A DNA stretch of 64,000 nt from Aquimarina aggregata (GTDB taxonomy: Bacteria > Bacteroidota > Bacteroidia > Flavobacteriales > Flavobacteriaceae): the NCBI RefSeq assembly GCF_001632745.1, contig NZ_LQRT01000003.1, forward strand, positions 62,001-126,000, given 5' to 3'. Below are positions 1 through 64,000 of the stretch, one piece after another (the first letter of the stretch is position 1; the number at the start of each line of letters is the position of its first letter). Under the pieces are notes generated by a model. It had not been told where the DNA came from. It saw only the letters and a program-made list of their open reading frames with translations, and did no database searches. Made by a program: the position numbers and the translations under genes.

Positions 1-111
1 AAACCATCCTTCAATCAATTGAGCTGTCTCTTCTTCTTCTGATGAAAAAGACGGTGTCTCTATAAGTTGATTTAGCAGTTCTATGGCTTGTGTTGTTAGT
101 TTTTCAATCAT
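1..111 (-). CDS. argE: ArgE-like M20 deacylase, N-terminal fragment (cut by window edge)
   Basis: Only the first 37 codons are inside the window; the reading frame is open to base 1. The visible peptide starts MIEKLTTQAIELLNQL and continues with IETPSFSSEEEETAQLIEGWF-type sequence, which is the usual beginning of M20 family acetylornithine deacetylase / succinyl-diaminopimelate desuccinylase. The start codon lies 3 bases after the argB stop, so it is the next gene of the same operon. The expected role is removal of the acyl group late in arginine synthesis (from acyl-citrulline if the transcarbamylase of this operon acts on acyl-ornithine). The catalytic metal ligands are outside the window, so the function rests on the N-terminus and on context. 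Confidence 0.75.
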   Translation of the reverse strand, partial: MIEKLTTQAIELLNQLIETPSFSSEEEETAQLIEGWF

Positions 112-114
112 GAT

Positions 115-897
115 CTATAAACTCAAGGTCGTATGTTTTGTATTATTGTTTTTTATAAAATCTGCATTTGCAATGTGTACTTTACTCACATTTTTTTGTA
201 AGGCATCAAAACAATTTTGAAGTTTGGGCAACATGCCATCAGCAATTACTTCATCATCTCTTAATTGCGAATATTTATTTAAATCTATATGTTCAATTAC
301 CGAATTTTTATCCTCTATATTTTCTAAAACTCCTTTTAATTCAAAGCAATAAAATAAGGATACGTCAAAATTAGTACTCATGGCAGATGCTATTTCTGAT
401 GCAATAGTATCTGCATTAGTATTAAACAACTGCCCTTTTGAATCATGAGTAACAGCACAAAATACTGGTACTATACCCTGCCCTAAAAAACTTGTAATAA
501 TAGTAGGGTCTACTTTAACTACATCTCCAACATAACCGTAATCAATAAACTGCACAGACCTCTTCTTTGCTTGAATTATATTTGCATCAGCGCCTGTTAA
601 TCCCAATGCATTAGAGTTGTATTTCTGTAATTCGGCTACAATTTTTTTATTTAAAAGCCCCGCATATGTCATCACAACGATATCCAAATTATCAGAAGAC
701 GTGATTCTTCGTCCATCAATCATTTCAGTTTTTACTCCTAATTGATTTGCTAATTTGGTTGCCGATTTCCCACCGCCATGGATCAAAATTTTAGCGCCTT
801 CGACCTTTGAAAAATCTTCTAAAAATGAAGATAAAGCTTTTTCATCTTCTATAATATTGCCTCCTATTTTGGCAACCAATAACTTTTCCTTTTTCAT
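115..897 (-). CDS. argB: N-acetylglutamate (or N-succinylglutamate) kinase
   Basis: Amino-acid kinase fold protein that phosphorylates the gamma-carboxylate of acyl-glutamate, the second step of arginine synthesis. An early nucleotide-binding segment (LLVAKIGGNII) is followed by the glycine loop ILIHGGGKSATKLANQLG and the family segment MIDGRRITSS. I start it at the second methionine (MKKEKLLVAKIGG, about 260 aa, the usual length); an in-frame ATG 21 bases upstream (918) is possible. It follows argF' by a short gap and precedes argE by 3 bases. Because the partner transcarbamylase has the residue of succinylornithine enzymes, the natural substrate may be succinyl- rather than acetylglutamate. 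That is an inference. Confidence 0.88.
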   Translation of the reverse strand: MKKEKLLVAKIGGNIIEDEKALSSFLEDFSKVEGAKILIHGGGKSATKLANQLGVKTEMIDGRRITSSDNLDIVVMTYAGLLNKKIVAELQKYNSNALGLTGADANIIQAKKRSVQFIDYGYVGDVVKVDPTIITSFLGQGIVPVFCAVTHDSKGQLFNTNADTIASEIASAMSTNFDVSLFYCFELKGVLENIEDKNSVIEHIDLNKYSQLRDDEVIADGMLPKLQNCFDALQKNVSKVHIANADFIKNNNTKHTTLSL

Positions 898-942
898 ATT
901 TACATTTTTAGTTTTCACAAAACATGTAAAAGTTTCTAATTT

Positions 943-1890
943 TTAATTGTTCTCTAAGATCTTCTTTAAAACCAGTTGTGCTGCAAATGTTCTATTATTT
1001 GCTTGTTCGATAACTATTGAGTTCTTGCTATCAATGACAGCATCATCCACAACAACATTTCTTCTTACTGGCAAACAATGCATAAATTTAGCATTGTTGG
1101 TCAATTTCATTTTATCCTTAGTAATTCTCCAAGAAGCACCATCAGATTTGGTCTTACCATAGTCTTGATATGCACTCCAATTCTTTACATAAATAAAATC
1201 AGCATCTTTAAATGCATTTTCTTGGTTGTAATCAATGGGCACCTCTTTAGTAATCTGACTGGCTAACTCAAATCCCACTGGGTGGGTAATTACAAAATCT
1301 GCATCTGTATGCTGCATCATCTCTACAAAAGAATTTGCTACTGCTTGCGGTAAAGCTTTAGGATGCGGTGCCCATGAAAGTACAACCTTTGGCTTTTTAT
1401 TTTTTTTATGTTCTGTTATTGTTATAGCATCTGTTAGTGCCTGTAAAGGGTGCCCAGTGGCACTCTCCATATTTATAACAGGAATAGTGGCATACTTCAT
1501 GAAACTTTGTAGTACCTTTTCACTATAATCATCTTCCTTATTTTCCAATTTTGCAAAAGCTCGTATTGCTAAAACATCACAATATTGAGATACTACCTGA
1601 GCTGCTTCTCTAACATGTTCAGAATTTCCCTGATCCATTACGGTACCATCTCCATATTCGAGCGACCATCCTTCTCCTGTAAAATTCATTACAATTACGT
1701 TCATTCCTAAATTTAGTGCTGCTTTTTGAGTACTCAACCTAGTTCTAAGGCTTGGATTAAAAAACAATAATCCAATGGTCTTATCTACACCCAAGGTTTT
1801 ATGAGATAATGGATTTTTTTTCATTTTAATGGCTTCATCTACCCAATTTGGTAGCGAATCAATATCTTGTATAGAAAAGTAATTTTTCAT
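943..1890 (-). CDS. argF': N-acylornithine carbamoyltransferase (ArgF', likely succinylornithine type)
   Basis: Transfers a carbamoyl group to an N-acylated ornithine, giving acyl-citrulline. The carbamoyl-phosphate loop reads NPSLRTR (residues 45-51), followed by HPLQALTDA and the C-terminal HCLPVRRN motif, all typical of the AOTCase/SOTCase branch rather than ordinary ornithine transcarbamylase. Length 315 aa is normal. The specificity residue is informative. In the segment VMDQGNSEH (84-92), Ser90 sits where Bacteroides fragilis succinylornithine transcarbamylase has Pro90 and Xanthomonas acetylornithine transcarbamylase has Glu92. Published mutants of the Xanthomonas enzyme at this site (including E92S) act as succinylornithine transcarbamylases. 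So the family is certain, and succinyl specificity is a reasoned prediction. Confidence 0.93.
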   Translation of the reverse strand: MKNYFSIQDIDSLPNWVDEAIKMKKNPLSHKTLGVDKTIGLLFFNPSLRTRLSTQKAALNLGMNVIVMNFTGEGWSLEYGDGTVMDQGNSEHVREAAQVVSQYCDVLAIRAFAKLENKEDDYSEKVLQSFMKYATIPVINMESATGHPLQALTDAITITEHKKNKKPKVVLSWAPHPKALPQAVANSFVEMMQHTDADFVITHPVGFELASQITKEVPIDYNQENAFKDADFIYVKNWSAYQDYGKTKSDGASWRITKDKMKLTNNAKFMHCLPVRRNVVVDDAVIDSKNSIVIEQANNRTFAAQLVLKKILENN

Positions 1891-1896
1891 TTTTTC

Positions 1897-2700
1897 TCAA
1901 TTTATAGGCTCAACTTTATTTTCTAATATTATTTTAGTAAAGGGATATTGTTCATTAATTGCATCTACAATAAAGTTATCCCTTAACCCATTTACTACCC
2001 AAGTTTCTATATGTGCTTCTTGGGCTATTCTTGCTGCTTCTATTTTTGATTTCATACCACCAGTACCGTGAGTAGAAGTCTCTGCTATGATTTCGTTTTC
2101 TAGCGCATTTATATTATCGACACTAGCTATAGTATCATAAGTATTATCCTCTACAGATTCTTTAGTATATACCCCATTTGTGTTTGTTGCTATTAACAAC
2201 TTGTCAGCCTTTAACAAAGATGCCGTTAATGCCGCTAACTTATCATTATCGCCAAATTGGATTTCATCTGTTGCTACTGTATCATTTTCATTAATGATCG
2301 GGATGTAATGATTGGCCAGTAATACATTTATTGTATTTACAATATTTTTCTTAGACTGGGCTCTTTCAAAATCAGAATAAGATAATAGACATTGAGAAGT
2401 AAGTAGTCCTAGGTCTCTAAAACTCTCTTGAAAAATCCGCATTAAATGTGGTTGACCTATAGATGCAAGTGCTTGTTTTACATTAATTGCAGCACCATTA
2501 CTTTCTAGATTAACAAATTGTTTTGCTACCGCAATAGCTCCTGAACTTACTATTACAAATTCATATTCATCTTGCATTGCTACAATTTGCCTACCTATAT
2601 CTTCAATCTTTCCTCTAGAGATATGATCTGTTTCTTTAGTAAGAACGTTGGATCCTACCTTAAGTACAATTCTCTTTTTATCTTGTTTGTCCATCGCCAT
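1897..2700 (-). CDS. proB: Glutamate 5-kinase, short form without PUA domain
   Basis: First enzyme of proline synthesis; phosphorylates glutamate. The amino-acid kinase domain is complete: N-terminal VLKVGSNVLT, then VSSGAIAVAK, IINENDTVATDEIQFGDND for glutamate/ATP binding and GTGGMKSKIEAARIA near the C-terminus. At 267 aa it lacks the C-terminal PUA domain of the approximately 367-aa E. coli enzyme, a common situation in Bacteroidota. The first codons overlap the end of proA by about 20 bases (a second ATG lies 6 bases downstream), which points to translational coupling. Feedback inhibition by proline cannot be read from the sequence. Confidence 0.92.
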   Translation of the reverse strand: MAMDKQDKKRIVLKVGSNVLTKETDHISRGKIEDIGRQIVAMQDEYEFVIVSSGAIAVAKQFVNLESNGAAINVKQALASIGQPHLMRIFQESFRDLGLLTSQCLLSYSDFERAQSKKNIVNTINVLLANHYIPIINENDTVATDEIQFGDNDKLAALTASLLKADKLLIATNTNGVYTKESVEDNTYDTIASVDNINALENEIIAETSTHGTGGMKSKIEAARIAQEAHIETWVVNGLRDNFIVDAINEQYPFTKIILENKVEPIN

Positions 2701-3877
2701 GTATATACCATTTATTGGTTACTAAATGTTGCAACCCTATTGGACCGCGTTGATGTAATTTATCTGTACTTATTGCCAATTCTCCTCCTAAACCTAGTTG
2801 GAATCCATCTGTAAACCTTGTAGATGCGTTATGGTAAACAGCTGCACAATCTACAGAGGACATAAATGTGTCTGCAGTTGATTGATTCTTTGTAATTATG
2901 GCTGCAGAATGTCCGCCACAATAGGTGTTTATTTTTGAAATTGCTTCGATTTCGTCTTCTGTTTCACCAATGACAATTTTATAATCTAAAAATTCATCAT
3001 ACCAAACTGTATCACTATCTATTGGTTTTATATCAGGATATTGAGTTATGGATCGATCTCCTAAAATTTCGACATCGTGAATCTTGAGGGCAGCAATCAG
3101 TTTATGTATAAAATCTTCTTTATTAGGAAGATTTTTATCAATTAACACTTTATCTACTGCATTACAAGCGGATATTTTATCCGTCTTGCCATTTATAATG
3201 TTGTCTATTGCTATGGTATTATCTGCATCTTTATGTACATAAACAAAATTATTACCTCTTCCACTAACAATAACAGGGCATGTTGCATGTGTTTTTACAA
3301 AGTCTATTAGTTTTTCTCCTCCTCTTGGTACAATGAGATCTACCTTTTGAGTTGGTTTTTCTAAAAATAATTGTGTTTTTTGCCTATCATAATTTAGGTA
3401 CTCAACCCACTTTGTCGTGATCTGATTTTCTGAAAGTGCTTTGTGCCATAGTGCTACAATTGCAAGATTAGAATGTAGTGACTCTTTACCTCCTTTTAAT
3501 AATATCTTATTTCCTGACTTAAAGGCAATCCCAGCAGCTTCGATAGTAACATCTGGTCTAGATTCGTAAATAATTAACACGGTCCCAAAGGATGCCGTTT
3601 TATTGGCTATTTTCATACCATTATCATGTTCAAACGTAAATCGCTCAACTCCCAAGGGATCGGCCTGATCAGCCAATTGCTGTAAGGATAAGATCATTCC
3701 TTCTATCTTGCTTTGATCTACCTTAAGTCTGTCATACATTGCTTTATCATCGCCAGAATAGTTTTTAAGATCTTTTTGATTAACATGTATTAATTCATCT
3801 CTATGTTGATCTACAAGAGTAGCCATACTTTGCAAGACAGCATTTCTTTCTATTATGCTTAATTGTATACTATTCAT
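2678..3877 (-). CDS. proA: Gamma-glutamyl phosphate reductase
   Basis: Reduces glutamyl-5-phosphate with NADPH to glutamate-5-semialdehyde. Aldehyde dehydrogenase-fold protein of 399 aa with the ProA segments VLIIYESRPDVTIEAAGIAF (101-120), LLKGGKE and the catalytic cysteine Cys238 in DKISACNAVDK. It overlaps argD upstream by 4 bases and proB downstream by about 20 bases, so proA and proB are translated from the same message. The semialdehyde it makes is used by ProC, whose gene is in the same operon. Confidence 0.94.
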   Translation of the reverse strand: MNSIQLSIIERNAVLQSMATLVDQHRDELIHVNQKDLKNYSGDDKAMYDRLKVDQSKIEGMILSLQQLADQADPLGVERFTFEHDNGMKIANKTASFGTVLIIYESRPDVTIEAAGIAFKSGNKILLKGGKESLHSNLAIVALWHKALSENQITTKWVEYLNYDRQKTQLFLEKPTQKVDLIVPRGGEKLIDFVKTHATCPVIVSGRGNNFVYVHKDADNTIAIDNIINGKTDKISACNAVDKVLIDKNLPNKEDFIHKLIAALKIHDVEILGDRSITQYPDIKPIDSDTVWYDEFLDYKIVIGETEDEIEAISKINTYCGGHSAAIITKNQSTADTFMSSVDCAAVYHNASTRFTDGFQLGLGGELAISTDKLHQRGPIGLQHLVTNKWYIHGDGQTR

Positions 3878-5019
3878 AAATCTACCTTTTCTTCAGTTAG
3901 TACACTTTGCAGTGCGTTAATAAACTTATCTATTTCTTTTTTGCCTATAGTTAATGGAGGTAGTATTCTCAAGAGTTTTTTATTCATTGCACCCCCAGTA
4001 AAAATATGATGATCATAGATTAGCTTTTTTCTTAGCTCACTAACTTCAAAATCAAATTCTAAACCGAGCATTAGGCCTCTACCCTTAACCTTTTGTACCC
4101 CTGGAAGTTTAATCGCTTCTGATAAAAAATAATCTCCGGTAAGCTTTGCATTACTTATAAGGTTTTCGGTTTCTAAAACCTCTAATACAGATAATGTTGC
4201 AACGCAAGCCAAGTGATTACCTCCAAAAGTAGTTCCTAACATGCCATAACTTGGTTTAATATGCGGAGCTATTATAATTCCACCTACTGGAAATCCATTA
4301 CCCATACCCTTAGCTATCGAAATAATATCTGGTTTGATTCCATGATATTGATGAGCAAAGAATTCGCCACTTCTCCCAAAACCTGATTGCACTTCATCTA
4401 GGATCAAAATTGCTTTAAACTCACGACATAATTTTTCTAATGCAACAAAAAATTCTGTTGTTCCTTCATCTAATCCTCCTACTCCTTGAATAGGTTCGAT
4501 AATAATAGCGCAAACATCTTCTTTTTCTAATTCAGTTTTTACCAACTCAATTTGATTTAATGGCAAAAAAGTAACATTTTGCTGTGCATTAAGAGGAGAA
4601 TTAATCTTTAAATTATCAGTAGCGGCGACCGCTGCAGAAGTTCGACCATGAAAACCATTATGAAATGCTATCACTCTTGATTTATTAGTTTTGAATGATG
4701 CTAATTTTAAAGCATTTTCGTTTGCTTCTGCTCCAGAATTACATAAAAAAAGTTGGTAGTCATTATAATTTGAAAGTTCTCCTAATTTTTTTGCTAATTT
4801 AGATTGTAAGCTATTCTGTACGGCATTAGAATAAAATCCTATTTTTTCTACTTGTTCTTTTAAATTCTTAACGTAGTGCGGATGTGAGTGCCCTATAGAA
4901 ATTACAGCATGACCACCATACAAATCCAAATATTCTATTCCATTTTTATCTACTACAGTACAATCATAGGCTTTTTGAGGCTCTACATTATATAACGGAT
5001 ATACATCAAACAATTCCAT
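3874..5019 (-). CDS. argD: Acyl-ornithine aminotransferase (class III, PLP)
   Basis: Transaminates acyl-glutamate semialdehyde to acyl-ornithine. Class III aminotransferase of 381 aa: NSGAEANENALKLA phosphate-binding region (94-107), Asp208 in LILDEVQSGFGR, and Schiff-base Lys237 in SIAKGMGNGFPVGG. The short length and GxHGRT segment fit ArgD better than ornithine-oxo-acid transaminase. It lies between proC and proA in an arginine operon. The stop overlaps the proA start by 4 bases. Ornithine aminotransferase (linking arginine to proline) is a less likely alternative. Confidence 0.87.
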   Translation of the reverse strand: MELFDVYPLYNVEPQKAYDCTVVDKNGIEYLDLYGGHAVISIGHSHPHYVKNLKEQVEKIGFYSNAVQNSLQSKLAKKLGELSNYNDYQLFLCNSGAEANENALKLASFKTNKSRVIAFHNGFHGRTSAAVAATDNLKINSPLNAQQNVTFLPLNQIELVKTELEKEDVCAIIIEPIQGVGGLDEGTTEFFVALEKLCREFKAILILDEVQSGFGRSGEFFAHQYHGIKPDIISIAKGMGNGFPVGGIIIAPHIKPSYGMLGTTFGGNHLACVATLSVLEVLETENLISNAKLTGDYFLSEAIKLPGVQKVKGRGLMLGLEFDFEVSELRKKLIYDHHIFTGGAMNKKLLRILPPLTIGKKEIDKFINALQSVLTEEKVDL

Positions 5020-5084
5020 TTTACTATTTTTTGTGATAGTATTAGCCTATTCTCTCTTGATTATAGAGCAAATAATACTGCCAG

Positions 5085-5879
5085 TTATTTTATTGTATTT
5101 ATTTTTTCATAAGACGCCATAACTCCTTTTATAACAGAGGAACTTAAGCCTTGATGTTCCATTTCATTAAGTCCTTCTATGGTACATCCCTGAGGTGTTG
5201 TCACCTTATCAATTTCTCGCTCTGGGTGTGTCCCATTTTCTGCTACCAAAGTTGCCGCACCGATTGCTGTTTGCACTGCAATGATTTGAGCTTCGTGAGG
5301 GTGAAACCCCATTTGGATACCGCCTTGTATCATTGCTCTTAAAAACCTTAAAAAGAAGGCAATACCACTTGCTCCTAAAACAGTAGCAGCTTGCATTAAT
5401 CGTTCTTCTATAACTAGGGTTTCTCCGATAGTATCGAACATTTTTTCTACAATTGCTAACTCCTCTTTAACATCTTCATTGGCTGCAATACAAGTCATTG
5501 ATAATTTTTTTGAAGCTCCTGTATTTGGCATAACCCGAATAACTTTATTCGTTGGTACAAATTCATTAATCTCTGCAATAGAAGTTCCTGTAACTGTCGA
5601 TATTAAAATCTGATCTTTAGTTAAAACTGGTTTAATTTCGTCTAAAACAACATCTAATTGTCTTGGTTGAACACAAAGAATAACCCATTTTACATCTTTG
5701 ATAGCCGTAATAATATCTTGAGAAGTAGCAACACCTAGTTTTTCTTTAACTTCTTTTAGGTTATACTTGGACTTATCAACTACCGTTATGTTTTTTGCTT
5801 CAAAGATATCGCTGCTTGCTAAACCGGAAATAATTGATTTTCCTAGATTACCACCTCCTATGATTGTTATTTTATTCAT
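5085..5879 (-). CDS. proC: Pyrroline-5-carboxylate reductase
   Basis: Last step of proline synthesis: NAD(P)H-dependent reduction of pyrroline-5-carboxylate. N-terminal Rossmann loop IIGGGNLGKSIISG, then VRVMPNTGA-like segment (RVMPNTGASKKLS), and the C-terminal ProC signature region TTPQGCTIEGLNEMEHQGL. Length 264 aa is normal. It sits between argC (46 bases) and argD (65 bases) in the same direction, so proline and arginine synthesis share one transcript here. Confidence 0.93.
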   Translation of the reverse strand: MNKITIIGGGNLGKSIISGLASSDIFEAKNITVVDKSKYNLKEVKEKLGVATSQDIITAIKDVKWVILCVQPRQLDVVLDEIKPVLTKDQILISTVTGTSIAEINEFVPTNKVIRVMPNTGASKKLSMTCIAANEDVKEELAIVEKMFDTIGETLVIEERLMQAATVLGASGIAFFLRFLRAMIQGGIQMGFHPHEAQIIAVQTAIGAATLVAENGTHPEREIDKVTTPQGCTIEGLNEMEHQGLSSSVIKGVMASYEKINTIK

Positions 5880-5925
5880 TTTATATTTTCTTTATCTATT
5901 GATATCATCTTATGCTAAGAGCGAA

Positions 5926-6903
5926 TTAAAAAGCGCTAGCCTTTAATTCTAACCCTGTTTTTTCTTCTAATCCAAACATCAAATTCATATTATGTATTGC
6001 TTGTCCCGAAGCTCCTTTTATCAAATTATCGATCACAGAAGTTATCAGCAGCATTCCATTTTTTTTAGTAATATGAAGAATACATTTATTTGTATTTACC
6101 ACTTGTTTTAAATTAACTTCTTCATCAGAAACTACTGTGAATTTTGCATCTGCATAATATGTTTTATAAAGTTCTTTAGCTTCTTCTTCACTACCTTCGT
6201 ATTTAGTATATATTGTAGCATAAATTCCTTTGCTAAAGTTTCCTCGATTCGGGATAAAGAATATTGGGGTTGTAAAACTTGTTTGAAGTTGTTGTAAACT
6301 TTGTTCTATTTCTCCCAGATGTTGATGTGAAAAAACTTTATAACTTGAAAAATTATTATCTCTCCAACTAAAATGTGTCGTAGAACCTGGCATAACTCCA
6401 GCCCCTGTGCTCCCTGTAGTTGCATTAACATGCACCGTATCTATAATTTTTTTAGCAGAAGCCAAAGGCAATAATCCTAATTGAATAGCTGTTGCAAAAC
6501 AACCTGGATTAGCTATATTTTTTCCGTTCTTAATTCTGTCTTTTTGTAATTCTGGTAAACCATATACAAAATCTCGATTCATATATTGTTGATCTTCTTC
6601 TAATCTAAAATCATTTCCCAAATCAATTACTTTAGTAGTATCAGAAAAAGAATTTTCTTCTAAAAATGATCGAGATCGACCGTGTCCTAAACATAAAAAG
6701 ACAACATCAACATTAGGATTTACTTGATTTGTAAACTCTAAATCCAGTTCTCCCACCAAATCTCTATGCTGTTTGCTAATCTGTACCCCTGCGTTTGTGG
6801 TGCTAAATACAAAGTCCAAAATTACATCACTGTGATTTACAAGTAATCTTAACAACTCTCCAGCTGTATAACCTGACCCACCAATTATTCCTACTTTAAT
6901 CAT
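5926..6903 (-). CDS. argC: N-acyl-gamma-glutamyl-phosphate reductase
   Basis: Reduces acyl-glutamyl phosphate to the semialdehyde, third step of arginine synthesis. Starts with the NADP-binding loop GIIGGSGYTAGELLRLL (6-22); catalytic Cys135 lies in NIANPGCFATAIQLGLLPLA; the conserved GTTHFSWRDNN-type and HQHLGEIEQ segments follow. Length 325 aa fits the family. The gene overlaps argG by 4 bases at its start, indicating tight coupling. Confidence 0.95.
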   Translation of the reverse strand: MIKVGIIGGSGYTAGELLRLLVNHSDVILDFVFSTTNAGVQISKQHRDLVGELDLEFTNQVNPNVDVVFLCLGHGRSRSFLEENSFSDTTKVIDLGNDFRLEEDQQYMNRDFVYGLPELQKDRIKNGKNIANPGCFATAIQLGLLPLASAKKIIDTVHVNATTGSTGAGVMPGSTTHFSWRDNNFSSYKVFSHQHLGEIEQSLQQLQTSFTTPIFFIPNRGNFSKGIYATIYTKYEGSEEEAKELYKTYYADAKFTVVSDEEVNLKQVVNTNKCILHITKKNGMLLITSVIDNLIKGASGQAIHNMNLMFGLEEKTGLELKASAF

Positions 6904-8090
6904 GATTCACTTGGGTTTACGTTATGATATATCTTATTAGCGTTTCCATAAATTTTAATAAATCCTTTGGCATCATCTGATGTCCAAGAGTTATTCATCT
7001 CTCCGTATTGACCAAAGTCAGACTTCATCATATCAAAATCAGAGGTCACTCCTTCTAGTGTAAAATGATAGGGTTTCAGTTTGATTTTTACGTCTCCAGT
7101 CACAGATTTTTGAGAATCCTCCATAAACACTTCAATATTTCTCATTACAGGATCTAGGTAATTTCCCTCATGCAATAGCATTCCATACCAATTAGCCAAT
7201 TGTTCTTTCCAATATTGTTGCCATTTAGTAAGTACATGCTTTTCTAGTAAATGGTGAGCTTTAATAATAATCATTGGTGCTGCTGCTTCAAAACCAACTC
7301 TTCCTTTGATACCTATTATAGTATCTCCCACATGAATATCTCTACCAATAGCAAAAGCACTTGCCAATTCTTCAAGTTTTTGAATATTCTTGACTGGAGT
7401 ATCCTTAACACCTTCTAGGCCTATTAATTCTCCTTTTTCAAAATTCAACGTTATTGTTTCTTCTTTTTCTTTTTTAAGCTGACTTGGATATGCAGAATCT
7501 GGCAAAGAACTGTGAGATGTTAATGTTTCTTTTCCTCCTACACTAGTTCCCCAAATACCCTTGTTAATTGAGTATTGTGCTTTTTCCCAACTATAGTGAA
7601 CATTATGTTTTTCTAGGTATGCCACCTCTTCCTGTCTAGATAGTTTTAAGTCTCTTATTGGAGTTATAATTTCTATTTCTGGTGCCAATGTTTGAAAAAT
7701 CACATCAAATCTTATTTGATCATTTCCTGCCCCAGTACTCCCGTGTGCGATATATTTAGCTCCTATTTTTTTAGCATAATTAATAACTTCTATAGCCTGA
7801 AATATCCTTTCTGCACTTACCGAAAGTGGATATGTATTATTTTTAAGAACATTACCAAAAATGAGATATTTGATAGCTTTATTATAGAACTCATCAAGTA
7901 TTGTTTTATTTACGTGATCAGAACTTCCTAGTTCATATGCTCTCTTTTCTGTTTCTTCAAGTTCCTTTTCTGTAAACCCTCCTGTATTTACCAAAATAGT
8001 ATGCACTTCAAGGTTTTGTTCGTGAATAAGGTATTTTACGCAATACGAGGTGTCTAGACCTCCACTATATGCTAATACTACTTTTTCCAT
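6900..8090 (-). CDS. argG: Argininosuccinate synthase
   Basis: Joins citrulline and aspartate with ATP to argininosuccinate. N-terminal PP-loop AYSGGLDTSYC, then IAHGSTGAGNDQIRFD and the conserved WGTSVGGKET region. Length 396 aa is normal. It overlaps the GNAT gene in front of it by 13 bases and argC after it by 4 bases. No argH (lyase) is visible within the window; it may be elsewhere. Confidence 0.95.
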   Translation of the reverse strand: MEKVVLAYSGGLDTSYCVKYLIHEQNLEVHTILVNTGGFTEKELEETEKRAYELGSSDHVNKTILDEFYNKAIKYLIFGNVLKNNTYPLSVSAERIFQAIEVINYAKKIGAKYIAHGSTGAGNDQIRFDVIFQTLAPEIEIITPIRDLKLSRQEEVAYLEKHNVHYSWEKAQYSINKGIWGTSVGGKETLTSHSSLPDSAYPSQLKKEKEETITLNFEKGELIGLEGVKDTPVKNIQKLEELASAFAIGRDIHVGDTIIGIKGRVGFEAAAPMIIIKAHHLLEKHVLTKWQQYWKEQLANWYGMLLHEGNYLDPVMRNIEVFMEDSQKSVTGDVKIKLKPYHFTLEGVTSDFDMMKSDFGQYGEMNNSWTSDDAKGFIKIYGNANKIYHNVNPSES

Positions 8091-8719
8091 AATAACAATT
8101 GTTTATTATTTGCAAGCATTGTCTGCTTAATTTTTTTTAATCGTTTTAATACTTTTTTATTGAACCACTTTTCTTTTTTAATCGCCGTTTTAGCAGGATC
8201 ATACAACATACCAGTACAAAGGCACATTTTATGGTCTTTGGATGTTAGAATATCAAAATTGGTACATGTTTTACAACCCGACCAAAATTTGGGATCATCT
8301 GTAAGTTCTGAAAACGTTACAGGTTTATATCCTAGATCTGAATTAATCTTCATTACTGCTAACCCTGTAGTAATACCGAACACTTTTGATTTAGGGTATT
8401 TTTTTAAGGAGTAATTAAATGTAAATTCTTTAATTTTTTTCGCTAATCCTTGATTTCTAAAATCAGGATGTACTATTAATCCAGAATGTGCAACATACTT
8501 ACCGTGCCCCCAAACTTCTATATAACAAAATCCCGCAAATTTACCATCTGACAATGCTATAATTGCATTTCCATTTTGCATCTTAGATTCTATATACTCC
8601 GGTGTACGCTTAGCTATACCAGTACCTCTTACTTTTGCAGAATCAGAAATCACATCACATATCTCTGTAGAAAAGTGAAGATGATTTTTATTGGCTATAA
8701 TAATTTTTACTGTTTTCAT
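8078..8719 (-). CDS. GNAT acyltransferase heading the arginine operon (ArgA-like candidate)
   Basis: 213-aa protein with an N-terminal GNAT fold: the acyl-CoA loop is visible in LIVHPDFRNQGLAKKIKEF (about 82-100), followed by KVFGITTGLAVMKINSDLGYKPV. The second half has a cysteine cluster, WSGCKTCTNFD then KMCLCTGMLYDP, that could hold a metal (CxxC and CxC), which ordinary GNAT proteins do not have, and a lysine-rich tail. It is the first gene of the arg/pro operon and overlaps argG by 13 bases. By position it is the best candidate for the enzyme that acylates glutamate (acetyl- or succinyl-CoA). Fold is well supported; the substrate is inferred. Confidence 0.78.
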   Translation of the reverse strand: MKTVKIIIANKNHLHFSTEICDVISDSAKVRGTGIAKRTPEYIESKMQNGNAIIALSDGKFAGFCYIEVWGHGKYVAHSGLIVHPDFRNQGLAKKIKEFTFNYSLKKYPKSKVFGITTGLAVMKINSDLGYKPVTFSELTDDPKFWSGCKTCTNFDILTSKDHKMCLCTGMLYDPAKTAIKKEKWFNKKVLKRLKKIKQTMLANNKQLLLWKK

Positions 8720-9386
8720 AAACGAATTCCGTTTATCAAATAGGTTTTGATATTAAAAAAAGTTTGATTATTCTGAATCCTGAAGAAATTTAATATACTT
8801 TAAATCATATTTAAAAATACAGTATGAACGTATTTCAAAACAAAACTTAAATATAAAGTGGATTCTATTTTATAGAGAAGAAGGACGCACCAACTTCGAA
8901 AGAATATTAGACCCCCAAGGGGCGGCGAAAGCGGCGTAAAGGAGTTATAGAATTAGATAATGTGTTCAAATATTGAACATTAACTTCTGAATAAATGATT
9001 GTTGCCGTTTTCATAATAATAGTAACTCTAAATCGTCGGCCGTAGCCCCTTTCGTTAACTAGATGGTACAATATTACATAAAAAGTACGTAGATAAGGTT
9101 AAAAAAAATAAAAAAAACTAGAATTATACGATTTTCGCAAAATCTTATCATCTTATTTAGCATAAACGCAATTAATAACAAATACTTTTCAAAATCGATC
9201 AATACTAAAAAACTACGTTCAAATAGTATATACATAAGCAACAGGTATCTAACAATATTAATTAAAGTCATCCTATACTAAAACAAATAATTATCGTTAT
9301 GCATATAGTCACTTTAAAAGTAGGGCTTAAATATACTTTAGAATTAATGTTGTTGTAATGTTTAAATCCTGTTAATCAAAATAATT
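8720..9386. other. Intergenic region between the arginine operon and the alginate locus
   Basis: 667 bases without a convincing gene; it must contain the promoter of the leftward arg/pro operon, but no clean TTTG/TAnnTTTG pair could be placed. Two things stand out. A perfect palindrome TGTTCAA-ATA-TTGAACA lies at 8963-8979. Two short GC-rich patches (8911-8937, with CCCCAAGGGG and two GGCG words, and 9034-9054, with GTCGGCCGTAGCCCC) contrast with the AT-rich surroundings and share AAGGGGC in opposite orientation. A 65-codon hydrophobic reading frame on the minus strand (9074-9271) has no support. Confidence 0.5.
8963..8979. repeat. Perfect 7-bp inverted repeat, possible operator
   Basis: TGTTCAA-ATA-TTGAACA, a 17-bp palindrome with a 3-base centre, in the gap between two divergent transcription units. 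The size suits a dimeric regulator site. It lies about 245 bases from the arg operon start and about 410 bases from the first PL7 gene, so its target is not clear. Confidence 0.4.
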
Positions 9387-10328
9387 ATGAAAATCAGCAA
9401 ATTAAAATACATTCCAGTTGTAGTGTTATTTATATTTTCTTTAACCAATTGTTCCTCAGATAACGACGAACCCGAAAACCAAGAACAAGACGAGGGAGAT
9501 ACAACCGATGGTGATATCACAGACGGGGATGGAGAAACAACTTCAGACATACCCTATGAAGTTTTAGAACTCAAAAATTGGAAAATCACTCTTCCAAGGG
9601 ATTTCAATAATGATGGTATAGCTGATGAAGTATATTTAGACAAAAGTAGAAATGATTTTGAGGGAGATCCTAGTTTCAAAACATATAAAGACGAATTCTT
9701 TTTTGTAAAAAATAAGAATGTGCTATTTTCTTGCCCTTCACTAAAAGACATTCCTACTACCGGAAATTCTTCAAATACAAGAAGTGAGCTAAGAGAAATG
9801 CCTTCTGATGAAAGTGGTGAAAAAGGTTGGGACGCCAATGACAACAGTATAAAAACATTAGATTTTAAAGTAAAAATAGTACAAACCTCTTCTACCAAAA
9901 AATTTGCATTTGCGCAGATTCATGATTTCAAACAAGATGTTTGGGACGATATTTTAAGAGTACAAATACAAAGTGATAAACCAAATGCCGTAGAAGGAGA
10001 CACAGGTAGAATATACTTATTAGGAGATGTTATCGAAGGCAGAGCGACAGATGGGTTTCCTATAGATTTTAGGAACAGCAACTATGCAGACAGGTACATA
10101 AAAGATGATTATGTTCTCGGAGAATGGTTAACTATTAAAATAACAATACAAAATAGCATTTTGAAAATTTACTTAGAAGATATGAATATGCCAATTCGTA
10201 CCTATACAAATATAACATGTAAGAGCAACTATTATAAAGCAGGGGTTTATAATCAATCTGTTAACTTAGATAGTAACGGCAATGGTATAGCAGAATTTAG
10301 TGAAATAAATATCTCTGAAAATTTCTAA
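9387..10328 (+). CDS. PL7 alginate lyase, lipoprotein
   Basis: 313-aa lipoprotein: signal peptide with lipobox LTNC (Cys22), then an Asp/Glu/Gly-rich linker (about 23-55) of the kind used by surface-exposed lipoproteins of Bacteroidota, then a PL7 (alginate_lyase2) domain. The three PL7 signatures are visible: RSELRE (132-137), QIH (177-179) and YYKAGVYNQ (282-290). PL7 enzymes cut alginate by beta-elimination; a QIH rather than QVH motif is usual for enzymes accepting G-containing sites. It is the first gene of the alginate locus. No TTGGTNNACCAA box is seen in front of it, unlike the next lyase. Calcium or salt dependence cannot be judged. Confidence 0.93.
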   Translation: MKISKLKYIPVVVLFIFSLTNCSSDNDEPENQEQDEGDTTDGDITDGDGETTSDIPYEVLELKNWKITLPRDFNNDGIADEVYLDKSRNDFEGDPSFKTYKDEFFFVKNKNVLFSCPSLKDIPTTGNSSNTRSELREMPSDESGEKGWDANDNSIKTLDFKVKIVQTSSTKKFAFAQIHDFKQDVWDDILRVQIQSDKPNAVEGDTGRIYLLGDVIEGRATDGFPIDFRNSNYADRYIKDDYVLGEWLTIKITIQNSILKIYLEDMNMPIRTYTNITCKSNYYKAGVYNQSVNLDSNGNGIAEFSEINISENF

Positions 10329-10412
10329 AGAATAAATGTACTTTTCCCCTTATCACCTAACCATTAATTTCATAATTAATTAACTGTTTTTTAAACGAAT
10401 AATCATTTTTTA

Positions 10413-10452
10413 TTTGTAAAAATCAATAGATTATTATAAATTGGTCAACCAA
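10413..10452 (+). promoter_or_regulatory. Promoter and single GntR-type box in front of the CBM32-PL7 gene
   Basis: TTGGTCAACCAA at 10441-10452 is a 12-bp palindrome of the TTGGTNNACCAA type. TTTG at 10413-10416 and TAAATTGG at 10437-10444 (one mismatch to TAnnTTTG, 20-base spacing) look like the promoter, with the box overlapping the -7 element and the start point. A second box 13 bp downstream is only a weak half-match (TTAGGGTATTAA). The same type of box is found at 12850, 18013 and 25122. Confidence 0.65.
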
Positions 10453-10485
10453 TTAGGGTATTAATAAAATTTTAACACAAACACT

Positions 10486-11775
10486 ATGAAAAACTATCGC
10501 AAAACCCTGAGCTATTCATTCATTGCAATAACTCTAGGATTATTTACAAGTTGCACCACAGATATTGAATCGCTAGAACAACTTGAAAGCATTCAGAATT
10601 CAGATGCTAAAGCATCAGCTAGCAAACTCAATATTTCTTCGGTATCTGCAAATGGTGATGACGGTAACAGACCCAGTAATACTTTAGATGGCAATCTAAA
10701 TACGCGCTGGTCTTCTAACGGGAGAACAGGGAAATACATTACTTATGATCTCGGTTCTTCAAAAAAAATATCAAGTGTAAAGCTAGCTTGGTTTAAAGGA
10801 GATCAAAGAAAAGCATATTTTAAAATACGCGTTGGTAATTCTACTTCTAATTTATTCACCGTAGTCGATAGAAAATCTCAGGGAAGCAGCGGATCGACTC
10901 GTCAACTAGAAACTTATAATTTTAATGAAGTTAGTGCTCGATATGTCCGCATTTCAGGCTTCGGAAACTCTAGTAATAGCTGGAACAGTTTGACCGAAAC
11001 CGAGATTTATGGTTCGGGAGATGGCGATGGTGGCGGTGATGGCGGTGGCGACGGCGGTGGAAACACTCCTTATGATCTACTTGGGCTTAAAAATTGGAAA
11101 TTAAATGGATTAAGCGGAACACCATCGAATAACAGCTATGTAGATGCTATTCCAAATCTAAGCTCTTATACAAATAATAATTGGTTCTTTTTAGATAATA
11201 ATTGGGCGATATTTCAAGTATGGGCAGGAAGTGATACTTCTTCAGGTTCAGGAAATCCAAGAATGGAGTTAAGAGAACTAACCGCAAACGGGAATAACAA
11301 TATTTTCTGGGATGGTACAACTAGCAAAGAACATCGAATGAAATGGAAAGTAAGAGTAGATCGTTTACCTAGTTCAGGAAAAGTTTGTTTTGGACAAATA
11401 CATGATAAGACCGACTTTTTTGACGATGTTATTAGAGTGCAATGTCAAGGAAATGCAAATCAAACCAGTGGCAGCGTTAAATTAAGAATTAATGGATATG
11501 TTACAGAAGAACTCGAAGGTGGAGGTAAAACTGTTGGTAGTTTTAACCTAGGAGAAGAAATGTACTTTGAATTAACTTATAAAAATAGTGTTGTAAAATT
11601 ATACGAACTTAATAGTAGTGGTAATAGAATAAAAACCATTTTTACTTCGCAAAAAGCTGCAGCCAAACAAAACTATTTTAAAGCAGGTAATTACTTACAA
11701 TCAATGAAAGGAAAATCTTATAAAAGTTCTGATTTTGGTCGTGTAGGAATTAGCAAGTTAGAGGTATTTCATTAA
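10486..11775 (+). CDS. Alginate lyase, CBM32 (F5/8 type C) plus PL7, lipoprotein
   Basis: 429 aa. Signal peptide and lipobox LFTSC (Cys23); an F5/8 type C / CBM32 sugar-binding domain at about 45-176 (NTLDGNLNTRWSSNG and a closing ARYVRISGFGNS segment); a Gly/Asp linker (177-192); then a PL7 domain with RMELREL (259-265), QIHD (304-307) and YFKAGNYLQ (397-405). The binding domain should hold the enzyme on alginate chains. It is only about 160 bases after the first PL7 gene but has its own promoter and operator. A terminator-like hairpin follows. The catalytic residues of the family (Arg, Gln, His, Tyr) are all present in the motifs. Confidence 0.94.
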   Translation: MKNYRKTLSYSFIAITLGLFTSCTTDIESLEQLESIQNSDAKASASKLNISSVSANGDDGNRPSNTLDGNLNTRWSSNGRTGKYITYDLGSSKKISSVKLAWFKGDQRKAYFKIRVGNSTSNLFTVVDRKSQGSSGSTRQLETYNFNEVSARYVRISGFGNSSNSWNSLTETEIYGSGDGDGGGDGGGDGGGNTPYDLLGLKNWKLNGLSGTPSNNSYVDAIPNLSSYTNNNWFFLDNNWAIFQVWAGSDTSSGSGNPRMELRELTANGNNNIFWDGTTSKEHRMKWKVRVDRLPSSGKVCFGQIHDKTDFFDDVIRVQCQGNANQTSGSVKLRINGYVTEELEGGGKTVGSFNLGEEMYFELTYKNSVVKLYELNSSGNRIKTIFTSQKAAAKQNYFKAGNYLQSMKGKSYKSSDFGRVGISKLEVFH

Positions 11776-11812
11776 TCCTTCTTATATAGGATAAATACTA
11801 TCCTAATGTCAC

Positions 11813-11852
11813 AAAGCCGTCTGATTTATTTTTAGGCGGTTTCGTTTTTTTT
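11813..11852 (+). terminator. Probable Rho-independent terminator after CBM32-PL7
   Basis: AAAGCCGTCT (11813-11822) pairs with AGGCGGTTT (11834-11842) with one bulged base, followed by CG and a run of eight T. A separate perfect hairpin, TAGGATA-aatac-TATCCTA (11787-11805), lies just upstream without a T run. Confidence 0.6.
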
Positions 11853-11907
11853 ACAAAAATTGAGGCTTTTTAAATTTATATTGATAATTTTAATATTATT
11901 TTCTTGG

Positions 11908-11922
11908 AAGAACAAGGTTCTT
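11908..11922. promoter_or_regulatory. Palindrome in front of the first GntR gene
   Basis: AAGAAC-AAG-GTTCTT is a perfect 6-bp inverted repeat 36 bases upstream of the GntR start. It differs from the TTGGTNNACCAA boxes found at the other promoters of the locus, so the first regulator may be controlled differently from its targets. Its role is inferred from shape and position only. Confidence 0.4.
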
Positions 11923-11958
11923 TCTTAAGAAAAATGATCTAAACAATTAAAATTTGAT

Positions 11959-12672
11959 ATGAAATTGAATGTTATTGACAACACTGAAAAACCCACTAAA
12001 TCAAAAACTAGTCCAGAAGAAGTTATCATCTCTAAAATAAGAGAATTAATAGTATCTAAACAACTAGAACCTGGTGACAGACTTCCAGCAGAAAGAGATC
12101 TTGCTAAGAGATTTGGAGTAAGTCGAAATCAGTTGCGTCAAGCTATTCAACGATTAGAATTTTATGGCCTTGTTAAAAAGTACCCTCAGAGCGGTACTCG
12201 AGTTTCAAATATTGGTGTAACAGCACTTAACGGAATGATGTCTGATATCCTTCAATTGCAAAATCCGGATTTTAAATCTTTAGTAGAAACTAGGATAATT
12301 CTAGAAACTAATGCTGTAAGGATAGCAGCAACTCGACGAACAGAAAATCAAATCTATCAAATACAAAAAGCACATGAAGCCTATAGCGAAAAAGCAGTTA
12401 AAGGACTAGATGCTATAGAAGAAGATTTGATGTTTCACCTTAAACTAGCTGAGGCTAGTAATAATACAGTTATCAATTCTCTTATGCTGATTATTACTCC
12501 CGAAATAATCACACATTTTGTAAAAAACAAAGTTTGTAATAAAGAAGAGAACTACCTGCTAATTAAAGAACATCAGGATATAGTAGATGCTGTTAAAGAA
12601 AAAGATGTTGAAAAGGCAGTAGCGAATCTAAATAATCATTTCAAAGAATTACATAGATATTGTAATGAGTAA
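11959..12672 (+). CDS. GntR family regulator, FadR/FCD type (alginate locus, copy 1)
   Basis: 237 aa. N-terminal winged HTH at about 22-92 (GDRLPAERDLAKRFGVSRNQLRQAIQRLE is the recognition region) and a C-terminal FCD ligand domain with the Asp/His pattern of metal-binding FCD proteins (EEDLMFHL, KEHQDIVDAV, NNHFKELH). FadR-type GntR proteins such as UxuR/ExuR bind TTGGTNNACCAA-like sites and respond to uronates. It is clearly paralogous to the second GntR at 25173, with shared stretches PDFKSLVETRI and TPEIIT. The likely ligand is an alginate breakdown product (DEH or KDG); this is inferred. Confidence 0.9.
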   Translation: MKLNVIDNTEKPTKSKTSPEEVIISKIRELIVSKQLEPGDRLPAERDLAKRFGVSRNQLRQAIQRLEFYGLVKKYPQSGTRVSNIGVTALNGMMSDILQLQNPDFKSLVETRIILETNAVRIAATRRTENQIYQIQKAHEAYSEKAVKGLDAIEEDLMFHLKLAEASNNTVINSLMLIITPEIITHFVKNKVCNKEENYLLIKEHQDIVDAVKEKDVEKAVANLNNHFKELHRYCNE

Positions 12673-12822
12673 GAAATCAATACTCTTTCTTTTTTACAAT
12701 AACAAATAATAAACAACCACTTCTTTTTGAAGTTACTATTAGACAAAACAGTTTTTTTTGTCAAAAAAGTAGGTTCTTAACGTCTTTTTTAGACATTTCA
12801 TCAAAAAAATAACGATACTTTA

Positions 12823-12874
12823 TTTGATTATTGATTTATATTTTTATTTTTGGTTAACCAAATTGGTAAACCAG
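12823..12874 (+). promoter_or_regulatory. Promoter with two phased GntR boxes in front of the PL6 gene
   Basis: TTTG (12823-12826), 18 bases, then TATTTTTG (12845-12852), a match to the Bacteroidetes TAnnTTTG -7 element. Box 1 TTGGTTAACCAA is at 12850-12861 and box 2 TTGGTAAACCAG at 12863-12874, a 13-bp step. Box 1 shares its first three bases with the end of the -7 element, so a bound repressor would cover the start of transcription. Only 8 bases separate box 2 from the PL6 ATG, so the 5' leader is about 25 bases. Confidence 0.8.
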
Positions 12875-12882
12875 TTAATTTA

Positions 12883-15222
12883 ATGAAAATAAAAATCCTT
12901 TTTTGTATACTATTAAGTATATCGTTCTATGCATGTAATAACAATGCATCAAAAAAAAACAATAGTATTATTAGCTCTGTTGATGCATTTAATGAAGCAT
13001 TAAAAACTATACAACCCGGAGACTCTATTGTTTTGTCAAAAGGCATTTGGAAAGATGCAGAGTTATTATTTGAGGCTAAAGGAACTAAAGAAAAACCTAT
13101 TACTCTAACTGTAGAAGAAAAAGGCGCAACAACTTTAGAAGGAGCGTCCTACCTAAGAATGGCCGGTGAATACTTAGTGGTAAGTGGATTGGTTTTTAAA
13201 AACGGCTTTACTCCTACTTCTGAAGTGATTTCATTTAAAAAAGATAAAAATAATTTTGCTTCAAATAGTCGTCTAACAGAATGTGTAATTGATAATTACA
13301 GTAATCCTGAAAGAAGAGAACAGGACTATTGGATTGGTATCTATGGAAAAAACAACAGAATAGATCACAATCATATCGAAGGAAAAAGCAATCTTGGAGT
13401 TACAATGGCTGTGCGCCTTAACTCAAAAGAATTTATTGAGAATCATCACCAAATAGATCATAATTACTTTGGTCCAAGACAAACCTTAGGCTCAAATGGT
13501 GGAGAAACACTCAGAATAGGAACAAGCCATCATTCCTTAAGCAATTCTAACACAATTGTTGAGCACAACTACTTTGATCGATGTGCCGGTGAATTAGAAA
13601 TCATATCTAGCAAATCTTGCCAAAATACATATCGTAATAATGTATTTTTCGAATGCCGAGGAACCTTAACTATGCGTCATGGAAACGAAACCAATGTTAA
13701 CAATAACGTGTTTATTGGTAACGGGGTACCAAGTACAGGTGGTATTCGTGTCATAAACGGAAAACAAACTGTAGAAAACAATTATGCAATAGGCCTTACA
13801 GGTTATCGTTTTGGAGGTGCATTAGTAGTAATGAATGGTGTTCCAAATTCACCATTAAACAGATACTTTCAAGTAAGTGATGCTAAAATTAAAAACAACA
13901 CTTTTATTAATTGTGATTATATACAATTATGTGCAGGAAGTGATGCCGAACGTAGTGCAACACCTATTAATTCTGTAATGCATAACAATATTTTCTACAA
14001 TGAAAATAAAGATGATTCATTTACAGTTTATGATGATATCACGGGTATTGATTTTCAAAACAACCTTATTAGCCCCAATACAAAAGGAATTTCAAAAAAT
14101 GGGTTTACAGCCACAAAGTTAGTGCTGCAAAAAAACAATTATGGTTTGTTAGCTCCAGCAACAACTCCTACACCAGGTCTTGGTGCAATAATTAAAGGTG
14201 AGATTCCATCAAAAGAAACTACAGGTGCATCCTGGTACCCAAAAGTTAACAAAACAGCTTCTTTTAATTCTGGTAAAACAATACATGTTAAACCTGGTAT
14301 AAATACATTATTTGATGCTGTAAAAAATTCTGCGCCTGGTGATATAATTAAACTAACAGCTCAAGATGGATATCTACAAACGAAAACGATTGAAATAAAA
14401 CATCCTATTACAATATCAACTTCCTCAAAAAAATCAACTATTACTTTTGAAAAAAAATCATTGTTTGACATTCTAAATGGAGGAAGTTTGAAATTAAACA
14501 ACCTTATTTTTGATGGAAAAGAAGCTCCAGATTATGCTGGAAATGCTGTGATTAGAACTAGTAAATATTCTATGAACAAAAATTATAAACTACTTATAGA
14601 TAATTGTGATTTTAAAAATCTAAATATCAATCATTCATATGATGTTGTAAAAGTATTCAAGAATACTATGGCCGATACAATTAGTATTACTAATGCTACA
14701 TTTAAAAATATTACCGGTAATATACTCTCGTTAGATAAAGAAATTGGCGAAAATGGGATTTTTAATGCAGAATTCGTAATCCTAAAAAACAATGTATTTT
14801 CCAATATTGATGGTGCTGTATTAAATTTGGTTAGAGATGGCCGTGATGAAAGTACATTTGGACCATTTCTTACTTTCGATCATAATGTTTTGGACAATGT
14901 TGGTCATGGTAAACGAAATAAAAACAAAAAATCTATTTCTTTAGTGGGAGTACAAAATGCCATTATAAAAAATAGCATTTTTAATAACAGTAAAGGTATT
15001 CAAATGCACTTAGTAGTAGGCGGTCCTATTGCTAAGGTTCATCATACAAACTTTTTTAAATCTGAGAAAGTAGTAGTTACAGGAGATCAAAAATATGAAA
15101 TAGGAACCATCTGGTCTTTAGATCCAAAGTTCGAAAACATGGAGACTTACTCCCTCACGAACAACTCTGAATTAACCAACAAAGGAGATGATAATTTAGA
15201 TATCGGAATACTAAAAAAATAA
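12883..15222 (+). CDS. PL6 alginate lyase, two-domain, lipoprotein
   Basis: 779 aa from the ATG at 12883. A longer frame beginning with TTG at 12850 would translate the operator and is rejected: MKIKILFCILLSISFYAC is a clean lipoprotein signal (Cys18). The N-terminal half is a parallel beta-helix of the chondroitinase-B/PL6 type with many short N-rich turns (NNVFF, NNNVF). Lys244 (ISSKSCQ) and Arg265 (TMRHGNE) are 21 residues apart, matching the Lys/Arg catalytic pair of PL6 enzymes. The C-terminal half (from about 470) is a second beta-helix-like domain as in large two-domain PL6 lyases. It is followed after 2 bases by PL17, one operon. Confidence 0.93.
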   Translation: MKIKILFCILLSISFYACNNNASKKNNSIISSVDAFNEALKTIQPGDSIVLSKGIWKDAELLFEAKGTKEKPITLTVEEKGATTLEGASYLRMAGEYLVVSGLVFKNGFTPTSEVISFKKDKNNFASNSRLTECVIDNYSNPERREQDYWIGIYGKNNRIDHNHIEGKSNLGVTMAVRLNSKEFIENHHQIDHNYFGPRQTLGSNGGETLRIGTSHHSLSNSNTIVEHNYFDRCAGELEIISSKSCQNTYRNNVFFECRGTLTMRHGNETNVNNNVFIGNGVPSTGGIRVINGKQTVENNYAIGLTGYRFGGALVVMNGVPNSPLNRYFQVSDAKIKNNTFINCDYIQLCAGSDAERSATPINSVMHNNIFYNENKDDSFTVYDDITGIDFQNNLISPNTKGISKNGFTATKLVLQKNNYGLLAPATTPTPGLGAIIKGEIPSKETTGASWYPKVNKTASFNSGKTIHVKPGINTLFDAVKNSAPGDIIKLTAQDGYLQTKTIEIKHPITISTSSKKSTITFEKKSLFDILNGGSLKLNNLIFDGKEAPDYAGNAVIRTSKYSMNKNYKLLIDNCDFKNLNINHSYDVVKVFKNTMADTISITNATFKNITGNILSLDKEIGENGIFNAEFVILKNNVFSNIDGAVLNLVRDGRDESTFGPFLTFDHNVLDNVGHGKRNKNKKSISLVGVQNAIIKNSIFNNSKGIQMHLVVGGPIAKVHHTNFFKSEKVVVTGDQKYEIGTIWSLDPKFENMETYSLTNNSELTNKGDDNLDIGILKK

Positions 15223-15224
15223 CT

Positions 15225-17504
15225 ATGTCAAGATCAATCACACAATCGTCATCTTTTATAAATTTTTATTACTCTTTTTTTGTTGTTTTCTCTATCGCCT
15301 TCTCTATACATGCTAATGCACAAGAACATCCCAATTTAATATTAACAAAAAGCGGAGTTGAAACTATTAAAAAACAATTAGGGACTATCCCAATTTTTGA
15401 TACAACATTAAACAAGGTAAAAAACGCCATTGATCAAGAAATCGCTTCTGGCATACACGTACCTATTCCTAAAGATATGGCTGGGGGATATACACATGAC
15501 AGGCATAAAAAAAACTGGATAACCCTGCAACAAGCTGGCGTATTATACCAACTTTTAGCTGATGATAAATACGCTAAATATGTTCATGATGTTCTAAAGG
15601 AGTATGCAAAAATATACCCTACCCTACCCTTACACCCACAAACAAGATCTTATGCAAGAGGGAAAATATTTTGGCAATGCTTAAATGATTCTAATTGGTT
15701 AGTCTATGTAAGTCAAGCTTATGACTGTATTTATGATTACTTATCAAAAAAGGAACGTGATAATTTAGAGAAAAACCTGTTCATCCCGTACGCTAATTTT
15801 TTATCAGAAGGAAGTCCACAATTCTTTAATAGAATTCACAATCATAGTACATGGGGCAATGTAGCGGTAGGAATGATTGGGTTGGTTATGGATAATCAAG
15901 AATTAATTGATCGTGCATTATATGGGTTAAAAAGTGACAACATTGATCCCAATCAAAAAGACAATGATGGCGGTTTTATTAAAACTAAGGGTCAAAAGAC
16001 AGGCTTCTTAGCTAATTTAGACGAGCCTTTCTCTCCAGACGGATATTATACTGAAGGTCCATACTACCAAAGGTATGCTATGTATCCATTTATGATTTTT
16101 GCAGAAGCGCTACAAAATAAAAAACCAGAGTTAAAAATATTTGAATATAAAAACGGGGTACTAATAAAGGCTGTTTACGCACTGTTAAACTTAACAAACG
16201 CTAATGGTGAATTTTTTCCTTTAAATGACGGACAGAAAGGAATGTCTTACTATTCTAGAGAATTGGTATCAGCGGTAAATATTGCTTATCATTTTGGAGG
16301 AAACGACCCTTCTCTTCTTAGTATTGCAAAGCAACAAAATAGGATACAATTAGATGACACAGGACTCTCTGTAGCCCTAGGTATACAACAAAAAAAAGCA
16401 AAACCTTTTATCAAAAAATCTATAGAACTTAGAGATGGGTCAGATGGCACTCAAGGTAGTGTAGGAATTCTTCGTTCTAAAAATCAACAATTTGGCTTAG
16501 TAATGAAATATACCGCCCAAGGCTTAAGTCATGGACATTATGATAAATTATCATTTTCGTATTACAATAAAGGAAATGAAATACTGCAAGATTATGGGCT
16601 TGCTCGATTTGTAAACATCGAACAGAAAAATGGTGGAGGCTACCTTAAAGAAAATAAAACTTGGGCTAAACAAAGTATCGCTCATAACACTATTATCCAA
16701 GACGAAATCTCGCATTTTGAAGGTAAATTTAAAATTGGAAGTACGCATCACTCAGAAAAATATCTTTTTGATGTATCAAACCCAAAACTCCAAATTGTAA
16801 GTGCAAAAGAAGACAATGCATACCCAGGTACAAATCTTCATAGAACCATGCTCGTACTAGAGGATAATGATTTTGAAAATCCACTAGTAATTGATGTTAT
16901 GCAATTTAAATCTAAGACTACTCATCAATTCGATCTACCTTTTTACTATAATGGACAAATCATTGATACTAATTTCGAATACTCAAGTCCCGAAACACTA
17001 ACTAAAGTAGGCGAAAAAAATGGGTATCAACATCTATGGTTGGAAGGAAAAAGTATATTGAAAGAAGAAAGAACACTTCAAACTACATGGAAGACAAATC
17101 AAACATTTTATACCTTATCAACATTAGCAAAACAAAATGATGAATTTTTATTTACAAGGATTGGAGCCAATGACCCTAACTTTAACTTAAGAAGAGATCC
17201 TTCATTCCTCATAAGAAAACCTAAACAAGAAGAAGGTGTTTTTATTAGTGTTGTAGAAGCCCACGGATCATATAACTATGTTACCGAGATAGCAAATAAT
17301 GCGCATAGTAACATTAAAAAAATTACAAAAAACAGTACCAAAAATAAGAACTATGTTTCTTGGTCTATACTTACTAAAAAAGACAAAAAACATACTTTCG
17401 TTCTATGCACCACGGATTCAAATAACAAAACATCACACACAATTACTATAAATGGAAAACCCTTTTCTTGGGTTGGCCCTTACACACATAACAAGGAAAA
17501 TTAA
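15225..17504 (+). CDS. PL17 exo-oligoalginate lyase
   Basis: 759 aa with an N-terminal signal segment ending near ANAQ, an alpha/alpha toroid domain and a C-terminal heparinase II/III-like beta-sandwich (from about 400). Active-site candidates are Asn206-His207 in NRIHNHSTWGN and the tyrosines of DGYYTEGPYYQRYA (272-285). Further on, LSHGHYDKLSFSYYNKG holds the conserved His of the sandwich domain. PL17 enzymes remove unsaturated monosaccharides from oligo-alginate ends; here the products would feed KdgF. The start lies 2 bases after the PL6 stop and the stop 26 bases before KdgF. No lipobox, so a periplasmic location is likely. Confidence 0.93.
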   Translation: MSRSITQSSSFINFYYSFFVVFSIAFSIHANAQEHPNLILTKSGVETIKKQLGTIPIFDTTLNKVKNAIDQEIASGIHVPIPKDMAGGYTHDRHKKNWITLQQAGVLYQLLADDKYAKYVHDVLKEYAKIYPTLPLHPQTRSYARGKIFWQCLNDSNWLVYVSQAYDCIYDYLSKKERDNLEKNLFIPYANFLSEGSPQFFNRIHNHSTWGNVAVGMIGLVMDNQELIDRALYGLKSDNIDPNQKDNDGGFIKTKGQKTGFLANLDEPFSPDGYYTEGPYYQRYAMYPFMIFAEALQNKKPELKIFEYKNGVLIKAVYALLNLTNANGEFFPLNDGQKGMSYYSRELVSAVNIAYHFGGNDPSLLSIAKQQNRIQLDDTGLSVALGIQQKKAKPFIKKSIELRDGSDGTQGSVGILRSKNQQFGLVMKYTAQGLSHGHYDKLSFSYYNKGNEILQDYGLARFVNIEQKNGGGYLKENKTWAKQSIAHNTIIQDEISHFEGKFKIGSTHHSEKYLFDVSNPKLQIVSAKEDNAYPGTNLHRTMLVLEDNDFENPLVIDVMQFKSKTTHQFDLPFYYNGQIIDTNFEYSSPETLTKVGEKNGYQHLWLEGKSILKEERTLQTTWKTNQTFYTLSTLAKQNDEFLFTRIGANDPNFNLRRDPSFLIRKPKQEEGVFISVVEAHGSYNYVTEIANNAHSNIKKITKNSTKNKNYVSWSILTKKDKKHTFVLCTTDSNNKTSHTITINGKPFSWVGPYTHNKEN

Positions 17505-17530
17505 TTTTATATTTTTTAACACTTATCACA

Positions 17531-17878
17531 ATGGAAAGTTTTGGATCGAGTAAAGAATTTATCATCGGAGATGACATTAAATGGGAAACAGTTGGCGAAG
17601 GAGTACAACGACAAATTATGGGTTATGATGATAAAATAATGTTAGTACATGTCAAATTCGAAAAAGGATCGATAGGCCCTATTCATGATCATCACCACTC
17701 TCAAGTTACCTACGTACAGAGTGGTCAGTTTGAAGTTAGTATCAATGGTGAAAAAAAAGTACTTAAAGGTGGAGACTGTTTCTATATTCCCCCACATGCA
17801 CCACATGGAGCAGTATGTCTAGAGGCCGGAGTACTTATAGATGTTTTTAGCCCTATCCGAGAAGATTTTATGCAATAA
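17531..17878 (+). CDS. kdgF: KdgF-like cupin, unsaturated uronate linearisation
   Basis: 115-aa single-domain cupin. Metal ligands are visible as IHDHHHSQ (51-58) and PPHAPHG (87-93), with the GGDCFYIPP beta-strand between. KdgF proteins open the ring of the 4,5-unsaturated uronate released by pectate or alginate lyases to a linear keto form (5-keto then DEH). Placement as third gene of a PL6-PL17 operon supports exactly this role. No signal peptide, so cytoplasmic. Confidence 0.9.
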   Translation: MESFGSSKEFIIGDDIKWETVGEGVQRQIMGYDDKIMLVHVKFEKGSIGPIHDHHHSQVTYVQSGQFEVSINGEKKVLKGGDCFYIPPHAPHGAVCLEAGVLIDVFSPIREDFMQ

Positions 17879-18007
17879 AGAAAGTGTACAAAACATTTGT
17901 TTAGTAGTATAATATCAATATGATAATATTTTAATAGTCAAAATAGATACTTCGGAAATTTTAACATTAAAACTTAGTATATTTTTTTATTTAACATTAA
18001 AATAACA

Positions 18008-18050
18008 TATATTTGGTAAACCAATTTGGTTACCCAATTTGGTTTACCAA
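18008..18050 (+). promoter_or_regulatory. susC promoter with three GntR boxes phased at 13 bp
   Basis: TATATTTG at 18008-18015 matches TAnnTTTG; the -33 position is T-rich but not a clean TTTG. Boxes: TTGGTAAACCAA 18013-18024, TTGGTTACCCAA 18026-18037, TTGGTTTACCAA 18039-18050. The starts are exactly 13 bp apart and box 1 overlaps the end of the -7 element by three bases, the same geometry as at 12850 and 25122. A GntR/FadR repressor bound here would block transcription start and could bind cooperatively along the array. Confidence 0.85.
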
Positions 18051-18075
18051 CAAAAACACTCTAACACTTTTAAAC

Positions 18076-18117
18076 ATGAAATCAAAAAACAAACAAATGA
18101 AACTTATTTTTTATTAA
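18076..18117 (+). CDS. Possible 13-residue leader peptide in the susC 5' region
   Basis: MKSKNKQMKLIFY followed by TAA. The sequence in front (AACACTTTTAAAC) and the peptide itself resemble the beginning of a SusC signal peptide, but the frame closes after 13 codons and the real SusC starts 240 bases later. It may be a translated leader peptide, a start-site relic of an earlier susC, or chance. No downstream frame continues it. Confidence 0.35.
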   Translation: MKSKNKQMKLIFY

Positions 18118-18124
18118 AAAGAAA

Positions 18125-18178
18125 AAAGGACAGGCGCACACCTATCCTTTCAAATTACTTCTTTTAGGAGGGAAGTAA
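18125..18178 (+). promoter_or_regulatory. Two hairpins in the susC leader
   Basis: Hairpin 1: AAAGGACAGG (18125-18134) with CCTATCCTTT (18141-18150), one mismatch, 6-base loop. Hairpin 2: TTACTTC (18155-18161) with GAAGTAA (18172-18178), perfect, with a 10-base loop that exposes AGGAGG. Neither has a T run, so simple termination is unlikely. They may shape the mRNA leader or be a processing or regulatory element. Confidence 0.45.
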
Positions 18179-18358
18179 AATTAACATGCATGCACTAAAT
18201 TAATTGCACATCACTCTACAAAAATACGAAATTTCGTTTAAATGGTGATGGCTTTGTAATTAATAAAATGGGGAGAATCAAGAGCACTACAGTGTTTATT
18301 CTTCATTAAGATATTTAAACAATATCAAATTAAATTGTAGGAACATAACATTATCAAG

Positions 18359-21300
18359 ATGAATTTAAAAATTAAACTAATTTTTACCGTCCTAATTTTA
18401 TTCCAATTTTCTTTGTTGGCCCAGGACAATACGCTGACAGTTTCTGGTAAAATCACAGATGGAAAAGAAGGAATACCTTTACCTGGTGTAAACATTCTCG
18501 TTAAAGGAACGAGTCAAGGTACTTCAAGTGATTTTGACGGTAATTACTCAATCAAAGTAAAGGAAGGAGATATTCTCGAGTACCTCTACGTTGGGTTTAA
18601 AACACAGACAGTTACAGCTACAGCCAGTAAAACTATTATAGATATCGTATTACAAGAAGACGCTGCAGAACTTGAACAAGTTGTAGTAATAGGTTACGGT
18701 ACACAGAAAAAATCCTTACTTACTGGGGCTATTTCAAAAGTAGTTAATGAAGATTTAGATCAAATTGCAGTATCTAGGGTAGATGAAGCCTTGATCGGTC
18801 AGGTTTCTGGGGTAAATATCAGAACCTCTGAAGGTGAAGCTGGTTCTGCACCTACCATTCGTATTAGAGGTATTGGATCAATAACTTCAAATAACGGGCC
18901 TTTAGTAGTAGTCGATGGTGCTGTTGTTGATTCTGACTTTTTGACCAACTTAGATATGAACAATGTAGAGTCTTTTGAAGTACTTAAAGATGCTGCCTCA
19001 GCCGCTATTTTTGGTTCTAGAGGTTCTAATGGTGTAATTCAAATCACAACCAAACAAGGTAAAGAAGGTAAAGCAAAATTTACATATAATACGTTTACAG
19101 GGATTAAAGAAGGTAGACGAAGCGATGCATATGATATTGATTTTGAAGCCGAATTGGAGCGAGAAAGGCAAATAACAGGTGGGCTTTCTTTAGGGAGTCA
19201 ATTTAGACAATTGATAAATGCTGAAAACGATTGGCAAGACATCGTTATAGATGGAGGTGTAATCCAAAGCCATAGTTTTAGCGTACGAGGAGGTACTAAA
19301 AAAACTAAATATAATGTCAACTTAAGTTATGTTAATGATGATGGTGTATTGTTAACAGATAGTTTTGAAAGATACCAAGCGCAACTTAAAATTAACACAC
19401 AACTTACGGATAAATTGAAGATAGGAACTAGTTTTTCTCCTTCCTACTCAAAAAGACGACGATTTAGTGCAACTGGTGTATATGATGTTGTACGACAACC
19501 TTCTTGGGTACCAACTCGTTTAAATGAATCTAACATAGGCTTTGTTAATCGTGTTCGTGACGGAGGTAGATACGCTGATGCTCAGATTGGGGACTATGTA
19601 TTACAAAGAATGTTTGATGATTTTGAATATCCTGCTGGGGCTACAAGTATTTTTGATGCTGCCGGTAATTTTCAAGGAGTTCCAGTCACTAGTGGGGTTG
19701 ATATTAGTAATACAAGCAATATAAATCCATTAGCAAAATTACTCGAACGTCAACGTTTCGAAAATAGATATAATTTTTATGGAAGTTTATACGCGGATTA
19801 TAAATTTACAGATGACCTAAGTTTTAAGTCAACTTTTACTACAACGTATGAAAATAGAATAAACACTGATTATCGTGGTATTAACTCTTCAAGGCAAGGT
19901 GCCTCTCGTGCATCTGCTTCTTATGATACACGTAGTAGATATGCTTTAATTTCAGACAATATTTTAAGCTTTAACAAAACAATAGGAAAACATTCAATAA
20001 ACGCAATTGCTGGTATTTCTCTGGAAAACAGATTTTTTGAAGAGTCTCAAATAGAAACTAGTGGATTTACCTCGGACGTAATTCCTAACGTTGGAGGTGG
20101 GTCAATCATTAATGATGCAACTGCTTTTGACTATGAAAACTTCTTAAATGGATTTTTAGGTAGAGTTATTTATTCTTATGACGACAAATATTTATTTAAT
20201 GCAAGTATCCGACGAGATGGTAGTTCTATTTTTGGACGAGATGTAAAATATGGTAACTTTCCAGCATTATCTGCTGGTTGGGTTGTTTCAAATGAAAAAT
20301 TCATGGAAAACGTGGATTGGATTAACCAACTTAAGCTTCGTGTTAGTTGGGGTATTACAGGTACAAATGCAATTAATACAGGTTCTTTCTTAACGGACAA
20401 CTACCCTTCTCTTGCTTTATTGCAACCATCTAGTGGTGTTGTTGATGGTGCTATAACAAATGGTTTTAATCCTGCTAATATTCCTAATGCTCTTTTACAA
20501 TGGGAACAATCAGAAGAAATTAATCCTGGGATTGATTTTGGATTCTTTAACAATAGAATTTCTGGTTCATTCGATTATTACAAAAGAACTAGTGATGAAT
20601 TACTGATTGATAATCCTGTGGCAGGAACTACAGGTTTTACTTCAGCCCTTGTCAATATAGGTAAAGTTGAGAACGAAGGATTCGAAGTAGAATTACGTAC
20701 AAGAATTATAAGTACCGAAAAATTTAGATGGGAAGCAACTCTAATTGGATCTTTTAATGAAAACACTTTAGTAGACTTTGGAGACTCAAACGGTCAAGTG
20801 GTTAACACAAATGATGGTAGTAGATTAGTTGAATGGATCAACTTAGTAGGACAGCCTATCTCATCTTTCTATGGTTACGTGTATGATGGTGATATTCCAT
20901 TTGAATCTCTAAATGACCCTTTTAGACAAGTAGGTAACAGAACTCAATTCGCATATGCTAAAGATTTGAATGGTGATGGTCTGATAGACGAAGATGATAA
21001 AACTATTTTAGGGGATCCTTATCCAGATTTAATTTGGAGTTTAGGTAATAGTTTTAAGTTTGGAAACATGGATTTTAGTTTCTTGTTTCAAGGAAGTCAT
21101 GGAGCCAAAACTTATAATTTAGGAGATCAATATGTTTTTGACTTTTTTAATAGCAATACTGTAGATTTCGATAGAAATAACACACCAAATCAAGAGTTTC
21201 TGGTGCAACGTATATTCACAGATCAATTGGTACAAAACGCAGGTTATCTAGCTTTGCGTACAGTAAGTTTGGGATTCAATTTTCCTAAAGACATCACTTC

Positions 21301-21487
21301 TAATTTAAAGTTGAGCAACCTAAGGTTATATGCTACTGGTCAAAACCTATTATTTATCACAGCCAATGATTATACAGGTTGGAATCCAGAACATGTGCGT
21401 CAACTAACACCATTAACCTTTGGTTATCAAAGAGGTGGTACGCCAATACAGCAAACAATAACTCTAGGAGTAAATGTCGAATTTTAA
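18359..21487 (+). CDS. SusC-like TonB-dependent outer-membrane transporter (alginate oligomers)
   Basis: 1042 aa. Signal peptide (to about residue 21, SLLAQ), a CarboxypepD_reg-like domain (TVSGKITDGKEGIPLPGVNI, about 26-100), TonB-box region ELEQVVVIGYGTQKK, a plug domain (NGPLVVVDGAVVD and DAASAAIFGSRGSNGVI), then a beta-barrel ending in TLGVNVEF with a terminal phenylalanine. SusC proteins import oligosaccharides handed over by SusD. The adjacent SusD, lipoprotein and PL7 genes make alginate oligomers the probable cargo. It is the first gene of a four-gene operon under the triple-box promoter. Confidence 0.94.
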   Translation: MNLKIKLIFTVLILFQFSLLAQDNTLTVSGKITDGKEGIPLPGVNILVKGTSQGTSSDFDGNYSIKVKEGDILEYLYVGFKTQTVTATASKTIIDIVLQEDAAELEQVVVIGYGTQKKSLLTGAISKVVNEDLDQIAVSRVDEALIGQVSGVNIRTSEGEAGSAPTIRIRGIGSITSNNGPLVVVDGAVVDSDFLTNLDMNNVESFEVLKDAASAAIFGSRGSNGVIQITTKQGKEGKAKFTYNTFTGIKEGRRSDAYDIDFEAELERERQITGGLSLGSQFRQLINAENDWQDIVIDGGVIQSHSFSVRGGTKKTKYNVNLSYVNDDGVLLTDSFERYQAQLKINTQLTDKLKIGTSFSPSYSKRRRFSATGVYDVVRQPSWVPTRLNESNIGFVNRVRDGGRYADAQIGDYVLQRMFDDFEYPAGATSIFDAAGNFQGVPVTSGVDISNTSNINPLAKLLERQRFENRYNFYGSLYADYKFTDDLSFKSTFTTTYENRINTDYRGINSSRQGASRASASYDTRSRYALISDNILSFNKTIGKHSINAIAGISLENRFFEESQIETSGFTSDVIPNVGGGSIINDATAFDYENFLNGFLGRVIYSYDDKYLFNASIRRDGSSIFGRDVKYGNFPALSAGWVVSNEKFMENVDWINQLKLRVSWGITGTNAINTGSFLTDNYPSLALLQPSSGVVDGAITNGFNPANIPNALLQWEQSEEINPGIDFGFFNNRISGSFDYYKRTSDELLIDNPVAGTTGFTSALVNIGKVENEGFEVELRTRIISTEKFRWEATLIGSFNENTLVDFGDSNGQVVNTNDGSRLVEWINLVGQPISSFYGYVYDGDIPFESLNDPFRQVGNRTQFAYAKDLNGDGLIDEDDKTILGDPYPDLIWSLGNSFKFGNMDFSFLFQGSHGAKTYNLGDQYVFDFFNSNTVDFDRNNTPNQEFLVQRIFTDQLVQNAGYLALRTVSLGFNFPKDITSNLKLSNLRLYATGQNLLFITANDYTGWNPEHVRQLTPLTFGYQRGGTPIQQTITLGVNVEF

Positions 21488-21506
21488 CATTCAAAAAACA
21501 AAGCTT

Positions 21507-23003
21507 ATGAAACGAATAAAAATATATTCATTGTTTTGCTTGACCGTGCTCCTATGGTCATGCGATTTAGATACAGTGCCAACTTCCGCTGTTGATATTG
21601 ATAACTTTTTCAAAGATGATGAGGAAATAAGAGCAGGAATAATCAATATCTATAACGCCCTACAAGGCAGCAACCCCTTAGAAGGAGATGGTGGTTTTAA
21701 TAACCCACATTTAGCCATTCAAATTGAATATCAAATGGCTGAGACTTTAAGTGATAATTCAAGGACAAAAAGTGGATCTCCTCAAGGTTTCGATTTTGAG
21801 ACCTTCACGGTTACACCACAAACGGCTGCAGTAATTACATATTATCGTAGTATGTACAGAATTATTTTTACAGCTAATGTCGTTTTGGAGAACTTAGAAA
21901 ATGCATCTAGTGAAAACGCAAATAAGTTTGAAGCAGAAGCACGCTTTTTAAGAGCCTACGCTTACTTTAATTTGGTACGTTTCTATGGAGATGTTCCCTT
22001 GGTGGATAGAGTTCTTGAATCTGCTGTTGCGGAGGATATAGAAGCTTCTTTTACCAGAGTTGATGAAAGTCAAATTTATGAACTAATTATCAACGATCTT
22101 CAATTTGCTGTAGCTAGCGATTTGGATAACAGTTTTAGAACAAGAGCATCAAAGGCTGCTGCTCAAACCTTTCTTGCTAAAGTATATCTTACCCTAGGAA
22201 CCAATTATTTAGATGCTCAACGTCTGCTAGAAACCGTAATTGCTGGTGGTGAATATAGTCTTGAATCCAATTTTTCAGATATTTTCTACAACGAAGCCAA
22301 TGATGAAACCATATTTGCTATTGGTTTTAGTAATGATATGGTAAATGATAGTCAAGGTTTTTCTGCAGAATTTCTTGATGCTGTGGGCCGAGGTACGGGA
22401 TCAAATTATGCAACAGCAGAGCTTGTAGCTGCATTTGATGCTTTTGGTGGTAACAGAGGGCAATTTACGTTTAGAGAAGATCCAGGAAATCCAGGGTTAT
22501 TCCAAACCGTAAAATTCTTACCAATAGTCGACGAAAACCTAGGTTTACCAACAAATGCACCTTCTAACCCAAGAATTGCCGGTAATGACTGGATTGTAAC
22601 ACGATATGCAGATGTATTATTACTACATGTTGAAGCCATTCTTGCGGGCGGACAAGATACTAGTGCTCCAGCAGCGTTGGCTTCTTTCCAAGCTGTTCGG
22701 GATAGAGCAATCCCTCAAATGATACCAGATCCAGCTGACGACACAATGGAGATAGTTAATCCTGATTATGTTTTGGTAACAAATATTACAAAACAAATGT
22801 TGATGGATGAAAGACGCGTAGAATTGGCTTTTGAAAATCATCGATTCTTAGATTTAAAACGTTTTGGCGTAGCACAAGAGGTTTTATCTGCCTTTTCAAC
22901 AGCAAACAATTTCGAATTTCAGGCTACGGATTTATTACTACCCATTCCTGGTGCAGAAATTGCTATTAGTCAAGGATTGTTAAAACAAAACCCAGGGTAT
23001 TAA
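21507..23003 (+). CDS. SusD-like surface glycan-binding lipoprotein (RagB/SusD)
   Basis: 498 aa from ATG 21507, 20 bases after the susC stop; an earlier in-frame ATG (21474) overlaps susC and gives no signal peptide. Lipobox LLWSC (Cys19). TPR-like helices typical of SusD are visible in EARFLRAYAYFNLVRFYGDVP, SKAAAQTFLAKVYLTLG and RRVELAFENHRFLDLKRFG; it ends in NPGY as many SusD proteins do. It sits on the SusC barrel as a lid and binds the glycan. The cargo assignment to alginate comes from the locus. Confidence 0.94.
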   Translation: MKRIKIYSLFCLTVLLWSCDLDTVPTSAVDIDNFFKDDEEIRAGIINIYNALQGSNPLEGDGGFNNPHLAIQIEYQMAETLSDNSRTKSGSPQGFDFETFTVTPQTAAVITYYRSMYRIIFTANVVLENLENASSENANKFEAEARFLRAYAYFNLVRFYGDVPLVDRVLESAVAEDIEASFTRVDESQIYELIINDLQFAVASDLDNSFRTRASKAAAQTFLAKVYLTLGTNYLDAQRLLETVIAGGEYSLESNFSDIFYNEANDETIFAIGFSNDMVNDSQGFSAEFLDAVGRGTGSNYATAELVAAFDAFGGNRGQFTFREDPGNPGLFQTVKFLPIVDENLGLPTNAPSNPRIAGNDWIVTRYADVLLLHVEAILAGGQDTSAPAALASFQAVRDRAIPQMIPDPADDTMEIVNPDYVLVTNITKQMLMDERRVELAFENHRFLDLKRFGVAQEVLSAFSTANNFEFQATDLLLPIPGAEIAISQGLLKQNPGY

Positions 23004-23020
23004 ACATAAAATATAACGTT

Positions 23021-24037
23021 ATGAAAAATATAGTTTTAAACTACATATTGATATCAAAAACCCGTATCGCTGTACTTTTGGTTTTTATGATAGCCTTCAT
23101 CTCTTGTGAATTTGTAGACGAATTACCTGAGGCTAATTCTATTCCTGATGAAACACCACCAACTGCATTCTTTACGTTTACAAATGGTGCAGAAATTGAA
23201 ACCTTTACCCAAGTTACTTTTGCTAATCAATCAGATAATGCTACTAATTATAGCTGGGATTTAGGTGATGGTAATACTTCGACCGAAATAGATCCAATGA
23301 ATACCTATCCAGGAGAAGGTTCTTATACAGTAACGTTAACCGTTACAGATGCCTTAAATCAAACTTCAACCCATTCCGAAATCATAGAATTGATTGAACC
23401 AGATGCCCCTGCCGTTTTAGATCCTGTAATAGTAAACCCAGGTTTTGATCGACTGGCTAGAGAAGGTTCTACTAACACTTGCAGTTGTTCTGGATGGATT
23501 AGTACAGATCTAGGCGAGCAAGGTGAATCAAGTAGTGCTAATGGTAATACCGAATTTTTCCTTAAATTGGATAACGCAGAACCAGACCACGCGTATCAAG
23601 AATTTGCAGTAACACCAAACGCAGAATATAGAGTAGAAATTCCCGTACTTTTCCAATCAGATAGAGATGGAGACAGGCCTAGTCAATTGGAAATAAGAGT
23701 ACTATCCGGAGAAGGATATGTTGCTGATTACACTCCAGAGTATATCACCGATACTGCAGTAAAGCCCAGGAAAGATTTTGGTTACAGAACCATTTCCCAA
23801 GTAGAAGATATGAACAATAACTTATTCACGGAAGTTCTGGATAATGATAATACTTCAGAGTTTAGAATTTTCTCTTTCGTATTTAATTCTGGTGCTAATG
23901 ATAGTGTTGCCCTTTTTATAAGAGGCATCGGTAATTCTGATCCTCCAGAAGATCCAGCGGACTTTGCTAGATATGGATATTCAAGTGGTGATGAAGAAAT
24001 ACGTGTTGATTCTGTAACTATTACAGCGGTTAATTAA
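23021..24037 (+). CDS. PKD-domain surface lipoprotein (SusE/F position, probable alginate binder)
   Basis: 338 aa. Lipoprotein signal with FISC (Cys29), a PKD domain at about 45-125 (FANQSDNATNYSWDLGDGNTS, then GSYTVTLTVTDA), and a C-terminal beta-rich domain (about 135-338) beginning VNPGFDRLAREGS that looks like a carbohydrate-binding module. Two nearby cysteines (CSCSGW) may form a disulfide. No catalytic motif is seen. The place after SusD is that of SusE/SusF-like binding proteins; binding to alginate is inferred. Confidence 0.8.
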   Translation: MKNIVLNYILISKTRIAVLLVFMIAFISCEFVDELPEANSIPDETPPTAFFTFTNGAEIETFTQVTFANQSDNATNYSWDLGDGNTSTEIDPMNTYPGEGSYTVTLTVTDALNQTSTHSEIIELIEPDAPAVLDPVIVNPGFDRLAREGSTNTCSCSGWISTDLGEQGESSSANGNTEFFLKLDNAEPDHAYQEFAVTPNAEYRVEIPVLFQSDRDGDRPSQLEIRVLSGEGYVADYTPEYITDTAVKPRKDFGYRTISQVEDMNNNLFTEVLDNDNTSEFRIFSFVFNSGANDSVALFIRGIGNSDPPEDPADFARYGYSSGDEEIRVDSVTITAVN

Positions 24038-24045
24038 ATTATATA

Positions 24046-24939
24046 ATGAAAAACATTCAAAAAAGTATATTATCATTTTTTGTAATAGTATTTCTATCTG
24101 CAAATGCTACTTGCCAAATTCAGGCAAGTAGCGTTACAGATTCGAATGTTAAAAAGGAAAAAAGAAAAAAGAAAAAGAAGTATCGGTTACCCAAAATAGA
24201 TTTAAGTCATTGGAAAGTTACTCTGCCTATCGGAAAACCCGATGAAGTTAAGCCTCCAGAAATATTGGATTATGCAAACAATGATGTACTTAAAAAATAC
24301 ATGTATAATGACTCAATAGATGGCTCATTAGTCTTTTATGCTTTTCCAGGTTCTAAAACTGCTAATACCAAATATTCCCGATCAGAATTACGAGAACAGA
24401 TGGTGCCTGGCGATAATAAGGTGAATTGGACTTTTGAACAAGGAGGGGTAATGAGAGGAAAACTTAAAATGGGAGAAATTTCCAAAGATAAAAATGGAAA
24501 ATATCATAAAACTATTATTATGCAAATCCATGGTAGGTTAACAAATGAGCAACGTGATCTTATTGGACAAAAAGATAATAATGCACCACCGATATTAAAA
24601 ATCTATTGGAAAGAAGGGAAAATTAGAGTAAAAACCAAAGTATTGAAAAACCTGGCGGCATCAGAAACCGAAATTTTGCAAACAGATGCCTGGACAGATG
24701 ACAAAGGATATACTTTTAAAGAAAAAGTAGGCTTTAAAAAATTCACTCTAGAAGTAAAAGTATCAAAAGGTAAAATGGTGGTTTCACTTAATGATAATGA
24801 ATTTGCTGTTTACAAGGACATCAACATCAAAAGATGGGGAGTTTTTGAAAACTACTTTAAAGCAGGAAATTATCTCGGGACAAAAAACAAAGATGCTTTT
24901 GCACGAGTGAAATTTTATGAATTAAAAGTCAATCATTAA
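24046..24939 (+). CDS. PL7 alginate lyase (third copy), secreted
   Basis: 297 aa; signal peptide without a canonical lipobox (cleavage near NATC/QIQA), then an unusual lysine/arginine-rich stretch (about 36-47, KKEKRKKKKK) before the PL7 domain. Signatures: RSELRE (112-117), QIHG (160-163), YFKAGNYLG (270-278). The basic stretch could hold the polyanionic substrate or an outer-membrane component. Last gene of the SusCD operon, 8 bases after the PKD lipoprotein. PL7 assignment is firm; periplasmic versus surface location is open. Confidence 0.92.
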   Translation: MKNIQKSILSFFVIVFLSANATCQIQASSVTDSNVKKEKRKKKKKYRLPKIDLSHWKVTLPIGKPDEVKPPEILDYANNDVLKKYMYNDSIDGSLVFYAFPGSKTANTKYSRSELREQMVPGDNKVNWTFEQGGVMRGKLKMGEISKDKNGKYHKTIIMQIHGRLTNEQRDLIGQKDNNAPPILKIYWKEGKIRVKTKVLKNLAASETEILQTDAWTDDKGYTFKEKVGFKKFTLEVKVSKGKMVVSLNDNEFAVYKDINIKRWGVFENYFKAGNYLGTKNKDAFARVKFYELKVNH

Positions 24940-25008
24940 ATCTTGGGCACAATAACCCATGTTCATGAATCAATATGAAGTTTGAATTAGTCAATAATTA
25001 GGTTCTGT

Positions 25009-25028
25009 TAACCCTATTTATAGGGTTA
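25009..25028 (+). repeat. Hairpin after the susCD operon
   Basis: TAACCCTAT-TT-ATAGGGTTA, perfect 9-bp arms with a 2-base centre, 70 bases after the PL7 stop. No T run follows, so it is a weak candidate for a terminator or an mRNA 3' stabiliser. Confidence 0.4.
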
Positions 25029-25116
25029 GCAAAATCTATAAAACACCCAAAATAAGTTGTTTAATAATCGAATAAAGTACTTATTATTTAATTTTTTTTA
25101 ATAATAAATATTTTTA

Positions 25117-25146
25117 TAAATTTGGCAAACCAATCTGGTTAACCAA
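25117..25146 (+). promoter_or_regulatory. Promoter with two phased GntR boxes in front of the second GntR gene
   Basis: TAAATTTG at 25117-25124 matches TAnnTTTG. Boxes TTGGCAAACCAA (25122-25133) and CTGGTTAACCAA (25135-25146) are 13 bp apart, and box 1 overlaps the -7 element by three bases. The gene starts at 25173, so this predicts autoregulation of the second GntR and control of the whole gntR-MFS-SDR-kdgK-kdgA operon. Confidence 0.8.
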
Positions 25147-25172
25147 TTTATCTGATATACATCATATCCACT

Positions 25173-25880
25173 ATGAAGCTAGAAATATTATCAAAAAATG
25201 AGAATCAGGAAATCCAGAAGGGAATTATCTCTAAATTAAGGGATTTGATAAATTACAAAAATCTAGAACCTGGTGACAAATTACCTTCAGAAAGGTCTTT
25301 ATCAGAAAAATTTGAAGTAAGCAGAAGTAATATTAGAGAAGCTATACAAAAATTAGAGTTTTATGGTCTTTTAAATACTATACCGCAAAGCGGAACTTTT
25401 CTTGCTAACATAGGGGTAATAGCTATGAATGGTATGATAGAAGATATTTTAAGACTAGATGAACCCGACTTTAAATCTCTAGTAGAAACAAGAATTTTAT
25501 TAGAGTTAAAAACCGCAAGGTTAGCCGCTTTAAGAAGAACCGATGATGACTTGCAATTACTTAAACAAGCACTTGATGCATACACCCTTAAAGTAGAATC
25601 AGGAGAAGATGCTGTACAAGAAGATTTGCTATTCCATTTAGCTATCGCAAAAGCGAGTCATAATACAAGTATGAATGCATTTATGTTACATATAACTCCA
25701 GAAATTATTACAAATTTCGAAACATATCATGTCTGTGATGGAAATCAAGCATTCTTAGGTATTCAGGAGCATAGAGATATTTTTGATGCCATAAAAAATA
25801 AAGACCCTAAGCTAGCCAAAGAAAAAATGAAAAAACATTTCAAAGTACTATACCAATATTGTTATAATAAAAATGTCTAA
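25173..25880 (+). CDS. GntR family regulator, FadR/FCD type (alginate locus, copy 2)
   Basis: 235 aa, a paralogue of the regulator at 11959: N-terminal winged HTH (PGDKLPSERSLSEKFEVSRSNIREAIQKLE) and FCD domain with EEDLLFHLAIA-like Asp/His positions (QEDLLFHLAIA, QEHRDIFDAI, KKHFKVLYQY). Recognition helix differs modestly from copy 1 (SRSNIREAIQ against SRNQLRQAIQ), so both may read the same TTGGTNNACCAA boxes. It heads the catabolic operon and has two boxes in its own promoter. Repressor relieved by DEH or KDG is the likely mode, by analogy with UxuR/ExuR. Confidence 0.9.
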   Translation: MKLEILSKNENQEIQKGIISKLRDLINYKNLEPGDKLPSERSLSEKFEVSRSNIREAIQKLEFYGLLNTIPQSGTFLANIGVIAMNGMIEDILRLDEPDFKSLVETRILLELKTARLAALRRTDDDLQLLKQALDAYTLKVESGEDAVQEDLLFHLAIAKASHNTSMNAFMLHITPEIITNFETYHVCDGNQAFLGIQEHRDIFDAIKNKDPKLAKEKMKKHFKVLYQYCYNKNV

Positions 25881-25928
25881 TTACTATCAAATATCATACT
25901 CTAATAAACATAAACACTCAAAATCAGG

Positions 25929-27191
25929 ATGAAACTAAAAGGATTACGTTGGTGGATAATAGGCCTTGTCTGTTTAGCTACAATAATAAATTATATAGAT
26001 AGATCTGCGCTTGGAATAATGTGGCCAGAAATGAAAAAAGATCTTGGTCTAACAGAAGAAGATTACGCTTGGATTATTAACATATTTACGATCACCTATT
26101 CTGCAGGTAAGTTTATTTCGGGTAAAATATATGATAAAGTAGGTACCAAAATTGGTTTTGTATTATCGATTTTCTTTTGGTCATTAGCTTCTTTACTTCA
26201 CTTCTTTGCTAGAGGATTAGTTTCTCTGGGAATTTATCGAGGTATTTTAGGTGTATCTGAAGCTGGTAATTGGCCAGGAGCAGTTAAAAACAACGCAGAA
26301 TGGTTTCCTATTAAGGAGAGAGCTATTGCCCAAGGTATTTTTAATGCCGGTGCCGCTATCGGTTCTATAGTAGCCGCTCCAACAATTGCCGAATTGTTTG
26401 AAGGTTATGGCTGGAGATGGACATTTATAATTATCGGAGTATTAGGATTTTTATGGATTATACCTTGGTTAATTTTCAATAAAGCACAACCTAAAAAACA
26501 CCCGTGGATAACAAAAGAAGAGAAACTATTAATTACTTCTGGACAACCAGAACTTAATCAAGAAGACGATAATCAAAAAGGATTGCCTCTTTCTAAAATA
26601 CTTGGGTTTAAAGAAGTATGGGGTGTATTAGCTTCAAGATTCTTTATTGAACCTATATGGTGGTTATTTGTTTTCTGGATGCCTATTTATCTAAATAAAG
26701 AATACGGATTTAATGTAAAAGAAATAGGCTATTATGCATGGTTTCCATATGTAGGTGCAGCCATCGGTAGTATTGTAGGTGGATGGTACGCTCAAAGGTT
26801 AATGAAATCTAAGACTGTTGACAGCGCGAGAAAAAAGGTAATCGCTATTGGATGTGCAATCATATTCGTAGCAATAATTGGAGCAATACTATTTGCAGAT
26901 ACACCAGAAAAATTTGTGTCTTTTGTATTTGTGGTATTATTTGGGTTCCAGTTTTCTATTAGTAATATACAAACACTATCAAGTGATCTTTTAAAAAGTA
27001 AATCAGTAGGCTCTCTAGCGGGTTTGGCTGGAACAATCGGTGCTATATCTGTGGTTATTATGAATTATTTAATTCCAAAAATAACAACAGTGTCATATAC
27101 TCCAGCTTTTGTTATTCTGGCTGTATTGGCACCATTAGCAGCATTATCAATATTTGTTTTAATAAAAGAGATAAAACCATTAGAAAAGTAA
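25929..27191 (+). CDS. MFS transporter, anion:cation symporter (ExuT-like), probable uronate/DEH importer
   Basis: 420 aa, 12 predicted membrane segments. The N-terminus WWIIGLVCLATIINYIDRSALG and GVSEAGNWPGAVKNNAEWFP are the signatures of the ACS family that includes the hexuronate transporter ExuT. It lies 48 bases after GntR and 24 bases before the SDR gene. It should bring unsaturated uronate or its keto form from periplasm to cytoplasm. The exact substrate is inferred from the locus. Confidence 0.9.
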   Translation: MKLKGLRWWIIGLVCLATIINYIDRSALGIMWPEMKKDLGLTEEDYAWIINIFTITYSAGKFISGKIYDKVGTKIGFVLSIFFWSLASLLHFFARGLVSLGIYRGILGVSEAGNWPGAVKNNAEWFPIKERAIAQGIFNAGAAIGSIVAAPTIAELFEGYGWRWTFIIIGVLGFLWIIPWLIFNKAQPKKHPWITKEEKLLITSGQPELNQEDDNQKGLPLSKILGFKEVWGVLASRFFIEPIWWLFVFWMPIYLNKEYGFNVKEIGYYAWFPYVGAAIGSIVGGWYAQRLMKSKTVDSARKKVIAIGCAIIFVAIIGAILFADTPEKFVSFVFVVLFGFQFSISNIQTLSSDLLKSKSVGSLAGLAGTIGAISVVIMNYLIPKITTVSYTPAFVILAVLAPLAALSIFVLIKEIKPLEK

Positions 27192-27215
27192 TCAATTAAA
27201 CATAAACTTAAAAAA

Positions 27216-27977
27216 ATGAAATCAAAAGGAAAAGTTGCCTTAATAACTGGGGCCACCGGAGGAATAGGCTATGAAGTTGCAAAAAGACTAGGCAATGACG
27301 GATATACTGTTATTTTAAATGGTATAGAAGATGAAAAAGGAGCTCAAAGAATAGAAGAACTTACTGCTCTAGGAATAACTTGCGAGTATTATGGATTTGA
27401 TGTTACAAATGAAGATCTTGTTACTTCAAACATAAATACAATTGGAGAGAAATATGGTAAAATCGATGTACTTGTAAATAATGCAGGTGGATTAGGCGGT
27501 AGATCTCGTTTTGAAGGTATGACAACAGAGTTTTATAGATCTGTAATGGCTCTAAACCTTGATTCGACATTTTTTGCGTCAAGAGCTGCTATACCATTTC
27601 TTAAAAAAGGAGAAAATGCTTCTATAATTAACTATACGTCAAATGCCGGATGGACAGCAGGAGGCCCTGGAGCTGGAATTTATGGAACTTCTAAAGCTGC
27701 GGTAAATGCAATAACTAGAGCATTAGCAAAAGATTTGGCTGAATATGGTATCAGAGTAAATGCAGTATCACCTGGTACAATCGATACTCCATTTCATGAA
27801 CAAATCAAGTCAACAAAACCGGAAGTTTTTGCATCGTGGAAAAATAATATATTACTTGGAAGATTAGGTCAACCAGAAGATGTAGCTTCTGTTGTGTCTT
27901 TCTTAGCTAGTGATAATGCTGCTTTTTTAACTGCTGAAACTATTCAAATTGGTGGTGGACAAGCTTTAGGAATTTAA
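27216..27977 (+). CDS. SDR oxidoreductase, probable DEH reductase
   Basis: 253 aa short-chain dehydrogenase: cofactor loop TGATGGIGYE (11-20), NNAGG (88-92), catalytic Ser142, Tyr156 and Lys160 (YGTSK). In alginate loci this enzyme reduces 4-deoxy-L-erythro-5-hexoseulose uronate (DEH) to 2-keto-3-deoxygluconate, the substrate of the kinase encoded next. NADH versus NADPH preference cannot be settled here. The SDR family is certain; the DEH role comes from context. Confidence 0.88.
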   Translation: MKSKGKVALITGATGGIGYEVAKRLGNDGYTVILNGIEDEKGAQRIEELTALGITCEYYGFDVTNEDLVTSNINTIGEKYGKIDVLVNNAGGLGGRSRFEGMTTEFYRSVMALNLDSTFFASRAAIPFLKKGENASIINYTSNAGWTAGGPGAGIYGTSKAAVNAITRALAKDLAEYGIRVNAVSPGTIDTPFHEQIKSTKPEVFASWKNNILLGRLGQPEDVASVVSFLASDNAAFLTAETIQIGGGQALGI

Positions 27978-28050
27978 AAATAAAGAAGAAAACTATAAAA
28001 TAAGAGGCTGTTTAGTCATTTATTAATCATCTTTATTATTAAAAAACAAC

Positions 28051-28100
28051 GTTGATATAAATGGAAGGCTAGTTAAAATTTAGATTCCATTTATATCAAC
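28051..28100. repeat. Perfect 16-bp inverted repeat inside the catabolic operon
   Basis: GTTGATATAAATGGAA (28051-28066) and TTCCATTTATATCAAC (28085-28100) are exact reverse complements separated by 18 bases, in the 139-base gap between the SDR gene and kdgK. As RNA it would be a strong stem-loop with no U run, so an internal mRNA processing or stabilising element is more likely than a terminator. An ancient insertion remnant is possible. Confidence 0.8.
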
Positions 28101-28116
28101 TTAAATTAATTCAACA

Positions 28117-29121
28117 ATGAATAAAGTAGTAACCTTTGGAGAAGTTTTAATGCGCATAGCTCCTTTGGGAAATAAAAAATTAAAACAAACCAACCAACTA
28201 GAGTACTACTTTGGAGGTACAGAAGCAAATGTTGCTATATCACTTTCTCAATTCGGAAATCAAACACAGCATGTAGGTGCAGTATCTAATGATTTTGTAG
28301 GAGATGCTGCAAAAAGCTTTTTACAGAAATTTGGCGTTAATACAAGCGCAATACACAATTCTCATCATCCTTTAGGATTATATTTCCTTGAAGTAGGAGC
28401 AGTTATGAGATCTAGTACTATTGCTTATAATAGAGCGCACTCTGCATTTTCTAATATTGATCCAAAAAAAATAAACTGGGAAGAAATTTTAAAAGATTGT
28501 CAATGGTTTCATTGGACTGGGATTACCCCTGCTCTATCTCTTAACGCATATCAAGCACTAAAAGAAGGTTTAACTGTTGCCAATCAAAAAGGAATTCCTA
28601 TTTCTGCAGATCCTGCGTACAGAAAAGACCTATGGAACTACGGAAAAGATGCTAAAAAAATATTAAATGAATTAGTTGGACTATCTACTATTTTTATTGG
28701 TGGTCCAAATGAAATTAATGAACTACTTAGCACCAAATTTTCATATGAAAATGATGATTTCATAAAGGGTAGTAAATTACTCCTTAAAAAACATACTAAT
28801 ATCCAAAAGGTATTTGATAAAACAAGAAAATCAATAAATGCAAATTGGCATAAAATACAAGCCAGAATGTGGAATGGTTTAGAGTTTTTGGAAACAAATG
28901 AACTAGAAATTACGCATGTGATAGATAGGATTGGTACAGGAGACGCTTATGCCGCAGGATTAATTCATGGTTTATTGCATTACGACGATACAAAAGCATT
29001 GAAATTTGCTAATGCATCTTGCGCAATTAAACACACCATCGAGGGAGATGCAAATTTAGTAACTGAGCAAGAAGTAATTAGTATCATAGAAGGTAATCTT
29101 TCTGGAAGAATAATAAGATAA
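28117..29121 (+). CDS. kdgK: 2-keto-3-deoxygluconate kinase
   Basis: 334 aa PfkB-family sugar kinase: N-terminal VVTFGEVLMRIAP, glycine-rich YYFGGTEANVAISLSQFG, and the C-terminal PfkB signature DRIGTGDAYAAGLIHG with the catalytic Asp near residue 277. It phosphorylates KDG to KDPG. The stop codon overlaps the aldolase start by one base (TAATG). Confidence 0.93.
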   Translation: MNKVVTFGEVLMRIAPLGNKKLKQTNQLEYYFGGTEANVAISLSQFGNQTQHVGAVSNDFVGDAAKSFLQKFGVNTSAIHNSHHPLGLYFLEVGAVMRSSTIAYNRAHSAFSNIDPKKINWEEILKDCQWFHWTGITPALSLNAYQALKEGLTVANQKGIPISADPAYRKDLWNYGKDAKKILNELVGLSTIFIGGPNEINELLSTKFSYENDDFIKGSKLLLKKHTNIQKVFDKTRKSINANWHKIQARMWNGLEFLETNELEITHVIDRIGTGDAYAAGLIHGLLHYDDTKALKFANASCAIKHTIEGDANLVTEQEVISIIEGNLSGRIIR

Positions 29122-29798
29122 TGGCACAATATACAAGAATAGAAGTAGCACAAGTAATGAAAGAAACAGGGATTGTTCCCTTGTTTTATCATTCTGACAT
29201 AGAAATCGTAAAGAACGTAATCAAATCGTGTTATGACGGAGGCGCAAGAGTATTTGAATTTACAAACCGAGGTGATCATGCTCAGGATATATTTTCTGAA
29301 GTATGTAAATGGGTAACTAAAAATCTTCCTGGAATGATTTTAGGAATTGGATCTATAGTAGATCCAGGAACCGCGTCCTTATTTATACAGAACGGAGCTA
29401 ATTTTATAGTATCTCCTATTCTGAACCCTGAAATTGCCAAAGTATGTAATCGCAGAAAAATAGCCTGGCTTCCGGGGTGCGCAACATTATCAGAAATTAA
29501 TTACGCAGAAGAATTAGGCGCCGAAATAGTAAAAATATTTCCTGCCAGTCAAGTTGGTGGCCCTAATTATGTTAAAAGCATAAAAGCTCCTTGCCCATGG
29601 TCTAGTATAATGCCAAGTGGTGGAGTTAGTCCAGATGAAAAAAACCTTTCTGATTGGTTTAACGCCGGTGTTCATTGTGTTGGAATGGGATCCAAACTAA
29701 TTGTTAAGAAAAATGAAATTGAATTCGATTATAAAACGATTACTGAATTAACTAAAAAATCAATAGATATTGTAAATACGTTAAAAGAAGAAAACTAA
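29121..29798 (+). CDS. kdgA: KDPG aldolase (bifunctional KDPG/KHG type)
   Basis: 225 aa class I aldolase. Schiff-base Lys138 in AEIVKIFPASQVGG, Glu46 in VFEFTNRG and the phosphate site MPSGGVSPDE (164-173). It splits KDPG to pyruvate and glyceraldehyde-3-phosphate, closing the alginate route. It starts within the kdgK stop codon and is followed by a strong terminator, so it is the last gene of the operon. Confidence 0.93.
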   Translation: MAQYTRIEVAQVMKETGIVPLFYHSDIEIVKNVIKSCYDGGARVFEFTNRGDHAQDIFSEVCKWVTKNLPGMILGIGSIVDPGTASLFIQNGANFIVSPILNPEIAKVCNRRKIAWLPGCATLSEINYAEELGAEIVKIFPASQVGGPNYVKSIKAPCPWSSIMPSGGVSPDEKNLSDWFNAGVHCVGMGSKLIVKKNEIEFDYKTITELTKKSIDIVNTLKEEN

Positions 29799-29869
29799 TT
29801 TATGTAGTGTGTGTGTTATGTAAAACTCTAACTTAAATTAGATTACAGTTGACATTAACGGTGTCAAAA

Positions 29870-29910
29870 ATACCCTTATAATTATTTTATAAGGGTATGT
29901 TTTTTTATTC
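29870..29910. terminator. Bidirectional Rho-independent terminator
   Basis: ATACCCTTATAA (29870-29881), 5-base loop, TTATAAGGGTAT (29887-29898), then G and seven T. An A run on the left side makes it usable from the other strand too. It ends the kdgA operon and the leftward membrane-barrel gene. Confidence 0.92.
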
Positions 29911-29939
29911 TATAAAATTACTTTTCAAAAAGTAGTTTA

Positions 29940-30488
29940 TTAATTATCACCAAAAGTAAATAACAATCCTATATTTAAAGTAATATCTGAAATAGATGCA
30001 TCATTTACTTTACCCGCACTTAAGTAAGCAGCATTCATATTAAGAATACCATATTTAAAACCAAGTGCCGGACGAAGTGCAAAATTAGACTCGCTGTCTC
30101 CTTCTACTGTACCACCTCCATTTGCAATCTCTACTTCTACCGAGCCTACTGTAGCCAAACCTAAACCAAGACTACCATAAGGTTTAAACTTAGTATCTGT
30201 AAAGAAATATCTACCATTAAGCATATAACTTCCTAATGCTAAATTACCTACACTAGCACCATCGAGATCACCACCAACTAAAAAGTCTCCTTGGTATAAT
30301 ATAGAAATATCAATTCTTTCGGTAACACCATATCCTAATTCAAAATGAGCAGAAAGACCTCCATCTAAAAAATCAGCAGCATCTCCTGAAGGAACGGCAT
30401 ACCCAACACCAAAACCAAGTTTAACTTGAGCATTTGCAGCAGTAATACTTAATAATGCAATTGCAGTAAATAGTAAAATTTTTTTCAT
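29940..30488 (-). CDS. Outer-membrane beta-barrel protein
   Basis: 182 aa from MKKILLFTAIALLSITAANAQ, a standard signal peptide; an in-frame ATG further upstream (30539) would add 17 residues before the signal and is rejected. The mature part alternates hydrophobic and polar residues and glycines (GFGVGYAVPSG, FELGYGVTERIDISILYQG) and ends FTFGDN, typical of an 8-stranded OmpW/OmpX-like barrel. No specific function can be given. It has a stand-alone position, converging with kdgA. Confidence 0.8.
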   Translation of the reverse strand: MKKILLFTAIALLSITAANAQVKLGFGVGYAVPSGDAADFLDGGLSAHFELGYGVTERIDISILYQGDFLVGGDLDGASVGNLALGSYMLNGRYFFTDTKFKPYGSLGLGLATVGSVEVEIANGGGTVEGDSESNFALRPALGFKYGILNMNAAYLSAGKVNDASISDITLNIGLLFTFGDN

Positions 30489-30663
30489 AATAGATTTAGT
30501 TTTATCGTTTAAATGCGCTAATATATCGATAAAAAGCATATTATTAACATTTTATTAATAAAAATTACTGTTTAAATCTATTTTGTACCTAAGTAACCCA
30601 TACGTTATGAACGGTTAACAATGGATCAATATATTAAGTAAGTATCTTGAAATTCGAGAAAAA

Positions 30664-31929
30664 TTAAACCAAAAACTGAAAAAGATCTGGTTTATCATTT
30701 AAATAATCACCAAAGAAATTTAGATCTTTCATTCTACAAACCAAAGGTTCTAAATCTTTTTTATCCTTTAACTCTATCCCTACAACAGCAGGACCATTTT
30801 CTCTGCTAGATTTCTTTGAGTATTCAAAATGGGTAATATCGTCATTAGGTCCTAGTACTTCTCCTACAAACTGTTTTAACGCTCCTGCTCTTTGCGGAAA
30901 TCGTACAATAAAGTAATGTTTCAAATCTGCATATAGTAAAGCCCTTTCTTTTATTTCTGCCGTGCGCGTAATGTCATTATTACTTCCACTTACAATACAA
31001 ACAACATTTTTACCTTTTATTTTATCTTTATAAAATTCTAAGGCTGCTAGGGTAAGTGCACCTGCCGGTTCGACTACTATTGCATCTCTATTGTATAAGT
31101 CTAAAATAGTTTGACATACTAGCCCTTCTGGAACGGTAAACATATCAGACAAGTGTTCTTTACAAATCTCAAAATTAAGATCTCCAACCTTTTGAACCGC
31201 AGCTCCATCAATAAACTTATCTATATTTGAAATTTCTGTATTTACATTATTCCTTATCGATGTTAACATTGAGGGTGCTCCTTTTGGTTCGATACCAATA
31301 ATTTTAGTATTTGGTGATAACGCTTTTATTGCACCACATAGGCCTGATGCCAGCCCACCTCCTCCTATTGCTACAAAAATATAGTCTATAGGAACATTTG
31401 TTTGTTTACATATTTCAAGACCAATTGTTCCTTGTCCTTCTATGGTTTTAGGATCTTCAAAAGGATGTACAAATGTTTTTCCTTCGGATTTGCAAATTTT
31501 CATTGCGGCTTTTGAAGAGTCATCAAAAGTATCTCCTTCAAGTACTATTTTCACATGCTCACCACCGAACATTTGAGTTTGAGCAATCTTTTGTTTTGGG
31601 GTAACTGTAGGCATATAAATAGTACCTTTGATACCTAAATGATGGCATGCAAAAGCTACACCTTGAGCATGATTTCCTGCACTAGCGCAAACTACCCCTC
31701 TTTCTAATTCTTCCTTACTAAGAGAGCTTATTTTATTAAATGCCCCTCTAATCTTATACGATCTAACACGTTGAAGATCTTCTCTTTTAAGCAAGATATT
31801 GGCATCATATCGTCTAGAATACCTAATACTATTCATAAGAGGAGTTTCCATAGCAACATCTTTAATCATAGAAGCTGCTTTTTGGATATCTTCTAATTCA
31901 GGAAAATAAGTGGTGGTCGCTACATTCAT
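30664..31929 (-). CDS. ilvA: Threonine ammonia-lyase, biosynthetic
   Basis: Deaminates threonine to 2-oxobutanoate, first step of isoleucine synthesis. PLP Lys59 in RVRSYKIRGAFNKIS, then ASAGNHAQGVAFACHHLG and the glycine loop AIGGGGLASGLCG. At 421 aa it has a single short ACT-like C-terminal domain (from about 335: HYFIVRFPQRAGALKQFVGE), similar to the Bacillus and Corynebacterium enzymes and shorter than E. coli IlvA. Isoleucine feedback is possible. Last gene of the ilv operon, 119 bases after ilvC. Confidence 0.94.
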   Translation of the reverse strand: MNVATTTYFPELEDIQKAASMIKDVAMETPLMNSIRYSRRYDANILLKREDLQRVRSYKIRGAFNKISSLSKEELERGVVCASAGNHAQGVAFACHHLGIKGTIYMPTVTPKQKIAQTQMFGGEHVKIVLEGDTFDDSSKAAMKICKSEGKTFVHPFEDPKTIEGQGTIGLEICKQTNVPIDYIFVAIGGGGLASGLCGAIKALSPNTKIIGIEPKGAPSMLTSIRNNVNTEISNIDKFIDGAAVQKVGDLNFEICKEHLSDMFTVPEGLVCQTILDLYNRDAIVVEPAGALTLAALEFYKDKIKGKNVVCIVSGSNNDITRTAEIKERALLYADLKHYFIVRFPQRAGALKQFVGEVLGPNDDITHFEYSKKSSRENGPAVVGIELKDKKDLEPLVCRMKDLNFFGDYLNDKPDLFQFLV

Positions 31930-32048
31930 TTGTTCTTACGTCATTTTCATTTTGCTAGTCTGGATCCATTAAAGGTACACAATACACATCTCAAAAACTT
32001 TAACAGACCCCGACCAGACAAAATTTAGTGGTTATTCACCTTAGTTGG

Positions 32049-33524
32049 TTAAACTATGGGTTTCATTGCCGTCATCGATGCTCTTAACTTTGCACCGATA
32101 CGTTCTATTGGGTGATTTCTTAATGCAGCATTAACTTCAATTAATTTTGCATTATCAACACCATTATTTTTTCCTTTGTCATATGCTTCACCGATAACAT
32201 TGGTATCAATATTTTTCATAAAATCAGTTAGTAATGGTTTACATGCATGATCAAACAAATAACAACCATACTCAGCTGTATCAGAAATAACTCTATTCAT
32301 TTCAAACAACTTTTTACGTGCAATCGTATTCGCGATTAAAGGTGTCTCATGTAAAGACTCATAATACGCTGATTCTTCTATAATTCCTGAATCCGTCATT
32401 GCTTCAAAGGCTAATTCTACTCCGGCTCTTACAAATGCAACCATAAGTACACCATTATCATAGAATTCTTGTTCAGAAATCTCTACATCACCTGCAGCCG
32501 TTTTTTCAAATGCTGTATTTCCTGTAGCTTCTCTCCATGACAAAAGGTTCTTATCATCATTACTCCAATCTTCCATCATTGTTTTTGAAAAATATCCAGA
32601 TATAATATCATCCATATGTTTTCTAAACAGGGGGCGCATTATATCTTTTAGCTCTTCAGATAATTCAAAAGCCATAATTTTTGAAGGATTCGATAATCTA
32701 TCCATCATATTTGTTATTCCTCCATATTTTAATCCTTCGGTAATAGTCTCCCAACCGTATTGTATTAACCTAGAAGCATAACCAGCATCAATTCCTTTTT
32801 CTATCATTTTATCAAAACACAAAATTGATCCTGTCTGTAACAAACCACATAAAATTGTTTGTTCTCCCATGAGATCAGATTTTACTTCTGCTACAAATGA
32901 AGACTCTAATACTCCTGCTCTATGCCCTCCTGTGGCTACTGCATAAGCTTTAGCTTGATCAAATCCATGATTTTGAGGATCATTCTCTGGATGCACCGCT
33001 ATTAAAGTAGGAACACCAAATCCTCTTTTATATTCTTCTCTTACTTCTGATCCTGGGCATTTTGGTGCGACCATAATTACGGTTAAGTCATCTCTGACCT
33101 GCATACCTTCTTCTACAATATTAAATCCATGAGAGTAAGATAAAGTTGCTCCTTTTTTCATTAAAGGCATCACCGTATTAACTACTTGTGTATGTTGTTT
33201 GTCTGGAGTAAGGTTAATTACCATATCTGCAGTAGGAACAAGTTCCTCATAAGTCCCTACAGTAAACCCATTATCCATAGCATTTTTATATGATTGTCTT
33301 TTTTCTTTAATTGCAGCTTCACGTAACGTATAAGAAATATCAAGTCCAGAATCTCTCATATTTAAGCCCTGATTAAGTCCCTGAGCACCACATCCTACAA
33401 TTACAATTTTCTTTTGTTTTAGAGCTTCAACACCTTCTGAGAATTCATCTGCATTCATGAATCGACATTTTCCTAATTGTGTTAACTGGTCTCTTAATGA
33501 TAGCGTATTAAAATAATTTGCCAT
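32049..33524 (-). CDS. ilvC: Ketol-acid reductoisomerase, class II (long form)
   Basis: Isomerises and reduces acetolactate and acetohydroxybutyrate. NADP loop [21 protein letters not shown], then the metal-site segments ([34 protein letters not shown]). With 491 aa it is the class II enzyme with duplicated C-terminal domain, as in E. coli, not the 330-aa class I. Gap of 119 bases to ilvN upstream. Confidence 0.95.
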
Positions 33525-33643
33525 TTCTGTTCTAATTTGTTGTTGCCTCCTTTTTGGAAACTTGATTTAATTTTGATTTTAGTTGTGTCTTTATATTATC
33601 TCTCAATTCAAAAAAACTGAGATTAGCATGTATTCCTTAAATT

Positions 33644-34177
33644 TTATTCAACTTCTTCTGTAAAGCTTTCTAATATTTTAGAGATATGCATTTTATCTTT
33701 AGTGACTGCAATTCTACCTGATCTCACAAATTGCATTAATCCATGAGGTTCTAATTTATGATATAACGCTTCTACTTCTCTTCTTCTTCCTGTCTTCTCT
33801 ATTACAAAAAACTCTGGTGTTACCGTGACAATATTTGCGTTGCTATTTTTTATAACATTTTGAATCTGACGTTCTTCAAACAGTAATCTTGATTCTACCT
33901 TAAATAAAGCTGTTTCTTGATATATGATTTCTTCTTCTCTATGATAGAAAGCTTTAATAACTTCAATTTGCTTTTCTATTTGCCCGACTATCTTCTTTAC
34001 TTGTTCCTCGGTAACCTTTATAGCTATCGTAAATCGAAATACATCTTTAATCTCTGATTGAGATGCAGTCATACTATCCAAATTAATATGACGTTTTAAA
34101 AAGATTGCAGATATTCTATTAAGCAATCCTATGTTGTTTTCGGTATAAACCGAAATCGTATAATTCTCTCTTTCCAT
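33644..34177 (-). CDS. ilvN: Acetolactate synthase small (regulatory) subunit
   Basis: 177 aa with an N-terminal ACT domain (YTISVYTENNIGLLNRISAIFLKRHINLDS) and a C-terminal small-subunit domain ending in FVRSGRIAVTK-type sequence. It binds valine and stimulates or inhibits the large subunit, whose stop codon is 2 bases upstream. ilvN versus ilvH naming is a convention here. Confidence 0.93.
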   Translation of the reverse strand: MERENYTISVYTENNIGLLNRISAIFLKRHINLDSMTASQSEIKDVFRFTIAIKVTEEQVKKIVGQIEKQIEVIKAFYHREEEIIYQETALFKVESRLLFEERQIQNVIKNSNANIVTVTPEFFVIEKTGRRREVEALYHKLEPHGLMQFVRSGRIAVTKDKMHISKILESFTEEVE

Positions 34178-34179
34178 AA

Positions 34180-35913
34180 CTAACTTAATCTTATATCTGA
34201 AACTGATGCACCTGTAGGAATCATAGGAAAAACATTATTTTCTTTTTCTACGCATACCTCTAAAAAGTACGGTTCTTTAGAAGCGATCATCTCTGAAATA
34301 GCTTCTTGTAAATCCTCTCGTTTTGTTACTCTTTTAGCTTCGATATGGTAACCTTTTGCAATGGTGACAAAATCAGGGTTTACCATTTCTGTGGAAGCAT
34401 ACCTCTTATCAAAAAATAATTGTTGCCACTGACGAACCATACCAAGAAAATCATTGTTTAATACAACAATTTTCACTGGCACTCTAGTTTGAAAAATAGT
34501 ACCTAATTCTTGTATTGTCATTTGATAACCTCCATCACCGATAATAGCTACTACTTCTCTTTCTGGCGCACCCATTTTTGCTCCAATTGCAGCAGGTAAT
34601 GCAAAGCCCATGGTACCTAATCCTCCTGAAGTAATATTACTTTTAGTCTTTGTAAATTCTGCATAGCGACATGCAATCATCTGATGCTGTCCAACATCTG
34701 AAACAATTACAGTATCACCTTTTGTTTCTTCATTAATGCCTCTTAATACTTCACCCATAGAAAGACTATCTTTAGTAGGATGTAACTCCTCCTTAATAAC
34801 TTTATCGTATTCTATAGTATCATAATCCTTGAACTCCTGAACCCAAGCATCATGGGAATTAGGTTCTATTAAAGGCATTAATTTGGATAACGTTTTTTTA
34901 ACATTTCCCATTACAGCTACATCAGCATATACATTTTTATTTACTTCTGCAGGATCTATTTCAAAATGGATAACTTTAGCTTGTTTTGCATAGGTTTCTA
35001 AGTTACCTGTTACTCTATCATCAAAACGCATTCCTATGGCCAATAATAAATCACATTCATTAGTTAATTTATTTGGTCCGTAATTACCATGCATACCAAC
35101 CATTCCCACATTTAAAGGATGCATCGTTGGTAGTGCAGATAGTCCTAAAATTGTCCATGCTGCAGGAATACCTGTTTTTTCTATAAAGTTCTTGAGTTCT
35201 TCTTCTGCCTCGCCTAGAATTACTCCTTGCCCAAAAACAATCATTGGTTTTTTAGCGTTTCTTATCAATTCGGCTGCTTCTTCTAGGCTCTTAGGATCTG
35301 TTTCAGGAACTGGTTTATAACTTCGGACTCCTTTACATTTTTCATATTCAAAATCCAACTCTCCAAACTGAGCATCTTTAGTAATATCAATTAACACAGG
35401 ACCTGGACGACCTGAGCGTGCTATATAAAAAGCTTTGGCAATTACTTCAGGGATATCTTCAGCTTTCGTTACTTGACAATTCCATTTGGTAATTGGTGTA
35501 GAGATTCCGATAATATCTGTTTCTTGAAAAGCATCTGTACCTAGTAAATGAGAGCCTACTTGTCCTGTGATGCATACCATTGGTGTAGAATCAATTTGAG
35601 CATCTGCAATACCTGTAACAAAATTAGTAGCTCCAGGTCCGGAAGTTGCTATTGCTACCCCTACTTTACCACTAGTTCTGGCATACCCTTGCGCCGCGTG
35701 TGTAGCGCCTTGTTCGTGCCTTGTTAAGATATGTCGCAATTGATCTTGAAACTTATATAACTCATCATACACAGGCATAATAGCCCCACCTGGATATCCA
35801 TAGATCAAATCTACTCCTTCTGCTAGCAAACATCTAATTACCGCTTCTGCTCCAGTCATTTTCTTTGTTGTTGCTATGGTTTCCTTTTTTATTGTCTGCG
35901 TTTGTGTTTCCAT
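34180..35913 (-). CDS. ilvB: Acetolactate synthase large (catalytic) subunit
   Basis: 577 aa ThDP-dependent enzyme: MTGAEAVIRCLLAEGVDLIYGYPGGAIMPVYDEL with the catalytic Glu of LTRHEQGATHAA, central FAD/regulatory domain, and C-terminal ThDP motif IGDGGYQMTIQELGTIFQ...NNDFLGMVRQWQQLFF. It condenses pyruvate with pyruvate or 2-oxobutanoate. Second gene of the ilv operon, 98 bases after ilvD. Confidence 0.95.
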   Translation of the reverse strand: METQTQTIKKETIATTKKMTGAEAVIRCLLAEGVDLIYGYPGGAIMPVYDELYKFQDQLRHILTRHEQGATHAAQGYARTSGKVGVAIATSGPGATNFVTGIADAQIDSTPMVCITGQVGSHLLGTDAFQETDIIGISTPITKWNCQVTKAEDIPEVIAKAFYIARSGRPGPVLIDITKDAQFGELDFEYEKCKGVRSYKPVPETDPKSLEEAAELIRNAKKPMIVFGQGVILGEAEEELKNFIEKTGIPAAWTILGLSALPTMHPLNVGMVGMHGNYGPNKLTNECDLLLAIGMRFDDRVTGNLETYAKQAKVIHFEIDPAEVNKNVYADVAVMGNVKKTLSKLMPLIEPNSHDAWVQEFKDYDTIEYDKVIKEELHPTKDSLSMGEVLRGINEETKGDTVIVSDVGQHQMIACRYAEFTKTKSNITSGGLGTMGFALPAAIGAKMGAPEREVVAIIGDGGYQMTIQELGTIFQTRVPVKIVVLNNDFLGMVRQWQQLFFDKRYASTEMVNPDFVTIAKGYHIEAKRVTKREDLQEAISEMIASKEPYFLEVCVEKENNVFPMIPTGASVSDIRLS

Positions 35914-36011
35914 ACGCTTTTTTTATTTGAGGCCAGATTCATAAAACTATGAGTCTAGACTTTTTTTTGATTTCTTTTTCTATCTATAAAGTTTAGAAGG
36001 AAAACTTATTT

Positions 36012-37688
36012 TTAAAATTCATCTGTTACACATCCTTTAGATGCAGATGAAACTGTGTTCGCATATTTATACAATACACCTTTACTAAATTTTAGTTCTG
36101 GTTGTACCCATAATGCTTTTCTTTTTTCAATTTCCTTCGTATCAACATCTACTGTTATTGAGTTGGTTTCTGCATCTATAGTAATTATATCTCCATTTTT
36201 AACTAAACCAATCAATCCTCCTTCTTGTGCTTCAGGAGTAATATGTCCCACAACGAAACCATGTGTTCCTCCTGAAAATCTTCCATCGGTTATCAAAGCC
36301 ACATCTTTTCCTAAACCTGCTCCCATAATGGCAGCTGTTGGCTTTAACATTTCTGGCATACCAGGACCTCCTTTGGGTCCTTCATATCGAATGACGACGA
36401 CATCTCCTTTCTGCACTTGTCCTTCTCTAATACCTTTGTTTGCCTCATATTCACCTTCAAAGACCTTAGCCTTACCTTGAAAACGTAATCCTTCTTTACC
36501 AGTAATTTTTGCAACGCAACCTTCTTCTGCCAGGTTACCAAACATAATTCTAAGATGACCAGTTTGCTTTATTGGATTTTCTAGTGGTTTTATGACTTCT
36601 TGACCTTCTGTCAAATCTTCTACTTCTAACAAATTTTCTGCTAGTGTTTTTCCTGTGACTGTTAGGCAATCCCCATGTAACAATCCTTTTACTAATAAAT
36701 ATTTTAATACCGCAGGGATTCCTCCTACTTCATGAACATCTTCCATCAAATATTTACCACTTGGTTTTAAATCCGCCAAGAAGGGTGTTTCATCACTAAT
36801 TCTTTGAAAATCTGCAAGTGTAAACTCTACATCGGCAGCTCTTGCAATGGCTAAAAAGTGCAAAACTGCGTTGGTAGAACCACCAAGAACAGTTACTAAT
36901 CGTATAGCATTTTCTAAAGATTTTCTTGTTACGATATCTTTAGGTTTAATATCTTTTTCCAGAAGTACTCTCATCGCTCTACCTGCTGCGATACTCTCTT
37001 CTTCTTTATTTTTACTAATTGCAGGGTTTGAAGAGTTAAACGGCAATGACATACCCAATGCTTCTATTGCAGAAGCCATTGTATTGGCAGTATACATCCC
37101 ACCACAAGCTCCGGCTCCAGGAACTGATTTTTTAATTACTGATTTATATTCACTATTTTCCATAGTACCAGCAACTTTTTCTCCCCATGCTTCAAAAGCT
37201 GAAACTATATCAAGTTTTTTTCCATTATGACAACCAGAAGCTATTGTACCCCCATACACCAATATTGAAGGCCGATTTAATCTCAACATAGCCATTAAAG
37301 CTCCCGGCATATTTTTATCACACCCCACTACGGTCACCATTCCATCATAAGACATGGCTTGAACTACGGTTTCCATAGAATCTGCAATAACATCTCTTGA
37401 TGGCAATGAAAAACGCATTCCGGGTGTACCCATTGAAATTCCATCACTTACTCCTATAGTATTAAAAATTAAACCCACTACATCTTCTTCTAGGGTTCCT
37501 TTTTTAACCAATTTGGCAAGATCATTAAGATGCATATTACAAGGATTACCTTCATAACCAGTACTAGCAATACCAACCAAAGGCTTTTCAAAATCTTCTT
37601 CGGTAAGACCAATAGCATGCAACATAGCTTGTGCTGCAGGCTGTGTATCATCTTGCGTAACTTGTTTACTATATTTATTTATATTCAT
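36012..37688 (-). CDS. ilvD: Dihydroxy-acid dehydratase
   Basis: 558 aa Fe-S dehydratase that makes the 2-oxo acids of valine and isoleucine. Cluster cysteines are seen in [20 protein letters not shown] and [16 protein letters not shown], plus an N-terminal Asn/Cys segment (GNPCNMHL). First structural gene of the ilv operon; a leader region of more than 600 bases with two attenuators precedes it. Rightward frames on the opposite strand (for example 36055-36480) are shadows. Confidence 0.95.
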
Positions 37689-37932
37689 TCTTTCTGAATG
37701 TATTTATTTTATTAATTATTCAATAATTTAACTATTTCACCTACATATTCGCATTTAAATAAAATCCGACAGTATAAAATTATTTTGTTGTGGCTAAAGT
37801 GACATTTATAATTCAACCTCCTTACAATATCCAACATAACACCATTCACCTTTTAACATTGATTTACAGATACTTATACTCTTTTTATTTACAATCACTA
37901 TTTGTTAATTTTTATTAAACATTATTTTAGAT
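37689..37932 (-). other. Untranslated region between the second attenuator and ilvD
   Basis: About 240 AT-rich bases. It holds a 41-codon frame (37712-37837, minus) and a 7-codon frame MVLCWIL (37822-37845, minus); neither shows homology or conservation evidence. A GGAGG word lies at about 37816-37820. No clear second promoter was found here, so ilvD expression seems to depend on read-through of both attenuators. Confidence 0.4.
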
Positions 37933-37964
37933 CAAAAAAAATCCCTTCAAAAACTTGAAGGGAT
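37933..37964 (-). terminator. ilv attenuator 2 terminator (ilvD-proximal)
   Basis: On the minus strand ATCCCTTCAA, loop GTTT, TTGAAGGGAT, then a run of seven to eight T. It lies about 34 bases after the stop codon of the proximal leader peptide. A competing partner is visible: AGGGAT at 37989-37994 (minus) right after the leader stop can pair with the 5' arm ATCCCT. That AGGGAT word itself lies in the loop of CATCAT/ATGATG (37982-37987 and 38000-38005), so mutually exclusive folds are possible. Confidence 0.92.
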
Positions 37965-37997
37965 CTATAAATTTTAAATTGCATCATTATCCCTCCT

Positions 37998-38060
37998 TTA
38001 TGATGAGTTAATCACCACAATACTAATGACATTAATAATTACACAATTAAACATATTCAT
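37998..38060 (-). CDS. ilv leader peptide 2 (Val/Ile-rich, 20 aa)
   Basis: MNMFNCVIINVISIVVINSS then TAA. Nine of twenty residues are Val or Ile (V7, I8, I9, V11, I12, I14, V15, V16, I17), with no Leu, directly in front of a Rho-independent terminator and the Val/Ile operon. This is the classic layout of translation-coupled attenuation: ribosomes stall when charged tRNA-Val or tRNA-Ile is scarce. It aligns without gaps to the upstream leader peptide (I8, I9, V11, I12, S13, I14, V16, I17 and S19 identical), so the two modules are duplicates. Too short for ordinary gene callers. Confidence 0.85.
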   Translation of the reverse strand: MNMFNCVIINVISIVVINSS

Positions 38061-38170
38061 AATTCGGTTTTAAAAACAGATTCTTTATCTTATTTTAATT
38101 TTCGATAAAATTCATAACCAAACCCTATTTTTTATAAGAATTTCGTAATAACGATTTTAAAAATACGGTA

Positions 38171-38206
38171 ACAAAAAAAATCCCTTTACATTATGCAAAG
38201 GGATTT
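38171..38206 (-). terminator. ilv attenuator 1 terminator (distal)
   Basis: On the minus strand AAATCCCTTT (38206-38197), a 9-base loop, AAAGGGATTT (38187-38178), continuing into a T run. AAGGGA just after the stop of the distal leader peptide (38233-38238) can pair with the 5' arm as an antiterminator and is itself part of CCTT-GAT-AAGG. Same architecture as the proximal copy. Confidence 0.9.
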
Positions 38207-38239
38207 ATATGATATCTCTAAAATCATCAACGTCCCTTA

Positions 38240-38302
38240 TCAAGGCGAAATAATCACCTCAATACTAATGACACTAATGATATTTTTATCTAAATTTCTC
38301 AT
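38240..38302 (-). CDS. ilv leader peptide 1 (Val/Ile-rich, 20 aa)
   Basis: MRNLDKNIISVISIEVIISP then TGA. Eight Val/Ile residues lie within positions 8-18 and there is one Leu. Same length as the proximal leader peptide and the same core (IIxVISIxVIxS), but a diverged N-terminus. The promoter elements end about 10 bases before its ATG, so the message would start only a few bases from the start codon. Terminator 1 follows after 34 bases. Confidence 0.85.
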   Translation of the reverse strand: MRNLDKNIISVISIEVIISP

Positions 38303-38311
38303 TCCAGACTC

Positions 38312-38339
38312 CAAATATAAAAAAGTTTTAAAAAACAAA
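38312..38339 (-). promoter_or_regulatory. Promoter of the ilv leader
   Basis: Minus strand TTTG (38339-38336), 16-base spacer, TATATTTG (38319-38312), an exact TAnnTTTG. The spacer is somewhat short. Transcription should begin near 38306, which leaves about 4 bases before leader peptide 1. It sits 4 bases after the stop of the response-regulator gene, so some read-through from that gene is possible. Confidence 0.6.
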
Positions 38340-38342
38340 CCC

Positions 38343-38990
38343 CTATACTTTGAATAATTTATTTTTCATACAATAAATCACTAGTCCGACTCTGGTTTTT
38401 ACTTCTAGTTTTCTAAAAACTGTTTCTCTATAGTTTTCTATCGTTTTTGGACTTAAGCCCATTTCTCCCGCTATATCTTTATAGGTAAGTTCTGAACAGG
38501 CTAACTTTAAAAATCCTCTTTCTTTATCTGTTAAACGCTCATGAAATTCTACACTACCGCCTCCTTCTTCAAAATGTCTTAAGGCATTCTCTATTTTACC
38601 AGAATAATAAAATCCTTGCTCGATAACCATTTTCATAGCGAATTCAAAATTCTCAGGATGTATATCTTTTAACAAATACCCTTTGGCTCCTGCCCGAATC
38701 ATCTTAATAATAGTATCCTCATCATCCTCCATTGTTAACGCTAATACTTTTTGTTCGGATCTATGCTCTTTGAGCCATTGCATTGTTTGAACACCATCCA
38801 TGACTGGCATCTTAACATCTAAAAGAATAAGATCTGGTACTTTACGTTTATGCTTGTAATACTGAGTAAGTTCTTTTCCGTTTTTTAGAATCGCAAGAAC
38901 CTCGTATTCTTCAAGTTTTGATATCAAACTTTCTAATGACTGTGCAAATAAAAGATGATCATCAACAATAACTATGGTCTTTTTTTTCAT
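38343..38990 (-). CDS. NarL/LuxR-type response regulator
   Basis: 215 aa. Receiver domain with the acidic pair Asp10-Asp11, phosphoacceptor Asp58 (LILLDVKMP), Thr86 and Lys108 (GYLLKD), then a C-terminal LuxR-type HTH (LTDKERGFLKLACSELTYKDIAGEMGL and SPKTIENYRETVFRKL). It acts as a DNA-binding regulator. The kinase gene ends 122 bases upstream on the same strand, so it is the natural partner. Its targets are unknown; the GGGG/CCCC palindromes at 41125-41170 in front of its own cluster are candidates. Confidence 0.92.
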   Translation of the reverse strand: MKKKTIVIVDDHLLFAQSLESLISKLEEYEVLAILKNGKELTQYYKHKRKVPDLILLDVKMPVMDGVQTMQWLKEHRSEQKVLALTMEDDEDTIIKMIRAGAKGYLLKDIHPENFEFAMKMVIEQGFYYSGKIENALRHFEEGGGSVEFHERLTDKERGFLKLACSELTYKDIAGEMGLSPKTIENYRETVFRKLEVKTRVGLVIYCMKNKLFKV

Positions 38991-39112
38991 GTGTTGTTTT
39001 TATTTTTTTCAATGGTCACATGGAATCTTTGATAGTTAAAATAATTCTTTTTTATCTATCTAAAAAATTATTTTAATTATGTCGGTTTCATTTACCCCTT
39101 TTTAATCCAACT

Positions 39113-39889
39113 TTAATTCTTAATTGGATAGGACAAGGTAAGTAAAACTCCTTTATTGGGAGCAGAAGTATATTCATATTTTGCTTTAAGCAGAGCAGCA
39201 CGGCTTTTCATATTTAATAAACCAGAGCTCGCTTCTACGGTATTCATATCAAATCCAACCCCGTCATCCTGAATCTTTATATGTAAATATTCTTCTGTAT
39301 ATTCTAATTCGACATCCAGATTTGATGCCTCTGCATATTTAATAGTATTTGAAAAAAACTCTTGTATGATTCGGTACAATATAATCTCATCTTTAGGATC
39401 GATATGTTCTTCTTCTCCTTTTATGGTTAAGGTTGGCGTTAAAAAGTTAAGCTTTTTAAAGCGCTTGAGTTCTACTCTAATAGATTTTTCTAGACCTACA
39501 TTCTCGATTACCTCATGATTTAAGGTTTTAGATAAATTTCGAATCTCTTGAAGACTATCCCCCACTAGACTACGTATATCTTGTAATCCATCGGCTGTTT
39601 TTTTATCTATAGACGTACCTAGTATATTAATTTGCATCACTGCGGTAGACAACAACTGACCAATATTATCATGTAACTCCCAACTCACATTTTTTAACGC
39701 TTGCTCTTGAATCTCTATTCGAGATTTAAATATCTCATCTTCAAAACGTTGTTCTGCTTTTAATTTTTCAAAAATTAATTTGTTTTTTCGACGTTGAAAG
39801 GCAATAAAGAATATGATACCAAAAACTATAAAAAATAAAATAATTATAGTAAAATAAATTATTAGTAAGATTTGTTCTTTTTCAAGCAT
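39113..39889 (-). CDS. Sensor-poor histidine kinase (HisKA_3 / HATPase_c)
   Basis: 258 aa from MLEKEQ; an ATG 24 bases upstream (39913) lies deeper in the preceding gene and is less likely. One transmembrane helix (about 6-33), a coiled-coil linker, the HisKA_3 H-box VSWELHDNIGQLLS, and HATPase motifs IIQEFFSNTIKYAEAS (N) and IKIQDDGVGFD (G1). There is no extracytoplasmic or PAS sensor, so the polytopic protein whose gene overlaps it by 28 bases is a good candidate for the signal receiver. Confidence 0.9.
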   Translation of the reverse strand: MLEKEQILLIIYFTIIILFFIVFGIIFFIAFQRRKNKLIFEKLKAEQRFEDEIFKSRIEIQEQALKNVSWELHDNIGQLLSTAVMQINILGTSIDKKTADGLQDIRSLVGDSLQEIRNLSKTLNHEVIENVGLEKSIRVELKRFKKLNFLTPTLTIKGEEEHIDPKDEIILYRIIQEFFSNTIKYAEASNLDVELEYTEEYLHIKIQDDGVGFDMNTVEASSGLLNMKSRAALLKAKYEYTSAPNKGVLLTLSYPIKN

Positions 39890-40569
39890 ACTACAAAACC
39901 AATTGAATAGCAAGTATACATAAAAATATTTGTTGCCGTAAGAATATATCTATAAACCTCTACAAATTCTGGGTTTTTAGGATCATAATAAGATTGATAA
40001 ATTGCGATAGGATTTAAAATCAAATTAAATACTAATAGGCCTATTGAAACATAAAACGGAAAACTTTTATAAAAATCCAAAATCAAATCACTTTGCAATA
40101 ATTGATAGTAATAATAAGAAATTACCAAAATTAGTATCAATGTTCCAATAATAAAGTTTGCGTAGGAATTATTTTCAAAAGAAAATTCAGGAAAAAACAA
40201 ATTTAAAATTGATCCAATAATATAAATCATTATAAGGTATTTACTCATTTTTTTTAGCTTAATATTATCAAAAAGAGAAATAAAGAAAAAACAATAAAAT
40301 GAGTAGCTTATAATATCATATACATTATAAATCCATGTGTTTTTCACGAATATGGTATTTTTTAAACCCGAGAAAAAATCAAGATAATGTATACAAGTTG
40401 GAAGCCAACCGAATACAATTTCTATAAAAACTGTAAACCATAAAAAAATAACAAAATACCGAAACAAATAATTTGCTCGGTATTTTATCAAAAAAATTGT
40501 ACCAACAACAGCAGCGATAATCTCAAAAAAATTGATGATTATTTGGGTTATTACAACAAGTTTATACAT
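39862..40569 (-). CDS. Polytopic membrane protein, candidate sensor of the kinase
   Basis: 235 aa with about seven hydrophobic segments, for example VVITQIIINFFEIIAAVVGT, YFVIFLWFTVFIEIVFGW, YLIMIYIIGSILNLFF and FIIGTLILILVISYYYY, with few charges between. I do not recognise a named family. It begins in the stop codon of the 130-aa gene (TAATG) and overlaps the kinase gene. The arrangement suggests a membrane receptor that passes its signal to the kinase; this is inference. Confidence 0.75.
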   Translation of the reverse strand: MYKLVVITQIIINFFEIIAAVVGTIFLIKYRANYLFRYFVIFLWFTVFIEIVFGWLPTCIHYLDFFSGLKNTIFVKNTWIYNVYDIISYSFYCFFFISLFDNIKLKKMSKYLIMIYIIGSILNLFFPEFSFENNSYANFIIGTLILILVISYYYYQLLQSDLILDFYKSFPFYVSIGLLVFNLILNPIAIYQSYYDPKNPEFVEVYRYILTATNIFMYTCYSIGFVVCLKKNKSY

Positions 40570-40961
40570 TAATAAATTGCTGGAGGGTTATCGTTACCAC
40601 CTCTATTATAAGGCGCTATCGTATAATTATTCTCTGGACTATCACCATCTTTTCCTGCCCCTGCAGGTGATCCAGTTGGCGCTAAAAAAGCAGTAGCATA
40701 TCCTCTATCCATTTTGCATTGTTCTTTTGGATATGCCCCAAAATATATTCTGATTCCGGGATTCTTAATCCCTTGCTTTTTTGATTGTTTTTTTACATAC
40801 TTTAAATATTTTCTTAGTTCTTTAACACTCCAATGAAACTCCCTTGCATCTTCAAACCCCAAACATTTATCAATTTCTGGTGTTCTGGTATCGCACCATA
40901 CTTTTTGCAATTCTTTTGCTTCTTCAACACTAATACATTTTTCTGGTATCTTTTTTCCCAT
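40569..40961 (-). CDS. Uncharacterised 130-residue protein, first gene of the signalling cluster
   Basis: Soluble, no signal peptide or membrane segment. The N-terminal half is helical and charged (ISVEEAKELQKVWCDTR, WSVKELRKYLKYVKKQSKKQG); the second half has GIRIYFGAYPKEQCKMDRGYATAFLAP and a Gly/Asn/Pro-rich tail. I recognise no domain. It is translationally coupled to the membrane protein and so belongs to the two-component unit. It might be a small regulator or a ligand-handling protein. Function unknown. Confidence 0.7.
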   Translation of the reverse strand: MGKKIPEKCISVEEAKELQKVWCDTRTPEIDKCLGFEDAREFHWSVKELRKYLKYVKKQSKKQGIKNPGIRIYFGAYPKEQCKMDRGYATAFLAPTGSPAGAGKDGDSPENNYTIAPYNRGGNDNPPAIY

Positions 40962-41269
40962 AACTATACTTTATTTTAGGTTAACTCTTGCTAATATATT
41001 CAAAAAGTACTCTTTAAAACAAATGGCACCACCCTTTTATAAAAGCAAATAAGGTTAAACCGCAATATATAAGCGTTAATTATCAAGATATTAAAGAGAT
41101 ATAAAAATTACCAAAAATTTTAACACAGGGGATTTTCCCCCTGTATATAAAAGGGGTATTTCCCCCTATATGATGAAGTAATTCAAACTTTTTTTAATTC
41201 GATATAAAATGTCCTTTTTCGATAAAATCAAAAAAGTTTAAATCACTTCGATACAACAGAATACATCCT
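40962..41269. other. Intergenic region with two GGGG/CCCC palindromes
   Basis: 308 bases between pxpC and the 130-aa gene, both on the minus strand. At 41125-41144 ACAGGGG-attttc-CCCCTGT and at 41153-41166 GGGG-tatttc-CCCC form a direct tandem of similar palindromes. Read on the minus strand the second ends in CCCCTTTTATA, so it could act as a weak terminator for pxpC. Alternatively both are operator sites for the downstream signalling genes. Confidence 0.5.
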
Positions 41270-42124
41270 TTATTCTTCTACTAACTGGAACTTGCACTTT
41301 TCTCCTCTTCTTTTTTGCGCAATTATATCTATTGCTTTATTACTTAATTGCAATACCCTTGGATAACCACCTGTAGTTTGGCAATCTCTCATTAAAACAA
41401 TTAATTTACCAGAAGGGGTCAACTGCAACGTACCTGGTAAAACAGGAGAAGTAAGCATTGAGGGTAATGTGTTTTTTAATTTCTCTATTAATTGTATAGC
41501 CATACGATTAGCTTGATCAGATATTGTAAACTCAGAATTTAAAAGCACTTCCTTTTGAACACTTGTTAATTGATCAAATTCGGCTCCTTTATACACCATT
41601 AATTTATCATGATCATCAAAATAAGACGCATCAGAAATCGAAGAAAATGACATTACAGATTTTTCATCCTTTTGGTATGCCATTTCATCATCTTTTGACA
41701 ATATAGGTGATGATGTTATTGATTTAAAAAAAGACCTACTTCCTAATCGAACATCTGAAAGAAAACCATTTCTTATTCCTACATATCCATATTTTTTATT
41801 CTTACAAAAATTTGAAGAAAAAACATCTCCTTTTTTTACAAATATCCTGCTATACATTTTTACGGGAACACCATTCAAAAAGCACTCTGTAAAAGCACCT
41901 GTAATACTTATACTAGTGGGGGCAGAAAATTTTAAAACAGGAGCTTGAAACACCCACTCTATACAAGCATCATTTTCTTGATTTCCCAGAAGAGCATTTG
42001 CCAACCTAAATGAAGTTTTATCCATAGCACCACTTCTTGGAACACCAAATTTCGAAAACCCTAAACGACCTTCATCTTGAATGGTAGAAAAAAAACCTGA
42101 TTCTAAAACTTCAACTTCTCCCAT
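41270..42124 (-). CDS. pxpC: 5-oxoprolinase subunit C (KipA-like, biotin-dependent carboxyltransferase fold)
   Basis: 284 aa. The family start QDEGRLGFSKFGVPRSGAMD is clear, followed by ACIEWVFQAP and the C-terminal MRDCQTTGGYPRVLQ. With PxpA and PxpB it makes the ATP-dependent 5-oxoprolinase that opens 5-oxoproline to glutamate. The start overlaps the pxpB stop by one base. Confidence 0.93.
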   Translation of the reverse strand: MGEVEVLESGFFSTIQDEGRLGFSKFGVPRSGAMDKTSFRLANALLGNQENDACIEWVFQAPVLKFSAPTSISITGAFTECFLNGVPVKMYSRIFVKKGDVFSSNFCKNKKYGYVGIRNGFLSDVRLGSRSFFKSITSSPILSKDDEMAYQKDEKSVMSFSSISDASYFDDHDKLMVYKGAEFDQLTSVQKEVLLNSEFTISDQANRMAIQLIEKLKNTLPSMLTSPVLPGTLQLTPSGKLIVLMRDCQTTGGYPRVLQLSNKAIDIIAQKRRGEKCKFQLVEE

Positions 42125-42858
42125 TACAACTCTATTGGATTTAAAGAAAACATATCGTTAAAAATTTGAGTTCTGATATCGTTATATTCTGATTCTTCAA
42201 CAGACATAAACTGAATTAGATCATTGGGCTCTACAAAACAAGGAGCGTCTTTTTTAAGATCAAAAAAATCAATTGGCGAACGACCAATCACGTGCCACCC
42301 ACCAGGACTATCAGACGGATAAACACCTGTTTGATTACCACCTATAGCGACAGAACCTTTAGCAACTTTTAAAGCCGGTGTTGTTTTTCTAGGTAAATTC
42401 AACTTTTCGTTCAAACCTCCCAAATAAAAAAATCCTGGTAGAAATCCCAAAAAATAAACTCTATATAATGGAGTAGTGTGCAATACGATTAATTCATCAA
42501 TCGTCAAGGCTTTAGCTTTTAAAAACGAACCAAGATCAGGAGCAAGTTTCAAAGAATAACAAACAGGAATTTTCCAGAGTCTATTTTTTTGCATCAAAAC
42601 ATCATTAATAGACAAATACAACTCTTTTAGATCAAAAATCTTACTATAAACATTCTCTATAGTTCTATTATAATAAATTAGTAACGAGTTATATGCTGAA
42701 ATTACCTCAACAATCTCTTTAATATAAATACGTTCTATATTTTTCTTAAACAAAAGGAGGTCTTGAAGTATATTTTCATCGATCTGTGATGGCCATTCTA
42801 TTAAAATAGCACTTTCTGAATATCTTTTATATTGTAAATCATACTTCATTTTATTCAT
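42124..42858 (-). CDS. pxpB: 5-oxoprolinase subunit B (KipI-like)
   Basis: 244 aa. Family segments YRVYFLGFLPGFFYLGGL, PRKTTPALKVAKGSVAIGG, and GGWHVIGRSPIDFFD are present. Partner of PxpC; the two often occur fused. It overlaps pxpA by 4 bases and pxpC by one, so the three subunits are translationally coupled. Confidence 0.93.
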   Translation of the reverse strand: MNKMKYDLQYKRYSESAILIEWPSQIDENILQDLLLFKKNIERIYIKEIVEVISAYNSLLIYYNRTIENVYSKIFDLKELYLSINDVLMQKNRLWKIPVCYSLKLAPDLGSFLKAKALTIDELIVLHTTPLYRVYFLGFLPGFFYLGGLNEKLNLPRKTTPALKVAKGSVAIGGNQTGVYPSDSPGGWHVIGRSPIDFFDLKKDAPCFVEPNDLIQFMSVEESEYNDIRTQIFNDMFSLNPIEL

Positions 42859-43586
42859 TTAAAAGTAAAATTCAATTCAGAAAATTTTTTATAAAGATGT
42901 TCTAAAATCGAAACAGAATTTGGATTATCACCATGTACGCATATCGTATCAAAAAAAACAGAACGCTCCTCTCCTTTTAAAGTTTTTATTTTGCTATCCA
43001 AAACCATTTTCGAAACATGTTCAAATACTTCTTTAGGTTTTTTAAGCACCGCATTTTTATTAGAACGCGAAACCAACGTTAAATCTTCATTATAATTACG
43101 ATCGGCAAAAACTTCATTTTTCACCATCAAAAGATCTTTACAAACATACGATAATTTAGAGTTTTCTTGCGTTATAACAGATAAACTTTTATCAATATTT
43201 TTGACTGATTCTAAAACAGCCTGTGCTCTTTCATTATTTTTAAACACATCATTATAAAGTGCTCCATGAGGTTTAACATGATGTAATTTACCTCCTGCTT
43301 GTTCAACATAAAATTTCACTTTTTTAATCTGACTTGTTACTGTACTAACCAAATCATTATATGATATATCTAAACTTACTCTTCCGAAATTTTCACGATC
43401 AGGGTATGATGGATGTGCTCCAATTTTTACATTATGCTTCATAGCGAGCTTTATAGTTTTTTGAATAATAACATCGTTACCAGCATGACTCCCACATGAG
43501 ATATTACACCATGATATAAACGGCATTATTTCGGCATCAAAACCTGCTTCTTCTCCAACATCTGCATTAAATATTATTCGCTTCAT
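42855..43586 (-). CDS. pxpA: 5-oxoprolinase subunit A (LamB/YcsF)
   Basis: 243 aa. Conserved acid and histidine positions are visible in NADVGEEAGFDAEIMPF, NISCGSHAGNDVII and GAHPSYPDRENFGR, then KPHGALYNDVF and the C-terminal CVHGDNPNSV. It lies 25 bases downstream of the Nramp-family transporter gene. Together with PxpBC it converts 5-oxoproline to glutamate with ATP. Confidence 0.94.
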   Translation of the reverse strand: MKRIIFNADVGEEAGFDAEIMPFISWCNISCGSHAGNDVIIQKTIKLAMKHNVKIGAHPSYPDRENFGRVSLDISYNDLVSTVTSQIKKVKFYVEQAGGKLHHVKPHGALYNDVFKNNERAQAVLESVKNIDKSLSVITQENSKLSYVCKDLLMVKNEVFADRNYNEDLTLVSRSNKNAVLKKPKEVFEHVSKMVLDSKIKTLKGEERSVFFDTICVHGDNPNSVSILEHLYKKFSELNFTFK

Positions 43587-43611
43587 TTCCTACAAATTAA
43601 AAACAAAAAAC

Positions 43612-44832
43612 TTACAAGTTGATTATCACTTTCCAAATACTCCTAAATCCTAAAAAAATCATAGCAAGAAGAATTAAAAAACCTACTATATTTTGGAACA
43701 ATGAATTTGTATATATTCCTAATATTCTCTTTCTATTCATAACCCATAAAAGGAAGCCTGCGATAATAGGTAACAGAAGTCCATTTGCAACTTGCGCAAA
43801 CTGGATAATGGTGATAGATTTTATCCCAAGAGATGAAAACACAACACCTAAAAAAAGAATAAACATCCATACTAATCTAAACTTCATACTACGCATATCA
43901 CCTTGCCACCCCAAACATCCTTTTACAACATAAGCTGCTGCTAAAGGAGCGGTAATTGCAGATGTAATACCAGCTGCAAAAAGACCTGTAGAAAGCACAT
44001 ATTTTGCTGCAGATCCAAAGACTGGTTCTAAACTTTTCGCCAAATCCCCAGCACTATTTATTTCTATGTTCTGAATTGCAGCACCAGAAACGATTATTGC
44101 CATAGACATTATTCCACCAAGAACAACAGCAATAACAGTATCTTTTTGAGCAAAAGGTAATTCTTTTGGACTATGCCACTTTTCTTTCACCAAAGAAGCG
44201 TGTAAAAATAGATTATAAGGTACTACTGTTGTACCTACTAACCCAATTATCATGATTAACTTTTCAGATGAAAAGTCTGGGACGAACCCCTTAGCTATTA
44301 GAGATAAATCTGGTTTAGTGACTATAGCAGTAACTATAAATGCTAAGCTCATAAACAGTACTAATACTATTAAACTACGCTCTAACACTTTATAATTCCC
44401 TATATACAATAAACAAAACGCTATAACACCTATAATCAAACTTAAATAATTAAAAGAAAGTCCCCCTAATGTAATTGTCGGATCCTTAAAAATAGTAGAT
44501 AGCCCCAATACTCCGCCACTTATGTTACCTGCTTCATAAGCTGCATTACCAATAAAAATTGCGGATATTATAATGATAATAAGTATTGATCTTACAAATT
44601 TGTTTTCAAACTGGGATTTGAGAACTGCGCTAAGTCCATTTTGGGTTATCACCCCTAATCTAGCCGCCATTTCTTGTAATACTACACAGGCTATAATAGA
44701 AAGCAGCATCGCCCATAGTAATGTATATCCAAATTTAACCCCAGCCAATGTACATACAGTAACGGTACCAGGGCCAATAAAAGCTGCTGTGACCAATGTA
44801 GCTGGTCCGATATTAGAAAACCACTTTTTCAT
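43612..44832 (-). CDS. Nramp-fold transporter lacking the canonical metal-site residues
   Basis: 406 aa, about 11 membrane helices, colinear with MntH. In TM1 the usual DPGN is GPGT (residues 20-23 in AAFIGPGTVTVC), and in TM6 the usual MPH is VPY (204-206 in TTVVPYNLFLH). Thus the Asp, Asn and Met that coordinate Mn or Fe in Nramp transporters are Gly, Thr and Val. It lies between a DUF2891 lipoprotein and pxpABC, so transport of 5-oxoproline or a related compound, or of a different ion needed by the enzyme, is more likely than Mn uptake. Annotation as a divalent metal transporter would be misleading. Confidence 0.85.
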   Translation of the reverse strand: MKKWFSNIGPATLVTAAFIGPGTVTVCTLAGVKFGYTLLWAMLLSIIACVVLQEMAARLGVITQNGLSAVLKSQFENKFVRSILIIIIISAIFIGNAAYEAGNISGGVLGLSTIFKDPTITLGGLSFNYLSLIIGVIAFCLLYIGNYKVLERSLIVLVLFMSLAFIVTAIVTKPDLSLIAKGFVPDFSSEKLIMIIGLVGTTVVPYNLFLHASLVKEKWHSPKELPFAQKDTVIAVVLGGIMSMAIIVSGAAIQNIEINSAGDLAKSLEPVFGSAAKYVLSTGLFAAGITSAITAPLAAAYVVKGCLGWQGDMRSMKFRLVWMFILFLGVVFSSLGIKSITIIQFAQVANGLLLPIIAGFLLWVMNRKRILGIYTNSLFQNIVGFLILLAMIFLGFRSIWKVIINL

Positions 44833-45963
44833 TTATTTTGAAGTATTATCTAATGCATAAATAGCAAAGGAACCTAGCCAATGCCCTCCTTCGTAGCTAT
44901 CCCCTACTAGATTAGGTAAAGAATATGATATATGAGTATTGGCTACATAAAAAAGATGATCATATTCTTTATACTGCTTTGCTAATCCATACAGTACCCA
45001 TGCTCTACTAAAGTTTAGACCATCTAGGTGTACTAGCTTTCCATCTGTTCGATCAGATACTTTTCCTACTTCTAAATTAAAATCTCTGGCAATTAATTGA
45101 GGCATAAATAAAGTAATCCATTCATTAAACTCTTCTTGTTTTAGCACCCTTCTCATTAGATCAATCTCTTCTAAACAAGGAGATAAGAAATCATATCCAC
45201 TCGGCTCCCAACCTATTGGACAACCTTGATCATTTTTATAAAATGCTCTGGCTCTGGTTTCGATACTTTTCTTTAACTGTTCGTTTTTTAGTCTAACAGC
45301 GTAATCCCAAGCAAATGACAACCCAAATGCTGTATTGGTGTGTTCTCCTACTCTAATGGGATAATTGAGCTTAGGTAAGAAGTCTATATATTTTTGAACA
45401 ATGAGGTCGGTTAAAGGCTTCATATTACCTTCTAACTCCTTTGCCAAAGGATCATCCCAGGTATGTAGTTCTTCTGCTAGTTTAAGCACCCAAGCCCAAC
45501 CATATGTTCTCTCAAAAGACGTATTGTGCTTATCTGCAAAATATGCTACTTCTATTTCTATATTTGCTTTCGATATATTTCGGAGTAATTTGGCTCTTGC
45601 TTCTTTACCTTTTTCAAGGTTTGGAAAACGTTTTAAAAGTTTTACCAATGACCAATGACCATGAACCGAAGAGTGCCAATCAAAACAACCATAAAATGTA
45701 GGATGTAACTCTTTAGGTTCTCCTAGGTTTTCTTTACCCCCTAATGTTTGATTAAGTTTATTAGGGTACTCTACTTGTAAACAAGCTAAGGGCAAACTGG
45801 CTAAGGCATTAGCTTGTTTAAGAGTAAGCTGCAAAGGCTTTTGAATGGGATTTTCTTTTACCTCTTTAACAACCTCTTCTTTTACTGGTTTTTTTTTGGT
45901 ATTTGTCGTCTTGTTACAACTAAAAAAAGCGAGTATCGAAATCAGAAAGATTGTTCTATTCAT
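44833..45963 (-). CDS. DUF2891 family lipoprotein
   Basis: 376 aa from MNRTIFLISILAFFSC (lipobox FFSC); an ATG 6 bases earlier is possible. After a Lys/Glu-rich linker the DUF2891 domain follows, with HPTFYGCFDWHSSVHGHWSL and several Trp/His-rich helices (YGWAWVLKLAEELHTWDDP, GLSFAWDYAVR). The fold looks like an alpha/alpha toroid, but no activity has been assigned as far as I know. It is directly followed by the Nramp-like gene (no gap) and pxpABC, suggesting one operon. Confidence 0.82.
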   Translation of the reverse strand: MNRTIFLISILAFFSCNKTTNTKKKPVKEEVVKEVKENPIQKPLQLTLKQANALASLPLACLQVEYPNKLNQTLGGKENLGEPKELHPTFYGCFDWHSSVHGHWSLVKLLKRFPNLEKGKEARAKLLRNISKANIEIEVAYFADKHNTSFERTYGWAWVLKLAEELHTWDDPLAKELEGNMKPLTDLIVQKYIDFLPKLNYPIRVGEHTNTAFGLSFAWDYAVRLKNEQLKKSIETRARAFYKNDQGCPIGWEPSGYDFLSPCLEEIDLMRRVLKQEEFNEWITLFMPQLIARDFNLEVGKVSDRTDGKLVHLDGLNFSRAWVLYGLAKQYKEYDHLFYVANTHISYSLPNLVGDSYEGGHWLGSFAIYALDNTSK

Positions 45964-46097
45964 AATCAATATTTAAATTTAAGAATATGTATGTTCCTAA
46001 AAATATTGAATTCCTTATGGAAAGTAAATGGATTGTTAATAAGAACATTGAATAGTTTATAAATTCTTATTCGAGAAGCAGTTTAAACGGGGGCAAC

Positions 46098-46132
46098 AAA
46101 AAAGAGGCATGAAATATAACTCATGCCTCTTT
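46098..46132. terminator. Bidirectional terminator near the M16 peptidase gene
   Basis: AAAGAGGCATGA (46101-46112), 8-base loop, TCATGCCTCTTT (46121-46132), perfect 12-bp arms, with an A run on the left (46098-46103) that becomes a U run for leftward transcripts. It ends the M16 gene. Confidence 0.9.
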
Positions 46133-46156
46133 CTTTAAATCATTTTGATAAACCAG

Positions 46157-49030
46157 CTACGGTTTAACATCTTTAAGTGTTACCTCGTTTCCTTCTTTAT
46201 CTAATAGTAACACCTCATCAAATCCTGCATTTTTAAATTGCTTAAATTGAGTAGCGGCGTCTCCAACTAATACATATGCCATTTTAGTTTCATCAAGGTA
46301 TTTATTTGCTAACGCCTTATGTTGCTCTAGCGTCATACTTTCAATTATTTTTTCTTCTTTGCTAATATAATCAGGAGCAAAACCATATCGGCCAACAGTT
46401 TGTAACATTCCCAAAAGCGCTCTCTGGGTTTCAAACCTACGTGCATTTGATTTGATCAATGCATTTTTAGTAAATTTTAAATCATCTTCTGAAATACCAC
46501 TTTTATATTTTTCTATTTCATCTTTAAAAATCTTAACAGATTCAAAAGTAGTATTTGTTCGAACACTTGAAGAAGCGGTAAAAGGACCTGGTATTTCACT
46601 ACCTCTAAATCCTGATCTTGCCCCATAGGTATACCCTTTTTCTTCTCGAAGAATTAAATTCACGTTTCCAGAAAAAGACCCTCCTAATTTATAATTCATT
46701 ACAGTAGCTGGAAAGTAATCTTTATCTGTACGAGCCATAGATAAGTATCCTATATTAATTACTGATTGCTTAGCATTAGGGATATCAACAAAATAAAGTG
46801 ATGACTTATCTCTTTTAGTTGCAATTTCATACGTTGGCATTTTGACTTCTTTACTTGCCCATTTACTTTCTAAATTTTTAAGTGATGCAAGTGCTTTAGT
46901 TTGATCAATATCCCCTACAATATGAAATCGACTAATAGATGGAGAAAAGTTATTTGTATAGAATTGTTTTAAATCATCAATAGTGATTGCTTCAACAGAA
47001 GCAACAGTACCAGTTGTTGGATATGCTAACATATGCTTTTCACCATACAAAAGTTTGCTGTATACATTTCTAGCCACTGTATTAGGATCGGCTGCAGATC
47101 TTTTAATTCCATTTATGGTTTTAGTTTTTATTCTACCAAATTCTTCTTCATCCCATCGTGGTTCTAACAATATTTCCTCTACCAAATCAATAGTTTTACT
47201 TAGATTACGTACTAAGGTATTTCCTCTAATCACAATAGATTCATTTGTTGTAAACATATTAATTGAGGCTCCAAGCAGCTCTATTTCTTCTTCTAATTGT
47301 TCTGGGGTTTTTGTAGCTGTACCTTCCATCATAATATCGGTCATTAGATTTGCAACCCCTATTTTATCAAAAGAATCCAATAAGTGTCCTCCAGGAATTG
47401 TTAAACTAAAATTAACCAAGGGCAATTCGTTTTGTTGGATACCATAGACTTTCATGCCGTTAGACAATGAAGCATTCCATGATTTAGGGATATTAAGTTT
47501 CGGAGCTTCTCCTTCTGCAGGAGCTACAGAGCGGTCAAAAGCTGATGGTGTTTTTTCAACTTCTACTTTAGTTTCTGCAACAGCTTCTTCTACATTTTCC
47601 TTAATCTTTTCTTCTACTACCGCAGCTATTTGCGAATCATTAGCAGCCAACTCAGGTTTCCCTTTGGGAACAAAACTAGTTACCACATAAGGTTTATCTT
47701 TTATATATTTATTATATACCCTTATAACATCATCTTTTGTAACCGCTTTAATGTTTTCTATGTCTTGTGTAATAAAGCCAGGATCTCCAGCAAAAACATT
47801 ATACTGTGCGAGTTGAAATGATTTTCCTAATACACTACTAATACCATTATAAAATTGCGTTTCTAAACCTGCCTTTATTCGTTCTATATCAACATCTGTA
47901 ATACCTTCTTCTTCGAATTTTTTAAATGCTTCAAAAACTCCAGCTTCAACATCTGCAAGGTTTTTACCTTCGTTTGCGGTTATATTGATCCTAAATTTCC
48001 CAGCAATCTCCATAGATCTGTTCCACGCATCAGTTTTAGAGGTTAATTCTTTTTCTTTAACTAAAACTTTATATAAAGCAGCTTTTTTACCGTCGGATAG
48101 TAATTGTCCTAAAAAATCTAGAGCATAGGCATCATCTGTATATTGTTCTACGGTTGGCCAAACCATATTTAATTGAGCAGTAGTCGCAAAATTATCTTCA
48201 TGAGAAAATCTCTTCGTTTCTGATAATGTAACATTTTGCACTTTTAACTTCTCTACGGGTTGACGTTTTTTAATCTCTCCAAAATACTTTTGGATCATTG
48301 CTTTGGCCTTATCAGTTTCAAAATCCCCAGCTAATACCAAAGTAGCATTATTTGGTCCGTAATACTTATCATAAAATTCTTTTACATCCTCTACAGTAGC
48401 ATTTTGAAGATCTACTAATTCTCCTATTACCTGCCAATTATACGGATGACCTTCGGGGAATATATTTTTATCAATTACCCAATTGGTATGACCATAAGGG
48501 TTATTATCAACTCGCTGTCTCTTTTCATTTTGTACAACTTCTTGCTGATTTTTAAACGCACTCTCTGTAACTGTATTGATTAAAAAGCCCATTCTATCAG
48601 ATTCTAACCACATTACTGTTTCCATTGCATTTTTTGGTACCACTTCATAATATATAGTTCCATCTTGCCATGTACCACCATTAAGAGTCCCCCCTACATC
48701 TTGTATTTTTTTAAAAAATTGATCTTGGGCAACATTTTCTGATTCTTGAAACAGCATATGCTCAAACAAATGAGCAAAACCTGTTCTTCCGGTTTTCTCT
48801 CGATTAGAACCTACACCATATTGAATTGCAACTGAAACAATTGGATCAGATTTATCTTGATGCAATACTACTTGAAGGCCATTTTCGAGTTCATATTTTT
48901 CAAAATCGATAGAAAGTTTCCCTACTTCTTCAGTTTGAGGTTTTGATTCTGTCTCTTTTTTACACGAGACAACCCCTAAAAATAAAAAGAACATTACTAG
49001 AGGTAATATTCTGAAAACTTGAGTATTCAT
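46157..49030 (-). CDS. M16 zinc peptidase, two-domain lipoprotein
   Basis: 957 aa: lipobox VVSC (Cys23), an active M16 half with inverted zinc motif HLFEH (87-91 in GRTGFAHLFEHMLF) and the downstream Glu of VVQNEKRQR, then a second M16 half (from about 520) without HxxEH, as in pitrilysin-type fusions. A low-complexity Glu/Val/Lys linker (about 470-500) joins the two. It likely degrades peptides in the periplasm or at the outer membrane. Confidence 0.92.
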   Translation of the reverse strand: MNTQVFRILPLVMFFLFLGVVSCKKETESKPQTEEVGKLSIDFEKYELENGLQVVLHQDKSDPIVSVAIQYGVGSNREKTGRTGFAHLFEHMLFQESENVAQDQFFKKIQDVGGTLNGGTWQDGTIYYEVVPKNAMETVMWLESDRMGFLINTVTESAFKNQQEVVQNEKRQRVDNNPYGHTNWVIDKNIFPEGHPYNWQVIGELVDLQNATVEDVKEFYDKYYGPNNATLVLAGDFETDKAKAMIQKYFGEIKKRQPVEKLKVQNVTLSETKRFSHEDNFATTAQLNMVWPTVEQYTDDAYALDFLGQLLSDGKKAALYKVLVKEKELTSKTDAWNRSMEIAGKFRINITANEGKNLADVEAGVFEAFKKFEEEGITDVDIERIKAGLETQFYNGISSVLGKSFQLAQYNVFAGDPGFITQDIENIKAVTKDDVIRVYNKYIKDKPYVVTSFVPKGKPELAANDSQIAAVVEEKIKENVEEAVAETKVEVEKTPSAFDRSVAPAEGEAPKLNIPKSWNASLSNGMKVYGIQQNELPLVNFSLTIPGGHLLDSFDKIGVANLMTDIMMEGTATKTPEQLEEEIELLGASINMFTTNESIVIRGNTLVRNLSKTIDLVEEILLEPRWDEEEFGRIKTKTINGIKRSAADPNTVARNVYSKLLYGEKHMLAYPTTGTVASVEAITIDDLKQFYTNNFSPSISRFHIVGDIDQTKALASLKNLESKWASKEVKMPTYEIATKRDKSSLYFVDIPNAKQSVINIGYLSMARTDKDYFPATVMNYKLGGSFSGNVNLILREEKGYTYGARSGFRGSEIPGPFTASSSVRTNTTFESVKIFKDEIEKYKSGISEDDLKFTKNALIKSNARRFETQRALLGMLQTVGRYGFAPDYISKEEKIIESMTLEQHKALANKYLDETKMAYVLVGDAATQFKQFKNAGFDEVLLLDKEGNEVTLKDVKP

Positions 49031-49115
49031 ATTTTGGTTTTTTGATTAAACATTTAAAAGTAACCTAAGCTACTGATTATTAAACACGAAGTTTTCCTAA
49101 AAAAAAGTTAAAAAT

Positions 49116-50654
49116 CTACCCCAACCACCCATCTCTATCTAGACTACGATATTGAATTGCTTCTGAAATGTGATCTCCTTGAATTGACGTCACCCCATCT
49201 AAATCAGCAATAGTTCTTGCCACTTTTAGGATTCGATCATATGCTCTTGCAGATAAGTTTAAACGCTCCATCGCCGTTTTTAGAAATTCTTTTGAATCTT
49301 TATCCAGTTTACAATATTCTCGCAACTGCTTTACTCCCATTTGGGCATTATAATGCGTCTTTTCTAATTTAGCAAAACGCTTTGTTTGTATATCTCTTGC
49401 CATTATCACTCTTTTTCGAATAATCACACTAGATTCTCCTTTACGTTCATCACTTAACTTATCAAAAGGTACAGGTGTAACCTCAATATGTATATCTATT
49501 CGATCTAGTAATGGCCCTGAAATTTTACTTAAGTACCGCTGCATTTCTGCTGGAGAAGAAGTTACCGGGGCATTTGGATCATTAAAGTACCCTCCCGGAC
49601 TTGGATTCATACTAGCTACTAACATAAAACTTGAAGGATAAGTCACTGTAAATTTTGCTCTTGATATGGTAACTTCCCTATCTTCTAATGGTTGTCGCAT
49701 TACTTCTAATACCTCTCTTTTAAATTCTGGTAGTTCATCAAGAAACAAAACCCCGTTATGCGATAAAGAAATTTCACCTGGTTGTGGGTAACTACCTCCC
49801 CCGACTAAAGCTACATTTGATATTGTATGATGAGGGCTTCTGAAAGGACGCTGAGCCATAAGCCCAATATTGTCTTTTACACGGCCAACGACACTATGTA
49901 TTTTTGTCGTTTCTAAGGCTTCTTGCAATGACATAGGAGGCAAAATACTAGGTAATCTTTTGCTTAACATTGTTTTTCCACTTCCAGGAGGACCTACCAA
50001 TATAATGTTATGACCTCCTGCCGCCGCGATTTCCATGCATCTCTTAATGCTTTCCTGGCCTTTTACATCAGCAAAATCAAATTCTGGATTATCCAACGCC
50101 TCATAAAATTCTTTACGAGTATCTATTACCGTTTCTTTTAATTCACCTTTTTCTTCAAAAAAATCAATTACTTCCTTAATGTTTTCTATTCCGTATACCT
50201 TAAGATTATCTACTATCCCTGCTTCTTTTGCATTTTGCTTAGGTAAAATAAATCCTTTAAACCCTTCTTCTCTTGCTTTTACAGCAATTGGCAATGCACC
50301 TTTAATAGGTTGTAAGCTGCCATCTAATGACAATTCTCCCATGATTAAGTATTCTGAAACATCTTCACCTTTGATTTGAGAGCTTGCAATAAGAATCCCT
50401 AATGCAAGGGTAAGATCATACGCCGATCCTTCTTTTCGTAAATCAGCCGGCGCCATATTAATTGTAATTTTCTTCCCTGGGAGTTTATAACCATTATTTT
50501 GTAATGCTGCGGCAATACGATAACTACTTTCTTTAATTGCACTATCCGGTAAACCGACAAGGTGATATCCTATTCCCTTATCAATATTAACCTCTACTGT
50601 GATTGTTGTAGCTTCTACTCCAAAAACAGCACTTCCAAAAACTTTTGTTAGCAT
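49116..50654 (-). CDS. YifB/ComM-like AAA+ ATPase (Mg-chelatase family)
   Basis: 512 aa: N-terminal ChlI-like domain (GLPDSAIKESSYRIAAALQNNGY, MAPADLRKEGSAYDL), Walker A VGPPGSGKTMLSKRLP near residue 220, Walker B VLFLDELPEF, and a C-terminal domain with NLSARAYDRILKVARTIADL. ComM-type proteins are helicases that extend recombination intermediates during natural transformation; the related name YifB is used when this is not shown. Single gene with no partner nearby. Confidence 0.92.
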   Translation of the reverse strand: MLTKVFGSAVFGVEATTITVEVNIDKGIGYHLVGLPDSAIKESSYRIAAALQNNGYKLPGKKITINMAPADLRKEGSAYDLTLALGILIASSQIKGEDVSEYLIMGELSLDGSLQPIKGALPIAVKAREEGFKGFILPKQNAKEAGIVDNLKVYGIENIKEVIDFFEEKGELKETVIDTRKEFYEALDNPEFDFADVKGQESIKRCMEIAAAGGHNIILVGPPGSGKTMLSKRLPSILPPMSLQEALETTKIHSVVGRVKDNIGLMAQRPFRSPHHTISNVALVGGGSYPQPGEISLSHNGVLFLDELPEFKREVLEVMRQPLEDREVTISRAKFTVTYPSSFMLVASMNPSPGGYFNDPNAPVTSSPAEMQRYLSKISGPLLDRIDIHIEVTPVPFDKLSDERKGESSVIIRKRVIMARDIQTKRFAKLEKTHYNAQMGVKQLREYCKLDKDSKEFLKTAMERLNLSARAYDRILKVARTIADLDGVTSIQGDHISEAIQYRSLDRDGWLG

Positions 50655-50731
50655 AATCTTTATTTAAAGAAGTAAACATAAAGATCACGAGTTTCAAAAA
50701 ATGAAACTGAACTATGAATTAAAATATAGCA

Positions 50732-52531
50732 TTACTCTACACGAAAAACTTTTTTGACAGAAATTGGTTTTCCTTGCTCATTAAACCCTTCTAAACATAT
50801 TTCATACGAACCTGTATTGTCTGAAGTATAAAAATTAATATTTGTTTCTTCTTTATCTAACTTTAAATCGGGTAACCAAAGTAATTGCTGTCTAAAATCA
50901 GGTACATGACTAAATTGTTTTTCTCTATCACCCTCATACGATTGAATAAAGTAATTCTTCTTAGGTTCTGGTGTAAATAACTTTATCTTTTTTAAATAAC
51001 TCTTAGTATATTTTTCGTAAAAATTACTAGTATTCGTTTTAATATCCAGGACTCCCTGAAAAATTTGAGAACTTATAAAATAAGGGATTCTAGAATAGCT
51101 AATTTTTTCTACATTATTTGCATTATATGTTACTACATCTGTATGGTCTTGGATCATTAAACCATCTACAATAACCAGAGGCAAAAAATTTGAGCCTTCA
51201 AAAACCGGCTTCTCTTTCTTAATTAAAAAAATGAATTTTTCTTCGCCTATTTTTTTTGTTCTTACATTTTCTACAATCTCAACTACAGTCTCTTTAACCG
51301 TTGGAAATCTAGTATAGTCATCTAAATTATAAGCTTGTAAATGCTCTCCATAAAATGGTACAATAGGTCTAGGAAGATTGATTGTATCAGGTTTTGCATT
51401 AAAGTAACCATTGTTTATCTGATTATATACACTTCTATCTAAAATCATCTGTTTCATATCCGAAGTTATATAGAAATTATTTTCAAACTTTAAACCTTTA
51501 TAATCCATCGGAACATGCTGATCAATGTTAATCGAAAACTTATCATTATCTCCTAATACTTGTATGAATGCTTCGCTTTCTACATAAGGTTTATCAATAT
51601 TCATAAAAAAAGAACCATCATCATTTGTCGTTGCCATTTTTAGGTCGTATGATTTCCCTGGTACGGAAAGAATAACCTTTTTGTTTTCCATACTTAATTC
51701 TGGATTTTCTGTTACAATTTTACCAGAAAACAGCCAACCTCTAAGCTCCGGAAGAAAAACCCTATTTGCAGTCAGGTCTACCCTATGATTAGACATTTTA
51801 TCGATTGACGCAGTAAAAACATTTGCCGTTGTTCGTACAGGAACATTAATCGTATCTATTTTTCGTACTGATAATGAAGTATAAGAATTAGAGAAATTAG
51901 TAGATTTATGATTAATCTTTAGTGATACTTTTTTTCTTTTACCATATTGCTTTTGATCAACAAACAAACGGATTACATTAGATCCCTCATTCGATGAAAT
52001 ATCTGATTGTGAAACTTGATTATTTTCAGTTAAAAAACCAAGTTGTTTTTCTGAGTTTTCATAAGCACGAGTTATCTTTTTTTGGTCTCCTTGATATGGG
52101 TTTATAATTGCAATATCTGATTGAAAAAACTTATTTCTCTTAGAGTTTCGCATCCATTGGGTATAACATATTAATTTATAGTTACCTGAAGCCACAGATG
52201 TAGGTATAAAAAAGTCTCCCTGTCCTTTACCAGATGTTAATTTAATTTTATGTCGAAATACGACAGTTTTGTCTTCGCTTACTAATTCTACATATGCTAC
52301 AGTACTCAAACTACTAAATTGTAATTTTGCCCCAGTTAGACAATATATTTTATAATACAGATATTCTCCTGTAAACAAAAGAGAAGAATTATAATGCATA
52401 TACACTTGTTCTTGAGGTGTATCTTTGAAAGTTACTATAGGGTTTATGCCATCTGAGGATATTACTTGTGCATTTGCAGGTTGAAATAGCAAAGCAGAAA
52501 CATACAGCACTAAAAAAACAAACTTATTCAT
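50732..52531 (-). CDS. Secreted MG2-like protein of the TonB/DUF4249 cluster
   Basis: 599 aa with a signal peptide (PANAQ) and a mostly beta-sheet mature part. The start resembles macroglobulin MG2 repeats (YMHYNSSLLFTGEYLYYKIYC, FRHKIKLTSGKGQGDFFIPT, SGNYKLICYTQWMRN). A central stretch resembles a TonB plug-like segment (LPLVIVDGLMIQDHTDVVTYN). No enzyme motif. Such proteins accompany TonB receptors and DUF4249 lipoproteins in Bacteroidota; the role is unknown, possibly a periplasmic or surface accessory. Confidence 0.75.
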   Translation of the reverse strand: MNKFVFLVLYVSALLFQPANAQVISSDGINPIVTFKDTPQEQVYMHYNSSLLFTGEYLYYKIYCLTGAKLQFSSLSTVAYVELVSEDKTVVFRHKIKLTSGKGQGDFFIPTSVASGNYKLICYTQWMRNSKRNKFFQSDIAIINPYQGDQKKITRAYENSEKQLGFLTENNQVSQSDISSNEGSNVIRLFVDQKQYGKRKKVSLKINHKSTNFSNSYTSLSVRKIDTINVPVRTTANVFTASIDKMSNHRVDLTANRVFLPELRGWLFSGKIVTENPELSMENKKVILSVPGKSYDLKMATTNDDGSFFMNIDKPYVESEAFIQVLGDNDKFSINIDQHVPMDYKGLKFENNFYITSDMKQMILDRSVYNQINNGYFNAKPDTINLPRPIVPFYGEHLQAYNLDDYTRFPTVKETVVEIVENVRTKKIGEEKFIFLIKKEKPVFEGSNFLPLVIVDGLMIQDHTDVVTYNANNVEKISYSRIPYFISSQIFQGVLDIKTNTSNFYEKYTKSYLKKIKLFTPEPKKNYFIQSYEGDREKQFSHVPDFRQQLLWLPDLKLDKEETNINFYTSDNTGSYEICLEGFNEQGKPISVKKVFRVE

Positions 52532-52546
52532 GGTTATTTTTTAATA

Positions 52547-53755
52547 TTATTCTTCCCAAAAATCAGGAACTTTATTACTCCCCAACACCCTACAATCTCC
52601 ACATTCCTTTGGTACTAATAAATAAGGACCTTCATCTGGTGTCGGATCATCATTTACATTAAAATATGTAAAAAAACCTGTTTCTAAAGCATCTATTAAA
52701 GGGGAAAAACCTAAAAAAAAGAAGAGAGGGCTAAAGGTTTCACAATCATTAATGAATGGAGGTGGAGGTCCTTCAGGAAAAAAGTCTATATGTTCAAAAA
52801 AGATGCGTTTAGAAGATACTGACGAAACGTCAAAAAAACCGATTATCTTTTCACTTGAGTTTGTACGAGAAACTATATTTCCGGTAATAAATCCAGGTTG
52901 TGTTTGAGAAAATAAGCTTTCAAAATCAGAAAACTCTTTAAGCGTTTCATAGAATGCGAATGCTTCTGGAGATTGCACAAATTGACGTACCAAAATGCTA
53001 TATCGATTTTGAGTCAAAAAATTCTCTTTACTAAGAAATCGAATAGGAAATCGAGTCACTTTATCTTCATCAAATTCAGTAGATGATGCTAAAATAACAT
53101 CAGTAGATGATGCACTACCATAGCAGACTCTTGTTTCTTCTGTTTTGGTAACAAATTGTATTTCTGGTGGGTTTTTCGATAAAACCTCTATTTCTACAGG
53201 AGACCATCTTGGAGCTATAATTTTATACGTCTCGTCATATTCATACCTATAAAATTTTGCATTTCCTTGTGGGTCAGAACTATCCGCAAAAACGGTTATT
53301 CCTAGAACTCCCTGACCATTTACAGTACGCTCAGCATACAAATCATCAATTTCTAATACTGGTGTGAGTGATCTAAAATCTGACGCATACTCATTTCCTT
53401 CTGCTGTTTTTATAATTAATTGATAATCTCTTCCGGGTACGGCCGTAAATTCAGAAGGAGTCAGGTATTTTCCTGGTTCTGTTTCTATAAATTCGAATCG
53501 CGTAGACTGATCATCAACAATACCAACTTCTGCACCTGTTTCTACAAGTTGTTCTTCATTAAAACGAAATGTTCTTGATAACAAAACTTGTTGTTGTTTT
53601 TGCTCATTTGTTAATGTTGCATCTACTATTAGTATACTTTCGAAGCTTTCTATTTCTGTTTCAAAAGGTTCTACACATGTAGTTACTAACCCACCTAATA
53701 GTAATATACAACATAATCGAAAAAATCTTCTTTTTGCACTATTTTCTAAGTTCAT
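52547..53755 (-). CDS. DUF4249 lipoprotein
   Basis: 402 aa. Signal region LLLGGLVTTCVEPFE with the lipobox cysteine near 27, then the typical DUF4249 start VEPFETEIESFESILIVDATLT and YASDFRSLTPVLEIDDLYAER. A conserved cysteine pair near the C-terminus (KECGDCRVLGSNK) also fits the family. It sits 6 bases after the TonB receptor gene and is thought of as its surface partner; the ligand is unknown. Confidence 0.88.
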   Translation of the reverse strand: MNLENSAKRRFFRLCCILLLGGLVTTCVEPFETEIESFESILIVDATLTNEQKQQQVLLSRTFRFNEEQLVETGAEVGIVDDQSTRFEFIETEPGKYLTPSEFTAVPGRDYQLIIKTAEGNEYASDFRSLTPVLEIDDLYAERTVNGQGVLGITVFADSSDPQGNAKFYRYEYDETYKIIAPRWSPVEIEVLSKNPPEIQFVTKTEETRVCYGSASSTDVILASSTEFDEDKVTRFPIRFLSKENFLTQNRYSILVRQFVQSPEAFAFYETLKEFSDFESLFSQTQPGFITGNIVSRTNSSEKIIGFFDVSSVSSKRIFFEHIDFFPEGPPPPFINDCETFSPLFFFLGFSPLIDALETGFFTYFNVNDDPTPDEGPYLLVPKECGDCRVLGSNKVPDFWEE

Positions 53756-53761
53756 ATCCTA

Positions 53762-56521
53762 CTAAAATTTAAGGTTATACGTTATAGAAGGCACTGGAAT
53801 TGAGAAAACAGAACTTTGCAAAGCTCTTATCTCTCCATCGTCTGCAACAAAAAATACAGAAAATGGATTATTTCTTCCTAAAACATTATAAATAGAAATC
53901 GTCCAAAAGCTATGGGCTAATTTTTTGTTTTTATGATTACCCTCAATATTAAATCCGAGATCTAACCTATAAAAGTCTGGGATTCTGAATTTATTACGAT
54001 CACTAAAAACCACAAACTCTGATCCGTTTAAGATAAATTGTCCTACGGGAAAAGTAACTGGTCTTCCTGTTTGATACACGAAATTAGCAGAGAGACTAAA
54101 TCGTTTTGTAAACTTATAATTACTAACTAGACTTATATCATGAGGCTTATCGTAGTTCGCAGGAAAAAACTCTCCGTTATTAACACGTTCTTCAGCAAAC
54201 TCACTATCCAACTTTACAAAAGATCTAGAATATGTATAACTAAACCAACCATTAAATTTTCCTTTGTTTTTTCTTAAAAGAAATTCAACTCCATATGCTT
54301 TACCTTCTCCTTGTAACACTTCGGTTTCTATATTTTCATTAAGTAATATTTGCGATCCTACTTTAAAGTCGACTATATTATCTAGTTTTTTATAGAATCC
54401 TTCTAAACTAATTTCATACGTACTTTCATTTAAATTTTTAAAAACACCAAACGAATATTGTTGTGCTTTTTGAGGAGCTATATTGAGGTCTGAAAGTTTC
54501 CAGGTATCTATTGGAGAAACTGTCGTATTATTTGATAACGTATGAATATACTGATACGTATTGCTATATCCTGCTTTGATTGAAAGGTCGGGTTTTATAA
54601 TATATCTAGAAGAAAGTCTTAGTTCAACCCCATCATATGTTTCAATTACTTTATTATTTTCATATTGTATAGTATTGGTTACGGTACCTTCATTTCTTGG
54701 TCTGTTTTCTTCATATTCTCTTTGAGTTCCTTCTCCTAAAGCGTTATATAATGAATAGCGCAATCCTGCGTTAACAGAAAATTTTGGTGTAAAATCAAAT
54801 CTACCCGAAATAAAAGCTGCTGATTCTAATGCTTTTTCTTTTGGAATACTAAAAGGAGTAACTATTGATCCATCCCCGTCAGGTTTTATACTACCGGGAC
54901 GTACTTGATATATTTTATTTGCTATTCCATAATGAAATTTATACATTGGATTAAGCTCATATTTCATTTGAAGTTTGACCTCTGTTTCTTCTACGCTATA
55001 CCCTAAATTAAAGTCGTTATTACTGTCTCCATCAAAATTAATATCAAACTTATATTGACTATTCGTGAGCAAAACATTTCCTTTATGTTTATCATTAAAT
55101 GTATGATCCCAACGCAGAGAAAATGCTCTATTGCTATAAACATATATTGAATCTGAAGTTATACTAAAATCATCCCTACTATAATATCCAGTTGCATTGA
55201 TTTTATTATTTTCATTAATTTCATGATTATATTTTAAAATTGCATCATAAAATGATGCTTGACTATTATTTAAAGTTTCTTCATCTAATGATCTTAGTAT
55301 CCAATTTGCATAAGCACCTCTTGCTCCAAATAAAAGACCTGATTTATCCTTAACAACCGGAGTTTCTACTGTTACATTTCCTGTCACAGGTCCTATTGAC
55401 GCCTCTACACCCAATTTATCTGTTCTAGCGTCTTTTGTTTTAATATCAAAAACAGATGATAATCTACCTCCGTACTCTGCTGGTATTGCTCCTTTATAAA
55501 TATCTACTTTACCAATTGTAAAAGGGTTTAATGCAGAAAATAGGCCGAAAAAATGTTGGGGGTTATAAATAAGTGCATCATCTAATAGTGTTAAATTTTG
55601 GTCAGCTTTCCCTCCTCTTACGTTCAACCCTGCTGCCCCTTCACCTGCAGTTGTAATACCAGGCAAAGCTGTTGCAACTTTAAGTACGTCTCTTTCTCCT
55701 AATACAAGAGGTATGTTTTTAGAAGCTTCTACATCTACTTGTTCTTTACCTGTAACAACGTCCTTTATATTTTCATCTCTGTTCGATTCTAAAAGCACCT
55801 CATCAAGAACCTCTAAACTTTCTGTAAGATCAAAATCTAAAGTACCATTATTATATAAAATTACTCGTTTTTTTGAATCGGCTATTCCCAAAGAAGTAGT
55901 GCTCAATATATTTTCTCCTGCCGGTAGTTCCAATAGATAATACCCATTTTTATCAGTAGTTGCTACTAAATCTTTACCTTCTACAAGTATTGCAAGGTTT
56001 TGAATTGGTTTTCCTGTAGTAAAATTTCTAGCATAACCACTTAACTCATATTTTTCTTTACTATAGACCGATGCTTTTCCTATTTTTATGGTGGAAATTT
56101 TAGCTTCGTTTAGAGACTTCTTTTTGGTATAAAAAACAGGAGCTATTTTTTGCTTCGGTTTATTAACTACTAAGCTATCTTTTTCTTCTCCAAAGAATCT
56201 ATCTGGCAAATTATCATAGATAACAATATTGCTGGTTAGAACGACTTCCTTTTCTTTCAAGAAATAATAATTCAAAACTGTATCAGAGAAAAGATCGTCC
56301 AGAATTGTTTTTAATGTAACATTCTGATATTCTTTAGTAATTAATTCTTCTCCTAACCATTCCTCTAAATAATAAAATGTAACATCAGTCTGATTTTCTA
56401 ACCGAGATAAAACTGTTTTTTTATCTACATTTTCAAATGATATTGAAACTAATTTTGAAATATCTTGCCCATTCATTACTCCAGAACAAAACACTATTAA
56501 AATTATCGAAAAAAACCTCAT
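53762..56521 (-). CDS. TonB-dependent receptor with STN and carboxypeptidase-regulatory domains
   Basis: 919 aa: signal peptide, STN-like domain (about 20-95), CarboxypepD_reg-like domain (YELSGYARNFTTGKPIQNLAI, about 158-240), plug (about 265-365: LGERDVLKVATALPGITTAG, GLNVRGGKADQNLTLLDD) and a 22-strand barrel ending SITYNLKF with terminal Phe. An STN domain usually signals to a periplasmic anti-sigma factor, but none is next to it. It overlaps the upstream gene by 4 bases. The cargo is not evident; this is not a SusC. Confidence 0.92.
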   Translation of the reverse strand: MRFFSIILIVFCSGVMNGQDISKLVSISFENVDKKTVLSRLENQTDVTFYYLEEWLGEELITKEYQNVTLKTILDDLFSDTVLNYYFLKEKEVVLTSNIVIYDNLPDRFFGEEKDSLVVNKPKQKIAPVFYTKKKSLNEAKISTIKIGKASVYSKEKYELSGYARNFTTGKPIQNLAILVEGKDLVATTDKNGYYLLELPAGENILSTTSLGIADSKKRVILYNNGTLDFDLTESLEVLDEVLLESNRDENIKDVVTGKEQVDVEASKNIPLVLGERDVLKVATALPGITTAGEGAAGLNVRGGKADQNLTLLDDALIYNPQHFFGLFSALNPFTIGKVDIYKGAIPAEYGGRLSSVFDIKTKDARTDKLGVEASIGPVTGNVTVETPVVKDKSGLLFGARGAYANWILRSLDEETLNNSQASFYDAILKYNHEINENNKINATGYYSRDDFSITSDSIYVYSNRAFSLRWDHTFNDKHKGNVLLTNSQYKFDINFDGDSNNDFNLGYSVEETEVKLQMKYELNPMYKFHYGIANKIYQVRPGSIKPDGDGSIVTPFSIPKEKALESAAFISGRFDFTPKFSVNAGLRYSLYNALGEGTQREYEENRPRNEGTVTNTIQYENNKVIETYDGVELRLSSRYIIKPDLSIKAGYSNTYQYIHTLSNNTTVSPIDTWKLSDLNIAPQKAQQYSFGVFKNLNESTYEISLEGFYKKLDNIVDFKVGSQILLNENIETEVLQGEGKAYGVEFLLRKNKGKFNGWFSYTYSRSFVKLDSEFAEERVNNGEFFPANYDKPHDISLVSNYKFTKRFSLSANFVYQTGRPVTFPVGQFILNGSEFVVFSDRNKFRIPDFYRLDLGFNIEGNHKNKKLAHSFWTISIYNVLGRNNPFSVFFVADDGEIRALQSSVFSIPVPSITYNLKF

Positions 56522-57264
56522 TCTGTAACTTTATTATTAGTTCTGGAAATTTCTGAATACACCTTGCGTACTAGTGATGTCATAAAGCTATCCGGTTTTA
56601 ATTTGTATAATGCTTTGTTTTTAGCATAAAAATTTCTGATCGTCTTTTTATGATCTGGTAATATTTTACTTAAAGCATTTTTAGTATTTACTTTATAATA
56701 GACATCCTTGTAATATAAAATGTATGAATTCTTATTCAAGAAGTGATAGAACACTTTTCTATTTTCAATAACATCCCTTTTAGCCTGGTCATATTTCTTG
56801 TACAGTACGACATTTTTTTTTTCTAACAATACCTCGTAAAACCCTTTTAACTCATCGTTTGTAGATGTAACACTATCAACACGAATAAATTTATGGCTAT
56901 CGATCACGAAATTTTCAACTTTTGATTTTAAAAGCTTAAGAGTTACTGCTCCGTATTTATTAGGAAGTTTCACTAGTACTTCATCCTCATAAATATTATA
57001 CTTTAAACTTAATCCAAAATATGACTGATTGTTATAATGAACTGAACCGGGAAGAAAGTCTAAGGACTTAAAAAATTGATGATGATTATTATATATACTT
57101 CTATATTCGTTTTCCTCAATTATACCATTAGATAAATCTATATTCTCAACGCCCAAATATTTATCAAAAGAGATGTAAGTTTTTTGGTTTTCTTTGGTGC
57201 TAGATTGACTGGATAAAAAAAAAGAAGATAATAGTAAAGAAAAAAATAACAGTTTTGTGGTCAT
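56518..57264 (-). CDS. Uncharacterised secreted protein, first gene of the TonB/DUF4249 cluster
   Basis: 248 aa with a signal peptide (MTTKLLFFSLLLSSFFLSSQ). Rich in Tyr, Lys and Asn, mixed alpha/beta pattern, no family recognised. The start of the TonB receptor overlaps its stop by 4 bases, so the products probably act together at the outer membrane. An inverted repeat at 57329-57354 lies in front of it. Confidence 0.65.
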   Translation of the reverse strand: MTTKLLFFSLLLSSFFLSSQSSTKENQKTYISFDKYLGVENIDLSNGIIEENEYRSIYNNHHQFFKSLDFLPGSVHYNNQSYFGLSLKYNIYEDEVLVKLPNKYGAVTLKLLKSKVENFVIDSHKFIRVDSVTSTNDELKGFYEVLLEKKNVVLYKKYDQAKRDVIENRKVFYHFLNKNSYILYYKDVYYKVNTKNALSKILPDHKKTIRNFYAKNKALYKLKPDSFMTSLVRKVYSEISRTNNKVTE

Positions 57265-57624
57265 TGGTTTTGGTTAGTTGTACTCTTTTAACCAAATTGA
57301 AAACATGCGGCAATTAAAAACTATAGTCACAATTTTAAAAATCAAATTGTGAATACGCTAAAGCCTTTTAACAATAAAGAAAAAGAGATATTTCTTACTT
57401 TTTTAAAAGTACAGATTTTACGATATCAAAAAATTTCTCTGGTTGTTAAAAATTGGTTAATTAACATGTTTTACCGCAAAAGAAGTGAAAACAAAACGTA
57501 ATTCTTTAATAAAAATAATTATTGGGAAAGACTATCAAAAAGTAGGGATATACAGCAAAAGATATATTACGTATGATATCAAGGTATAACCCCACTTTTT
57601 ACTTAAAAATTTATTTTACATCAA
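57265..57624. other. Intergenic region upstream of the TonB/DUF4249 cluster
   Basis: 360 bases between lysC and the secreted-protein gene, both leftward. It contains the inverted repeat at 57329-57354. Near 57584-57615 a stretch GGTATAACCCCACTTTTTAC... resembles GGATACCCCAATTTTGAG... at 63152 (both have a CCCCA word followed by T-rich sequence and AAAAATTT). No gene was found. Confidence 0.4.
57329..57354. promoter_or_regulatory. Inverted repeat upstream of the TonB/DUF4249 cluster
   Basis: TCACAATTT-taaaaatc-AAATTGTGA, perfect 9-bp arms with an 8-base centre, about 65 bases before the first gene of the cluster. The size and place suit an operator for a dimeric regulator; no regulator gene is nearby. 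Confidence 0.5.
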
Positions 57625-58962
57625 TTATGCGACTACTTCTTTTTTTTCAAAATGAAAAAGCTTTTCATTTAAAAATCGCAATGTTGGTATTTTATCTTTG
57701 GTATCGACCAAAAGTGAAATATTATTATTACTTCCTCCGTAGGAAACCATACGAACAGGAATATAATTAAGAATTTCAAAAAGTTTATATGAATTTTTAT
57801 CATTGATAACAGATTCACCAACAATACAGATAATACTATGATCCTGTTCTACAGTAATCTCAGCGTAGCTCTCAATTTCCTTTACAATTTTATCAAGATT
57901 ACTAATGTCATCTATAGTTAATGATATTGCAATTTCTGATGTCGTAATCATGTCTATTGACGTATTGTAATTGTCAAAGACTTCAAAAATCCTTCTTAAA
58001 TATCCATGAGCCATCAACATTCTGTTAGATTTGATTTTGATCGCAGTTATGCCATCTTTTGCAGAAATAGCTTTCAAACCTTTTTTGTATGTTTTATTCG
58101 AGATTACAGTACCCGAAGCTTCAGGATCAAAAGTATTTTTTAATAATACTGGAATATCTTTACCAACCACAGGAGAAACCGTTTGAGGGTGAAGAATCTT
58201 AGCTCCGAAATATGCTAATTCTGCTGCTTCATTGTATGTTAAATGAGCAATTGGATGTGTATGCTCTACATATCTTGGATCATTATTGTGTAATCCATCA
58301 ATATCTGTCCATATCTGTACTTCTGTCGCATTTAATGCTGCTCCGATAATTGTTGCAGTATAATCGCTACCTCCTCTTTTTAATTGACTTATCTCATCGT
58401 TCTCATCTCTACAAACAAAGCCTTGAGTAATATAAATAGAGGATTGAATATTATTGTCTAAGACTTTATTTAACTTCTTACTAACTTTTTCTATACTTGG
58501 ATTTTCTACAGAACCAACAAACATAAATTCTTTGGCGTCTAGTAATACATTAGATACACCTATTGCATTTAGGTAGCCAGAAAATATATAGGTTAAGATT
58601 GTTTCTCCATAAGTGATAATTCTAGAATTAACCACTTCAGAATACTCCTGACTAGATACTTCAAACATTTCTGTAATAATAAGAGACAAACCATTTTTTA
58701 ATGTGCTTCTTAAATCTTGATCTTTAATTAATGCATCAATAACATCGATATGTTTATCCTCTAGTCTATGTAAATTTCTTGTGATTGCTTCTGAATCTCT
58801 AAATTTAATATTTTCTACAAGATTAACTAATTGATCCGTTACTCCAGACATTGCAGAACATACTACAATCTTTTTATCCTGATCTGATATAAGAATTTCC
58901 TTTACTCTATTTAAGTTTTCTACCGATCCAACAGACGTTCCACCAAACTTCAATATTTTCAT
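57625..58962 (-). CDS. lysC: Aspartate kinase (monofunctional)
   Basis: 445 aa. Catalytic domain with MKILKFGGTSVGSVENLNRV, VCSAMSGVTDQL, GGSDYTATIIGAAL and a C-terminal tandem ACT region (from about 300: GITAIKIKSNRML, IDMITTSEIAISLTIDD, IICIVGESV). It phosphorylates aspartate toward lysine, threonine and methionine; the ACT region should allow amino-acid feedback. The gene is divergent from an ACT-domain regulator-like gene 112 bases away. Confidence 0.93.
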   Translation of the reverse strand: MKILKFGGTSVGSVENLNRVKEILISDQDKKIVVCSAMSGVTDQLVNLVENIKFRDSEAITRNLHRLEDKHIDVIDALIKDQDLRSTLKNGLSLIITEMFEVSSQEYSEVVNSRIITYGETILTYIFSGYLNAIGVSNVLLDAKEFMFVGSVENPSIEKVSKKLNKVLDNNIQSSIYITQGFVCRDENDEISQLKRGGSDYTATIIGAALNATEVQIWTDIDGLHNNDPRYVEHTHPIAHLTYNEAAELAYFGAKILHPQTVSPVVGKDIPVLLKNTFDPEASGTVISNKTYKKGLKAISAKDGITAIKIKSNRMLMAHGYLRRIFEVFDNYNTSIDMITTSEIAISLTIDDISNLDKIVKEIESYAEITVEQDHSIICIVGESVINDKNSYKLFEILNYIPVRMVSYGGSNNNISLLVDTKDKIPTLRFLNEKLFHFEKKEVVA

Positions 58963-59074
58963 TAATCTCTTTTTTAGCTTTATATTTATAATGCATAATT
59001 AGTTAATTAACAACAAAGAATAAATATTTTAAAAGAAAAAGTCTAAATTTGCACAAAATGTTAAATATGTAACA

Positions 59075-59719
59075 ATGAAAACTATTACTGATTGTGTCCA
59101 TAATATTTTAAGACACCAACCTTTTCTTGAAGATGCATTATCCAGAGATATCATTAATTTTAGCTCCCTGGCTATTGACTTATTACCTCAGGTTGAAAAA
59201 GTCATGAGAAAACCTGTAAAACCCGGTTCTATCGTGATGGCTTTAAGAAGATACAACCCTCGTACAATTAAAAATATAGATAATCTAAGGAATCTTGGAG
59301 ATATTGTTGTTAGGTCAGGAATTACCGAATATACTTTCTTGAATTCTAATACAATATTAACGAGCCAAACAAATTTGTTAAATAGTGTAAAAAACGAAGT
59401 CAAAGCATATTTCACGTATTCGAGTAATTTTCAAGAGAGTAACATATTAGTAACTTCTTCTCTTAAAGATACTGTAGAAAAACACTTTAAAAATGAAACA
59501 TGTATCTCTATTGCAGACAATTTAGCCTCTATGTCAATTGCACTACCCGAGGATAATTCTAAAGCTGTAGGATTATATTTCTATCTTTTTAAGTTATTGG
59601 CCTATGAAGGTATTCCTGTATTTGAAGTAATTTCTACATCCAACTACTTTACACTTTTTCTTGAAAAAGAACATGTTAACAAAGCTTTCTTGTTAATGAA
59701 TGAAATTAAAGAGAATTAA
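59075..59719 (+). CDS. ACT-domain protein, predicted amino-acid metabolism regulator (COG2150-like)
   Basis: 214 aa without signal peptide. The N-terminal half is helical with LSRDIINFSSLAIDLLPQVEKVM and KPGSIVMALRRYNPRT, reminiscent of the conserved head of COG2150 predicted regulators. The C-terminal half has ACT-like sequence (ISIADNLASMSIALPED, GLYFYLFKLLAYEGIPVFEVIST, VNKAFLLMNEIK) resembling the ACT region of aspartate kinases. It is divergent from lysC, so it may sense Lys, Thr or Met and control the kinase or its gene. COG assignment is from memory of the pattern and needs a profile search. Confidence 0.7.
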   Translation: MKTITDCVHNILRHQPFLEDALSRDIINFSSLAIDLLPQVEKVMRKPVKPGSIVMALRRYNPRTIKNIDNLRNLGDIVVRSGITEYTFLNSNTILTSQTNLLNSVKNEVKAYFTYSSNFQESNILVTSSLKDTVEKHFKNETCISIADNLASMSIALPEDNSKAVGLYFYLFKLLAYEGIPVFEVISTSNYFTLFLEKEHVNKAFLLMNEIKEN

Positions 59720-59720
59720 A

Positions 59721-59750
59721 AAAACCCTGCTTTTAGCAGGGTTTTTAAAT
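59721..59750. terminator. Bidirectional Rho-independent terminator
   Basis: AAAACCCTGC (59721-59730), loop TTTTA, GCAGGGTTTT (59736-59745), flanked by A and T runs. It serves the ACT-domain gene on the plus strand and the M13 peptidase on the minus strand. Confidence 0.93.
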
Positions 59751-59765
59751 TATATCTGATCAAAA

Positions 59766-61823
59766 TTACCAAATATTAACTCGTTTTTCAGGGGCCAAAT
59801 ACATTGGATCTCCTTCTTTAATATCAAACGCTTCATAAAATGCTGGTACATTTAATAAAGGTTGTATTGCACGTGTTTTACCTGGCGAGTGAGGATCTGT
59901 TTTAATTTGAGTTCTTAAAGCATCATCTCTAACAAGTGTTCTCCATACAGTAGCCCAAGACATAAAGAAACGTTGCTCTGCAGTAAAACCATCTATTTTT
60001 TCTGGCTTACCATTTTCTTTAAAAAACTGTTGTAATCCATCATAAGCTCCTAATACACCACCTAAATCTCCTATATTTTCACCTAAAGTAAATTTACCAT
60101 TGATAAAAACACTGTCTAAGACTTCGATATTGCTGTATTGTTCTGCTAAAGCGTTTCCTCTTTCTGTAAATGCTTTTAAATCATCTTCTGTCCACCAGTT
60201 TTTAAGATTTCCAGACGCATCAAATCGTGCTCCACTATCATCAAAAGCATGAGATATCTCATGACCTATTACGGCTCCTATACCTCCATAATTAACGGCT
60301 TCATCTGCTGTATAATTATAAAATGGTGGCTGAAGTATCGCCGCAGGAAATACGATTTCGTTATTTAAAGGGTTAAAGTATGCATTCACTGTTTGAGGAG
60401 ACATACCCCATTTTGACTTATCAACAGGCTCTCCTATTTCTTCATAGTTTTTATCTGTTCCCCATTTGTTTACAGCAACCATATTTTCATAATAGGTTTT
60501 ATCTGCAGAAACTTCCATTTTAGAATAATCTTCCCATTTATCTGGATATCCTATTTTAACGGTAAACTTATCTAATTTTTCAATAGCTTTTGCTTTGGTT
60601 TCATCCCCCATCCAATCTAATTTTTGGATACGAGCTTTGTAAGCTCCAATAACATTAGCAATCATTTTTTCTGCTTTTGCTTTTGCTTCTGGTGGAAATT
60701 TAGCATCAACATATAATTGACCTAACGCTTCTCCTACAGTACCATTAACAACAGCCAAAGCTCTTTCGTCTGCAGGACGTTGTTGTTTTTGTCCTCTTAA
60801 GTATTTACTATAAAACTCCCAGTTCATAGTTTCTATCTCTGTACTTAATCGTCCAGTAGCGCTATTAAAAGTATCCCACTTAATTAAAGTTTTTATGTCC
60901 TCTATAGGAGTGCTTTTTAAGAAACCATCTAATGCTTTAGTATATCGTAATTGAGCAACAATAATAGTATCGAATTTTTTAGTGATACCTAGATCACTAA
61001 TCATTTTATTTAAGTCAATTGATGATAACATTTCATCTGCTTCAGCAATTGTTCTTGGATTATTATAGTTACGAGTATCTCTACGTTCAACCTTATTTAA
61101 TCTTGGCTCCGCTAGTTTTGTTTCTAACTCAAGAATCTTTTCTGAAGCTGCAGTAGCATCGGCTTCTGAATCTCCTAAATACGTAAGCATTCTAACAATA
61201 TGCTTTTTATACTTTTCACGGATTTCTTTTGATTTATCATCTTGATCCAGATAATAATCTCGATCAGGTAATCCTAACCCTCCAGATCCTAAATATACTG
61301 CATTCATTGCACTATTATTTAAATCTGCTTGCACACCGATTCCTACAAATGGAGAAGAAACAGCAGCATTTTTCGCCAAAACAGTCTGTAAATCACTTAG
61401 ATTTTTAATTCCTGCGATATCATCTAATGCCGGTTGTAATGGTTTAACACCTGCAGCATTTCTTGAAGTCGTATCTAATTTAGTATCAAAAATTGCTAAA
61501 GCTTTTGCCTGATCTGTATCAGCACTATACTTTCCGCTCTCTTTAGCTTTTGCTAAAATTTCTAGAACGTCTTGATCTGTTGATTTACGAAGTACTCCAA
61601 AACCTCCCCAGCTCGTACGATCTGCAGGGATTTCTGTATTTTTTAACCAACTACCATTTACATAATTATAAAAGTCGTCTTTTGGACTCACAGAGGTGTC
61701 CATGTTTTCCAATACAATCCCAGGGATTTTTTCTACTTCAGCAACTTCTTTTACTTCTTTTGTTTCCTTTTTACAGCTCACAAAAGCAAGAAGAAATGCT
61801 GCTAAAAAATACACATTTTTCAT
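59766..61823 (-). CDS. pepO: M13 (neprilysin/PepO) zinc metallopeptidase, lipoprotein
   Basis: 685 aa from MKNVYFLAAFLLAFVSCKK, a lipoprotein signal (Cys near 17 of the signal, FVSC); an ATG 12 bases earlier is possible. M13_N domain opens with MDTSVSPKDDFYNYVNGSW; the zinc motif HEISH (VIGHEISHAFDD, near residue 520) and the downstream GENIGDLGG with the third ligand Glu are present. C-terminal VWRTLVRDD and final CW-like IW are as in the family. Probably degrades peptides in the periplasm. Confidence 0.93.
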   Translation of the reverse strand: MKNVYFLAAFLLAFVSCKKETKEVKEVAEVEKIPGIVLENMDTSVSPKDDFYNYVNGSWLKNTEIPADRTSWGGFGVLRKSTDQDVLEILAKAKESGKYSADTDQAKALAIFDTKLDTTSRNAAGVKPLQPALDDIAGIKNLSDLQTVLAKNAAVSSPFVGIGVQADLNNSAMNAVYLGSGGLGLPDRDYYLDQDDKSKEIREKYKKHIVRMLTYLGDSEADATAASEKILELETKLAEPRLNKVERRDTRNYNNPRTIAEADEMLSSIDLNKMISDLGITKKFDTIIVAQLRYTKALDGFLKSTPIEDIKTLIKWDTFNSATGRLSTEIETMNWEFYSKYLRGQKQQRPADERALAVVNGTVGEALGQLYVDAKFPPEAKAKAEKMIANVIGAYKARIQKLDWMGDETKAKAIEKLDKFTVKIGYPDKWEDYSKMEVSADKTYYENMVAVNKWGTDKNYEEIGEPVDKSKWGMSPQTVNAYFNPLNNEIVFPAAILQPPFYNYTADEAVNYGGIGAVIGHEISHAFDDSGARFDASGNLKNWWTEDDLKAFTERGNALAEQYSNIEVLDSVFINGKFTLGENIGDLGGVLGAYDGLQQFFKENGKPEKIDGFTAEQRFFMSWATVWRTLVRDDALRTQIKTDPHSPGKTRAIQPLLNVPAFYEAFDIKEGDPMYLAPEKRVNIW

Positions 61824-62029
61824 TTTTATGTTCATTGTGTTATTAAATTGAAATTAGTTATTAGCAATATGACGTAACTATTGCATATTTGTTACGCATA
61901 ATATTTTCGTAATTTATACAAAATGGTAGATGTTTAACTTTAAAAATATTTTTTTAACGAAAAAATAAGATTTAAAAAAAATAAAAACCTTATTATTAGT
62001 AAGTTAAAGAAGAATCTATTTTTGCAACC

Positions 62030-62494
62030 TTAAAAACCGCTTTTTAGTAATCTATCATCAAAAAAGAACGGTGCTACATTAATTAATTTTAGTTTATTAA
62101 AATCAGGATGGATTGGGTTTATTAAAAGGTTATTTTCATTAGGAATGATAATACTTGGAATCAATAATCCTAAAAACTTATTTTCTTCTATCCATTGAAT
62201 AGAAAAGTTTTGCACATTCATAGGTACTGGTACTTTATTCCAATCCTCTGGTAATTGATCAACAGCAACACTTGTAATTAATTTATCTGGAATCTCAATA
62301 GTAGCCATAGCCATATCATCAGGAAAATATGCTGCAGGTAAATGAGCCAATACTTCTAATGCAGAGAGTGATGCTGTAGTACTTGTATATAAAAGAGCTA
62401 CTCCTTTAGGATTCCATCTTCCACCAACAGATTTAGCCCCAATACCAGTTAAATCTTTTATATATTTTTGCTTAGCTATTCTGTAAACCAACAT
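62030..62494 (-). CDS. RES-domain toxin (NAD-consuming type)
   Basis: 154 aa. The RES signature is clear: YRIAKQKYIKDLTGIGAKSVGGRWNPKG, LLYTSTTASLSALEVLAHL and, later, a conserved IPSIIIPNENNLLINPIHPDF. RES toxins of the ParT/MbcT type degrade or phosphorolyse NAD+. The start overlaps the stop of the antitoxin gene by one base. A chromosomal, intact pair. Confidence 0.92.
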   Translation of the reverse strand: MLVYRIAKQKYIKDLTGIGAKSVGGRWNPKGVALLYTSTTASLSALEVLAHLPAAYFPDDMAMATIEIPDKLITSVAVDQLPEDWNKVPVPMNVQNFSIQWIEENKFLGLLIPSIIIPNENNLLINPIHPDFNKLKLINVAPFFFDDRLLKSGF

Positions 62495-62946
62495 TATGCA
62501 AAAATTCCGTGTTCTATACGCATTAATTCTTCATTAAGTAATTCGAATCCAAAAGTTGTATCTAGAAGTTCTTTTGGCTTTTTTGAAGCCAAAGCAGTAC
62601 AAGGGTGGTTCATCCAATTTTTAAACCGCTCTAAATCACCAAAAACTTTTTCTCCTTTTCCGTAAAGTTTAGCCAATTGTAATGCCTTTGCACTAGCCTC
62701 TGTACTTAATTTTTTATTTAAATCGTATCTTTGAATAGTTCTTTCTGACATATGTATTACTAACGCTAACTCTTTAAGATCAAAACTAATCGTTTTAGCG
62801 AGGTGTAATAATGCCTTTTTATCTATACCATTTCGAGATAGTTCTATAAAATCATACATATTCCTTAATGGAATATCAATATTCAAATACCTTAATAGTC
62901 CTTTATTTTCAAAACTATCAAAATCTAAAGGGGATACTGCCACCAT
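62494..62946 (-). CDS. Xre/ParS-type antitoxin (DUF2384)
   Basis: 150 aa. N-terminal HTH-like part (IPLRNMYDFIELSRNGIDKKALLHLAKTIS, ELALVIHMSERTIQRYDLNKKLS) and a C-terminal DUF2384 toxin-binding segment (GDLERFKNWMNHPCTALASKKPKELLDT). It precedes and overlaps the RES toxin gene, the standard order of res-xre modules, and is likely autoregulatory. Confidence 0.9.
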   Translation of the reverse strand: MVAVSPLDFDSFENKGLLRYLNIDIPLRNMYDFIELSRNGIDKKALLHLAKTISFDLKELALVIHMSERTIQRYDLNKKLSTEASAKALQLAKLYGKGEKVFGDLERFKNWMNHPCTALASKKPKELLDTTFGFELLNEELMRIEHGIFA

Positions 62947-63339
62947 AATTATTAAATTTTACGACAAAAATACAAAAATAAATGACACTTGTCAAAAAAA
63001 TATCTTTTAAATAATAAAAAACACGACAACTCTTTCTTTTATAGATATTTGAACTTATTTCTCTAAAATCAGTGAAATACAACTAATTATCATAAACAAT
63101 TGTTAACAAAAACAAAAAGATACCAAGTCGCAACATATCAGTGTTTACGGGGGATACCCCAATTTTGAGTAAAAATTTTACAAAATAAATCGATTTTATC
63201 TGTAAAAAAAGTGATTTTTTCACATAAAAAGTTGTATATTGTCGTTGATTTTATGTTTTATAACGATAAAAACAAGTTTAAAGTAAGTAAATTCTTACTT
63301 TTTGATAATTGAGGTTTAACCCTAAAAACCAAACTTAAT
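62947..63339 (+). other. Intergenic region upstream of the small secreted protein
   Basis: 393 AT-rich bases between two divergent genes. It includes GGGG-ATA-CCCC at 63150-63160 in an otherwise AT-rich stretch and a GTGATTTTTTCAC-type short inverted repeat near 63209-63222. No gene was found. The palindrome is like those at 41125 and 41153. Confidence 0.5.
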
Positions 63340-63873
63340 ATGAAAACACTTTTACCCCTACTAGTCTTGTTCTTTACAAGCATTGCATTTGCAAATACAA
63401 AAATTGACATTTCCTACAAGTTAATGTTTGTTACAGAAAATACTGTGATAGACGGCTTAGATGAAAACACCGAAGAAGGTGTTATATTTATCACAGAGAG
63501 TTTACATGTAGAAGAAGGAGCACGCGTTAAAGTAAGAAACGCATGTTTAATTATACTTGGAGATATCACTGGAAAAGGAATCATCGATATTGATGAATCT
63601 GCCACTGTTACTCTAGAAGGAGAAAAGCAAGGACGATTTACATTTATCAATAGGTTCTTAGCAGATGATACCTGCCAACAAAGTACAGATCAAAAAACAT
63701 TCAGACACATCATAGAGGTACCACAAGGACTTAAATATAGTCTTTACTCTCTAGATGGAAGACTATTGGATAAAGGTACGATTGATGACTATATCCAACA
63801 CTTAGTTGATCCAAAAACATATTTATTAAAAATAGAAGGGTACAAATTAAGAAAAATAGTATTTAAAGGTTAA
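63340..63873 (+). CDS. Small secreted protein with T9SS type A-like C-terminal domain
   Basis: 177 aa: signal peptide (TSIAFANT), a short beta-rich part (TENTVIDGLDE, VEEGARVKVRNACLIILGDITGKGIIDIDESATVTLEG) that looks like a few rungs of a right-handed helix, and a C-terminal tail KYSLYSLDGRLLDKGTID with final YLLKIEGYKLRKIVFKG. This tail has the pattern of type IX secretion sorting domains (Y.L.GR...G ... Y.L.I....K.V). The protein is unusually short for a T9SS cargo. Function unknown. Confidence 0.7.
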   Translation: MKTLLPLLVLFFTSIAFANTKIDISYKLMFVTENTVIDGLDENTEEGVIFITESLHVEEGARVKVRNACLIILGDITGKGIIDIDESATVTLEGEKQGRFTFINRFLADDTCQQSTDQKTFRHIIEVPQGLKYSLYSLDGRLLDKGTIDDYIQHLVDPKTYLLKIEGYKLRKIVFKG

Positions 63874-63900
63874 AATCAATCATCAAAAGTAAGGTTCATT

Positions 63901-63934
63901 AATCCGCGGTACTTAGTTACCGCGGATTTTTTTT
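63901..63934 (+). terminator. Rho-independent terminator
   Basis: AATCCGCGGTA (63901-63911), loop CTTAGT, TACCGCGGATT (63918-63928), then a run of T to 63934. A strong GC-rich stem that ends the small secreted-protein gene. Confidence 0.95.
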
Positions 63935-64000
63935 ATCTCATTCACTTTTTCATTATCCAAACATCATAATTTTAAGGAATCATCCCATTCATTTAATAAA

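Follow-up and report, generated by a model that had tools for sequence, protein, structure and literature searches.

Single leader-peptide attenuators of ilv operons are a textbook form of transcriptional control, as at ilvGMEDA and ivbL of Escherichia coli. Leader-peptide attenuators have also been described for ilvBNC of Corynebacterium (PMC11857589) and ilvD of Staphylococcus aureus (PMC5794164). The E. coli, Corynebacterium and S. aureus systems resemble the locus described here in having a short leader rich in branched-chain codons, competing antiterminator and terminator structures, and a biosynthetic operon downstream. They differ from it in that each has, as far as is known, one attenuator, against two complete ones in series here, and in that the stop codon here lies directly beside the antiterminator strand. 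PMC3641672 describes attenuators of biosynthetic genes as normally single. It also describes two tandem systems. The Salmonella mgtCBR leader RNA likewise has two leader ORFs, both acting via translation, but there the ORFs answer two distinct signals, ATP and proline, whose effects add, whereas both leaders here carry codons for the same amino acids and each module has a terminator of its own. The metE leader of Bacillus clausii likewise places two terminator-based switches in series and, unlike mgtCBR, has two sites expected to be intrinsic terminators; it senses S-adenosylmethionine and coenzyme B12 directly, without leader peptides. Within the same family as the organism studied here, leader-peptide attenuation has been proposed upstream of amino-acid biosynthesis operons in Flavobacterium psychrophilum (PMC9723704), as here; a word search of the main text of that report returned no tandem attenuators and no mention of branched-chain, isoleucine, valine or ilv. 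The closest parallel we found for read-through in series is synthetic: PMC3753616 states that dynamic range improves when two pT181 attenuators act one after the other. Among the matches listed in the open-access literature there was no report of tandem branched-chain attenuators, and an earlier mention is possible.

The window analysed here is a 64,000-nucleotide stretch of the Aquimarina aggregata genome (contig NZ_LQRT01000003.1). On its minus strand, two modules with the anatomy of attenuators precede the matching biosynthetic genes, which NCBIfam names place in the order ilvD-ilvB-ilvN-ilvC-ilvA behind both leaders:

38336..38339, minus strand: candidate promoter -33 element TTTG, read from the sequence
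38312..38319, minus strand: candidate Bacteroidota -7 box TATATTTG, sigma-A-like, its 3′ end 9 nt ahead of leader 1
38240..38302, minus strand: leader peptide 1 MRNLDKNIISVISIEVIISP, stop included; ATG at 38302, TGA at 38240
38233..38238, minus strand: computed antiterminator strand 1 AAGGGA, complementary to TCCCTT of terminator 1
38178..38206, minus strand: intrinsic terminator 1, 13 pairs, then a T tract
37998..38060, minus strand: leader peptide 2 MNMFNCVIINVISIVVINSS, stop included; start at 38060, TAA at 37998
37989..37996, minus strand: computed antiterminator strand 2 GGAGGGAT, complementary to ATCCCTTC of terminator 2
37939..37966, minus strand: intrinsic terminator 2, 12 pairs, then a T tract
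37690..37925, minus strand: conserved stretch from terminator 2 to ilvD, possible operator or second promoter
36012..37688, minus strand: ilvD, first gene of the presumed operon (NCBIfam)
34180..35913, minus strand: ilvB (NCBIfam)
33644..34177, minus strand: ilvN (NCBIfam)
32049..33524, minus strand: ilvC (NCBIfam)
30664..31929, minus strand: ilvA (NCBIfam)

The genes immediately upstream of the ilv leader encode a LuxR-type response regulator and a histidine kinase (38343-39913, minus strand).

We consider it very probable that these modules are two ribosome-mediated attenuators in series, which respond to the same amino acids and sit on one transcript ahead of the ilv operon. The best reading is a new variation on known ilv attenuation, a same-signal pair with two terminators. 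An initial annotation of the window, made from its sequence alone, had pointed to two 20-codon, Ile/Val-rich minus-strand leaders ahead of the operon, and coordinates re-derived from the sequence gave the same two leaders. The terminator and T tract reported after each leader are also present; the reported gap of 34 bases is not, as the distance from stop codon to stem is 33 nt in module 1 (M1) and 31 nt in module 2 (M2). The two peptides align without gaps and have nine positions in common besides Met, as had been noted. Both modules fold well below shuffled sequences, with z-scores of -5.3 and -2.6 for modules 1 and 2, respectively.

To count such modules we used a detection script that asks for a short Ile/Val-rich ORF and a terminator, and which overlooks weak stems and designs outside its specification. 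It found one module in 1080 dinucleotide-shuffled upstreams of 800 nt and, when both strands of all 64 kb of the window were scanned, the two modules described here and one spurious non-ATG match (28999, plus strand), which rules out a chance origin. A riboswitch or T-box is ruled out by the absence of any Rfam family match in the window at the gathering score; the best match below threshold was PyrG_leader, with an E-value of 0.02.

In the proposed mechanism, a ribosome would translate the short leader of each module. When charged Ile and Val tRNAs are plentiful, it would reach the stop codon and cover the adjoining G-rich antiterminator strand, so that the terminator forms and transcription ends. 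A ribosome stalled at least three codons before the stop would leave that strand free to pair with the 5′ arm of the terminator, and the polymerase would continue. Coupling of transcription and translation in the phylum is assumed.

We examined this switch in the 54 modules of 27 same-genus genomes that carry both, which also underlie the folding, codon-position, spacer, protecting-helix, promoter-box and coding statistics given below. Measured from the first base of the stop codon, a GGG run starts at a distance of 2-7 nt in 53 of the 54 modules, and in most it is part of the strand complementary to the 5′ arm of the terminator. Counting pairing anywhere in the spacer, the CCC core of the terminator pairs with the spacer at a probability above 0.5 in 54/54 real spacers, compared with 7/54 averaged over mononucleotide shuffles (20 per spacer). 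Folding of the leader RNA thus gives an antiterminator as alternative to the terminator in both modules, and the attenuator reading of the initial annotation gains a computed, mutually exclusive antiterminator for each of its two structures.

The nascent RNA downstream of the ribosome was then folded codon by codon, with an assumed footprint of 13 nt. The median antiterminator probability was 0.00-0.01 when the A site held the stop codon or the last sense codon; two codons before the stop (stop-2) it was 0.07 (M1) and 0.75 (M2), and from stop-3 back to stop-14 it was 0.99-1.00. The model therefore has the antiterminator excluding the terminator in a manner that depends on ribosome position. 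Ile/Val codons occur at neither stop-1 nor stop-2 (0/54 each), and are found at stop-3 in 23/54 modules, at stop-4 in 51/54 and at stop-5 in 54/54. The placement of these codons and the predicted switch share nearly one boundary, and nothing else in these data speaks as strongly for translation of the leaders by ribosomes, with stalling as the signal.

Without a ribosome, the nascent RNA is not uniformly OFF in the model, the median antiterminator probability being 0.71 for M1 and 0.44 for M2. A protecting helix favouring termination when the leader is untranslated is partly supported by duplex predictions, which beat shuffles (p ≤ 0.05) in 15/27 M1 and 9/27 M2 modules. RNAalifold on the module alignment gave the terminator only, and the protector and antiterminator were therefore examined by scripts.

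The leaders themselves are conserved in composition. The Ile/Val fraction is 0.35-0.60 in 54/54, and these codons are kept in relatives that retain the hairpins; their loss there, which would have counted against the initial annotation, is not seen. Any coding signal beyond the Ile/Val content is weak: the synonymous fraction is 0.30 against 0.25 expected in both modules, differing Ile/Val codons remain Ile/Val at frequencies of 0.49 (M1) and 0.65 (M2) against 0.35 expected, and no clear third-position excess is seen in M2 leaders.

Two modules could also answer different signals, as in the mgtCBR leader, for instance Ile, Val and Leu in differing proportions. Val (15.0 vs 11.7 per cent) and Leu (2.8 vs 1.7 per cent) are somewhat more frequent in leader 2 than in leader 1, and in eight tandems detected by script outside the genus the second module is of another design, with slightly more Leu in its leaders (8.3 vs 6.4 per cent). 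Both Aquimarina leaders are nevertheless dominated by Ile codons, chiefly ATT, followed by Val, and by codon content they do not separate into an mgtCBR-type pair. We regard a division of signals as improbable and favour two modules responding to the same amino acids.

Whether the modules lie on one transcript depends on where transcription starts. A relaxed -7 box is present no more than 24 nt ahead of leader 1 in 26 of the 27 genomes, compared with 5.0 expected from shuffles, and no more than 24 nt ahead of leader 2 in 5/27, compared with 4.0 expected. The strict form, TAnnTTTG, lies 7-10 nt ahead of leader 1 in 18/27 genomes and within 60 nt ahead of leader 2 in 1/27. TTG is found 14-26 nt upstream of the -7 box in 17/27, as a raw count. 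In PMC9723704, the F. psychrophilum -7 box is placed at -12 to -5; by analogy, transcription is predicted to start near 38307, leaving about 5 nt of message ahead of the first start codon. As a box stands before leader 1 and does not exceed chance before leader 2, both terminators, and hence both modules, should lie on one transcript.

Full-length ilv mRNA would then require read-through at both terminators, so that the leak and read-through probabilities should multiply. The result would be a low basal level, a wider dynamic range and, under Ile/Val starvation, a steeper response. Where the strict box is present (18 genomes), only about 3 to 6 nt would separate the predicted start of the transcript from leader 1. 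Leader 1 may thus be translated as a nearly leaderless message, and we infer that leader 2 must be initiated internally.

To follow the pair through the genus, we examined 800 to 1000 nt upstream of ilvD in 33 genomes; one further genome (G021) gave no ilvD match and lies outside the 33. Relatives had been proposed as a place to look for one versus two modules ahead of ilvD, and two are present in 27 of the 33: 26 by script and one, G024, by eye, its second module having a weakened terminator stem that fails the script. Aquimarina longa, A. mytili and A. intermedia are among the species with both. Accordingly, an intrinsic terminator follows the leader in 53/54 modules by script and in the second module of G024 by eye. 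One genome (G487) has one module and five (G003, G005, G007, G013 and G031) have none. The sequences are related, so these counts are not independent events. Maintenance of the pair in most of the same-genus genomes examined suggests that the cell checks its amino-acid supply twice before making the enzymes, and a conserved same-signal pair with two terminators offers a natural test of what attenuation in series adds. Conserved leader-peptide attenuators would also imply close coupling of transcription and translation in flavobacteria.

The weakened stem of G024 could be taken as a sign that only one module is active and the other is a decaying copy, as could four distinct upstreams of the genus in which a single module was detected, of M1 type in three (L064, L080 and L142) and M2 type in one (L068). 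Both modules, though, keep the leader, antiterminator, terminator and codon placement in 27 genomes, and both modules of the window fold well below shuffles, making decay of one copy very unlikely.

The terminators might instead serve mainly to end transcripts of the upstream response-regulator gene, with the short ORFs incidental. Terminator 1 is only 137 nt past the stop codon of that gene in the window, and a response-regulator gene lies upstream in 19 of 30 same-genus loci and in 18 of the 27 with two modules. In the other nine two-module loci, there is no regulator gene within the fetched 1500 nt or up to the contig end, while one locus (L028) carries the regulator gene and no module; the pair therefore goes with ilvD. 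Together with the promoter box that intervenes between the regulator gene and leader 1, these loci rule out terminators belonging to the upstream gene. This reading would also leave the placement of the Ile/Val codons unexplained, and we find it scarcely credible beside a pair of ilv attenuators.

Some of the sequence between terminator 2 and ilvD is conserved as well. Genomes of the genus share about 180 nt of 37690-37925 (minus strand), in which motifs keep nearly constant places. Three TGTAA-containing motifs occur in 22, 17 and 21 of the 27 genomes, TTGGAT[AG]TTGTAAG in 21/27 and GATTGTAAA in 22/27. A TAnnTTTATAC element downstream of both terminators is present in 22/27, compared with 0.1 expected, and the core of the stretch is visible by eye in G013, a genome without either module. 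Its retention there makes a bypass promoter or an operator possible, and from its sequence the stretch might be an operator or part of a promoter bypassing both terminators. In the latter case a second promoter downstream of terminator 2 could carry much of the expression, leaving the attenuators to set only part of it, and the near-fixed motifs, TAnnTTTATAC and the core in G013 all fit such an arrangement. Against it, strict TAnnTTTG is absent from the stretch (0/27), relaxed TAnnTTT[GA] is present in 27/27 but expected by chance in 16.1, and no clear -33 element was seen by eye. A promoter of this weight is unlikely, if the most serious of the alternatives considered here, and control by the two attenuators remains our preferred reading.

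How the two modules arose can be read from their alignment, which holds 53 modules, since the second module of G024 was dropped by extraction; the identity and nearest-neighbour figures rest on this set. In 50/53 cases, a module and its nearest neighbour share their label, M1 or M2. Identity between M1 and M2 is 0.632 within a genome and 0.630 between genomes, and the partner from the same genome beats the mean foreign partner in only 13/26. These values rule against a recent duplication or gene conversion and indicate old, separate lineages without homogenisation. Profiles of M1 and M2 score above 8 bits on 31 and 33, respectively, of 36 modules of a design found outside the genus (type A, described below), and on only 3 and 5 of 32 modules of a second design (type B). 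As both profiles fit type A and hardly type B, the Aquimarina pair appears to be a duplication of one design, and the sequences are best read as an old duplication whose copies have since evolved separately. The origin by duplication proposed in the initial annotation is thereby supported.

Beyond the genus, a covariance model of the modules, searched order-wide under stricter filters, matched 26 of 296 genomes, the window's own included. Its 34 match rows gave 30 loci (four rows were without a locus), two of them those of the window. Downstream, the other 28 have ilvD in 23 cases, ilvA in 3 and ilvB in 2. Where ilvD lies about 1 kb from the module, the intervening gene is ilvE in both loci tested (L035 and L054).

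For the family, 120 ilvD upstreams were sampled: those of G005 and G007, and 118 from the 195 family genomes that gave a match. The remainder of the 195 comprised the window's own genome, others whose matches were weaker or not listed, and some with matches close to contig ends. In the 117 of these upstreams from outside the genus, the script found no module in 71, one in 41 and two in 5. Single attenuators are thus usual, as had been stated: 41 of the 46 upstreams with any module carry one.

Among 210 distinct upstreams (of 230), eight tandems outside the genus were found by script, including those of Tenacibaculum agarivorans (L100) and Bizionia arctica (L103). In all eight a module of the GCCTTCC type comes first and one of the GCCTGTATC type second (A then B). 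Together with the profile scores, this order rules out a single pair of designs inherited by all tandems. Type B occurs alone in 24 of the 210 upstreams, and in 22/32 type B modules a GATRYR strand begins one base into the stop codon. One module that the script labelled a1 (L089) is a Winogradskyella module resembling type A. In this second design, with the terminator GCCTGTATC..GATACAGGC and seen in L090, L108, L155, L212 and similar upstreams, part of the stop codon falls within the antiterminator strand, as in TGATACAG.

Further tandems were found in L035 and L038 and, by eye, in family f5 (L048 and L054-L057) and in L051, where the tandem lies at the edge of a contig. A DNA search with the f5 tandem of L056 matched 42 of 120 f5 genomes at E ≤ 0.001, five at nearly full length (G063, G072, G135, G147 and G309, the last being the genome of L057) and 37 over short segments.

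That tandems recur with different module compositions suggests selection for the doubling itself. We propose tentatively, and with slightly more doubt than confidence, that in the Flavobacteriales branched-chain operons recurrently stand under double ribosome-mediated attenuation, and that this architecture was assembled on more than one occasion and from different parts: Aquimarina has two copies of one design, and elsewhere two designs are combined in a fixed order. It would amount to a two-step check, in which transcription goes on only when two ribosomes, initiated separately and the first of them on a nearly leaderless message, both stall for the same amino acids. If so, the check would keep leak and noise down and make the response sharper.

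Genus g21 shows yet another arrangement, in which three genomes (G293, G057 and G243; loci L045, L060 and L061) have a separate module ahead of ilvA, in addition to one before ilvD.
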